NCBI GenBank assembly: GCA_900314565.1
Contig: OMVU01000002.1
Span: 1-39,092 of the forward strand
DNA: 39,092 nt
Origin: an uncultured Eubacteriales bacterium
Lineage (GTDB): Bacteria > Bacillota > Clostridia > Lachnospirales > Lachnospiraceae
Direction of reading: 5' to 3'
Shown piece by piece: positions 1-39,092 of the stretch. Position 1 is the first letter of the stretch, and each line of letters begins with the position of its first letter. The notes under the pieces were generated by a model. That model saw nothing but the letters and a program-made list of their open reading frames with translations, made no database searches and was not told the origin of the DNA. Both the position numbers and the translations under genes were made by a program.

Positions 1-112
1 GGCGTCTGCCTGAATATCTGCGTAGATCACTTGCCAGGACAGTCCTGGCGGCATGAAACCTATCTGACTGCCTGTATTATTGAGTTTTCAAGGGACAAAT
101 CCCATTTTTGCT

Positions 113-349
113 ATGGGAAGTTTTAGTTATTTAATAGCCAAGAAGTTTTCCGAAGAAGGATGCCTTGCCGTTCAAACTGAGGGCGGGAAAGCCCTTGCTG
201 GCTTAGTAACTTATCTTGGATTGAGAACACTCGATAAAGGCATTCAAATTCTTACCGTCTCTGATACTGAAACATATGGAGAATATAAACCATATACATT
301 TGTAAATACAGAAAAAGAATTCATTTCTAAGGTTCTTGAGATGGAATAA
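113..349 (+). CDS. DUF6718-like small protein
   Basis: A protein of about 78 residues of unknown function. The core after the chosen ATG (YLIAKKF, then GCLAVQTEGGKAL, then YGEYKPYTFV and a C-terminal EFISKVLEM) matches my memory of the DUF6718 family, whose members usually begin MCYLIAK; that similarity sets the start at the internal ATG rather than the upstream TTG at 80. No convincing Shine-Dalgarno lies close to this ATG, so the start is uncertain. DUF6718 genes are typical of Lachnospiraceae accessory regions. The gene is followed at once by a strong intrinsic terminator, so it is probably transcribed alone or as the last gene of an operon starting before the window. Confidence 0.6.
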   Translation: MGSFSYLIAKKFSEEGCLAVQTEGGKALAGLVTYLGLRTLDKGIQILTVSDTETYGEYKPYTFVNTEKEFISKVLEME

Positions 350-362
350 TGAATACTAAAAG

Positions 363-391
363 AACGCGTCGGCTTATGCTGGCGCGTTTTT
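363..391 (+). terminator. Intrinsic terminator after the DUF6718 gene
   Basis: The arms AACGCG and CGCGTT are extended by a G-U tolerant TCGGC/GCTGG stem around a TTAT loop and followed by TTTTT. It lies 14 bases after the stop of the plus-strand gene and just before the stop of the convergent minus-strand gene. Confidence 0.8.
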
Positions 392-398
392 ATGGGCT

Positions 399-803
399 TC
401 ATTTTGCATACTGCCCATAGCACCACACTGCAATCTCTGCAATCAAATCTTTCGGCAGCGGTTTGGTATAGGGCAGCCGGATCGTTCCCTTACTCACATC
501 ATAATTCGCCAGTTTATCAGCAAAAACCGTGGTTGCTTCTCCTCCCGGATAAAGTCCCAGATGCTTTTTCGACGCCGCGAAGTGAATAAGGTTCCGGCCC
601 TTCCAGTATGTTGGCATACTCCACGAGATTTTCTCCTGTGCTTCCGGAATAGCGCTGCGGATGATCTGGCGGACCTCATTCAGATACGGTCTGATTTTTT
701 CATCCTGTTCCTCAATGTACTGATCTACTGTTTCGATCTTGCCGCAGTAATGATCCTGTCCTTCACGGCTGAAACTCCGACCGCATTTCGGGCATTTCCA
801 CAT
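399..803 (-). CDS. Zinc-ribbon plus DUF1801 (YdhG-like) protein
   Basis: A 134-residue protein. The first 20 residues hold a small metal-binding knuckle (CPKCGRSF followed by HYC). Residues from about 25 onward match the DUF1801/YdhG fold: an ISWSMPTYW segment, then HFAASKKHLGLYPG, and a C-terminal GTIRLPYTKPLP motif typical of the family. Family members have been linked to iron handling (frataxin-like fold), but no function can be fixed from sequence. The start is the ATG at 803 with AGGAA upstream. It is convergent with the preceding small gene and sits inside the accessory island. Confidence 0.8.
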   Translation of the reverse strand: MWKCPKCGRSFSREGQDHYCGKIETVDQYIEEQDEKIRPYLNEVRQIIRSAIPEAQEKISWSMPTYWKGRNLIHFAASKKHLGLYPGGEATTVFADKLANYDVSKGTIRLPYTKPLPKDLIAEIAVWCYGQYAK

Positions 804-971
804 ATTGCTGTTCCTACGTAATCACGAATCTAAAATACCGTATTTTACATTCGTGCTGCATCTCGTCTTACTCCTTAATTTTGCTCCCACAATGTGGAAA
901 TTCCTGTCATGGAACGAAAAAGGTCTGCAACAGTTCGGGCAGGACCATTGCAGCCCTGTCAGGGATCATTC

Positions 972-1379
972 TCAATAAGTACCTGTGAACAGAGTCAGGA
1001 TGATTCCTACGTCGACCCTGCCGGTAAAGTAGTTGGAGTAGTTGTCGTAGGACAAAGCACAAAAATGCAGTCTTTCAATCAATCCATGTACTTGACTGGT
1101 AATGTCCCCCAGATAGATCGGAGAGCCAATGATCAGAGCATCCGCATCGAAGATACGGTCTATCACCGGTGACAGATCATCTTTCCAGAAGCAATGACAC
1201 CTCTCTCCACCCTTTCTCTTACACGCCATGCAGCTGCGGCATCCCGTGTAGGTCAAATCGAAGAGGTCTATGTACTCGGTTTCCGCGCCGACTGACTCTG
1301 CACCCTTCTGCGCTTCCTTCAGCATCAGTGCGGTGTTCCAGTTCTTTCTGGGGCTACCGTTCAAAAATATTGTTTTCAT
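972..1379 (-). pseudogene. Flavodoxin/NADPH-dependent FMN reductase family protein, 3'-truncated
   Basis: The N-terminal two thirds is a good flavodoxin-fold reductase: MKTIFLNGSPRKNWNT is the phosphate-binding loop for FMN, GCRSCMACKRKGG is the cysteine-bearing segment of this subfamily, and ADALIIGSPIYLGDI is the second FMN contact. The start is taken at MKTIF (GGTGG upstream), three codons inside the longer frame. Similar proteins run to about 200 residues with a conserved C-terminal part; here family-like sequence stops near VDVGIILT and the frame ends six codons later, giving 135 residues. I see no continuation in the other frames downstream. It is best read as a gene truncated by deletion or insertion; a short functional form cannot be excluded. 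Confidence 0.7.
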
Positions 1380-1511
1380 ACGCACCACCTGTCATACTGC
1401 ACCTCAATTATCCTGCATACTCATCTTTTCGATCAGGGCATAGAGACAATTCTGCTCATCATTTTTGAGATTATTTATCTCGTAGATGTCCTCCTGATTC
1501 AGTACTATCCA

Positions 1512-1556
1512 TGCCCCGACTGCCCGGTAACGAATGTGTCGCCGATCTTTTTTTCT
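1512..1556 (+). repeat. Direct repeat copy 1: tRNA-Pro 3' acceptor end plus degraded terminator
   Basis: The sequence TGCCCCGACTG matches the 3' acceptor end of a tRNA-Pro (bacterial tRNA-Pro starts CGGGG and ends CCCCGA). It is followed by a hairpin region and a T-run. The same stretch recurs at 3632-3673 with only about four mismatches in 42 bases. No intact tRNA lies upstream. It is interpreted as a fossil attachment site of an element that integrated at tRNA-Pro. The rest of the gap 1389-1646 shows no gene. Confidence 0.6.
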
Positions 1557-1646
1557 TTATGATTTATAAGAAATCAATAGTATCTGAAAGCTATAGTTAT
1601 ATTGATAAGTATAGCTTTCATTTGTCTTACGTCTGTACTTTTTAGT

Positions 1647-2334
1647 TTACACAGACTTTGAAACGGTCTCCGCGGTTCCTTCAAGTCCTTCCTTGTAGAT
1701 TTGTCCGCGTGCTGAAAATACCGGAATCGACCGCTTCATCCACTCTTCGATATCCGCCTTTAACGCTTTCGGTTCGTTGATGCTGCGGCTCGAAATGACA
1801 ACACAATGTTTCTCCGTCCTATAATCCTGCATCTCTATTGCGCTGTATGCTTCCCGAGAGATTCTCGGAAGATTGTTCAGGGTCGTCTCGGCAATGATAT
1901 AGGAGTGTTCCGGCTTCAGCTTGTCGGATATCTTCTTGAACAGCCACCCCTTCTGCTGATACAGATCCTCCAAGCCTCTAACCGGTACGAGATCAATGTA
2001 TCCCATTACCTCCATCGTCAATGACACTCCGGCTTCTTTTAGCGCCTGCATACGGTGGCGACCTTCATTCACGCGAATAACTCCATCAGGGTCGATTTCA
2101 AGATCCGGCTTCTCGGGGCCATAATACAGGTTTTCCGCATGTCGCTCTACTTCTGTCAGTTCTTGTCCGAGAACCTTTTTGATCTCAATTTTTTTCAGCA
2201 CTTCTGGCTGTCTCCAGCAATTTCTGCCAGTCTTCCAGTGGGTGGCAATGGTGCGTATAGAAATTTTCGTCTACTCTCACGTGGACGTCCTTCGGTTCAA
2301 TCAGACGATTGGTCTTATAGAATAACGTTTGCAT
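1647..2334 (-). pseudogene. ParB/Srx-like nuclease-domain protein, split by a +1 frameshift
   Basis: The reading frame begins at the ATG at 2334 with a strong AGGAGG seven bases upstream and codes for MQTLFYKTNRLIEPKDVHVR onward, ending at a stop at 2185. A second frame (GTG at 2201 to 1647) continues with KKIEIKKVLGQEL and the ParB-type core NEGRHRMQAL (DPDGVIRVNEGRHR resembles the GxxRHxA box). At the junction is a run of seven A; with six A the two parts join cleanly as one protein of about 228 residues. So this is probably one gene broken by an indel, or a sequencing error. ParB-fold proteins in islands serve in partition, regulation or DNA modification; which one cannot be told. Confidence 0.65.
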
Positions 2335-2511
2335 ATAGGCCTCCTTCTTTTGTCCTGTGGAAAATAAGTCTGTTTTAAAACAGCAGCTAGTGGTAATTAC
2401 CTTACCTATTACATATACGATATGTCATTTTTTTGTGTTGCATCCGTGCAAAATGTGCGTTTTTGGACGTTGTGGACAATAAACTTTTTTGCACACAAAA
2501 AAGGACTATTA

Positions 2512-2693
2512 TCATTTCAGGCAGATAACATACGCTTCCCGGCCGTTAAAGACATTCCGGATCGCCCCAGGCTCTCATCCACACTTTGATGCAGCGGCCA
2601 TCCAGCGATTGGATCGACATTTGGATCCTTCGCATAATGATATAGATTCTCAGCGTCACTTTCCTCCCAGCGGCGCAGGATCAGTCTTAACAA
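2512..2693 (-). pseudogene. GNAT (RimJ/RimL-type) acetyltransferase, N-terminal fragment with frameshift
   Basis: On the minus strand the codons read [20 protein letters not shown] and then [14 protein letters not shown], the characteristic N-terminus of RimJ/RimL-like N-acetyltransferases. One base later the frame shifts, and the neighbouring frame continues the family sequence ([17 protein letters not shown]) before a stop. The acetyl-CoA binding half is absent. An upstream in-frame TAA lies between this remnant and the recombinase gene. A small dyad (CTGTCC/GGACAG, 2699-2718) lies just before the fragment. It is non-functional debris of the island. The remaining sequence up to 2334 shows no gene. 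Confidence 0.7.
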
Positions 2694-2746
2694 GTAATCT
2701 GTCCGATTTTTGGGACAGTGGGTATTTACAGCTTATTGGCCGCAGC

Positions 2747-3316
2747 CTATTTGCGCCTGTTTTTTTCTCTTATAAGCGTTGATTTGCTGATTCCTGTCAT
2801 CTTTACGACTTGATTGTAAGAATGATCCTGAAGCAAATCCAGTGCATGATCCAGCTGCTCATTATCCCATTTTCTGGGACGACCTTCTTTAAAGTTGGGG
2901 TCTGTCGCCCTGGCAGCAGCTTTCCCCTCTTGTGTGCGCTGCACAATCATATCGCGCTCAAACTGGGCAAATGCCAGCAAAACTTTTCTTAAGAGCATGT
3001 TCACTGAATCGCTGCTTAAGATTCCAAGGTTTAAAACATTAATAGTCACTCCCTGATCGATTAGCTCCGCAAGTAATCCGGATGCCTGCGAGACAGACCT
3101 CGCAAGACGGTCCAATTTAGTCACAATCAGTGTATCACCTTTTCTCAGCTTCATTTGAAGTTTCTCAAATTCAGGTCTGTCCACTTTCGTCCCGGAAAAC
3201 GTATCCTGATAAATCTCCTCCGCTCCGGCATCCTTCAAAGCCTGAATCTGTCCTTCAAGGCTGTTCCCATCTCGTGCCTGCATCTTTGTGCTCACTCCGG
3301 CATATCCAAATATCAT
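2747..3316 (-). CDS. Small serine recombinase (resolvase/invertase family), active-site Arg missing
   Basis: A 189-residue protein of normal length for a Tn3-type resolvase/invertase. Residues 1-135 form the catalytic domain: GYAGVST (nucleophile Ser9), the DRPEFEKL helix, KLDRLARS, and a FAQFERDMI segment. Residues 150-189 form the helix-turn-helix DNA-binding end (YNQVVKMTGISKSTLIR). The usual start motif is GYARVST; here the Arg two residues before the Ser is Gly (GGA codon). In gamma-delta resolvase this Arg (R8) is an active-site residue, so strand exchange is probably impaired. The start is ATG at 3316, with AGGATCAGAG upstream. A candidate promoter TTGCTC-18-TATAAA and paired inverted repeats lie upstream. 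Confidence 0.9.
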   Translation of the reverse strand: MIFGYAGVSTKMQARDGNSLEGQIQALKDAGAEEIYQDTFSGTKVDRPEFEKLQMKLRKGDTLIVTKLDRLARSVSQASGLLAELIDQGVTINVLNLGILSSDSVNMLLRKVLLAFAQFERDMIVQRTQEGKAAARATDPNFKEGRPRKWDNEQLDHALDLLQDHSYNQVVKMTGISKSTLIREKNRRK

Positions 3317-3335
3317 CTCTGATCCTTTCGATACT

Positions 3336-3415
3336 GCTAATTATGACACTAAGTTTTTATACCAATATTGTAACTTATGGAGCAATGTTATACAACCGGT
3401 GTCATACTATTTAGC
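3336..3415. promoter_or_regulatory. Paired inverted repeat upstream of the recombinase gene
   Basis: TATGACAC at 3342-3349 is mirrored by GTGTCATA at 3399-3406. Both are extended outward by GCTAA and TTAGC with an indel. They bracket the likely recombinase promoter (TTGCTC, 18 bases, TATAAA on the minus strand). The layout fits operator or res subsites bound by the recombinase, but this is inference. Confidence 0.4.
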
Positions 3416-3462
3416 AATAGGAACAGCACATCCTACATAAAACAAAAAACAACTGCGTGGAT

Positions 3463-3609
3463 ATGCTGTCAGCGGAAACGTCCGGGAAAGGCAACGGCGC
3501 TTTCCCATCCGGGCTTTCTGATTTATTGAATGAGGTCAAACGATATGGTATACTGAATACCGGTCTCGATGACTTAGACGGTCTGATTGAGCAGAACCGT
3601 ATACCGTGA
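3463..3609 (+). CDS. Hypothetical 48-residue protein at the island edge
   Basis: An ATG-initiated frame coding for MLSAETSGKGNGAFPSGLSD and ending IEQNRIP, closing directly at the tRNA-Pro remnant. The composition is protein-like (LLNEVKRYGILNTGLDDLDGLIEQ), but no ribosome binding site is obvious and I recognise no family. The frame is open upstream only to 3421. It may be the tail of a gene cut off by recombination at the att-like site rather than a complete gene. Confidence 0.3.
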   Translation: MLSAETSGKGNGAFPSGLSDLLNEVKRYGILNTGLDDLDGLIEQNRIP

Positions 3610-3641
3610 GGGTCGCAAATTCAAATCCCGCTGCCCCGACT
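3608..3641 (+). repeat. tRNA-Pro remnant: T-arm and 3' acceptor (direct repeat copy 2)
   Basis: The stretch reads GAGGGTCGC, then ATTCAAATC, then TGCCCCGACT: the variable-loop end, T-loop and acceptor 3' strand expected of a tRNA-Pro. The T-stem is imperfect and no D-arm or anticodon arm precedes it. From 3632 it matches copy 1 at 1512. This is where accessory sequence ends and the core DUF4317 gene follows, the usual geometry of an element integrated at a tRNA 3' end. Confidence 0.6.
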
Positions 3642-3644
3642 GGT

Positions 3645-3673
3645 CGGTGACGAATGTGTCGCCGGTCTTTTTT
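3645..3673 (+). terminator. Terminator of the lost tRNA-Pro
   Basis: CGGTGAC and GTCGCCG pair around GAATGT, then GTC and seven T follow. It is a well-formed intrinsic terminator on the plus strand. The copy at 1526-1556 has a mismatch in the same stem. Confidence 0.7.
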
Positions 3674-3730
3674 ATTCTTCATCACGCAATACTTGTGGAT
3701 TCATTTATGCGCTGTGCGCGCAAAGTGAAA
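3671..3730 (+). repeat. Short interspersed repeat, copy A
   Basis: TTTATTCTTCATCACGCAAT followed by ACTTGTGGATTCA and, 20 bases on, GCGCAAAGTGA. It is closely matched by a minus-strand sequence at 13202-13259 and in part at 31746-31779. It lies upstream of the DUF4317 gene. Confidence 0.45.
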
Positions 3731-3763
3731 TCCCACAGATTTTTCTATTATCAGAGGTAAAAT

Positions 3764-5038
3764 ATGGATAAGAGCAATCTTGCAGAAATCAGAAAAGTAA
3801 TCAGAAAGAACGATCCGCCGGTCGACTGGATCTATTCTTTCTATGTCACTCCGGAAAATGAACTCGCCTGGCAGTCCTTCCGGAAATTCCTCTCCTTCGA
3901 CGAGGACGAATCCTTCCGCTTCAAAGATATCCTGAAGAAGAGCCTGTCCGGCACACAGGGAAAGGAGCTCTTCTCCGTCCCGCTGGACTCCCAATCGGAG
4001 AAGCTCTTCTCGCTCAGGACGATGGACGAAGCGGATGAGGAGATCCTTCAGGAGTTCGCCGGTCATGTGATCTCCTCCTACACGCACACGGATCCCTACC
4101 TTGCCGTCTGCGCAAGGATCACCTATGACGTTCCCGGCATGTCCTCCGACAGGCGAAAGCTCGAGGACGGGGAAGTCGTCTTCCAGAGCATCCTGTTTGC
4201 GATCTGTCCCGCAAAGCTCTCGAGCCCGGCGCTCGGCTTCGATGATGCGGAAGGTGTCTCCGAGCTCTCCCGCCGCTGGACGATCGGCGCGCCGGTCGAA
4301 GGATTCCTCTACCCGTCCTTCAACGACAGGATCGGGGACCTCTCTGAGGTTCTCTACCGGTCAAAGAAGGAGATCAGCGGCGAGCTTTTTGCGGAATTTT
4401 TCAACGCTGAGCTGCCATATACCGCCAAAATGCAAAAAGAAGCCTTCAACACCCTGATGGATTCCCTCAATGTCAGTGTGGAATCTGCCGCAGTCCTCCA
4501 GGAGGATCTTGCGCATCTGGATGCCGAAGACATCTCTGTTCTCGAAAAAAATGATGTGAAAAAGCTTGCGGAGCGCTGCGGGATCGAGACCGAACACTTT
4601 GACGAGTCGTTCGACGACATCATAGGGACGATCCCGCTCGATATCGCGGCCATCCGCGAAAATGCCATCGTCGTCGTGACGGATTCCGCAACGATCAAGG
4701 TTCCCGCGGAGAAGTCCCGCTTCATAAAGACCCGGCTGATCGACGGCGTCTCCTATATCCTGATTCCGGTGGACGGCGCTGTCCTCGTGAACGGGATCCC
4801 GGCCGTTCCGGAAGAGCTCATGAAGACCTTCAAGTCAGAGGGTTCCTTTGAAGCCGATGGAAAGGCTGCGGATGACGCAGCTGTAACCGACGAGAATTTC
4901 TCCGATGACCGGACGCAGGAAGATACAGACGTATTTGGTGAAGACTTACCCGAAGATCCGGACACCGGCGAACAGGAGCAGGATGATGAAGACATCTTCG
5001 GCGAAGACTTTCCGGAAGACTTCCCTGCACCTTTCTGA
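3764..5038 (+). CDS. DUF4317 family protein
   Basis: A 424-residue protein recognised as DUF4317, a family common in Lachnospiraceae with no known function. The N-terminus MDKSNLAEIRKVIRK with VDWIYSFYVTPEN and the mid-protein ICPAKLSSPALGFD segment are typical. There is no signal peptide or membrane span, so it is probably cytosolic. The last 60 residues are very acidic and carry a repeated VFGEDLPED / IFGEDFPED motif. The start has AGAGGT nine bases upstream. It is the first core gene after the island. It is convergent with ilvN across a GC-rich dyad. Length is normal and no defects are seen. Confidence 0.9.
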   Translation: MDKSNLAEIRKVIRKNDPPVDWIYSFYVTPENELAWQSFRKFLSFDEDESFRFKDILKKSLSGTQGKELFSVPLDSQSEKLFSLRTMDEADEEILQEFAGHVISSYTHTDPYLAVCARITYDVPGMSSDRRKLEDGEVVFQSILFAICPAKLSSPALGFDDAEGVSELSRRWTIGAPVEGFLYPSFNDRIGDLSEVLYRSKKEISGELFAEFFNAELPYTAKMQKEAFNTLMDSLNVSVESAAVLQEDLAHLDAEDISVLEKNDVKKLAERCGIETEHFDESFDDIIGTIPLDIAAIRENAIVVVTDSATIKVPAEKSRFIKTRLIDGVSYILIPVDGAVLVNGIPAVPEELMKTFKSEGSFEADGKAADDAAVTDENFSDDRTQEDTDVFGEDLPEDPDTGEQEQDDEDIFGEDFPEDFPAPF

Positions 5039-5105
5039 TATCATAGACTGTGTGCCGGCTCATCCCACAGATGTCAGATATGCGCGGGCATGTACCGGCT
5101 CAACC

Positions 5106-5144
5106 GACCGGCCGCCCACAGATATCTGATCGCATCGGCCGGTC
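5106..5144. terminator. GC-rich dyad between convergent DUF4317 gene and ilvN
   Basis: GACCGGCCG and CGGCCGGTC are perfect 9-base arms around a 21-base loop. No T-run follows on either side, so it may be a transcription barrier or an mRNA 3'-end stabiliser rather than a classic terminator. The loop motif CACAGATATCTGA is repeated at 5149-5161. Confidence 0.45.
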
Positions 5145-5146
5145 AC

Positions 5147-5647
5147 TCACAGATATCTGACGTCGCCGAGTCCGCGCGACAGTCCTGTGATCCCGGTCCG
5201 CGCAAGCTCTGCAATCTGGTAGCCGTCAAGCATATCGAGCATGGCTTTCAGCTTCGGCTGAGAGCCTGTCAGCTCAATGATCAGGGAGTCCTTCTGCACA
5301 TCAATGATATTGGCCCTGAAAATGTTCGCGATCGACAGAATGTCCGTCCTGTTCTTCGCGTCCGCCGAGACCTTCACGAGGATCAGCTCCCTGTTGACCG
5401 AATTATCCGGCATAAGGACCTTGACGTCCCTGACATCTTCCTGCTTCATGAGCTGGGCCGTGATCTGTTTGAGTACATGCTCATCCCCACGGCTCACGAT
5501 GGTCATTCTGGAAATAAGCGGATTGGCCGTCACGCCGACTGTCAGGCTGTCAATATTGTACGCTCTTCTCGCAAAAAGACCGGCAATTCTGGAAAGTACG
5601 CCGGACGTATTATCTACCAGCAGTGAAAGTGTTATGTGATTGTCCAT
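5147..5647 (-). CDS. ilvN: Acetolactate synthase small (regulatory) subunit
   Basis: A 166-residue protein, usual length for IlvN/IlvH. Residues 4-77 are the ACT domain (ITLSLLVDNTSGVLSRIAGL, then FARRAYNIDSLTVG), which binds valine for feedback control of the catalytic subunit IlvB. Residues 85-160 are the C-terminal domain (ELILVKVSAD, TGSQPKLKAMLDML, GITGLSRG). The protein acts in the cytosol in valine, leucine and isoleucine synthesis. The start is ATG at 5647 with AAAGGAG six bases upstream. No ilvB or ilvC lies in the window, so this subunit stands apart from the catalytic gene. Confidence 0.95.
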   Translation of the reverse strand: MDNHITLSLLVDNTSGVLSRIAGLFARRAYNIDSLTVGVTANPLISRMTIVSRGDEHVLKQITAQLMKQEDVRDVKVLMPDNSVNRELILVKVSADAKNRTDILSIANIFRANIIDVQKDSLIIELTGSQPKLKAMLDMLDGYQIAELARTGITGLSRGLGDVRYL

Positions 5648-5744
5648 GGTATCTCCTTTATTCTATCTGACTTAAAGACTGCCCGTTGATATGAGGGTCC
5701 CTGTACGAGGGTCCTCTCCCACTGAAATCAATCAGGAGCGAATT

Positions 5745-6482
5745 ATGCCTTTTCGATATAATATCCCTGAAAAATATCAGAAACTCAATACGCTGCACCT
5801 GAAAGTCATTGCCTATGTGACGATGCTGATCGATCACTTTGCATTGGCCGTGATCTATAACGCGATCCTTGTCCCTTCCTTTCCCCTGAAAAAAGGGACG
5901 GATATGTACACGCTCTACCTCTTTTACAGATTCCTTCGGGGAGTCGGACGGACCGCGTTTCCCATTTTCTGTTTTCTCATCGTCGAGGGCTTCTTCCATA
6001 CAAGGAGCCGCGCGAAGTATGCCGTAAGACTCCTCATTTTCGGAATCGTGTCAGAAGTTCCCTTCGACCTCGCGATATTCAGAAAATATTATTATCCGGA
6101 ATATCAGAATGTGTTTTTCACGCTGCTCCTCGGCCTGCTTCTCATATGGGAATGGGAGCATTTTAAGAACAAATGGTATATCCAGATCCCGCTCGCCGGA
6201 ATTCTCATTTATGCAGCCGAATTCTTCAACACAGATTACGGCTGGCTCGGCGTGCTCCTGATCTTCATTTTCTATCTGCTTCACGAGTGGCGCACGCCTC
6301 AGGTCTTCTTCGGGATCTTCCCGCTGTTCAACGAGTTGCCGGCGGTCCTTGTCGGTTACCTCCTGCTCCTCCTGTACAACGGAAAGCGCGGGAGGTTCCC
6401 GAAATATCTCGGATATGCCATTTATCCGGTCCACTTACTTCTTTTCTATCTGCTCTCCGTCTGCCTTCACAATGGTGTCTGA
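5745..6482 (+). CDS. TraX family membrane protein
   Basis: A 245-residue polytopic membrane protein of the TraX family (TraX acetylates F-pilin in E. coli; chromosomal homologues in clostridia have no assigned substrate). Features: LHLKVIAYVTMLIDHF at the start, the family's RGVGRTAFPIFCFLIVEGF motif, then about seven more hydrophobic spans and a KYLGYAIYPVHLLLFY C-terminal motif. The start is the ATG at 5745 because AGGAG lies at proper distance; the frame is open to 5691. It diverges from ilvN and its 3' end overlaps the convergent beta-helix gene by 48 bases. An acyltransferase-type role is inferred only. Confidence 0.85.
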   Translation: MPFRYNIPEKYQKLNTLHLKVIAYVTMLIDHFALAVIYNAILVPSFPLKKGTDMYTLYLFYRFLRGVGRTAFPIFCFLIVEGFFHTRSRAKYAVRLLIFGIVSEVPFDLAIFRKYYYPEYQNVFFTLLLGLLLIWEWEHFKNKWYIQIPLAGILIYAAEFFNTDYGWLGVLLIFIFYLLHEWRTPQVFFGIFPLFNELPAVLVGYLLLLLYNGKRGRFPKYLGYAIYPVHLLLFYLLSVCLHNGV

Positions 6483-7106
6483 CGGAATGACGCCGCGCAC
6501 ACAGGTCGTCGGATAGATCTGAGAATTCTTTCCGACGATCGTGCCCGGATTCAGCACCGCATTGCAGCCGATCTCAGCCCAGTCCCCGAGCATCGCACCG
6601 ATCTTGCGGCGTCCGGTCTCATAGTTCTTACTTCCCTTGACGACGATATTTTTGCGGTCAGCCTTCACGTTCGATGTGATCGAGCCAGCGCCCATGTGTG
6701 CGTGGAAGCCGAGGATCGAATCGCCGCAGTAGTTATAGTGAGGCACTTCGCAGTTGTTGGAGATGATAACGTTCTTGAGCTCGGCAGAATTACCGATCAC
6801 GCACTTATTGCCGACGAGTGCGTCTCCGCGGATAAATGCGCTCTGGCGCACTTCTGTATTTTCGCCAATGATGCAGGGAGCTCCGATGTAGGCTGTATCG
6901 AAAACTTTTGCAGATTTTGCGATCCAGACATTCTCCTTCACCTCGTCATACAGATCCTTCGGAAGAGTCGGTCCGAGTTCAAGAATGTAGTCGTGGATCC
7001 CTGCAAGAGCTTCCCACGGATAGGTGAACTGCTCGAGATAGGGCTTTGCGATCGTTTCATCCAAAGTAAATAACTCTTTGATCCTGACCTGTTCTGTCTG
7101 TGCCAT
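6435..7106 (-). CDS. Left-handed beta-helix (hexapeptide repeat) protein, UDP-GlcNAc pyrophosphorylase-like
   Basis: A 223-residue protein. Residues 1-50 form a helical lead (LEQFTYPWEALAGIHDYILE). Residues 65-200 contain hexapeptide repeats of the left-handed parallel beta-helix (AKVFDTAYIGAPCIIGENTE, GNKCVIGNSAELKN), then a conserved HYNYCGDSILG and GAGSITSN segment as in the acyltransferase half of GlmU. No nucleotidyltransferase (GxGxR) domain is present, so it is not a full GlmU. Annotators often call it UDP-N-acetylglucosamine pyrophosphorylase; substrate is unknown. The start is set at MAQTEQ by AGGAGG at 7112-7117. It lies downstream of topB, 95 bases away. Confidence 0.85.
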   Translation of the reverse strand: MAQTEQVRIKELFTLDETIAKPYLEQFTYPWEALAGIHDYILELGPTLPKDLYDEVKENVWIAKSAKVFDTAYIGAPCIIGENTEVRQSAFIRGDALVGNKCVIGNSAELKNVIISNNCEVPHYNYCGDSILGFHAHMGAGSITSNVKADRKNIVVKGSKNYETGRRKIGAMLGDWAEIGCNAVLNPGTIVGKNSQIYPTTCVRGVIPSDTIVKADGEQIEKK

Positions 7107-7134
7107 GTGTAACCTCCTAAAAAACTTCAAAATT

Positions 7135-7153
7135 AATTCCGGTTTTCGGAATT
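7135..7153 (-). terminator. Weak hairpin between topB and the beta-helix gene
   Basis: AATTCCG and CGGAATT pair around five bases, followed on the minus strand by AATTTTGAAG and TTTTTT. It could be a leaky terminator after topB just before the next ribosome binding site. Confidence 0.35.
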
Positions 7154-7200
7154 ATTCCCATATTACTGATATTGCTGCTGTATGAACCGGAGACGGTGAA

Positions 7201-9213
7201 TTAATCAGTACCGGTCTGATTCTTCCTTCGCCTTCCCGTGCCGGCCGCCGGCTTTGTGTAGAACTTCGCTGCCGCGTCATAGGCTGCCCTGAGCGCGATC
7301 TGGTTATTGAGTCCCTTTACTCCCTCAGTCCGCCTCGCGATAAATCCCGTAAGCTTCTCCATATACTCATCCGTCGTAATGTTCCCCTCTGCGACGCCCG
7401 TAAGTCCTTTCTCCCAGCTCGCCGTGAGCTCCGGATTCAGGAGAGGCCGAATCGAGGCGTTCACAGTGTCATAGACCATCTCGCCCAGAAGCTCAGGTGT
7501 TATGACCTGCGTCTTTTTGTTGAGCTTCAGATAGCGGATGTTGATCAGCTTTTTGAGGATCTCCGCCCTCGTCGCGGAAGTCCCGATCCCGGAACTTTTG
7601 ATCATCTCCCGAAGGCTCTCGTCCTCGATCAGCTGACCGGCATTTTCCATCGCAAGGATCATGGAGCCGGATGTATAGCGCTTCGGCGGAGAGGTCTCCC
7701 CCTCGCGGATACTCAGCGAATCGACAGGGAGGATCTCTCCCTTCTTCAGCTTTTTGAGACGGTTCTCCGTATCCTCGCCTTCTTTTTTCTCGCCCCCGTT
7801 CACACGAAGCCATCCTTCTTTTACCAGGACTTTCGAATTCGCGTAAAAATTCTCCTTTCCGAGCCCGATCGTGACGGCTGTCTTATCATACTCGGCAGGC
7901 GGATAAAAGATCGCGAGAAATCTTCTTGCTATTGTATCATAAACCTTAGCCGCTGTAGGAGATAAACTGCGAAGATTCTGCAGTCCCGAACCGGTGGGAA
8001 TGATCGCATAGTGGTCCGTGATTGCCTTATCGTTCGTATACCGGCTGTTCCCGATCGACTGCCATGCCGACCCGGCGAGAACTTCCTGCGCAAAGTCTGC
8101 GATCTGCGGAGCTTCTCCGGGACCGGCAGTGCCAAGCTTTGCCAGTCCGTTCAGGTTCCGCGAGATCTCCTTGGCCACCGCGGACGAGAGCACACGGGCA
8201 TCTGTTCTCGGGTAGGTCGTGAGCTTCTTCTCGTAAAGCTCCTGCGCGATCTGAAGCGTCTGGTCGGGAGAGATCCTGAACATTTTGGAGCAGTCATTCT
8301 GCAGCTCCGCAAGGTTGTAGAGCATGGGCGGATTTTTCTTCTCCTTCTTCCGGCTGACACTCAGGACATGCCCCTCATACGGATCTGTCTCTTTCAGCAT
8401 GCGGATGAACTCCTCCGCATCCTCTTTCTTCCTGAACCCATTGTCCTTATAGAGCTTCGGGAGGAGCGGGCTTTTCGGATCCGCCTTCCACTCCGCCTCG
8501 ATGCCTCCGAAAACGCCGATGATCCTGTAGAATGGCGTTTTCACGAACTCCCGGATCTCCCGCTCTCTGCGGACGACCATCCCGAGAACACAGGTCATGA
8601 CACGGCCGACTGCGACGGCCTGCCATTTTCCGCCGAGGTAATTCGTGATCGTATTGCCATACTTGAGCGTCAGGACGCGGGAAAAGTTAATTCCCATAAG
8701 GTAGTCTTCCTTGGCCCTGAGATAGGCGGAGTCGCTCAGCGAATCGTACGCTGAGAGCGGCTTTGCCTCCCGGATGCCGCGCGCGATCTCCTCGTCAGTG
8801 AAGGAATCGATCCAGACACGCCGTCTGTCCTTTTTCGCGACGCAGGGATCGGACATCATCTCGGTAAGACGGTAAATGTACTCTCCCTCCCGCCCGGAGT
8901 CGGTGCATACATAAATGGTCCCGACGTCCTCCCTGGCGAGCAGCCGGCTGACAGTCTGGAACTGTTTTGCCACTGCGGGAATGATCTCATATTTGAATTG
9001 ATCCGGCAGGAAGGGCAGGGTGTCAAGGCTCCATTTTTTATACTTTATGTCATATTTTTCCGGGTAGCTCATCGTGACGAGATGCCCGACGCACCACGTC
9101 ACGATATGGGATCCGGATTCGACATAGCCGTCGCGCCGCGGACCGCCGACGCCCAGAGCGCGGGCGAATTCAAGGGCAACGCTGGGTTTCTCCGCTATAA
9201 AAAGTGATTTCAT
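7201..9213 (-). CDS. topB: DNA topoisomerase III
   Basis: A type IA topoisomerase of 670 residues from the chosen start; it relaxes negative supercoils and decatenates DNA. The TOPRIM domain starts at MKSLFIAEKPS and carries TDSGREGEYIYR at about 104-115. The catalytic tyrosine is in LTTYPRTDARV (about Tyr333). KRYTSGSMILAMENAG and SGIGTSATRAEIL are conserved motifs of TopB. The C-terminal zinc ribbons of TopA are absent, as usual for Firmicutes TopB. The frame is open to 9369, but the family begins at MKSL; no clear Shine-Dalgarno is seen there, and ATG at 9237 is an alternative. It is preceded by asd, with a strong hairpin in the gap. Confidence 0.93.
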   Translation of the reverse strand: MKSLFIAEKPSVALEFARALGVGGPRRDGYVESGSHIVTWCVGHLVTMSYPEKYDIKYKKWSLDTLPFLPDQFKYEIIPAVAKQFQTVSRLLAREDVGTIYVCTDSGREGEYIYRLTEMMSDPCVAKKDRRRVWIDSFTDEEIARGIREAKPLSAYDSLSDSAYLRAKEDYLMGINFSRVLTLKYGNTITNYLGGKWQAVAVGRVMTCVLGMVVRREREIREFVKTPFYRIIGVFGGIEAEWKADPKSPLLPKLYKDNGFRKKEDAEEFIRMLKETDPYEGHVLSVSRKKEKKNPPMLYNLAELQNDCSKMFRISPDQTLQIAQELYEKKLTTYPRTDARVLSSAVAKEISRNLNGLAKLGTAGPGEAPQIADFAQEVLAGSAWQSIGNSRYTNDKAITDHYAIIPTGSGLQNLRSLSPTAAKVYDTIARRFLAIFYPPAEYDKTAVTIGLGKENFYANSKVLVKEGWLRVNGGEKKEGEDTENRLKKLKKGEILPVDSLSIREGETSPPKRYTSGSMILAMENAGQLIEDESLREMIKSSGIGTSATRAEILKKLINIRYLKLNKKTQVITPELLGEMVYDTVNASIRPLLNPELTASWEKGLTGVAEGNITTDEYMEKLTGFIARRTEGVKGLNNQIALRAAYDAAAKFYTKPAAGTGRRRKNQTGTD

Positions 9214-9246
9214 TTCTGCCAATGGATTTTTCCCCATAATCTGATA

Positions 9247-9277
9247 CAGGCAGAAGCGGACGGTCCGCTGCTGCCTG
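9247..9277. promoter_or_regulatory. Strong stem-loop between asd and topB
   Basis: The arms CAGGCAGAAGCGGAC and GTCCGCTGCTGCCTG pair over 15 positions with a single mismatch. It sits 46 bases after the asd stop and 34 bases before the topB start. No T-run follows on the minus strand, so it may act as a processing or attenuation structure between the two genes. Confidence 0.5.
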
Positions 9278-9323
9278 TCATAAAGTCCATTACGTAACGC
9301 TGCTATTAGATATTTTCCTGGTT

Positions 9324-10409
9324 TTATTTCGCTGCAATGTATCCGAGCGCTGTCAGCATCTCGGCACACTCGACCGCACCGCCGGCCGCGCCGCGCAGCG
9401 TATTGTGGGACAGACCCACGAACTTATAATCAAAGATCGTATCCTCTCTGAGACGGCCGATCGATACGCCCATACCGCCCTCAAAATCGACGTCGGCAAG
9501 GACCTGCGGACGGTTGTCCTCCTCGAGATACTGGACGAACTGCTTCGGTGCATGCGGGAGTTTAAGCTCCTGCGGCTTTCCGCTGAAGTTCACAAGACGG
9601 TCGATCAGCTCTTCCTTCGTCGGCTTCTTTGCGAAGCTCACGGATACGGCTGCTGTATGTCCGTTCAGAACCGGAACGCGGATGCACTGCGCAGAGATGA
9701 GCGGCGCTTCCGCACGGACGATCTCACCGCCCTCAATATGGCCGAGGACCTTGAGCGGCTCGAGCTCAGACTTCTCTTCCTCGCCGCCGATATACGGAAT
9801 GATATTTCCGACCATCTCCGGCCAGTCCGCAAATGTCTTTCCCGCACCGGAAATTGCCTGATATGTACAGACAGAGACCTTTGTCGGCTCAAATTCCTTC
9901 CATGCCGCAAGACATGCGATATAGCTCTGGATCGAGCAGTTCGGCTTGACGGCGATGAAACCGCGCTTTGTGCCGAGGCGTTTCTTCTGGGCTTCGATGA
10001 TCTCAAAATGCTCGCAGTTGATCTCCGGGATCACCATGGGGACATCCGGTGTCCAGCGATGCGCGCTGTTGTTGGAGACGACCGGTGTCTCGGACTTCGC
10101 GTACAGATCCTCGATCGCGCGGATCTCTTCCTTGGACATGTTCACTGCGGAAAATACAAAATCAACATCCGCCGCGATCGAGTCTACCTCGTCGATGTTG
10201 CGGACGACCATGTTCTTTACCTTCTCAGGCATCGGTGTATCCATTTTCCACTTTCCGCCGACTGCCTCCTCATACGTCTTCCCTGCGCTCCGGCTGCTCG
10301 CCGCGAGGACGCAGATCTCATACCAGGGGTGCTCGGAAAGCAGTGTGATAAAGCGCTGCCCGACCATACCGGTTGCTCCAAGAATACCCACTCTCAATTT
10401 TTCACTCAT
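9324..10409 (-). CDS. asd: Aspartate-semialdehyde dehydrogenase (fungal/archaeal-type subfamily)
   Basis: A 361-residue enzyme that reduces aspartyl phosphate to aspartate semialdehyde with NADPH, the branch to lysine/diaminopimelate, threonine and methionine. The N-terminal Rossmann motif is GILGATGMVGQRF (8-20). Catalytic Cys158 lies in VKPNCSIQ and His251 in VLNGHTAAV. The length and the PNCSIQ form fit the archaeal/fungal-type branch rather than the E. coli type. The start is at MSEKLRV because GGAGG lies 8 bases upstream; the frame extends five codons further. It follows argH by only 30 bases, so the two are probably co-transcribed. Confidence 0.95.
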   Translation of the reverse strand: MSEKLRVGILGATGMVGQRFITLLSEHPWYEICVLAASSRSAGKTYEEAVGGKWKMDTPMPEKVKNMVVRNIDEVDSIAADVDFVFSAVNMSKEEIRAIEDLYAKSETPVVSNNSAHRWTPDVPMVIPEINCEHFEIIEAQKKRLGTKRGFIAVKPNCSIQSYIACLAAWKEFEPTKVSVCTYQAISGAGKTFADWPEMVGNIIPYIGGEEEKSELEPLKVLGHIEGGEIVRAEAPLISAQCIRVPVLNGHTAAVSVSFAKKPTKEELIDRLVNFSGKPQELKLPHAPKQFVQYLEEDNRPQVLADVDFEGGMGVSIGRLREDTIFDYKFVGLSHNTLRGAAGGAVECAEMLTALGYIAAK

Positions 10410-10439
10410 AACACTTACCTCCACTCCACTGCCTTAAAT

Positions 10440-11819
10440 TCAGGCTCTCGCTTTATCAAGGAATGCACTGCAGGCTGCCAGCTCTTCTGACATCGCGCCG
10501 GGCGCTCCTTTTGTCATCCTCTTTCCGACACAGGTCTCAAGAGAAATGGCTTCGTAAATATCCTCCTCGAAAACATCGGATTCTTTTTTCCAGTCTTCAA
10601 GAGGAAGCTCGTCCATCGGAATATCCTTCTCTATACAGGTAAGGACCAGTCTTCCGATAATACTGTGCGCGTCCCTGAACGGGACGCCCTTTCTCACAAG
10701 ATAATCCGCGGCATCCGTGGCGTTGATAAATCCGCCGCAGGCGGATCTTGCCATCCGCTTCTCATTGAAGCGGCCGGTCGCAAGCATTCCGCTCATGAGA
10801 TGGATGCATCCCTTCGTCGTGTCGATCGCATCGAAGGTCATCTCCTTGTCCTCCTGCATATCCTTATTATATGCGAGAGGGATCCCCTTCATAACGGTGA
10901 GCATTGCGCTGAGCGCCCCGTAGACACGACCTGTCTTCCCGCGGATGAGCTCCGCGATATCCGGATTCTTCTTCTGCGGCATGATGCTGCTTCCCGTCGC
11001 GTAGGTATCGTCGAGCTCCAGGAACCGGTACTCGTTGGAATTCCAGATGATGATCTCCTCAGAGAGCCGGGAAAGATGCATCATGACGGTCGCCAGAGCA
11101 CTGAGATACTCGATGACATAGTCTCTGTCCGAGACGCCGTCCATGGAATTGTCGCAGGCGCGGTCAAAGCCGAGCAGCTTGGCGGTGTACTCGCGGTCGA
11201 GCGGATAGGTCGTCCCCGCAAGCGCGCCGCTCCCGAGCGGACACACATTCATGCGGGACCGGATCGAGAGCATCCGCTCATAGTCTCTCCTGAACATCTC
11301 GAAATACGCTCCCATATGGTGGGCGAGCGTAACAGGCTGCGCCTTCTGGAGATGGGTAAAGCCCGGCATATAGGTGCGGACATTGTCCTTCATGATGTGA
11401 AAGACCGTCTCAAGGAGTTCCAGGAGGAGCTCCGCCGTCTCATCGACCTCATCGCGGATATACAGCCTCATGTCGAGCGCGACCTGGTCATTGCGGCTCC
11501 TGCCCGTGTGCAGCTTCTTACCAGCGTCCCCGATCCGTTCTGTCAACACAGCCTCGACAAAGGAGTGGATATCTTCACAGGTATCATCTATGACAAGCTC
11601 TCCACTCTCGACATCCTGCTCGATTCCCTGCAGTCCGTCGAGGATCTGATCTCTTTCTTCCTCCGTCAGGATCCCGCACTTTGCCAGCATCTTTACATGC
11701 GCGCGGCTTCCGCGCACGTCCTGCTTAAAAAATCTCCTGTCAAAGCCGATCGACTGATTAAAGCTGTATACCAGCTGGTCAGTCTCTTTTGTGAACCGTC
11801 CGCCCCAAAGCTTGGCCAT
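10440..11819 (-). CDS. argH: Argininosuccinate lyase
   Basis: A 459-residue member of the fumarase/aspartase superfamily that splits argininosuccinate into arginine and fumarate, the last step of arginine synthesis. The N-terminal LWGGRFTKETD and HTGRSRNDQVALD (104-116) are diagnostic; GFTHLQKAQP carries the general-acid/base His156 region, and the signature GSSIMPQKKNPD (276-287) contains the flexible-loop serine. Length is normal. GGGGG precedes the ATG by six bases. No argG is nearby. A set of ATGCAAAC direct repeats lies immediately upstream and may be a regulator site. Confidence 0.97.
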   Translation of the reverse strand: MAKLWGGRFTKETDQLVYSFNQSIGFDRRFFKQDVRGSRAHVKMLAKCGILTEEERDQILDGLQGIEQDVESGELVIDDTCEDIHSFVEAVLTERIGDAGKKLHTGRSRNDQVALDMRLYIRDEVDETAELLLELLETVFHIMKDNVRTYMPGFTHLQKAQPVTLAHHMGAYFEMFRRDYERMLSIRSRMNVCPLGSGALAGTTYPLDREYTAKLLGFDRACDNSMDGVSDRDYVIEYLSALATVMMHLSRLSEEIIIWNSNEYRFLELDDTYATGSSIMPQKKNPDIAELIRGKTGRVYGALSAMLTVMKGIPLAYNKDMQEDKEMTFDAIDTTKGCIHLMSGMLATGRFNEKRMARSACGGFINATDAADYLVRKGVPFRDAHSIIGRLVLTCIEKDIPMDELPLEDWKKESDVFEEDIYEAISLETCVGKRMTKGAPGAMSEELAACSAFLDKARA

Positions 11820-11831
11820 AAAAACCCCCTA

Positions 11832-11883
11832 ATGCAAACGCTGTTTATTTCACTGATGCAAACAATGCAAACACTGCTTATTT
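11832..11883. promoter_or_regulatory. ATGCAAAC direct repeats upstream of argH
   Basis: ATGCAAAC occurs at 11832-11839, 11856-11863 and 11865-11872. The first and third are followed by CTGTTTATTT and ACTGCTTATTT-like tails, giving two 19-base repeats that match at 16 positions. They lie 13-64 bases before the argH start, where an arginine-responsive or other repressor could bind. Identity of the regulator is not known. Confidence 0.4.
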
Positions 11884-11925
11884 AAAATTCATCATTCCCG
11901 AAAGGTGAACTTTCAGCAACTGACT

Positions 11926-12555
11926 TCAAAGTTTAGCACAATCGTCCTGCTTTGAAAAGACACAGCCGCAGTAATTCTGTCTGTAAAGCCCGTATTCCTT
12001 CGAGAGTTCGATTGAGCGCGCGTATCCGCCCTTCTTCTTAAAATCTGTCGGAAGCCACCTGACCCCGTATTCCTCTCCGAGACGCATGCCGATCTCATTT
12101 AATTTTTCCGCATTCTTGAGCGGGCTGATCGTCAGAGTCGTCGTGAAGAAGTCAAATCCTCCCTCCGCCGCAATTCGGGCAGCTTCGCCAAGGCGGAGCG
12201 CAAAGCAGCGGAAACACCGCTCCCCGCCCTCCGGACAGTCGGAAAGCCCCCTTGCGATCTCAAAGAATTTCTCCGGCTCATAGCGCCCGCGCACAAATTT
12301 TACTTCGTGCAGATGCGGCTGTTCCCGGATCAGCCGCCAAAGCTCCTCCTCCCTCTTTACATACTCCCCGCGCTCCGTGATGTTCGGATTATAGTAGAGA
12401 TCCGTTATGTCAAAATACTGTGACAGATACTCAAGACAGTAGGAACTGCAGGGAGCGCAGCAGCTGTGGAGAAGGAGAGTCGGGACCGTATGCGTCTCTT
12501 CATTTTTCCGGATGATCTTTTCGAGCTCCTTCTGATAGTTGATTTTATTCGCCAT
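11926..12555 (-). CDS. queH: Epoxyqueuosine reductase QueH
   Basis: A 209-residue protein (DUF208) that reduces epoxyqueuosine to queuosine in tRNA; it is a non-orthologous replacement for QueG. Visible cysteines: HSCCAPCSSYC (Cys32, 33, 36), CPEGGERCFRCF (Cys107, 114, 117) and YCGC (Cys196, 198), matching the family's iron-sulfur and metal ligands. The start is taken at MANKINYQKE by family alignment, although no good Shine-Dalgarno precedes it; AAAGGAG further up serves a GTG in another frame. A promoter TTGGTT-17-TATCAT on the minus strand (12637-12665) overlaps the divergent thioesterase promoter region. Confidence 0.92.
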   Translation of the reverse strand: MANKINYQKELEKIIRKNEETHTVPTLLLHSCCAPCSSYCLEYLSQYFDITDLYYNPNITERGEYVKREEELWRLIREQPHLHEVKFVRGRYEPEKFFEIARGLSDCPEGGERCFRCFALRLGEAARIAAEGGFDFFTTTLTISPLKNAEKLNEIGMRLGEEYGVRWLPTDFKKKGGYARSIELSKEYGLYRQNYCGCVFSKQDDCAKL

Positions 12556-12636
12556 CGTATATTCAGACGGGACCGCCCGTCCGCACAAAAAAGGCGGGCC
12601 CGCACAAACTCCTTTTATTTCTTTATGAACTCTGCT

Positions 12637-12665
12637 ATGATAAGCCTCAAAAAGTATACAACCAA
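12637..12665 (-). promoter_or_regulatory. queH promoter, overlapping a divergent -10
   Basis: On the minus strand TTGGTT and TATCAT are separated by 17 bases. On the plus strand TATGAT at 12636-12641 could be the -10 of the thioesterase gene, so the two start points would be back to back. Confidence 0.5.
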
Positions 12666-12692
12666 TCATGGATTTTGGAAAGGCACATAAAC

Positions 12693-13166
12693 ATGGACGT
12701 TCTGAAAAGAGCACAGGAAATATTCGGAAATGATCACTACGCGACGGATGCCTGCGGCATCGTCATCGAGGAGGCCTCGGACGGGCATGCGGTCGTGTCC
12801 ATTGAGCTGGAAGGAAAGCATAAAAACGCGGTCGGGCAGGTCATGGGCGCTGTCTACTTCACGCTTGCGGATTTTGCCTTCGCCGTCGCCTCGAATTACG
12901 ACCGCCCGATGACGGTCACCCTGCAAAGCTCCATGACCTTTATGAACGCCTGCCGGGGCAGCAGGGTAAGCGCCGTTGCAGAACGCATCTCCGAAGGCGG
13001 GAGCACCTGCTTTTTCGAGGTCAGCGTGCGCGATGAGCTCGGCACTCCGCTTGCCGGAGCGCAGGTCACAGGCCACAAAATGCGTCCCCGTTTTCCCCAT
13101 GGGGAAGGCGTGGAGGATCCGTATGCGGAGCAGGCTTATCTCATGAGCCGGGTAATGCACACCTGA
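12693..13166 (+). CDS. PaaI-type hotdog-fold thioesterase
   Basis: A 157-residue single hotdog domain. The motif GKHKNAVGQVMGAVYFTLAD resembles the PaaI/YbgC-like catalytic region (here N-A-V-G-Q-V-M-G-A in place of N.HG..HGG), followed by FAFAVASN and VTLQSSMTFMNACRGSRVSA, the typical central strands. Members hydrolyse acyl-CoA thioesters; the substrate is unknown. The canonical HGG is replaced by MGA, so activity should not be assumed. The start is MDVLKRAQ with AAAGG upstream. It is divergent from queH and ends in a shared terminator with agcS. Confidence 0.85.
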   Translation: MDVLKRAQEIFGNDHYATDACGIVIEEASDGHAVVSIELEGKHKNAVGQVMGAVYFTLADFAFAVASNYDRPMTVTLQSSMTFMNACRGSRVSAVAERISEGGSTCFFEVSVRDELGTPLAGAQVTGHKMRPRFPHGEGVEDPYAEQAYLMSRVMHT

Positions 13167-13201
13167 TCATCCCGCGTGACGGTCCCCGCCGGGACCGGGT
13201 A

Positions 13202-13259
13202 TCACTTTGTGCGTATCTCACAGCTGAAGTCGCAAGTATTGCGCGATGAAGAATAAAAA
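13202..13259 (-). repeat. Short interspersed repeat, copy B
   Basis: Read on the minus strand it gives TTTATTCTTCATCGCGCAAT, ACTTGCGACTTCA, and ends CGCACAAAGTGA. It closely resembles copy A at 3671. It lies between the thioesterase stop and the shared terminator. Confidence 0.45.
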
Positions 13260-13312
13260 CCCCGCAGCAGACAGATCTTCCTTTTCAAAAGATCCGCCCG
13301 CTGCGGGTTTTC
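13256..13312. terminator. Bidirectional terminator, thioesterase/agcS
   Basis: AAAACCCCGCAGC on the left and GCTGCGGGTTTTC on the right form an 8-base GC stem flanked by A and T runs, so it can end transcripts in both directions. Confidence 0.75.
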
Positions 13313-13405
13313 TTTCCTGTAAAAGACTGCCGGAACATCCTTTCCGCGCCGCTCCTTCATCAGGAACTTACTTCACGGAAACTCTGCGCCGGATTTCCTG
13401 TTCTC

Positions 13406-14869
13406 TTACTGAGCAGCTGCCTTCTTTCTTCTCTTCTTTCTCTTCTTCGGAGCGTCGCTGCTGCTCTTCCATGTCATGACAAGATCAGCCGGAATCCCGA
13501 TGCGTTCTGCAGTGAACTTCGGATTGAGTCCCTTTCTCTTCTGCCTCTCATAGTCATTCAGCGCACCGATCGCGTACTTTGAGAAGATCACGCAGGCCGG
13601 CAGGTTGATGATCGTCATGCCGCCCATTGTAATATCGGCAACTGCCCAGACAGCCTCCATCTTGAGCAAAGCCCCGACAAAGATCACAACGACGCAGGCG
13701 ATATAGAACATGTTCATGAACCGTTTGGACGGTATCTTCTTGTTGTTCATGAAGGCAAGCGCGTTATCACAGTAATAAAGATTTCCGAGCAGTGTCGTGA
13801 ACGCAAAGAGGATCATGGCAAGCGTGATGAAGACCGGTCCGGTCTTTCCCAGTACCGAGGAAATCGCGTTCTGTACATACGGAGCGCCGGCGACTTCCTT
13901 CGTGTGGGCGACGCCCGTGCTGAGGCACATGAGCGCTGTCGCCGTGCAGAGAAGCATCGTATCGATATAGACAGAGATCGTCTGAACGAGACCCTGCTTC
14001 ACAGGATGCGAGACATCCGCAGACGCGGAAGCGTTCGGTGCGGAGCCGACGCCCGCCTCGTTGGAAAAGAGACCGCGCTTAATACCGAGGACCAGACAGG
14101 AACCGGCGATTCCTCCGAAAATCGCCTTGAAGTTGAATGCATCCGTGAAGATATCCACGAACATGGCCGGGATGTTCTTAATATTCAGAATAAGCACAAG
14201 CAGAGAAAGAAGAACATACAGGATGCCCATCACGGGAACGACAACTTCCGTGAGGTGCACGATCCTCTTCCCGCCGCCCATCAGGCAGTATCCTGTCAGA
14301 AGGGCGAGGACAGCTCCGACAGCGATCTTCGTCCAATGACCGTACCAGCTGTAGGCCATAAAGGTGGACTGCAAATTGTAGGAGGCAAGCAGATTGAAAC
14401 CGAATGCGTATGTCAGGATCAGGAACAGGCTGAAAATGAAAGCCGGCACCCTTGAATGCATCGCCATCTCGATATAGTAGGCAGGTCCTCCGTAATATCC
14501 CCCATCCTTATCCACGCGCTTGAAAATCTGGGCAAGCGTACTTTCCATAAATGCGGAAGCCGCGCCGATGATACACATGACCCACATCCAGAAGACCGAG
14601 CCCGCTCCTCCGAGGCAGATCGCTGTAGCGACGCCGACGATATTTCCCGTACCGACACGGGATGCGGTAGAGACCATGAGAGCCTGAAAAGAGGATACCG
14701 TCTTCTTTCCGGCAGGCGGCTCAAGGATCAGTCTGCAGGCTTCCCCGAACAGTCTCAGCTGTACAAAACGGGTCCGGACCGTAAAATAGAGACCAGCCGC
14801 GGCCATAATGATAATCAGGATCGGTGCGTACAAAAAGTTATCGATCGATTCAAGTACTTGGGTTATCAT
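13406..14869 (-). CDS. agcS: Sodium:alanine (AGCS family) symporter
   Basis: A 487-residue membrane transporter of the alanine/glycine:cation symporter family, with about eleven hydrophobic spans. Family marks: VRTRFVQLRLFGEA near residue 30, SSFQALMVSTASRVGTGNI (59-77) for ion and substrate binding, GGPAYYIE, and FSNEAGVGSAPNASA in the middle. The tail is strongly basic (KKRKKRRKKAAAQ). The ATG has GAGGAG upstream. It lies 129 bases downstream of dsdA on the same strand. AGCS proteins import L- and D-alanine, glycine and in some cases D-serine, so pairing with D-serine dehydratase suggests substrate supply for it. Confidence 0.93.
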   Translation of the reverse strand: MITQVLESIDNFLYAPILIIIMAAAGLYFTVRTRFVQLRLFGEACRLILEPPAGKKTVSSFQALMVSTASRVGTGNIVGVATAICLGGAGSVFWMWVMCIIGAASAFMESTLAQIFKRVDKDGGYYGGPAYYIEMAMHSRVPAFIFSLFLILTYAFGFNLLASYNLQSTFMAYSWYGHWTKIAVGAVLALLTGYCLMGGGKRIVHLTEVVVPVMGILYVLLSLLVLILNIKNIPAMFVDIFTDAFNFKAIFGGIAGSCLVLGIKRGLFSNEAGVGSAPNASASADVSHPVKQGLVQTISVYIDTMLLCTATALMCLSTGVAHTKEVAGAPYVQNAISSVLGKTGPVFITLAMILFAFTTLLGNLYYCDNALAFMNNKKIPSKRFMNMFYIACVVVIFVGALLKMEAVWAVADITMGGMTIINLPACVIFSKYAIGALNDYERQKRKGLNPKFTAERIGIPADLVMTWKSSSDAPKKRKKRRKKAAAQ

Positions 14870-14998
14870 CCTTTTTTCTCCTCTTTAAACATTGGTCCAT
14901 CTGCCCGGATCCGTTCGGATGCCGATTCCGCAGCCGCTCATGCTTCACACTCATGCTTCCCATTCGCGGGCGTGATCCGGCTCCGTTTCTTTGATTCC

Positions 14999-16267
14999 TC
15001 AGGCATCCGGCATCAAGCCGCCCCCTGTTGCCCACACGATATGTGTGGCCTGTTCCATTGTCTCCGCGACCTTCTCCCTTCTTAAATAGTCCGCAAATGC
15101 AGTTCCTTCGTTCTCCACTTCGAAAAGCCCCCGGAAGCCCGCGCATGCGGAGAGTTCAACGCTGATTCCCTCCAGTTCGCGGAGCTTTTCCTGCCAGTCG
15201 GCCATCCGTTCATCGAAGACAGTAAAAGAGCCTGACATAAGAGGCTTCATCATCCGGCACACAAATCCCGAAGGTCTTCCGACAGCCAGTCCGTCCGCGT
15301 TCGTCCGTCCGTCGAGACCGATATCCTGTACACAGATGTCCGCTCCCTTCCCGGTAGCCATTCCGAGTGTCAGACAGGGAGCCTGAACGGGTTCCGCGAA
15401 AAAGCAGTGCACATTGTCCCCGTAAAGCTGCCTGAATCCGAAGGTGATCCCGCCCGGCGCTCCTCCGACCCCGCAGGGAAGATAGAGGAACAGCGGATGT
15501 TTCGAATCTACGGGAATGTTCATTTTCCGAAGCTGGACGGATACCCGCATCGCTGCGGTCGAATAACCGAAGAACAGATCCTCGGAATTCTCGTCGTCGA
15601 TAAAGAAGCTGTTCTCATCCATCTCAGACTGCTTCCGTCCGTTCGCGACCGCTTCGCTGTAATCGCCCTCATATTCGACCACCGTCACGCCTTCGCTCCG
15701 AAGAAGCTCCTTCTTCCACTCTTTCGCGTCGGAGGACATATGGACGGTCACCTTAAAGCCCAGGCGCGCGGCTGTCCTTCCGATGCTGATCCCAAGGTTG
15801 CCGGTAGAACCGACCTGGATCGTGTAGCGACTGTAGAACTCCCTGAACGCATCAGAATATACCTTGCCGTAATTCTCTGTCGGCCAGAGCATATCCGCAT
15901 TCTGAGCGGTCTTCTCCGCAATTGCGAGGACTTCGTGGATCCCTCCTCTGGCCTTGACAGATCCGGCGATCGGGAGATGCGCGTCATCCTTGAGGAGAAC
16001 CCTTCCGGTGACGCCCGCTCCCTCCGCGTTCATACGGTCCTTCATATTCGTGATCTCAAGGAGACCCGACTCAATGACTCCTTTCCTCGCCGCCGTCTCC
16101 GGGAACGCCTTCTCAACCCAGGGCATGAACCGCATGAACCGCATCTGTGCGGCTTTCATGCGTGCAAACCCGTATCCGTCGATCTTCTCCCGGGGAACGA
16201 CATGTCTCCTGTCCGGATTCAGCCAGACAGTCTCCTCACCGTTCCTGAGGTCGTCAAGAATATCCAT
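14999..16267 (-). CDS. dsdA: D-serine dehydratase
   Basis: A 422-residue PLP enzyme that deaminates D-serine to pyruvate and ammonia. The PLP lysine is Lys105 in AGSVKARGGIHEVL; GSTGNLGISIG binds the phosphate, and YLPCGVGGAPGGITFGF is the conserved DsdA glycine loop. The frame is open to 16486, but GGAGGAAGG directly precedes the ATG at 16267, which gives MDILDDLRNG and the usual DsdA length. It is followed by agcS, a plausible transporter partner. No DsdC-like regulator is seen nearby. Confidence 0.94.
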   Translation of the reverse strand: MDILDDLRNGEETVWLNPDRRHVVPREKIDGYGFARMKAAQMRFMRFMPWVEKAFPETAARKGVIESGLLEITNMKDRMNAEGAGVTGRVLLKDDAHLPIAGSVKARGGIHEVLAIAEKTAQNADMLWPTENYGKVYSDAFREFYSRYTIQVGSTGNLGISIGRTAARLGFKVTVHMSSDAKEWKKELLRSEGVTVVEYEGDYSEAVANGRKQSEMDENSFFIDDENSEDLFFGYSTAAMRVSVQLRKMNIPVDSKHPLFLYLPCGVGGAPGGITFGFRQLYGDNVHCFFAEPVQAPCLTLGMATGKGADICVQDIGLDGRTNADGLAVGRPSGFVCRMMKPLMSGSFTVFDERMADWQEKLRELEGISVELSACAGFRGLFEVENEGTAFADYLRREKVAETMEQATHIVWATGGGLMPDA

Positions 16268-16423
16268 TTCCTTCCTCCTGATTTCAAGTCCCGCCCACGA
16301 GATCCGGCGCAGGATCCGGGCCGGTACAGACCTGCTGTGCAGCCTTTTGTCAGAGATTGTTTCAGCTTTTTCACGTGCATCCCGCGAACAGAGACGCGGA
16401 AATTCTGTGTCGGAGACTGAATA

Positions 16424-16450
16424 CGCCGGAGGGATAAAAATCCTCCGGCC
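16424..16450. terminator. Hairpin upstream of dsdA
   Basis: GCCGGAGG and CCTCCGGC pair around GATAAAAAT. It lies about 57 bases after the stop of the small acidic protein gene (minus strand). There is no T-run after the stem on that strand, so efficiency is doubtful. The rest of 16268-16506 shows nothing else. Confidence 0.45.
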
Positions 16451-16506
16451 GCATTCAAACAAATAAAAATTTAAAACGAACCCCAAAAAACCTCTGCAAG
16501 AGGAAC

Positions 16507-16770
16507 TCAGCCTTCGACGATCAGATAGCGTCCATCCGGGAGTGCGAACACCTCGCTCGCATCCTCAAGCTCCTCATCGGACATGTCTGCCACATCCATC
16601 CCGAGCTCCTCGAGATACTCTCTCACGTCCTCAAGGCTGTCCACGATCTCAGCCATACAGTCCTCAAGGAATGCTTCCGCCTCTTCTCTCGTCTCGGCGA
16701 CCGGCTGATCAAATAGCCGGTCCTGGTTCTCCAGAAATGCATCCAGATATTCATTGGTAAATTCCGCCAT
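16507..16770 (-). CDS. Small acidic protein of unknown function
   Basis: An 87-residue, strongly acidic protein (MAEFTNEYLDAFLENQ, long Glu/Asp-rich helices such as DSLEDVREYLEELGMDVADM, ending FALPDGRYLIVEG). It is predicted soluble, mostly helical in the first 70 residues with a short strand-like C-terminus. I do not recognise the family. It is probably real: AGGAGG lies at ideal distance before the ATG, and the gene follows glnS by 75 bases on the same strand, which suggests co-transcription. Confidence 0.75.
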   Translation of the reverse strand: MAEFTNEYLDAFLENQDRLFDQPVAETREEAEAFLEDCMAEIVDSLEDVREYLEELGMDVADMSDEELEDASEVFALPDGRYLIVEG

Positions 16771-16845
16771 ATTACCTCCTTATCAAGAACACCTCGGCTT
16801 TCCAGCCGCGCCTTTAACAGCGAGGGCATCTTCCGCCTGGAATGA

Positions 16846-18546
16846 TCAGTTCTGCGGCAGCTTGAAGGAACTCTTCATCGTCACGATCCTGTTAAAGACC
16901 GGAGCGCCCTCCTTCGAGTCATGTACATCCACATTGTAATAGCCGCTCCGTACGAACTGGAATGCGTCATATGGCTTTACGTCAAGGAGAGCCGGCTCCA
17001 GCTTTGCGTTTTCGATCACAGTGAGGGAATTCGGATTCAGATTGAGTGATCCGTCCTCTTTATTGTAGACGCCCTTCTCCTCGTCGACGAGGTTCTCATA
17101 GAGACGTACGGTCGCTGTGACAGCCTCTTTCGCCGGGACCCAGTGGATGGTCCCCTTGACCTTTCTTCCTGTAAAGCCTGTACCTACCTTTGTCTCCGGA
17201 TCATAGGTGCAGTGGACGACGGTGACCTTTCCGTCCGCATCCTTCTCACAGCTCACAGCCTTCACGAAATATGCGTGCATGAGCCGTACCTCGTTGCCCG
17301 GATAAAGCCTTTTATATTTGGGGATCGGCGTCTCCATAAAGTCGTCCCGCTCAATGTAGAGCTCTCTTCCGAACGGGATCTGACGTTTCAGAAGGTCCGG
17401 ATTTTCAAGGTTGTTGTCCGCGTCGAGCATCTCCGTCTGTCCTTCCGGATAATTGTCGATCACGAGCTTGATCGGGTCGAGGACAGCCATCATGCGGGGG
17501 ACTTTCATTTTCAGATCGTCACGGATGCAGTACTCGAGCATAGCATAATCGACCGAGGAATCTGCCTTGGCAACGCCGACCAGCTCAACAAATCTCTGGA
17601 TCGACTCGGGCGTAAATCCCCTGCGGCGAAGTGCTGCGATCGTGACAAGGCGCGGGTCATCCCAGCCGTCGACGATCCCGTCCTCGACAAGCTTTTTGAT
17701 ATAGCGCTTGCCTGTGACGACATTGGTCAGATACATCTTTGCGAACTCGATCTGCTTCGGCGGATGCTCCCACTCGGTGTGTTCAACGACCCACTCGTAG
17801 AGCGGACGGTGATCCTCGAACTCAAGCGTGCAGATGGAGTGGGTAACACCTTCGATTGCGTCCTCGATCGGATGAGCGAAGTCATACATCGGATAAATGC
17901 ACCAGCGGTCACCGGTGTTGTGATGCGCAAGGCGCGCGATCCTGTAAATGACCGGATCTCTCATATTGATATTGGGCGCGGACATGTCGATCTTCGCGCG
18001 GAGGACCTTGGAACCGTCGGGGTACTTCCCGTCTTTCATTTCCGTAAAGAGCTTCAGGTTCTCCTCAATGCTCCGGTCCCTGTAGGGGCTGTTCCTGCCG
18101 GGCTCCTTGAGCGTTCCTCTGTACTCGCGAATCTCTTCCGCCGAGAGGTCGCACACAAAGGCCAGTCCCTTTTTGATCAGAAGAACTGCCTTCTCGTACA
18201 TGATCTCAAAATAGTCGGAAGCAAAGTAAAGGTGCTCGCCGAAATCCGCGCCAAGCCACAGAACATCTTCCTTAATGGAATCGACAAATTCCGTCCTCTC
18301 CTTGGTCGGATTTGTGTCATCGAAACGGAGATTGAACTGTCCTCCGTATTTTTTTGCCAGGCCGTAATTCAAAAGAATCGACTTTGCGTGTCCGATATGC
18401 AGGTAACCGTTCGGTTCCGGCGGAAAGCGGGTGCAGATCTTTTCGTACTTCCCCTCTGCCAGATCCGTATCGATAATCTCCTCAATGAAATTTCTCGAGA
18501 TGACCTCTTTTTTCTCTTCAGCCGGATTCTTTACTGTCTCACTCAT
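16846..18546 (-). CDS. glnS: Glutaminyl-tRNA synthetase
   Basis: A 566-residue class I synthetase that charges tRNA-Gln. [20 protein letters not shown] (41-60) contains the HIGH motif; [12 protein letters not shown] and DNSYR-like elements follow, and the C-terminal beta-barrels ([21 protein letters not shown]) bind the anticodon. The KMSKS-equivalent reads [11 protein letters not shown] (277-281 VTGKR), where most GlnRS have VMSKRK. Many Firmicutes lack GlnRS and use GatCAB, so this gene fits the subset of clostridia with an acquired enzyme. The start is MSETVKN, set by GAGGAGG. Confidence 0.96.
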
Positions 18547-18757
18547 AACATACCTCCTCATTTCGTTCATCTTATCATAAGGGATATACAGTTGAAAAGA
18601 TTCATCTTTCTAAATCGTTGTACACATTTTCCAATAAACTCTCTCAATCAGCTTTAATATATTACTGGATTTTGCAAAGAATTTATGATAATATTATGTA
18701 CGCCAAGCTGATATTTAAAGTATTTGTAATAGATTTGAAACATTTGAGGAGGAATTT

Positions 18758-19885
18758 ATGCCAGTTTTGCTTAATCGTATTATCAGCTATATGTCCGCGG
18801 TTCCGGATTATCTGATCATGCTGTGGAAAGAATATCCGGTCATCCTCATCGTAGCAGGTGCGCTGTTCATCATCGCCCTGTTCTTCCCGGGATCTCTTGC
18901 AGCCTTTATCCGCAGGATCTTCATCGTGGCCTGTTTCCTGCTTGCAGTAGCGGGCGGATTTATGGGATCAAGGCAGAACGGTCACCAGATGATCTGCATC
19001 GGGGCCAGCGCGATCCTGATCGTCGGAATCGTCAGACTGATCATTAATCTGATCTCAGCAGCGCACAGGAACAGGGTCAATAAGAAAATCGAGAAAGTCG
19101 CTCTTGAAAAGGCTGCGAAGCGCAGAGGCTCCTTCAAGAAACGGCAGGGATTCAACGGCGACCGCGAACAGGAACCGAATCTGGTCTCTCCGGAAGCAGT
19201 CTCCCAGGATGAGATCCGCGAGAACATTGAGAAGATGATCAAAGAAGGCGAAAACGAAGACGCCGTTTCTCCTGAAGCAGACGAAGAGGCAAGAAAGCTT
19301 TCCGAAGCTCTTCAGGAAGTATCTCTGGACAATCTTGATGATTATAAGATTTCCGATCCGATCATCACCGAGGCGGTGGAAGAACTCCAGGCAGCAGCTG
19401 CCAATTCCGAAAAAACTTCCACTAAGATCCTCCCGGATGTGAACGAAGCCTTCACGGAGTTCAGCAACGAAGACGCCGAGGCAGTAAATGAAGCTGCTGA
19501 GCCGGAAGCTGAACCCGCTCCGGAAGAGATCCCGGCCGCTCCGGAAGAAATCAGGAGCGCTCCGGCAGAAGTCACGGAGACTCCGGAAGTTCTGCCCGAA
19601 CCGGCTCCTGAAATTCCTGTTCAGGAAGAGGAAGCTGCTCCGGCAGAAGAAGTATCAGCTCAGGCGGAGCCTCCTAAAGCTCCTGAAGCACCTGCGAAGG
19701 CACCTCAGCGCAGAAGACCGTATCCTCCGATCCAGGCCGTACCGACCGGATTCACGGCAGGAATCCCGATCATCACACCGGAGGTCGTGGAAGCGCTTGA
19801 TATGCTGGCGAAGCTCAGAGACCGTGGTATCCTCACGGAAGAAGAATTTACAGACAAGAAAAGAGATATCCTCTCCCGCATCTGA
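18758..19885 (+). CDS. Membrane protein with acidic Pro/Glu linker and SHOCT-like C-terminus
   Basis: A 375-residue protein with two or three N-terminal hydrophobic spans (YPVILIVAGALFIIALFFPG; IVACFLLAVAGGFMG; CIGASAILIVGIVRLIINLI), then a basic stretch (RNRVNKKIEKVALEKAAKRR), a long acidic and Pro/Ala/Glu-rich region (about 150-330), and a C-terminal VVEALDMLAKLRDRGILTEE then EFTDKKRDILSRI, which is a SHOCT-type oligomerisation motif. The role is unknown; the layout suggests a membrane anchor with a cytosolic tail. Excellent GAGGAGG before the ATG. It is divergent from glnS and ends in a strong terminator. Confidence 0.8.
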   Translation: MPVLLNRIISYMSAVPDYLIMLWKEYPVILIVAGALFIIALFFPGSLAAFIRRIFIVACFLLAVAGGFMGSRQNGHQMICIGASAILIVGIVRLIINLISAAHRNRVNKKIEKVALEKAAKRRGSFKKRQGFNGDREQEPNLVSPEAVSQDEIRENIEKMIKEGENEDAVSPEADEEARKLSEALQEVSLDNLDDYKISDPIITEAVEELQAAAANSEKTSTKILPDVNEAFTEFSNEDAEAVNEAAEPEAEPAPEEIPAAPEEIRSAPAEVTETPEVLPEPAPEIPVQEEEAAPAEEVSAQAEPPKAPEAPAKAPQRRRPYPPIQAVPTGFTAGIPIITPEVVEALDMLAKLRDRGILTEEEFTDKKRDILSRI

Positions 19886-19898
19886 AAAAGGCGGGCAG

Positions 19899-19942
19899 GA
19901 GAAACGAAAAGCGCTCCTTAACGGAGCGCTTTTTCGTTTCTC
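19899..19942 (+). terminator. Long intrinsic terminator after the SHOCT gene
   Basis: GAGAAACGAAAAGCGCTCC pairs with GGAGCGCTTTTTCGTTTCTC around a TTAAC loop, giving about 19 paired bases with one bulge and an internal T-run. Confidence 0.85.
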
Positions 19943-19971
19943 CTTGCGAGATCGTACTCATGATAAAGCAT

Positions 19972-20004
19972 AAAAAAATCGCACCGGAAATCCGATGCGA
20001 TCCT
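19972..20004 (-). terminator. Terminator of tRNA-Thr
   Basis: On the minus strand ATCGCATCGG and CCGGTGCGAT pair around ATTT and are followed by seven T. It starts about five bases after the tRNA 3' end. Confidence 0.85.
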
Positions 20005-20008
20005 TTTA

Positions 20009-20081
20009 AGCTGCTTACCAGATTCGAACTGGTGACCTCCTCACTACCAATGAGGTGCGCTACCGCCTGTGCCAAAGCAGC
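20009..20081 (-). tRNA. tRNA-Thr, anticodon GGU
   Basis: The cloverleaf folds cleanly: acceptor GCTGCTT/AAGCAGC, anticodon stem CCTCA/TGAGG with loop TTGGTAG (anticodon GGT), T-arm ACCAG-TTCGAAT-CTGGT. The D-stem GCAC/GCGC has one A-C mismatch. The discriminator would be U and no CCA is encoded. It has its own promoter and terminator, so it is a single-gene unit. Confidence 0.95.
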
Positions 20082-20108
20082 CCGTGTCGCTTTGACGCGA
20101 CAAAAGTT

Positions 20109-20137
20109 ATTATACATGACTGCTCTGTAAAATGCAA
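20109..20137 (-). promoter_or_regulatory. Promoter of tRNA-Thr
   Basis: On the minus strand TTGCAT and TATAAT are 17 bases apart, about 27 bases before the tRNA 5' end. Confidence 0.75.
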
Positions 20138-20144
20138 TGCCAAA

Positions 20145-21317
20145 TTAATCAAAAAGCGCCCTTATCTTGTTCTCCTCCGCGTGCACGGACCCCTGTACCA
20201 TCTCCGGCTTCCCGCCACCGCGCGCTCCGAACTGCTCTCTCAGAATTTTCGCCATCTCCCGCGAATCCTTTTTTCTGCTTCCGACAACGAATCGGTATCC
20301 CTCCTCATCGTTCCCGCAGAACAGTCCGCAGTATCCTGATATTTTCTCCGTCATCCGGTTGACGGTCTCCTGCATGACCTTTCCTGTGAGCTCATTCTTC
20401 TCGAACAGGCAGGCATCGTACTCTCCGGCCGGGAGCGCTGCCGCTTTCATCTCCATTGCTGCGATCGACGCATTTTTCAGGGCTGCCTTGAGCGAGGTGT
20501 TTTCATTTTTCAGGCGCATCGTACTCTCGGGCACATTGTCGGCGGACGTCGTCAGGAAATTCGCCGTCCGGGTGAGAAGCATATGCTCATGGGCAAAAAG
20601 ACGCATCGCTCTCCCCCCGCAGAGGATGCTCACACGTGTTCCGCCTTTATAGTTGACCGCGCCGACGACCGCAAGGCAGCCGATCTCGCCCGATCTCCTC
20701 ACATGGGGCGCACAGCAGGCACATGCATCGATCCCCGGAAAGGTAACGACTCTCACCGCCCCGGTGAGCTCCAGCTTGCTGCGGTATTCGGCTTCCCGTG
20801 CCTCAGTTCCCTCCAGAAAAGAGATCTGTACCGCGACATTGCTCCAGATCGCCTCATTGGCTTTCCGCTCGATCAGAGCAAGCCCGCCCTCCGGGAACAC
20901 CCCGTTGAAATCCATCGTGACCTCTCTGTCAGAGAGGTGAAATCCGACATTATCGAATCCGAATTCCGTATGGACAAGACCGGAGAAGATATGCTCCCCG
21001 GAGTGCTGCTGCATATTCGAGAAACGATGATCCCAGTCGATCACACCCTCGACAACGTCTCCCTCCGCAGGCATCTTCTCCCCTTCCGGGATCTCCAGAA
21101 CATGGTGGATATAGCCGTCCCGGATCTGAACGTCCCTGACACAGAAACCGGCGAGAAAGCCCTTATCCGGGCTCTGACCGCCCTCCTCCGGGAAGAAGGC
21201 CGTGCGGTCCAGCACGATGCCGTCTTCCCCGGAAGAGATCACTTCAGCCGTAAAACGGACAGCGTACGCATCCGCATAATATATTTTTTCTGTCTTTACA
21301 CTATCCGAATCGAGCAT
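20145..21317 (-). CDS. Alanyl-tRNA editing protein, AlaX long form (DHHA1 domain)
   Basis: A 390-residue relative of the AlaRS editing and C-terminal domains, expected to deacylate Ser-tRNA(Ala) or Gly-tRNA(Ala) in trans. The zinc/active-site motif HxxxH is His105 and His109 in QQHSGEHIFSG; the partner Cys/His motif is CACCAPHV (about 199-206, equivalent to CGGTH). The AlaRS-like N-terminal barrel carries DRTAFFPEEGGQ. Residues 270-330 are helical, and the DHHA1 end has GARGGGKPEMVQGS. The start is MLDSDS with GAGGAG upstream; the frame continues 28 codons further into a repeated element that codes for an unrelated peptide, so the longer start is rejected. Confidence 0.92.
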   Translation of the reverse strand: MLDSDSVKTEKIYYADAYAVRFTAEVISSGEDGIVLDRTAFFPEEGGQSPDKGFLAGFCVRDVQIRDGYIHHVLEIPEGEKMPAEGDVVEGVIDWDHRFSNMQQHSGEHIFSGLVHTEFGFDNVGFHLSDREVTMDFNGVFPEGGLALIERKANEAIWSNVAVQISFLEGTEAREAEYRSKLELTGAVRVVTFPGIDACACCAPHVRRSGEIGCLAVVGAVNYKGGTRVSILCGGRAMRLFAHEHMLLTRTANFLTTSADNVPESTMRLKNENTSLKAALKNASIAAMEMKAAALPAGEYDACLFEKNELTGKVMQETVNRMTEKISGYCGLFCGNDEEGYRFVVGSRKKDSREMAKILREQFGARGGGKPEMVQGSVHAEENKIRALFD

Positions 21318-21348
21318 TCCTATCTCCTCTTTCGATATAAAGGCACTT

Positions 21349-21507
21349 GCGAAGCTCTGTGCGAAATGGAATTGTATGAACAATTCAAACAATCTGCACA
21401 AGCCTTAGAACTTCTTCATGAACGAAAGATGTGGAATGAGCAAAAACCGTTCTGTCTGAGCGAAGCGAGTTAACGTCATACAATTTCCATGAGGCACAGA
21501 CTTTCGC
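21349..21507. mobile_element. 159-bp terminal-inverted-repeat element upstream of alaX (MITE-like candidate)
   Basis: The left end reads GCGAAGCTCTGTGCGAAATG then GAATTGTATGA; the right end, read in reverse complement, is GCGAAAGTCTGTGCCTCATG then GAAATTGTATGA: about 26 of 32 positions agree. The left 96 bases recur at 38997-39092 with three differences. It holds a small dyad (GAATTGT/ACAATTC) and can code a 35-residue peptide beginning MELYEQFKQSAQALELL on the plus strand. It is wedged between fbp and alaX. A structured RNA or leader is an alternative reading. Confidence 0.6.
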
Positions 21508-21534
21508 TATCGCCTGCTTTCAAACAAGTACGGC

Positions 21535-23487
21535 TCAGCTGTCCCCTTCCACGATCTCACCGGACCGGTAAGCCTCCAGCAGCTGCTCGAGCTCCTCGAT
21601 ATCCTGCTTCAGCTTCTTCCCGATATCCGTGTCAGCAATGCACTGGCGCACTTCATACGATTCTACAGCGACAGCATCCGAATGAATATCCCTTCCCCGG
21701 CGGATCGCATCCTCCATGGATGTGAACGGCTCGTGCGCGACCAGGCGCATGCCTCTCGAGTTATAGATCAGCGTATATCCGGCAATCCCGGTCGTACCGT
21801 GATAAGCCTTCGAAAAGCCTCCGTCGATGACAAGCAGCTTCCCGTTGCATCGGACAGGAGAATCTCCCCTTCTGACAGGGACATGTCCGTTAATGATATG
21901 CTTATGCGGTCCCTCAAGACCGAATTCCTTGAGGATCCGGTCAACGACCTCCTCATTGTCGCGGAGAAGATAATACGCTGTCTTATTCTCCTTCTGTGTC
22001 TCCTTGTCTTCGATCATATATCGCTCGAAGGTGGCCATTTTCTCCTTTCCGAAGAGAGGTGAATCCTTATTGCACCAGATCCACCACAAAATGTCCTTTC
22101 CCTGCTCCCTGTGGACAGGATCCCGGGAGAAAAATGCCCGCCGCACCAGCGTATCCAGCCGGTCGTAGAGCGCCCGCCCCTTATAGATCCTTCCATAGAG
22201 ATTTACTTCCTTAAAATGTCCGTCCGGCGTGAGCGGCATACAGCCGTGGAAAAGCAGGTTGCCGTTGTAGACGGTATAGAGCTCGCCTTTTCTCAGAAGG
22301 AACTGCATATGCCTCTGCAGACGCTTGCAGCCCATAAAGGCGCTCTGAAGCCTTTCCATGACATACTCTTCCTCCAGGCTCAGCGCGTTGGGGTTCTTCG
22401 GATCGACTGTCGGGAGATTCGTATCCCGGAGAGGATATGTCTTTCCGTCCAGCTTGATCGTATACGTATCATAATCGATCTTCTCAAGGAGGTTCCGGTC
22501 CATCATGTCATATTCCGGCCGCCTCTTTACGATCTGCCCCTCGACCTTGAACTGGATGATGGAGATCGCCTTGTGAATGCGGACATTCATCTCCCGCTCT
22601 TCCCCGGGCAGTTCGCCTTTGGTCTGGAAACAGGTGCACGGGTCATCTCCATAAGTCTTCTGGGCAAATGTCGCGAGCGGAAGCAGATTGATCCCGTAGC
22701 CTTCCTCCAGGATATCCAGATTCCCATAGCGCGCGCTGTTCCTGATGACATTGGCAATGCAGGCCAGCTGACCGCAGGCTGCGCCCATCCACTCGATATC
22801 GTGGTTCCCCCACTGTATATCCAGGCTGTGGTAGTCCATGAGAACGTCCATAATATCATCCGGCCCGTAGCCCCTGTCATAAATATCTCCGAGAATATGG
22901 AGATGGTCGACGATCAGACGTCTCGCAAGCTCCGCGAGCGCCTTGATAAAGCTCTCCGAACGTCCGATCCGGATGATCGTATTGATGATCTCCTCGTAGT
23001 AGGCTTCCTTATCCTGGATATCACTGCGCTCCGTGATCAGCTCATCGATCACATATGCATAATCAGCCGGCATGGCTTTTCTGACTTTGGACCTCGTGTA
23101 CTTGCTGGACGTATATTTGCAGACCTCGATCAGACGGTACAGCATGACCCTGTACCAGTCTTCCATCTCCGAGTCGTCCGTGATCTCTTTCTTCACCAGC
23201 TCGATCTTCTCGGACGGATAGTAGACCAGCGTCGCCAGCTCCCGGATATCTTTTTCCGGCAGCGTCCTTCCGTAGACCTCATTGATCTTCTTCCGCACCG
23301 CACCGGAACCGTTCCGGATAACATGCGAAAAAGCCTCATACTCTCCGTGGATATCTGTGATAAAGTGCTCTGTTCCTTTCGGAAGATTCAAAATAGAGCT
23401 TAAGTTTATGATCTCCGTCGAAGCATCCGCGATGGTCGGATAGAGCTCCGAGAGTCTTTCGAGATAATGTCTGTCCAGTTTTTCCAT
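21535..23487 (-). CDS. fbp: Fructose-1,6-bisphosphatase, class III (Firmicutes type)
   Basis: A 650-residue enzyme of the class III family that removes the C1 phosphate from fructose-1,6-bisphosphate in gluconeogenesis. Calcineurin-like metallophosphatase motifs are visible: ITDIHGEYEAF (metal ligands), HILGDIYDRGYGPDDIMD, QWGNHDIEWMGAACG, and INGHVPVRRGDSPV with IDGGFSKAYHGTTGIAGYTL near the C-terminus. Length is normal. The start is MEKLDRHYLE because AAGGAAG is at proper distance; the frame opens five codons earlier. The upstream region carries symmetric repeats that may be operators, after the DUF1700 terminator. Confidence 0.95.
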   Translation of the reverse strand: MEKLDRHYLERLSELYPTIADASTEIINLSSILNLPKGTEHFITDIHGEYEAFSHVIRNGSGAVRKKINEVYGRTLPEKDIRELATLVYYPSEKIELVKKEITDDSEMEDWYRVMLYRLIEVCKYTSSKYTRSKVRKAMPADYAYVIDELITERSDIQDKEAYYEEIINTIIRIGRSESFIKALAELARRLIVDHLHILGDIYDRGYGPDDIMDVLMDYHSLDIQWGNHDIEWMGAACGQLACIANVIRNSARYGNLDILEEGYGINLLPLATFAQKTYGDDPCTCFQTKGELPGEEREMNVRIHKAISIIQFKVEGQIVKRRPEYDMMDRNLLEKIDYDTYTIKLDGKTYPLRDTNLPTVDPKNPNALSLEEEYVMERLQSAFMGCKRLQRHMQFLLRKGELYTVYNGNLLFHGCMPLTPDGHFKEVNLYGRIYKGRALYDRLDTLVRRAFFSRDPVHREQGKDILWWIWCNKDSPLFGKEKMATFERYMIEDKETQKENKTAYYLLRDNEEVVDRILKEFGLEGPHKHIINGHVPVRRGDSPVRCNGKLLVIDGGFSKAYHGTTGIAGYTLIYNSRGMRLVAHEPFTSMEDAIRRGRDIHSDAVAVESYEVRQCIADTDIGKKLKQDIEELEQLLEAYRSGEIVEGDS

Positions 23488-23528
23488 TTCTCTTCCTTTC
23501 ATTTCACATCTGTCCCTGTGAGATCTCT

Positions 23529-23599
23529 TCTGCGTCAGAGCCAGGTTTCACTTTGCGCATTCATCTCATGATTGAAATCACGAGAATTCTGCGTCAGAG
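23529..23599. promoter_or_regulatory. Symmetric repeat cluster upstream of fbp
   Basis: TCTGCGTCAGAG occurs at 23529-23540 and 23588-23599. Between them lies CTCATGATT/AATCACGAG (23563-23582), an inverted repeat with one mismatch. Part of the stretch (GCGCAAAGTGAAA on the minus strand) also resembles the interspersed repeat copies A and B. It could be an operator region for a metabolic regulator or a repeat remnant. Confidence 0.4.
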
Positions 23600-23604
23600 A
23601 TTAA

Positions 23605-23650
23605 AGGGCGCGGAAATAAAAAGCTTATATGCCTTTTGTCTCCGCGCCCT
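23605..23650 (-). terminator. Terminator-like hairpin after the DUF1700 gene
   Basis: AGGGCGCGGA and TCCGCGCCCT are perfect 10-base arms around a 26-base loop rich in T and A; TTTAA follows on the minus strand. It begins five bases after the stop. Confidence 0.6.
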
Positions 23651-23654
23651 GATC

Positions 23655-24341
23655 TCAGCGTCTGTTGTTGAAAAATGAAGTGATGATTCCCGCCGACAGC
23701 AGCAGAAGGATCACCGGCCAGAACCGGATGACCACATGCGTGACCAGCGTGACGACTGCAAGCACAACAAGGACCGCCACAAGGATCCAGCCTAAGCAGC
23801 CCCAGTTAAAAGACCCGTCTGCCATACGGAAAAAACCGGCTGCAGCGTTCCGGTTATCTTCGATCGACTGTTCTGTCTTCTCAGCGCTCCCGCTCTCTCC
23901 TGTCCCGCCGTTGACTTCCTGCGGACCGGTCCTCTCAAAAAAACCGCCGTCCATTCCCTCGAAGGGATCTTCCTTCGGCATCTCCTCCTCCGGCACCTCT
24001 CCGAAATCTGTGTCCAGACCCCTGTCAGCGCTCTCATAGGCAGCCTCCCAGAATGAACCCGCCGATTCGCTCTCCCTCTGATACCGGGCCTCGGCCTTCC
24101 CCTGCTCGTAGGAACTCGTCGAGTAGTCCCGCCGGTCGCTTCCCGGCGCCTCAAGGATGTTCCTCGCGATCAGGATCGGATCGCCCAGCTGATCGGTGAC
24201 GGTCTCTTCATCCTTTCCGTCAGCGATCTCGGAATCGATATATCCTTCGTAATAACTGACCTGGTCGGCGACCTCAGCGGGGTTCGGTATCTCCTCCGAG
24301 AGTTTTGCGGCCAGGGCATCCAAAAATTCCTGTTTATTCAT
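23655..24341 (-). CDS. DUF1700 family membrane protein
   Basis: A 228-residue protein. Residues 1-70 match the DUF1700/HAAS-type head (MNKQEFLDALAAKLSEEIPN, SYYEGYIDSEIADG, LGDPILIARNILEAPG). A low-complexity acidic middle follows (about 75-165), then two close membrane spans (WGCLGWILVAVLVVLAVVTL and HVVIRFWPVILLLLSAGIIT). Such proteins often sit beside PadR-type regulators in membrane-stress operons; no PadR gene is adjacent here. The start is set by GGAGG seven bases before the ATG. Function unknown. Confidence 0.85.
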   Translation of the reverse strand: MNKQEFLDALAAKLSEEIPNPAEVADQVSYYEGYIDSEIADGKDEETVTDQLGDPILIARNILEAPGSDRRDYSTSSYEQGKAEARYQRESESAGSFWEAAYESADRGLDTDFGEVPEEEMPKEDPFEGMDGGFFERTGPQEVNGGTGESGSAEKTEQSIEDNRNAAAGFFRMADGSFNWGCLGWILVAVLVVLAVVTLVTHVVIRFWPVILLLLSAGIITSFFNNRR

Positions 24342-24424
24342 AGCACCTCCATCTGGCTGTGTTCCGTTCACATTCTATCACAGGTTCCGGATATCTGCCA
24401 TATATAAAAGGCCCGGCTGTGTAC

Positions 24425-24453
24425 AAAAAAAGGGCCACACCACCGTGTGACCC
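24425..24453 (-). terminator. Terminator of tRNA-Arg
   Basis: On the minus strand GGGTCACAC and GTGTGGCCC pair around GGTG and are followed by seven T, directly after the tRNA. Confidence 0.85.
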
Positions 24454-24455
24454 AA

Positions 24456-24529
24456 CGTTCGGGACAAGATTCGAACTCGCGACCTTCTGGTCCGTAGCCA
24501 GACGCTCTATCCAGCTGAGCTACCCGAAC
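24456..24529 (-). tRNA. tRNA-Arg, anticodon ACG
   Basis: The acceptor is GTTCGGG/CCCGAAC with discriminator G, the D-arm GCTC/GAGC, the anticodon stem TCTGG/CCAGA with loop CTACGGA (anticodon ACG, A34 to be edited to inosine), and the T-arm GCGAG-TTCGAAT-CTTGT. No CCA is encoded. Confidence 0.96.
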
Positions 24530-24557
24530 ATTTGCGAATTGCTTCGCAACAGATATT

Positions 24558-24586
24558 ATAATACTCTTACGGAAAGCCTTTGTCAA
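24558..24586 (-). promoter_or_regulatory. Promoter of tRNA-Arg
   Basis: On the minus strand a perfect TTGACA is 17 bases from TATTAT, about 29 bases before the tRNA. The rest of the gap up to 24766 shows no gene. Confidence 0.85.
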
Positions 24587-24766
24587 CAGGTAAAATACAT
24601 TTTTTGGACCCCTGTTCAAATCGGATTATTCGGAGCCCCGCAGAACATCTCTCACCGCCCTGATCCGAACATCTGCAGCCGGTGCTCAGACTCCCTGCAC
24701 CTGTCTTTTCCGGCGGACTGATCCATGCGTTCGCAGCCGGAGCTCAAAGGACATCCCCGGAAGCCT

Positions 24767-26248
24767 TCACTTAAGGAGCGCTCTCACCGCTTTCCCGTCG
24801 AACACGACCTCCGATACTCCGTCCACCTCGATCTGATAAAGGGCATTTGCCGCCATATGCTCCGCCGCCTGCTCGATATCGCGGATCCCGGTCCCTCCGC
24901 ACATCGCAACGACCGTGTCGAGTCCGTCCTCCGTGACAGAGATCTCGTCCTCCCGCATGCTCATGCGGCGGAGGATCTTCGGCAGGGCGTATTTTGAGAA
25001 AATGACCTTTTTCTCCTCTGCCGTATAATCCGGAAGGTCGATCACCGCAAATCTGGAGAGGAGCGGGGCGCTGATCAGGTCCCTGTCATTGGCTGTCGCA
25101 ATCGGGTATACGCCTGACGTCGGGATATTGCACTCGATATAATTATCCGTAAATCCGAGATTATCGAGAAGTGTCAGGAGTACATCGGCAGGATTTCCAT
25201 TTCCCTTTCCCGCCGCTGCCTTATCCAGCTCATTGATAATAAAGACCAGATTCGACTGGCCGGCCATGGAAAAAGCCTCCATGATAATGCCGGGCTTTGC
25301 GTTCGAATAGATCCTGGAGCTTCCCGTCAGCTGCTCAGGGTCATTGATCGAGCTCATGTCCAGGGTCGTCCAGGGCAGCCCGAGGATCCTCGCGACTGCG
25401 TAGGCGACCTGCGACTTCCCGGTCCCTGCAGGGCCGACAAGAAGAATTCCGTAGGCCGGAAGCGTATGCGTCCTGTTGATCTGAATGATCGTTTCGATAA
25501 TTCGCTGCTTTACCGATTCCATCCCATAGAGCTCAGCGTCCAGGATCTCCTTTGCGCGGACCGGATCGATCGAGTCGAACCAGTTGGTCTTCCACCGTAT
25601 GTTCAGCATGATGGAGAGCGCCCGCTGCGCGTGCCTGCGCTCCTCGGGCGTGACTTCGTTAGACCGGGCGACAGCGAGATTTCTCCTCGCCCAGAGACGG
25701 ATATTGTCGGGCAGCGTCCGTCCGGCACAGTTCAGGAAATCCGTGATGCTCTGGATGGACGTAAGCTTCATGCCGTCACCGTCCTCCTCCTGTTCCTCAT
25801 CCTCTGCCTCGGCGGACGGCGCATCGCTCGCAAAAAGACGGTCGATCATGAACTGCAGGAATCCGTCCTCCGCGGAAAGCCTTTTATCTCCGCCGAAGGC
25901 GATCTCCCTGATCCGATAGACCGCATATCCCTCCTCCGTATTTTTCCCGGACAGCCGCACATTGATGTGGTTCTCCCCGAGCCATTTGAGAAGACTTATG
26001 AACCGCGCGTCGATCCGCAGAATATCCGCACTGAGGCTTCCCCCGTCCTCCTTGAATTCAAAGGACGTCCTTCTGATCGGATTCGTGAAAATGCCGTTCG
26101 AGTGATGCTTCCACTCCCGCATTTTGTTGTCGATAATAAGGATAGGCCGCTCCGGGGACGCGTCCCGGGCGTTGGAAAAGAACACACTGTACGTGCAGAC
26201 AGGGGCCTTTCCGGCAGTCGTATCCCCTGAGAAATCAAACAAAGGCAT
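24767..26248 (-). CDS. Lon-like AAA+ ATPase lacking the protease domain
   Basis: A 493-residue protein. Residues 235-493 are an AAA+ module very like that of Lon: LDAELYGMESVKQRIIETI precedes Walker A GPAGTGKS (272-279), followed by the Lon-type GSSRIYSNAKPGIIMEAF, Walker B VFIINEL (335-341), sensor 1 ATAND, an arginine finger in PLLSRF, and sensor 2 GGTGIRDIEQAA. The Ser-Lys protease domain that should follow is absent; the protein ends at the small AAA+ lid. Walker B has Asn-Glu in place of Asp-Glu. Residues 1-230 are unrelated to the Lon N-domain and include an acidic segment (about 143-159). Start with GAGGTG upstream. Likely an unfoldase or regulator; partner unknown. Confidence 0.88.
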   Translation of the reverse strand: MPLFDFSGDTTAGKAPVCTYSVFFSNARDASPERPILIIDNKMREWKHHSNGIFTNPIRRTSFEFKEDGGSLSADILRIDARFISLLKWLGENHINVRLSGKNTEEGYAVYRIREIAFGGDKRLSAEDGFLQFMIDRLFASDAPSAEAEDEEQEEDGDGMKLTSIQSITDFLNCAGRTLPDNIRLWARRNLAVARSNEVTPEERRHAQRALSIMLNIRWKTNWFDSIDPVRAKEILDAELYGMESVKQRIIETIIQINRTHTLPAYGILLVGPAGTGKSQVAYAVARILGLPWTTLDMSSINDPEQLTGSSRIYSNAKPGIIMEAFSMAGQSNLVFIINELDKAAAGKGNGNPADVLLTLLDNLGFTDNYIECNIPTSGVYPIATANDRDLISAPLLSRFAVIDLPDYTAEEKKVIFSKYALPKILRRMSMREDEISVTEDGLDTVVAMCGGTGIRDIEQAAEHMAANALYQIEVDGVSEVVFDGKAVRALLK

Positions 26249-26354
26249 GTCTATTCACCTCGCATTAAAGTTCTGACGAAAGCCGGACGTCCCGGCCCGG
26301 AAAATGATCAAATTCTGTCGCCACCGCATGCATGCCTGCGGAAAGTCTACTGCT

Positions 26355-27347
26355 TCAATGACCGTTCGACGCGATGACCTTCTCCGCCATCTCCTGCGTC
26401 ATAAAGTCAAAAGCCAGAATGCCGACCATTTTTCCCTGCTCGAGCTCCGTCCCGAGGAACAGGGAATTCAGCTCCTCCGCATAGGCTCTGGGATGCGGGA
26501 TCTTAGAGCCGGTCATCGTGCTGAGGAAATTGATCGAAATCGTCCACTGATTCGCAGGACAGTTCGTAAGCGTATATTCAAACGCATTCCACTTATCCTG
26601 CACTGTATAGCGGTAACGGTCCTGGACCGCAACGACGAGCGAATCGTTGACATCCCGGACCGTAAACGGACTGGCCGCCTGTTCCCGGCCGCCCTGGTCC
26701 TTCCATTCCAGGTGCATTCCACCCTTCTCCCCTGCGTGGACCACGTCATCATAGCGCCTTGCCAGAATGATTTTTCCGCGCACAAGACCAAGATTGGGAA
26801 GATGATTTTCCGTATAGAATCGGTCCTCATGCGCACTGACGATCTCCTGGATCCCGGTCTGGACCTTTGCGGCATCGTCTTTTTCATTTTCCGTCTTGAT
26901 CGCCACGATGACCGTCTCAGACGGGTGCGCGTCAAGGAACTGCAGGACATCCTCGATGACCGCCGCGAACCGGATCTTTTCAGAGAACGGATTCGCGGAG
27001 GTCCTGCATTTTCCGAAATTGTTAAAAAGAATGAGCTCGTCACCCTGCAGACCGACGCGAATATCAAGATAGCGGCAGCCGACGAGGAGCTGGTCACCGA
27101 TCGTCAGATCCTGATTGCTGAGAAGATAGGACGGATAGCAGAATCGGGCTCCGCTCGAATGCGTGCCCGGTATGTTGATGCGGGCGATCGAAGTTCCGTC
27201 ATCGATCGCACCCATCCAGTCCGTGAGGGCAGCGTCGCTCTCCGGCGGTGTGTAGGATCTGAAAGCTCCTTCCATCACCGCAAAAGCACCTATGAAAATG
27301 AGGACCAGCACCACAAGCACTATATCAATGATTCGTTCTTTTTTCAT
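26355..27347 (-). CDS. PI-PLC-like phosphodiesterase family protein, membrane-anchored
   Basis: A 330-residue protein with an N-terminal signal anchor (IIDIVLVVLVLIFIGAFAVM, about 6-26), so the rest is outside the membrane. The X-domain of bacterial phosphatidylinositol-specific phospholipase C is visible: INIPGTHSSG (first catalytic His63), GCRYLDIRV (90-98), HPSETVIVAIKTEN, and TISINFLSTM near the end. Where the second catalytic His (usually HG) is expected, the sequence is LILFNNFGKCRTS, with Asn109-Asn110. It may be inactive or work differently. It lies 85 bases downstream of the propeller gene and 106 upstream of the ATPase on the same strand. Confidence 0.85.
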   Translation of the reverse strand: MKKERIIDIVLVVLVLIFIGAFAVMEGAFRSYTPPESDAALTDWMGAIDDGTSIARINIPGTHSSGARFCYPSYLLSNQDLTIGDQLLVGCRYLDIRVGLQGDELILFNNFGKCRTSANPFSEKIRFAAVIEDVLQFLDAHPSETVIVAIKTENEKDDAAKVQTGIQEIVSAHEDRFYTENHLPNLGLVRGKIILARRYDDVVHAGEKGGMHLEWKDQGGREQAASPFTVRDVNDSLVVAVQDRYRYTVQDKWNAFEYTLTNCPANQWTISINFLSTMTGSKIPHPRAYAEELNSLFLGTELEQGKMVGILAFDFMTQEMAEKVIASNGH

Positions 27348-27432
27348 AAATGCTCCTTCAGACCTGGATTTATTCCGAACAGATCTATTCCCGGTCGCCG
27401 CCCCATAAAGCGGGAAGTTTGAGTCAACTCAA

Positions 27433-29745
27433 TTAATCAAGCTTGAACCCGAACAGATTGCAGGATCTGGAGCCCACCACGACATAATTCTCGTACACCG
27501 CGGGCGAGGCTTCGATATTCTGCTCGCCGAGAGAGTATCTGCATTTCTCCTCTCCCGTCAGACCGTCGATCAGGAGCGCGTCCCCGCCAAATGTAAAGTA
27601 GAGGACCGCGCCGCTCCCGTCGCGATTATATACGCAGACCGGAGAAGACCAGGTATACGTGTCTGTCTGCTCCCAAACGATCTCGCCCGAATCCTTTCGC
27701 AGGCAGACCAGCTGACCGGTATAATAATCATTCGTCTTCGCGACCGTCACGTAGACATAATCGGAGAAATCATATTTTCCGACTGCGACCGTCGACTGAA
27801 TACCTCCCGAGACTCCTTCTTCAGAGTGGCATTCGAAGTCTGTCTGCCATACGATCTCGCCGTTCTCCGCGTCGATCTTCCAGATCGGGACGGGCGCCGT
27901 GGAGTCACTCCGCCATCCGAGATGGAAGGACGTTCCGACATAGAGGTAGAGGTGTCCGTTCTCGATGGAGAGGACCGGAGTCCCGTTGGAGTCATCCAGA
28001 ATATCCTGGACCCAGACAAGCTCCATTGTCCTTAAGTCAAGGCACATCATATTTCCGCCGTTGTCGCAGACAAAGAGATAGCCCTTGTAAACGCAGGCAG
28101 AATCTTCCATTCCGAGCCAGAAGCTGCCGTCACCCGAGCGGGTCCCGTAATAATGCCAGCGAATGATCTCGCCCGGATCGATGGAGACCACTCCCGCTGC
28201 CTCATCGTAGACGGAGTTGAGCTTTATGAGATAGAGAATTCCGCTCTCACCGGGATAAATGAGCGTATCTGTCTCCGCGTCCACCAGGGCGGAGGAGTCG
28301 AAAAAGCTGCAGCCCGGCCTGAGCGAGAACGGGTCGTCCGCGCCGAACTCGTACATAACGCTCTGGTCGATCAGATTGATGACAAAGACGTGGGAAACCC
28401 CGATATCGCTGTCATAGCCGGATCCGACGTAAAGGATCGGATATCCGCGCGGGTCGAGCGCGCCGGAGCCCTTAAATGTATATCCCAGATACAGCGCGTC
28501 GCGCGTAGACTCTCCTGTCCGGAGGTCATAGAAATAAATGTATCCGTCCAGGCAGGCATGAATGACCTCGACGAGCTCATCATCCTCCTTTGCCCAGTCG
28601 TACATGTTCATGGCTGCTTTCTGGGATCTTGTCCATTTCTCCATAAGGGGCTGACCGGTCCATCCGCTTCCGCTCCAGTTCCGGCCGCCGGAAGTCAGGC
28701 TGGTGATCCCCTTCGTCCAGATATTGCTGACAGTATAATTTTTCATATCGGCAAAGCCGTACTGCGGGCTGTTCCGGAAATTTGTCCCGCGGAAGGTGAC
28801 GATACCGTCAACAGCCGTGTAATCCTCCCCGACGCCGAACGTGATGTCTGTCCAGGGAGAAACCGAACTCCGATCCTCTATGAGCTCGTCGTTCTTCATG
28901 ACCTCAGTGTAAGCAATCAGCCTGGACGGGTCCGTATTCTCCGTGGAGTGAGGATGGAATTCAATCTCCTGATCCCTCACATTGGAGACATCTTTTCCTG
29001 CGGGGATCTGTGCAGGCGTGGGCGTCGCTGCAGGCGTACCGGTGGGATTCACTGTCGGAGTGACGGTCGGAGCTGCCTGCGTGACTGTCGGAGCCTGCGT
29101 GTTCCCGCCTGCTGCCGGCTTTACTGTCTGGCCGCTCTGAGATTCCGTCTGCGCTTTGGCGCTTTCCGCCTTCGACACACGCGATGCGTGGATCCTGCTG
29201 ATCGAAACAGCGACGACCAGGATAAAGAGCAGCGCACACGCGACAAGGATCTGCGTTCTTCGCCGAAGCTCCTCTTTCCGCCGTTTCATGAGCGCTTTTC
29301 TTCTCGCGTCAGATCTTTTCTGGCTCTCACGAGCTTCCTCCTGAGCCATAGTGCGCGCGGGGGCTGCTGCTTTCCCGGCCTGAACTTCGGTCCTGCCGGC
29401 TGACTTTGCGGTCTTTCTGCCGGAGGACGCACTGCTGCCTGACTGCACGGTCTTTCCGCTGTAAGACACACTGCTGCCTGACTTCGCGGTCTTTCTGCCG
29501 GAGGACACACTGCTGCCTGACTTCGCGGTCTTTCTGCCGGAGGACACACTGCTGCCTGACGAACGCGCTGTCTTTTCGAAGAGTTCTTCCTGAAGATCCG
29601 CTCTGCTTCCCGCAGAGGAACTGCGGACTGCTCTGTCCGGCGCTCTTCCGCTCTCAGTCCTTCGTCTTCCCGATCCGCTTCCCGATCTGGTCCCGGCGCG
29701 TTCTCTTCCCGCCCGGTCCGTACTTCTTTTTCTGCTATCCGGCAT
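27433..29745 (-). CDS. Membrane-anchored PQQ-like beta-propeller protein with basic Ser-rich tail
   Basis: A 770-residue protein. Residues 1-160 are disordered, basic and Ser/Gly/Arg-rich, with four 13-residue repeats of the GSSVSSGRKTAKS type (about 63-114). One membrane span is at about 165-183 (ILVACALLFILVVAVSISRI). A Thr/Pro linker (205-250) precedes an extracellular region with PQQ/quinoprotein-like propeller blades (VYKGYLFVCDNGGNMMCLDL, IWKIDAENGEIVWQTD, LVCLRKDSGEIVWEQ, NIEASPAVYENYVVVG). No catalytic dehydrogenase residues are evident; it may be an assembly or binding platform at the cell surface. Good GGGGGAGG before the ATG. First gene of the run with the PLC-like and ATPase genes. 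Confidence 0.85.
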   Translation of the reverse strand: MPDSRKRSTDRAGRERAGTRSGSGSGRRRTESGRAPDRAVRSSSAGSRADLQEELFEKTARSSGSSVSSGRKTAKSGSSVSSGRKTAKSGSSVSYSGKTVQSGSSASSGRKTAKSAGRTEVQAGKAAAPARTMAQEEARESQKRSDARRKALMKRRKEELRRRTQILVACALLFILVVAVSISRIHASRVSKAESAKAQTESQSGQTVKPAAGGNTQAPTVTQAAPTVTPTVNPTGTPAATPTPAQIPAGKDVSNVRDQEIEFHPHSTENTDPSRLIAYTEVMKNDELIEDRSSVSPWTDITFGVGEDYTAVDGIVTFRGTNFRNSPQYGFADMKNYTVSNIWTKGITSLTSGGRNWSGSGWTGQPLMEKWTRSQKAAMNMYDWAKEDDELVEVIHACLDGYIYFYDLRTGESTRDALYLGYTFKGSGALDPRGYPILYVGSGYDSDIGVSHVFVINLIDQSVMYEFGADDPFSLRPGCSFFDSSALVDAETDTLIYPGESGILYLIKLNSVYDEAAGVVSIDPGEIIRWHYYGTRSGDGSFWLGMEDSACVYKGYLFVCDNGGNMMCLDLRTMELVWVQDILDDSNGTPVLSIENGHLYLYVGTSFHLGWRSDSTAPVPIWKIDAENGEIVWQTDFECHSEEGVSGGIQSTVAVGKYDFSDYVYVTVAKTNDYYTGQLVCLRKDSGEIVWEQTDTYTWSSPVCVYNRDGSGAVLYFTFGGDALLIDGLTGEEKCRYSLGEQNIEASPAVYENYVVVGSRSCNLFGFKLD
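29402..29557 (-). repeat. Four tandem 39-bp repeats in the propeller gene
   Basis: Units start at 29402, 29441, 29480 and 29519. The last two are identical in all 39 bases, and the first differs by two; the second is more diverged. Each codes 13 residues (KSGSSVSSGRKTA type), so copy-number change keeps the frame. Confidence 0.9.
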
Positions 29746-29796
29746 GCTGCCTCCCCCGGACAGGTCCTCCCTGTCCTATTTTCACAGTTACTTTCC

Positions 29797-29825
29797 GAAA
29801 AAGACGCGCCTTCTTTTATGCGTCT
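29797..29825 (-). terminator. Terminator after dxs
   Basis: On the minus strand AGACGC and GCGTCT pair across a 12-base loop and are followed by TTTTT. It separates dxs from the propeller gene. Confidence 0.65.
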
Positions 29826-29840
29826 CCTGTGCCCTCATCT

Positions 29841-31715
29841 TTACTTTTTCCAATTTGTTCCGTCAAGCTTCTTCTCGATCTTCTCCATGATCGAATCACT
29901 GTCAATCCCCAGCACGCTCCGAAGCTTCGTCACATCTCCGTGCTCAACATAGTCATCCGGAAGCGTAATATTCATGACAGGGGTCTCCGGCCATTTCTGC
30001 TTCAGATAATCCGTGACCCGCTCTCCGAATCCGCCTGCCTTGACATTTTCCTCGAGCGTAATGAAAAACTGATGCGAAGGAGCCAGCCTGTCGATCACGT
30101 CCGTGTCGATCGGCTTGATAAATCTCCCGTTCACGAGAGAACAGCTGTATCCCTTCACTTTCAGCTTCTCCCGGATATGCTCCGCTGTACTTACCATGCT
30201 TCCCACAGCGATGAGTGCAATTTCCGATTCCTCGTACAGGATCTCCGCCTTGCCGTACGAAATCGGCTCGTCAAACTCCGTAAGCCCCTCGTAGGCCTTT
30301 CCTCTCGGGTAGCGGATCGCTGCAGGAGAATGGAGCGTAAATGCAAAACGGATCATCTCCGCGAGCTCACAGCAGTTCTTAGGCGCCATCACCGTCATGT
30401 TCGGGATGGAGGAAAGGTAGGTCAGATCAAATATGCCCTGATGCGTCTCCCCGTCTGCGCCGACCAAGCCCGCACGGTCTATACAGAAGACGACCGGCAG
30501 ATTCTGGAGACATACGTCCACGAGGATCTGATCATATGCCCTCTGAAGGAAGGACGAATAGACGGCAACGACCGGCCGAAGACCGGCGGCAGCCATCCCG
30601 GCAGCTGATGTGACCGCATGCTGCTCTGCAATTCCTACATCAAAGAACCGCTTCGGAAAGCGCTCGGCAAATGCCTTGAGGCCCGTCCCGTCGGGCATCG
30701 CGGCAGTCACCGCGACAATCTTCTTATTTTCTGAAGCAAGCTGACAGATCGTGTCCGAAAATACGCCCGTATAGGTCTTTCCTTCGGATTTTATTGCCTT
30801 ACCCGTCCTGACATCGAACTTTCCGACGCCGTGAAAGATCTCCGGATGCTTCTCTGCAGGCTCGTACCCCTTTCCCTTCTGCGTCAGCACATGGATCAGG
30901 ACCGTTCTCCTGATCTTCTTCGCCTCCCGCATGATCCGGGTAAGTTTCCGGATATCATGCCCGTCGACAGGCCCCAGATAAGTAATGCCCATATCCTCAA
31001 AGAGCATGCCGGGGACGAACATCTGCTTGATCGTATTCTTTGTCTTCGAGATCACGTTCACGACAGGTTCTCCGACATAGGGCACCCGCTTCAGTGAATC
31101 GGAAACATTCTGCTTCAGCTGATTGTAGCCCTCTCCCGCGCGCAGCTCGCTCAGGTATGTCGACATGCCGCCGACGTTGGGTGCTATGGACATGTTGTTG
31201 TCATTCAGGATGATAATAAAATTCGTTTTCCGCTCGCCTGCATTATTCAGGGCTTCGTATGCCATTCCCCCCGTCAGCGCGCCGTCTCCGATCACGGAAA
31301 TGACCCTGTATGCTTCTCCCAGAATATCTCTCGCCTGGACCATGCCAAGGCCGGCTGAGATCGAGGTCGAGCTGTGTCCGGTATCAAATACGTCGAACGG
31401 ACTCTCCTTCCGCTTCGGAAAACCGCTCATGCCCCCGTACTGCCGAAGCTCTCCGAACCCTTCCTTCCGTCCGCTCAGGATCTTGTGGGTGTAGGCCTGA
31501 TGCCCGACATCCCAGATCACCTTGTCCCTTGGAAGATCGAAGACGCGGTACAGGGCGATCGTCAGCTCCACAACACCCAGATTGGATGCCAGATGACCTC
31601 CTGTCTGACTGATCGTGCTGATCAGAAATTCGCGGATCTCTCCGGCAAGGATCTGCATTTCGTCATATGTAAGGTTCTTTATATCCTGAGGTTCGTTAAT
31701 GCGTTCAAGTATCAT
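29841..31715 (-). CDS. dxs: 1-deoxy-D-xylulose-5-phosphate synthase
   Basis: A 624-residue TPP enzyme that condenses pyruvate and glyceraldehyde 3-phosphate, the first step of the MEP isoprenoid pathway. TPP-binding motif GDGALTGGMAYEALNNAG with NDNNMSI (about 150-180); GHSSTSISAGLG near 113; the pyrimidine-domain motif DVGIAEQHAVTSAAG carries the catalytic Glu, and DRAGLVGADGETHQG follows. The C-terminal domain has the ENVKAGGFG motif. Length is normal. The ATG has GGTGG upstream, and a promoter TTGCAC-18-TATGAT lies about 90 bases before it. Confidence 0.97.
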   Translation of the reverse strand: MILERINEPQDIKNLTYDEMQILAGEIREFLISTISQTGGHLASNLGVVELTIALYRVFDLPRDKVIWDVGHQAYTHKILSGRKEGFGELRQYGGMSGFPKRKESPFDVFDTGHSSTSISAGLGMVQARDILGEAYRVISVIGDGALTGGMAYEALNNAGERKTNFIIILNDNNMSIAPNVGGMSTYLSELRAGEGYNQLKQNVSDSLKRVPYVGEPVVNVISKTKNTIKQMFVPGMLFEDMGITYLGPVDGHDIRKLTRIMREAKKIRRTVLIHVLTQKGKGYEPAEKHPEIFHGVGKFDVRTGKAIKSEGKTYTGVFSDTICQLASENKKIVAVTAAMPDGTGLKAFAERFPKRFFDVGIAEQHAVTSAAGMAAAGLRPVVAVYSSFLQRAYDQILVDVCLQNLPVVFCIDRAGLVGADGETHQGIFDLTYLSSIPNMTVMAPKNCCELAEMIRFAFTLHSPAAIRYPRGKAYEGLTEFDEPISYGKAEILYEESEIALIAVGSMVSTAEHIREKLKVKGYSCSLVNGRFIKPIDTDVIDRLAPSHQFFITLEENVKAGGFGERVTDYLKQKWPETPVMNITLPDDYVEHGDVTKLRSVLGIDSDSIMEKIEKKLDGTNWKK

Positions 31716-31745
31716 TACACACCACCGATTATTTCTAAGATTGAT

Positions 31746-31779
31746 CCTTTATCGCGCAATACTCGCAGCTTTACTCATA
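31746..31779 (+). repeat. Short interspersed repeat, copy C (partial)
   Basis: ATCGCGCAATACTCGCAGCTT matches copy B (ATCGCGCAATACTTGCGACTT) at 18 of 21 bases. It lies in the dxs leader, antisense to that gene. A shorter match, TTTATTCTTCATCGCGCA, is at 34113-34130. Confidence 0.4.
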
Positions 31780-31806
31780 TAAGGCGCTGGAAATCTCCCG
31801 TCTGCT

Positions 31807-31836
31807 ATCATACCATGATATCTGATGCATGTGCAA
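31807..31836 (-). promoter_or_regulatory. dxs promoter
   Basis: On the minus strand TTGCAC and TATGAT are 18 bases apart, with TG one base before the -10 (extended -10). It begins immediately after the stop codon of the glycosylase gene. Confidence 0.6.
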
Positions 31837-32364
31837 TCAGGAACGCTCCGGTGTCCCTGCTTCAAGGATCTCCCGCACAATTTTCCACTCCGCATAAAGA
31901 CGTTCAAAAGACCAGGCTGCATTCGCAGGAGAAGTGGACGGAAGGATCAGCGCATCCATTCCAAGCTCCTTTTTCTGGTATTTATCGTACATCTTCCCCG
32001 ATGTCCGGCCGTTCGTGATCACCGCGCGCAGATCTCCCGTTTCCTTTATCGTAAGAAGGTTCGAGGGAACTGCATTTTTTATGGAGCTGTCGGAGGAACC
32101 CACGATATCACATGCGAAGATCACATCCCACATCGCGATCCCGTGCGACAGGGCAAACTCCCGCTTCTCTTCCACGGACCGGAACGGAGGTCTTTCAAAG
32201 ATCGCGGCCATGAGCGGCCAGAAACGGTTCTGCGGATGTCCGTAGAAGAAATTGGCCTCCCTTGACTTTACGGACGGGAAGGAGCCGAGGATGAGGATCC
32301 TGGAATTCTCATCGTAGAGAGGCGGGATCGGGTGAACGATATGGAGATATTCCCGGTTTTTCAT
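31837..32364 (-). CDS. DNA-deoxyinosine glycosylase-like protein (uracil-DNA glycosylase superfamily)
   Basis: A 175-residue member of the UDG superfamily that probably removes deaminated purines (hypoxanthine) from DNA. The N-terminal HPIPPLYDENSRILILGSFP leads to SVKSREANFFYGHPQNRFWP (about 31-50), the family active-site block, and LPSTSPANAAW is the second conserved loop. The start is MKNREYL, fixed by GGAGG seven bases upstream; the frame opens 20 codons earlier. It lies between the PRTase gene and dxs on the same strand. Substrate specificity is inferred from family. Confidence 0.87.
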   Translation of the reverse strand: MKNREYLHIVHPIPPLYDENSRILILGSFPSVKSREANFFYGHPQNRFWPLMAAIFERPPFRSVEEKREFALSHGIAMWDVIFACDIVGSSDSSIKNAVPSNLLTIKETGDLRAVITNGRTSGKMYDKYQKKELGMDALILPSTSPANAAWSFERLYAEWKIVREILEAGTPERS

Positions 32365-32472
32365 AGGCAGTCCTCCAGGATTCCTGTTGCAAGACACAGT
32401 GAGGGAGCCGCGCACAGCCTGCACCGTACGTGACCCCCTCTATAAGAATTCATCAAATCAAAGGCACACGGC

Positions 32473-33114
32473 TCACGGAAGTACCGAGTAGCCGAAACCG
32501 TTGGCGATCGCGTCCACCTTCTGCCTTGCCTTGCACATCGGGCAGTTCTCATGCTTATATGTCCCATAATCCGGCACATCGCTCAGATTAAAGATTGAAT
32601 AGATCGGGACATCGAAGATCTTGTTGACCGCCGAGAAAATAGACGCCGCACCGACGACAGTCCCCCCGTAATAATCCACGCAGTCGATCGCCCGCTTGAT
32701 CGTATGCCCCGTTGTGGTCGAAGCTGCGATCAGAAGGACATTCTTGTCTCTGATCATCATTTTCAGATTCTCGCGGAAGATCATCTGGCCTGTCATATCG
32801 TACTCGGGAGAAACGACGTACATTGTCTTATGCGCGTTCTTGGAGAGAATACCGGCCTGTGTCAGTTCTTCGGCAAGATAAGCGCCGATGACGTCCATTC
32901 CGTCGAGGCACACGATCGTGTCGACAACGGTCGAAGCGGAAAAATACTCGCTGAGCAATTCCGCACAGGCCTTGGCTTCGCTCTGCCTGCGCATGATCGC
33001 AGTCATGTCGAAGAAATAATTGATATGCGAATTCGGGGTGACAAAATGCCCGGGAACGACTCTCAGGATAACATTGTTATGACGCTTTGAGTATAACTTC
33101 TTATAAGGCTGCAT
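32473..33114 (-). CDS. Phosphoribosyltransferase-fold protein related to orotate PRTase
   Basis: A 213-residue type I PRTase-fold protein, often annotated as orotate phosphoribosyltransferase. GHFVTPNSHINYFFDM and DTIVCLDGMDVIGAYLAEEL fit the PyrE hood and core. The PRPP-loop equivalent is VLLIAASTTTGHTIKRA, where a canonical loop has two acidic residues (for example VVDDVITTG); both are missing. The C-terminus adds a CPMC pair (about residues 193-196) that could bind metal. So the assignment as PyrE of pyrimidine synthesis is doubtful; a regulatory or salvage role is possible. AAAGGAG precedes the ATG, and a strong promoter lies 51 bases upstream. Confidence 0.8.
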   Translation of the reverse strand: MQPYKKLYSKRHNNVILRVVPGHFVTPNSHINYFFDMTAIMRRQSEAKACAELLSEYFSASTVVDTIVCLDGMDVIGAYLAEELTQAGILSKNAHKTMYVVSPEYDMTGQMIFRENLKMMIRDKNVLLIAASTTTGHTIKRAIDCVDYYGGTVVGAASIFSAVNKIFDVPIYSIFNLSDVPDYGTYKHENCPMCKARQKVDAIANGFGYSVLP

Positions 33115-33164
33115 ACTGTATCTCCTTTGGCAATTTCGACTAAAAACCGTGATGCTTTTGGTCT

Positions 33165-33193
33165 ATTATAGTACAATCTTCTTATTTTATCAA
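33165..33193 (-). promoter_or_regulatory. Promoter of the PRTase-fold gene
   Basis: On the minus strand TTGATA and TATAAT are separated by 17 bases; the start point would be about 45 bases before the ATG. Confidence 0.8.
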
Positions 33194-33234
33194 TAAAAGT
33201 ACTGTTCACATTCCGCATTTACAAGCCGATGTAT

Positions 33235-34080
33235 TCACAGAAGACCCAGCTCCCTGCACGCGTAGTAGATGCCGTCTTCCCTGAGCTCTTTCGTCACGAA
33301 GTCCGCCTTCTCCTTCACCACGTCCGCGCCGCCTCCCATGACGACTCCGCAGCCGGCTGCCTCGATCATTTCAAAATCATTCATGCTGTCGCCGAATGCA
33401 TAGGTATCCTGTATATCCGTATCGAGCAGGGCACAGACCTCCCGGATCCCGGTACCCTTATCAAAGCCCTTCGGCACCATTTCGACGACCGCCTCGTTGT
33501 GGACGATCATCGTATAGTCCCCCTCCAGCTCCGCGAAACATGCTGCCTTATCCGCGTCCTTCATATCACAGGAGAGTTTTGAGATCTCCCAATTTCCCCC
33601 GTTCCCGCTGATCGTCCGAAGCGCATCCCCCATCTGGTGCCTGACATAGTCCGCATACCGGTCACCGGCAAAATCCGCCGGATCCATATACAGGTAATCT
33701 CTTCCCTCAAGGATCGGTTTCATGCGGTACCGTCTCACGATGTCGACGACTCTCTGAGATTCCTCCTCAGACATCTTCCTGTAGAAGATAACATTTTCAT
33801 CCTCGACAGTTCGGGAAATATCCCTCCTGCAGTCTGACATGCCCCGACAGAGCGCATTTGCCTCGATCATAGTCCCGCAGCCGGAGACAATGCCGTCCAG
33901 CCCGAGGGAAAAAAGTTTCGGATCCCGAATATAGCCGCGGGTCCGCCCGCTGTTGATGAAGACCAGATGTCCGTTTTCCCGGACCTTCCGGATCGCTTCC
34001 CGTGTACTTTCGGGAATATGGCCGTCCATCGTCCAGAGCGTCCCGTCAATATCAAAAAAAAGTATTTTTCGCCTGCCCAT
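33235..34080 (-). CDS. Cof-type HAD family hydrolase
   Basis: A 281-residue HAD phosphatase of the Cof/IIB type. Motif I is FFDIDGTLW (nucleophile Asp10, Asp12), motif II INSGRTRGY, motif III lysine in PKGFDKGTGI, and motif IV GDSMNDFEMIEAAG. A type IIB cap lies between motifs II and III. Such enzymes dephosphorylate sugar phosphates, FMN or pyridoxal phosphate; the substrate here is unknown. GGGGAA precedes the ATG. It lies upstream of the PRTase-fold gene, which has its own promoter. Confidence 0.92.
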   Translation of the reverse strand: MGRRKILFFDIDGTLWTMDGHIPESTREAIRKVRENGHLVFINSGRTRGYIRDPKLFSLGLDGIVSGCGTMIEANALCRGMSDCRRDISRTVEDENVIFYRKMSEEESQRVVDIVRRYRMKPILEGRDYLYMDPADFAGDRYADYVRHQMGDALRTISGNGGNWEISKLSCDMKDADKAACFAELEGDYTMIVHNEAVVEMVPKGFDKGTGIREVCALLDTDIQDTYAFGDSMNDFEMIEAAGCGVVMGGGADVVKEKADFVTKELREDGIYYACRELGLL

Positions 34081-34355
34081 ATAGATAGTTCCCCAGTCAA
34101 TTCCGCATGCTCTTTATTCTTCATCGCGCAGAGAAGAAGGTGCTTCGGACCCTGCGCAGCGCGGCAAGAACGCCGAGGCGTTCCTGTAAAGGACATGTTA
34201 ACATGAACCGGGCCGGATTGTCACCTGATTTTGAGAACCATACGGCTGCCCGATACGGCTGCAGTCACGGCGTACTGCGGCACCATGTAAAGCCTCGTCA
34301 CAGACGCTGTGGCAGCGCACCGCATGTATGCAGATCTTCTTTACAGACGCCATGC

Positions 34356-34390
34356 GGCGCACCACATGCTTCCCTGGCATATGGTGCGCC
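34356..34390. terminator. Stem-loop in the gap between putP and the HAD gene
   Basis: GGCGCACCACATGC and GCATATGGTGCGCC pair over 14 positions (one wobble) around TTCCCTG. No T-run follows. The gap 34081-34443 also holds GAACGCC/GGCGTTC (34168-34183) and the palindrome CATGTTAACATG (34194-34205). No gene is seen. Confidence 0.45.
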
Positions 34391-34443
34391 GTCTCATCTA
34401 ACCCCTTGCCCTGTTATCTGGCAGATACCGGGTGTTCCGGATT

Positions 34444-35985
34444 TTATTCTTCATCCGGGAGGATGTTCTTAGTTGTTGCCTCGACCTCAACATCATAGCA
34501 TGCAAAGATCCCGTCCACAGTCTCCCTGTCGATCTTCGGGGTGAAAATACTCACGACCGGGACAATCACAAGGCCACCGAGCATTGCGATCGCGCCTGCC
34601 TGGATCGGATTGAACCATGCGGTAAAGATATTCATGACTGTGAGGCCGACACCGAAGATAAAGGAAGCCCAGACAGCCGCCCTTGTAACGCGCTTCCAGT
34701 AGAGTCCGTACAGGAACGGTGCAAGGAATGCTCCGGCAAGAGCGCCCCAGGAGATACCCATGAGCTGTGCGATAAATGTCGGAGGCTTGATCGCCATAAC
34801 GACAGAGATCACGATGAAGAAAATGACAAGGATGCGAAGCCACAGGAGCTGCTGGCGTTCTTTCATTTTCTTGAAGAACGTGCCCTTCAGGAAATCCAGT
34901 GTCAGTGTCGAGCTGGACGTGAGGACCAGGGAGGACAGCGTTGACATGGAAGCCGACATGATGAGAACGATGAGCACGCCCATGAGAATGTTCGGGAGCG
35001 ATGTAAGGAGCTCCGGCATGACATGGTCATACATCATGGCGATCGTTCCGTCTTCCGCTACCCGCGAGACTTTCTCCACATCGATAAGACGGGCAAAACC
35101 GCCGAGGAAGTAAGAACCGCCTGCGATGACGACTGCGAAAAATGTCGATACGATCGTACCCGTCGCAACTGCCTTTTCACTCTTGATCGCGTAGAACTTC
35201 TGGACCATCTGCGGCAGTCCCCATGTTCCGAGAGATGTCAGAATGATGACATACATAAGTCCCATCGGATCCGGGCCGAAAAAGGACGCGAACGCACCCT
35301 GCTGCCCTGCCGTGACCGGATTGTCGCTGGGAATCGTGGAAAGAGACTTCACTGCTTCGAGGAAGCCGCCGTGTCCGTTCAGAACGGCGAGAATGACTGC
35401 CACGATACCGACCAGCATGATAATGCCCTGGACGAAATCGTTGTAGACTGTCGCCGTGTATCCGCCGAGCAGGACGTAGACGCATGTGAGCGCTGCCATC
35501 ATGATGACACAGTAGATATACGGGATCCCGAACGCCATCTCAAAAAGATTCGAGAGACCGTTGTAGACCGAAGCCGTATACGGAATCAGGAAAATAAAGA
35601 TGATCGCGGAGGCTACGATCTTCAGTGTAGAAGACTTGTAGCGCGATTCGAAAAAAGCAGGCATCGTGGCGGAGTTCAGATGCTTTGTCATGACGCGTGT
35701 ACGACGGCCTAAGATGACCCACGCGAGCAGGGATCCGATAAATGCGTTCCCGATGCCGATCCATGTGGAGGCAAGGCCGTATTTCCATCCGAACTGTCCG
35801 GCGTAACCGACAAAGACGACCGCCGAAAAATAAGAAGTTCCGTAAGCAAATGCAGAGATCCACGGGCCTACGCTTCTTCCGCCCAGGACGTACCCTTCAA
35901 CTGTTCTCGCCTGATGTCTTGAATACCAGCCGATGGCGATCATCAAACCGAAAAAGACGAACAACATGAAAATTTTTACAGCCAT
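34444..35985 (-). CDS. putP: Sodium/proline-type symporter (SSS family)
   Basis: A 513-residue sodium:solute symporter with about thirteen membrane spans. Family marks: RTVEGYVLGGRSVGPWISAF, FAYGTSYFSAVVFVGYAGQF (about 45-64), LGTWGLPQMVQKFYAIKS, and SASMSTLSSLVLTSSSTLTLDF at about 345 (sodium site). The closest named family is PutP (proline), though substrate cannot be proven. AGGAGG precedes the ATG. A promoter TTGACT-17-TACACT lies upstream, next to a long repeat-rich intergenic block. Confidence 0.88.
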   Translation of the reverse strand: MAVKIFMLFVFFGLMIAIGWYSRHQARTVEGYVLGGRSVGPWISAFAYGTSYFSAVVFVGYAGQFGWKYGLASTWIGIGNAFIGSLLAWVILGRRTRVMTKHLNSATMPAFFESRYKSSTLKIVASAIIFIFLIPYTASVYNGLSNLFEMAFGIPYIYCVIMMAALTCVYVLLGGYTATVYNDFVQGIIMLVGIVAVILAVLNGHGGFLEAVKSLSTIPSDNPVTAGQQGAFASFFGPDPMGLMYVIILTSLGTWGLPQMVQKFYAIKSEKAVATGTIVSTFFAVVIAGGSYFLGGFARLIDVEKVSRVAEDGTIAMMYDHVMPELLTSLPNILMGVLIVLIMSASMSTLSSLVLTSSSTLTLDFLKGTFFKKMKERQQLLWLRILVIFFIVISVVMAIKPPTFIAQLMGISWGALAGAFLAPFLYGLYWKRVTRAAVWASFIFGVGLTVMNIFTAWFNPIQAGAIAMLGGLVIVPVVSIFTPKIDRETVDGIFACYDVEVEATTKNILPDEE

Positions 35986-36036
35986 TGGAAATCTCCTCCT
36001 GATAAATACGACCGGAGTCGTTATTCGCTAGGCTAA

Positions 36037-36065
36037 AGTGTAACGCTTTAACGTCCAAAAGTCAA
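36037..36065 (-). promoter_or_regulatory. putP promoter
   Basis: On the minus strand TTGACT and TACACT are 17 bases apart, 52-80 bases before the start codon. Confidence 0.7.
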
Positions 36066-36136
36066 TCGTTATTTTTTCGGAATTATTCATTCAATTCACG
36101 CAAAAATTACACTTCAGACGGGCCAGGCCAACTCAG

Positions 36137-36326
36137 GGGGCGGCGCAGGCACCATCTTCTTCGAAAAACTCTTGTCCTCCCCTGCGAAATCTAAAAATGC
36201 ATCTGCGCTTTTTGTTCCCGCCAGTCGCTCCTCGCATACTTTTGGTCACAAAAAGCGCAGCATTTTTCGATTTCTCAGTCGGACTGCGAATGTTTTTCTT
36301 CAGAAGATGGATGCCTCGCTGCCGCC
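36137..36326. repeat. Long imperfect inverted repeat between putP and iorB
   Basis: Paired blocks, outside to inside: CATCTTCTTCGAAAAAC (36153-36169) with GTTTTTCTTCAGAAGATG (36292-36309); GAAATCTAAAAATGC (36186-36200) with GCATTTTTCGATTTC (36260-36274); CTGCGCTTTTTGT (36203-36215) with ACAAAAAGCGCAG (36248-36260), perfect. The loop is 32 bases. The arms are about 80 bases each. It looks like a small non-autonomous element or a structured transcript. Confidence 0.65.
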
Positions 36327-36416
36327 TGCAAACTCAAGCCCGCCGCCGCGGCGTGCGCGGCGCGTAAGCGCCTTCCACTGCGCACGTCTGCGATTCGCCG
36401 TGCCTAAGCATGCGTA

Positions 36417-36439
36417 ACAATGCTCCAGTGGAGCATTGT
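36417..36439. repeat. Perfect palindrome ACAATGCTCCA-G-TGGAGCATTGT
   Basis: Eleven-base arms around a single G. It sits between the two larger inverted repeats of this intergenic block. Confidence 0.7.
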
Positions 36440-36450
36440 GCAGCTGAGGC

Positions 36451-36548
36451 GTTTATCTCAGTGGGGAATTGAAACCCGCCGCTGAGACGAGCAGGATATT
36501 GACCTGTCCCCCGCTTATAGAAGCGAGGGTCTTCCCCGCTGAGATAAA
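36451..36548. repeat. 98-bp inverted-repeat unit next to the iorB terminator
   Basis: TTTATCTCAGTGGGGAA and TTCCCCGCTGAGATAAA are 17-base arms with one mismatch. An inner stem CCGCTT/AAGCG (around 36511-36525) is also present. The right arm runs into the iorB terminator. Confidence 0.6.
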
Positions 36549-36594
36549 AAGGACTTTCACACCACACGCTGATGCGCATCGCATGAAAGCCCTT
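36546..36594 (-). terminator. Terminator of the iorAB operon
   Basis: On the minus strand AAGGGCTTTCA and TGAAAGTCCTT pair across 24 bases that hold an inner GATGCGCATC palindrome, and TTTTT follows. It starts 34 bases after the iorB stop. Confidence 0.8.
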
Positions 36595-36627
36595 ATATAC
36601 TCTGTTCAGATTCTGACGAACTACCCG

Positions 36628-37206
36628 TCAAGCTTCTCCGAGCGCATACCCGGCGTCAAAAGCCTTCTTATTGATCTCGATCGTCTTCGGCTTCACTGTG
36701 CGCTCAATGACTTTATACCAGTCCTCGACCGCATAATCCATATGGCGGGCAGCCATTCCGAGAATGACGACGTTGAAGCAGCGCGGATTGCCGAGCTCCG
36801 TCGCGATCGCCGTCGCGTCCGCCCGGTATACCCTGTGTGTTTTGGCGATCTCCTCGATGATGTTCTCCGGATACGGAGCAGCGCCGATCCTGACCGGCAT
36901 CGGGTCGATCCTCACGTCATTGACGATCAGAACACCGTCCGGTTTCAGGAAATGTGCGTATCTCTTTGCCTCCAGGCGCTCGAACGCGATCAGCACATCC
37001 GCGCATCCTTCCTCCACGATCGGCTCAAAGACCTCGTCTCCGTAGCGGACGAATGTGACGACCGAACCGCCGCGCTGTGCCATGCCGTGAACTTCCGAGA
37101 CCTTTACGTCAAGACCTGCCGTCGTTGCGATTCCGCCGAGGATACGGCTTGCAATCAGCGTTCCCTGACCTCCGACTCCTACGATCATTATATTCCGTGT
37201 CTGCAT
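36628..37206 (-). CDS. iorB: Indolepyruvate:ferredoxin oxidoreductase, beta subunit
   Basis: A 192-residue gamma-type domain of 2-oxoacid:ferredoxin oxidoreductases. GVGGQGTLIASRILGGIA near the start and SEVHGMAQRGGSVVTFVRYG (about 37-56) are diagnostic of IorB. With IorA it oxidises indolepyruvate, phenylpyruvate and hydroxyphenylpyruvate to aryl-acetyl-CoA using ferredoxin and CoA. Its ATG directly abuts the TAA of iorA, and the ribosome binding site AAGGAGG lies inside the end of iorA, so translation is coupled. It is the last gene of the operon. Confidence 0.95.
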   Translation of the reverse strand: MQTRNIMIVGVGGQGTLIASRILGGIATTAGLDVKVSEVHGMAQRGGSVVTFVRYGDEVFEPIVEEGCADVLIAFERLEAKRYAHFLKPDGVLIVNDVRIDPMPVRIGAAPYPENIIEEIAKTHRVYRADATAIATELGNPRCFNVVILGMAARHMDYAVEDWYKVIERTVKPKTIEINKKAFDAGYALGEA

Positions 37207-38949
37207 TTACTCCACCTCCTTGATTGCGCCGAACTTGCAGAGCTGGCGGCAGAGACCGCAGCCGTTGCACTGCGTCGGATCGATCGTGATCAATCCGTCT
37301 TCATTCTTTGAGAGCGCGGGGCAGCCCGGAAGCGAGCAGGCGCCGCAGTGTTTGCATTTCTCAGGAATTTCGACACACTTCTTCTTCGTGCGCGCCTCCG
37401 GTATGAGCGCGCAGGGAGCCTTCGCGACGATGACCGACAGGTGATCCGCTTTGACCTCCCTCTTCACAGTCTCCATCAGCTCCTGCTGGTCAAGGGCGTT
37501 GACTGTGTAGACATGCTCTATTCCAAGGCCCTGGCAGAACTTCTCAAAATCGATTGCCGGGACGACCTCGCCCATGAGCGTTCTGCCCGTGGCCGGATTG
37601 TCCTGATGGCCTGTCATGGCTGTAATCCGGTTATCAAGAATGATGACCGTGCCGGTGCTCTGATTGTAGACCATATTCATGAGGGAGTTCACACCCGTAT
37701 GCATGAAGGTCGAATCTCCGATCACGCTGACCCAGTCTCTCAGGTAGTCTTCACCCTTTGCCTTGCCCATGCCGTGCAGGGAGGAAATGGAAGCTCCCAT
37801 GCAAAGACAGGTCTCAAGCGTTGCCAGCGGCGGGACCGCGCCCAGCGTATAGCAGCCGATATCACCGGCGACATGGAGCTTCAGCCTCTTCAGCGCCCAG
37901 AACGTGCTTCTGTGCGGGCATCCCGGACAGAGGATCGGCGGACGGTTCGGAGTATTCTCCGCCTGTACCGCATTGATTTCCATGCCGAGGAGCTTTTCGC
38001 GGATCATGTTCGCGGAGTACTCGCCGAGCTTTGTAAAGATATTCTTTCCGTCACAGGCAATTCCCCAGGACTTCACCTGCTCCTCGATGACCGGCATGAG
38101 CTCCTCGAAAATGATCAGTCTGTCGACCTTCGATGCGAACTCCTCGATCAGCTTCCTGGGAAGCGGATGGACAAGTCCGAGCTTCAGCGTGGAAGCCTCC
38201 GGCATTGCTTCCCTGACATACAGGTACGGTATGCCGCTCGTGATGAAGCCGATCTTCGTGTCGCGGATCTCCATGCGGTTCAGCTTCTCCATGGAACATG
38301 CGTCCTCGGCGAGCTTCTCCATCTGATCCTCGACGATCACATGGCGGCGGATCGCGTTGGCCGGAAGCATGACATTTTTCGCGATATTCTTCTCATACGG
38401 CTTATCCGGCACCTCCTCGCGCGGGCAGAGTTCGACCATGCCCTGCGAATGCGCGAGTCTTGTCGTTGTGCGGATCACGACCGGTTTGTCGTAGGTCTCG
38501 CTGATCTCATATGCGAGCTTCGCGAAATCCTTCGCTTCCTGAGAGTCCGACGGCTCAAGGACCGGGACCTGGGCAGCTCTCGATACGGCGCGCGTGTCCT
38601 GCTCGTTCTGGGAGCTGTAGACTCCCGGATCATCGGCAACGCACAGGACCATGCCCCGTCCGACACCCGCGTAAGCTGCGGAATAGACCGGGTCTGCCGC
38701 GACATTGAAGCCGACCATCTTCATACATGCAAATGAACGGACACCGGCGACCGACGCTCCGAACGCGACCTCAGCCGCGACCTTCTCGTTCGGTGCCCAT
38801 TCACAGTACAGATCGTCTTTATACTGGACCAGATTCTCACTGATTTCCGTGCTCGGCGTACCCGGATAGGCAGATGCGACCTTGACGCCGGCCTCCCAAA
38901 GGCCGCGGGCGATTGCCGCGTTGCCGAGCATTAACTGTTTTTCACCCAT
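37207..38949 (-). CDS. iorA: Indolepyruvate:ferredoxin oxidoreductase, alpha subunit
   Basis: A 580-residue TPP-dependent subunit. The N-terminal pyrimidine-binding domain starts LMLGNAAIARGLWEAGVKVA with AYPGTPSTEI; the TPP motif is GDSTFMHTGVNSLMNMVYN; CPGCPHRSTFWALKRL is typical of IorA. The C-terminus has a ferredoxin domain with CKHCGACSLPGCPAL and CNGCGLCRQLCKFG for two [4Fe-4S] clusters. The start is MGEKQLM with AGGAGG upstream; the longer frame is rejected. The function is fermentative oxidation of aromatic 2-oxoacids. A repeat element lies just upstream. Confidence 0.96.
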   Translation of the reverse strand: MGEKQLMLGNAAIARGLWEAGVKVASAYPGTPSTEISENLVQYKDDLYCEWAPNEKVAAEVAFGASVAGVRSFACMKMVGFNVAADPVYSAAYAGVGRGMVLCVADDPGVYSSQNEQDTRAVSRAAQVPVLEPSDSQEAKDFAKLAYEISETYDKPVVIRTTTRLAHSQGMVELCPREEVPDKPYEKNIAKNVMLPANAIRRHVIVEDQMEKLAEDACSMEKLNRMEIRDTKIGFITSGIPYLYVREAMPEASTLKLGLVHPLPRKLIEEFASKVDRLIIFEELMPVIEEQVKSWGIACDGKNIFTKLGEYSANMIREKLLGMEINAVQAENTPNRPPILCPGCPHRSTFWALKRLKLHVAGDIGCYTLGAVPPLATLETCLCMGASISSLHGMGKAKGEDYLRDWVSVIGDSTFMHTGVNSLMNMVYNQSTGTVIILDNRITAMTGHQDNPATGRTLMGEVVPAIDFEKFCQGLGIEHVYTVNALDQQELMETVKREVKADHLSVIVAKAPCALIPEARTKKKCVEIPEKCKHCGACSLPGCPALSKNEDGLITIDPTQCNGCGLCRQLCKFGAIKEVE

Positions 38950-38996
38950 GACTTTTCCTCCTAACAACTTTTCATATAGATCAGGTTCCTGCAAAA

Positions 38997-39092
38997 CTCT
39001 GTGCGAAATGAAATTGTGTGAACAATTCAAACAATCTGCACAAGCCTTGGAACTTCTTCATGAACGAAAGATGTGGAATGAGCAAAAACCGT
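38997..39092. mobile_element. Second copy of the terminal-inverted-repeat element, cut by the window end
   Basis: CTCTGTGCGAAATGAAATTG and the following 76 bases match 21355-21450 with three differences in 96 and no indels. Like copy 1 it lies directly upstream of the ribosome binding site of a minus-strand gene (iorA) in the same orientation relative to it. The right end is outside the window. Confidence 0.65.

Follow-up and report, generated by a model that had tools for sequence, protein, structure and literature searches.

Background

The MITEs described from prokaryotes, among them Correia, QMITE1/2 and Chunjie, are shorter than 500 bp and carry terminal inverted repeats, and their younger copies are flanked by direct repeats (PMC10969869). 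In the portions of that source available to us they are further described as intergenic, present in dozens of copies and of widely varying size, with 39-400 bp for QMITE1 and 178-235 bp for Chunjie, and the Correia elements are said to lie mostly immediately upstream of genes and to be able to invert (PMC10969869). The element family reported here resembles these MITEs in its size, inverted repeats, flanking repeats, copy number, intergenic location and length variation. It differs from them, as far as those portions describe them, in standing at a fixed distance from a Shine-Dalgarno (SD)-like motif, in having an interior that is more conserved than its ends and a structured core that is found in other phyla, and in that no parent insertion sequence was found for it among PF01609 transposases or in the loci examined. 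Literature searches on SD targeting, on MITEs of this group, on structured MITEs and on the apex word of the hairpin treated below gave no description among the matches listed (preprints and most subscription papers lay outside these searches).

Copies of the element in the window and their gene neighbors

The window, that is, the whole stretch of 39,092 nucleotides that was analyzed, contains two copies of the element. A sequence-only reading had placed a 159-bp terminal-inverted-repeat element at 21349-21507. This element is real, with slightly larger limits: as set from the end motifs, copy 1 occupies 21341-21515 of the plus strand (175 bp) and is an internal-deletion derivative of a family with a full length of approximately 245 bp. 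It ends in AGGC...GCCT with one more base of CAGGC/GCCTG on each side, the left outer base being A and not C. The left terminal arm (21341-21381, plus strand) pairs with the right terminal arm (21477-21515, plus strand, ending in GCCT(G) and placed from the fold and the end motifs), with a GAA/GAA internal loop that is conserved in the family, as placed from the fold and from pairing and covariation across the family. What remains of the conserved core, read against the 245-bp consensus, lies at 21393-21476 of the plus strand and runs from TCTGCACAAG to just beyond the apex or cap, TGTCTGAGCGAAGCGAGTT, which is matched exactly at 21453-21471 (plus strand); the right half of the core is deleted, and with it most of the right arm between the apex and the terminal arm. 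The plus strand of copy 1 folds at -50.8 kcal/mol against -34.2 +/- 3.9 kcal/mol in dinucleotide shuffles (z -4.3), 16.6 kcal/mol better than their mean. An inverted-repeat finder at default settings reported nothing at copy 1, whose arms are interrupted by mismatches.

Copy 2 (38983-39092, plus strand) is cut by the end of the window and reaches 39210 on contig C115, with 12 N inside it in the assembly. The three differences in 96 bases that the sequence-only reading counted between the two copies were confirmed on recounting, and the similarity was also found as a direct repeat; the start given there, 38997, moves to 38983. A target duplication, TTTCATATAGAT, is present at 38970-38981 (plus strand), with TTTCATACAGAT on the other side, beyond the window, and 11 of the 12 bases are identical. 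Copy 1 has no clear target duplication.

As the sequence-only reading had stated, each copy immediately precedes the ribosome-binding site of a gene on the minus strand, and the two share one orientation. The gene downstream of copy 1 is AlaX-like (20145-21317, minus strand, start codon read from the sequence), and Pfam, run on 20145-21320, gave alanyl-tRNA-synthetase-type, tRNA_SAD and DHHA1 domains. Its start codon is 23 bp from the element end and its SD-like motif, GAGGAG, is at 21324-21329 (minus strand), which puts GGA 13 nt from the element end, off the family peak of 18-21 nt. Upstream of copy 1 is a Firmicute fructose-1,6-bisphosphatase gene (FBPase_2 by Pfam; 21535-23502, minus strand). 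Since its motif is off the peak and its duplication is not clear, copy 1 may mark an old or altered site. The gene downstream of copy 2 is iorA-like (37207-38949, minus strand, start codon read from the sequence), with POR_N, TPP_enzyme_C and Fer4 domains by Pfam run on 37207-38952. The start codon of iorA is 33 bp from the element end and its SD-like motif, AGGAGG, is at 38957-38962 (minus strand), with GGA 21 nt from copy 2, which fits the family spacing.

Two further suggestions of the sequence-only reading, that each copy can code a small peptide and might supply a promoter, were not supported. The 35-codon frame of copy 1 ends differently in other copies and is broken by stops in the cores of other genomes, and a small coding gene was rejected on these grounds. 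A simple sigma-70 scan found no promoter-like sites in 21280-21640 (0.4 expected), and no terminator was found by simple scan.

The element family in the source genome

The source genome is a draft of 4.22 Mb in 191 contigs. A DNA search of it with copy 1 as the query reported 60 matches (40 of 146 candidates scored). A 20-base core word was found at 73 places exactly, at three with one mismatch and at none with two (reversed control, 0), a right-arm word at 77 places (control, 0), and the end pattern AGGCNNTTGCGAA at 163 places (control, 4); the end sequence of the family is also written CAGGCNNTTGCGAAA. Elements were drawn from 100 of the 163 end-pattern places, among the matches listed, so that short elements on high-numbered contigs are missing; the places from the listed matches formed 127 clusters, and these gave 98 elements with both ends. 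The sequence-only reading had proposed such a genome-wide search and had allowed for the case that two copies exist as part of one larger duplicated gene; the genome instead holds many copies, at least 98 of them paired elements, and many also occur in relatives.

These elements end in CAGGC...GCCTG and are 45-339 bp long, the commonest lengths being 244-245 bp (14 of 98), and 83 of them have at most 13 mismatches between their ends. One lies inside a called reading frame. No conserved reading frame runs through the family and no transposase gene is found inside the elements. Nine of the 98 have another element end within 34 bp, as detected by a simple pattern. As MITEs do, the family has terminal inverted repeats, a length below 500 bp, no transposase gene, target duplications and empty sites.

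Two elements of 338-339 bp, L073 (C81:41186) and L128 (C160:46374), have another small hairpin repeat inserted near the apex. Runs of N, which are assembly gaps, occur near the apex inside the copies at C115:38983, C70:2537, C138:87255 and C183:3440.

Evidence for insertion

Target duplications and empty sites had both been named by the sequence-only reading as things to look for, and both were found. With the ends set at CAGGC/GCCTG, the flanks could be compared for the 83 elements with at most 13 end mismatches and flanks of at least 20; duplicated flanks (score of at least 6, mostly 10-12 bp) were present at 41 of the 83, against 0.12% of shuffled flank pairs, while 42 copies lacked a clear duplication. 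Short forms of 40-70 bp had a target duplication in seven of 11 copies. At C105:69545 a 175-bp element is flanked on both sides by ACAAGAGAGAT; the corresponding place in the sister genome G034 shows a single TGATAAGAGAT followed by ATTGAAAGGAGG and no element. G034 also lacks the copy at C185:11655, for which no clear duplication was seen. In three relatives (G005, G021 and G017) the FBPase and AlaX-like genes are adjacent by alignment, as they are around copy 1, and the orthologous intergenic regions contain no element; the intergenic sequences differ among these relatives, so this is an absence and not a base-by-base empty site.

Sister species vary in the presence and absence of the element, and also in its form. 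One target site holds an element of 245 bp in the source genome and of 83 bp in G034. At C100:57018 the source genome and G034 (L354) have an element at the same place in opposite orientation, flanked by a duplication of 12 bp in the source genome and by 10 bp of the same sequence, read by eye, in G034. Inversion via the terminal repeats could explain the opposite orientation, but not the differing lengths of the duplication. The iorA leader also contains an element in opposite orientation in the source genome and in G005, where the contig ends inside the element; by reading, nine other iorA orthologs (L382-L390) have no element within up to 330 nt upstream.

An imperfect hairpin with conserved mismatches, intergenic and in many copies, could also be a REP/BIME-type hairpin mobilized by a Y1 (RAYT) transposase. 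To our knowledge, REP sequences make no target duplications, and this family has both target duplications and an empty site, so we consider this origin highly unlikely.

Probable target choice

The usual view of bacterial transposons is that selection after insertion is the main way in which harm is avoided. In the present family, an SD-like motif (consensus GAAAGGAG), scored as AAGGAG, AAAGGA, AGGAGG or GAGGAG at 10-22 nt outside the element end, is found on exactly one side of 64 of the 98 copies and on both sides of none. Windows shifted by 100-400 nt gave 3-8 of 98, and the opposite strand was without a peak. Of the 64 motif-bearing copies, 56 have their GGA at 18-21 nt from the element end; the remaining 34 copies are without the strict motif, and several of these have near versions by eye. 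The duplicated bases sit between the element and the motif, with the element in either orientation. Of 94 measured flanks that face a start codon, 44 have it 28-36 bp from the element end, with gene distances taken from a simple purpose-made gene finder, and orientation before genes is free (30 versus 24 of 54 cases near a start). No gene start was called for 17 of the motif hits, of which some do have a start codon nearby and at least three (C77:18999, C95:11643 and C105:144) resemble terminator stems. Finding the motif beside start-less, terminator-like sites favors a reading of DNA over translation or selection. The bias toward positions upstream of genes, which the sequence-only reading had wished to see examined, is present, but its form has changed: it is a spacing from an SD-like motif, which is also found next to some copies that have no called gene start.

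The same motif was recovered in three relatives, at 20 of 30 ends in G005 (controls, 0-1), eight of 22 ends in G034 (controls, 0-1) and two of six ends in G051 (controls, 0); these fractions are lowered because an end on the side away from the motif cannot score. The target rule, which is unusual and was replicated, is the firmest of our new claims. Several loci in G005, such as L323, L325, L328, L339 and L368, have ends of approximately 24 bp beside an SD and no partner end within range, as if the gene-side end alone had been kept.

The elements might instead insert anywhere in AT-rich intergenic DNA, with selection keeping those that have a working promoter and ribosome-binding site and without any choice of target. 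Purifying selection clearly acts, as the single element inside a called reading frame attests. Selection of this kind would yield broad distances and not the 4-bp window within which GGA falls in most motif-bearing copies, and it sits poorly with a motif that also adjoins copies without a called gene start, some in terminator-like stems, and with a 10-12 bp target that was struck in the opposite orientation in a sister species. We regard this explanation as unlikely.

Very probably, the family is a non-autonomous DNA transposon of the MITE kind, sited at a narrow spacing from the GAAAGGAG motif by a putative motif-reading transposase or partner and carrying a structured interior. A trans-acting transposase, or a partner protein, would read the purine motif in DNA and the cut, staggered by 10-12 bp, would fall just upstream of it; because the stagger is of near-constant length, the transposase is probably of the DDE type. 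The element would land in the leader of a gene and the ribosome-binding site would be left intact, and since the motif is left intact a second insertion could follow, so that the same target may be struck again. A host gene transcribed from upstream would then have a long 5'-leader hairpin with its foot approximately 16-19 nt before the SD. If the SD motif is indeed read at a narrow spacing, the family would be a bacterial counterpart of those eukaryotic elements that seek out harmless sites next to genes, and it would directly rewire 5' leaders across a genome.

Terminal stem and structured interior

The sequence-only reading had pointed to covariation in the stem as a further check, and the terminal stems are indeed compensated. 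Across the arms of 87 of the 98 elements (at most 16 mismatches and at least 58 bp) we counted 41 double changes, compared with 7.6 +/- 2.8 on re-paired arms and a largest value of 16 in 1000 shuffles. Some unpaired bases are conserved as well, above all those of the GAA/GAA internal loop. The interior of the family is a hairpin of approximately 143 nt with the apex TGTCTGAGCGNAGCGAGTT. Divergence per position among the copies of the source genome is 1-2% in the interior, 8-9% in the outer 29 and 40 positions and 14-20% at the positions adjacent to the apex; the apex itself is exact in 21 and fuzzy in 32 of the 98 copies, and is deleted or changed in many. An interior conserved above the ends is unusual for a MITE and was counted against the MITE reading.

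Relatives keep the core and have different stems, and 22 of 24 cores are 142-146 nt long; one G040 locus that was tried (L166) had no core by the motif used for extraction. The core alignment, A1, has 17 rows from nine genomes and a Clostridium MAG from water deer rumen (L184), and consists of 16 of the 24 cores together with a hand-made consensus of the copies of the source genome. Four near-identical cores of the source genome and two from G016 (L375 and L378) were left out, as were L164 and L228, whose core, with one side deleted or replaced, does not fit the structure. RNAalifold found 43 paired columns in these 17 cores, 26 of them with double changes. In the core there are 26 wobble pairs to 13 A-C mismatches, omitting one U-G pair common to all 17 rows, and in the terminal stem 59 to 49, which modestly suggests that the core, and not the terminal arms, shows a preferred strand.

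A position just before the SD, a conserved and structured core in which 26 of 43 pairs are double-changed, and a wobble excess that fits the structure of the apex-bearing strand are what might be expected if the element were mainly a host cis-regulatory RNA leader, spread by its usefulness upstream of genes and mobile incidentally. Orientations before genes are about equal, so that about half of the copies would give the structure of the other strand; many copies have lost or altered the apex, and presence and absence differ between sister species. A regulatory leader as the main nature of the family therefore seems to us unlikely.

Three copies in G024 have outer stems that are mutually unrelated, each of them self-complementary, and the sole G027 copy has yet another stem. 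The G016 copies share approximately 20 bp, beyond which own flanks pair better than swapped ones in four of seven G016-type copies, clearly in L164 and L375 and not in L374 or L228. At C126:103675 and at the orthologous place in G034 (L342) the terminal arms are the same and G034 has a quite different long hairpin as its interior, so the interior between these ends seems to be exchangeable. We infer that the interior of approximately 143 nt is a distinct structured module, common to hairpins elsewhere and carried by the transposon.

It is possible, if on balance doubtful, that the capped core is a mobile or captured unit in its own right, lying in the loop of a shorter hairpin MITE of which the 45-83 bp forms are the version without the core. 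The similar cores within unrelated outer stems in G024 and G027, and in part in G016, would fit such a unit, as would the same MITE ends around a different interior at C126:103675 and L342, the site with 245 bp in the source genome and 83 bp in G034, and the target duplications of the short forms. The 83-bp form could equally have arisen if the sequence between TTTGAA direct repeats, which can be read in the 245-bp form, was deleted; no pair of core-less and core-bearing copies with a junction duplication was found in one attempt, on a G024 copy with relatives of at most 72% identity; and beyond the shared 20 bp the better pairing of own flanks extends to only four of the seven G016-type copies.

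The capped hairpin in other bacteria

A scan of the GTDB collection found the apex word in at least 116 stretches, with approximately four expected by chance by our own arithmetic. Its carriers, among the matches listed, include Marinobacter, Luteimonas, Stenotrophomonas, Variovorax, Sphingobacterium, Parabacteroides, Nitrospira and Lachnospiraceae. Within the phylum of the source genome (249 genomes) it was found in the source genome and in five of the 248 others, in 1 to 19 copies (control, 0 in all 249); the distribution is thus patchy, and the word is multi-copy in four of the five. Flanks of 30 nt pair strongly at 133 of 146 distinct apex sites, compared with 28 of 145 when flanks were swapped. 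The sequence GCGAAGC is listed with extraordinarily stable DNA hairpins, as the d(GCGNAGC) mini-hairpin. The apex contains GCGNAGC with a variable base at N, a likeness that extends over only seven bases.

R1, a covariance model of the core, was applied to the window and to 42 loci selected for having the exact apex. In the window it matched copy 1 at 21393-21514 (34.7 bits, E 5.3e-7) and copy 2 at 39035-39092 (36.9 bits, E 1e-7), both of which are near kin of rows in the model. Of the 42 loci, 41 gave a match with E no higher than 1, and in 30 of these E was 0.001 or lower, the Stenotrophomonas locus L178 being without a match. Two Lachnospiraceae loci scored 84 and 95 bits, Anaerocolumna 72, two further loci 98 and 88, and four G304 copies 44-55; loci of Bacteroidales, Oxalobacteraceae and Marinobacter scored 31-33, and those of Nitrospira, Luteimonas and several others 13-28, barely above the apex alone. 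Lachnospiraceae and other Clostridia are among the named records whose core matches scored highly. As the exact apex was the criterion by which the loci were picked, it contributes to every score in advance, and a relationship that goes beyond the apex is well established only for Clostridia and G304. R1 also found second core copies that the exact word had missed in L184, L266, L455 and L457. In the Clostridium MAG (L184) the core copies are at 2599-2739 and 2846-2987, in opposite orientation and approximately 100 bp apart, and the Marinobacter loci L174 and L198 have inverted pairs of the apex word.

The sequence-only reading knew of no named family that fits, and Rfam bears this out: at the gathering score there was no family for the window element, with two tRNAs as the only hits in the whole window, and none for nine apex loci. 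A full-length copy searched at E up to 10 gave a chance-level match to Spd-sr07 (E 0.77, 20.5 bits against 55) and nothing else. In its conserved loops and covarying stems the family is nevertheless like the curated RNA families of Rfam.

A hairpin family that spans phyla is the boldest of our claims. We see an even balance for and against the joint reading, in which an SD-addressed element lands in leaders without breaking them and is able to stack, and its core belongs to an uncatalogued, patchy, multi-copy family of long capped hairpins in Firmicutes, Bacteroidota, Pseudomonadota and Nitrospirota. As part of that reading, stems that vary among copies and are nearly always paired around near-invariant loops would point to a single conserved factor that binds RNA or single-stranded DNA. 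The core then poses a second, testable question, namely what recognizes the same 19-base apex in hairpins of several phyla.

Carriage by plasmids or phages was considered and rejected, as a blastn search of plasmid and phage collections with the consensus gave no match; seven viral contigs carry the apex. No clear candidate for a gene traveling with the apex was found within 2.5 kb, where the widest clusters comprised seven loci and had sequences that looked like those of common gene families.

Search for a mobilizing enzyme

Among known insertion sequences, IS4 elements of the IS231 group make duplications of 10-12 bp, and ISAs1 elements make duplications of 8-10 bp and have CAGG-type ends. 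The present family is like IS231 in its 10-12 bp duplications and like ISAs1 in its CAGG-type ends. It differs from both IS4 and ISAs1 in that no match to its end pattern with fewer than six mismatches lies near PF01609 transposases. The source genome has 11 PF01609 hits, one of them at a contig edge with one side unseen. Ten were typed by best match as IS1634 (five), IS1182 (three), IS1380 (one) and IS4 (one), three of the ten falling below the curated cut-off. A parent of the IS4, IS1634, IS1182 or IS1380 type was rejected for want of matching ends, and an origin as an ISAs1-derived MITE was set aside because ISAs1 is not among the ten typed hits, in a draft genome with one hit untyped. No autonomous element was seen among 85 unpaired ends in the loci examined, and at the two loci whose partner end lies 0.6-1.9 kb off, the intervening genes are ordinary ones.

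Other repeats in the window

The window contains several further repeats. At 34166-34185 is AAGAACGCCGAGGCGTTCCT, a member of another palindromic repeat that was found in several element flanks (0.01 expected in the window). A 39-bp tandem repeat, found as four overlapping copies of a 78-nt unit, lies at 29393-29587 inside a minus-strand frame (27433-29745), and a direct repeat of 42 nt with 90% identity is present at 1512-1553 and 3632-3673.
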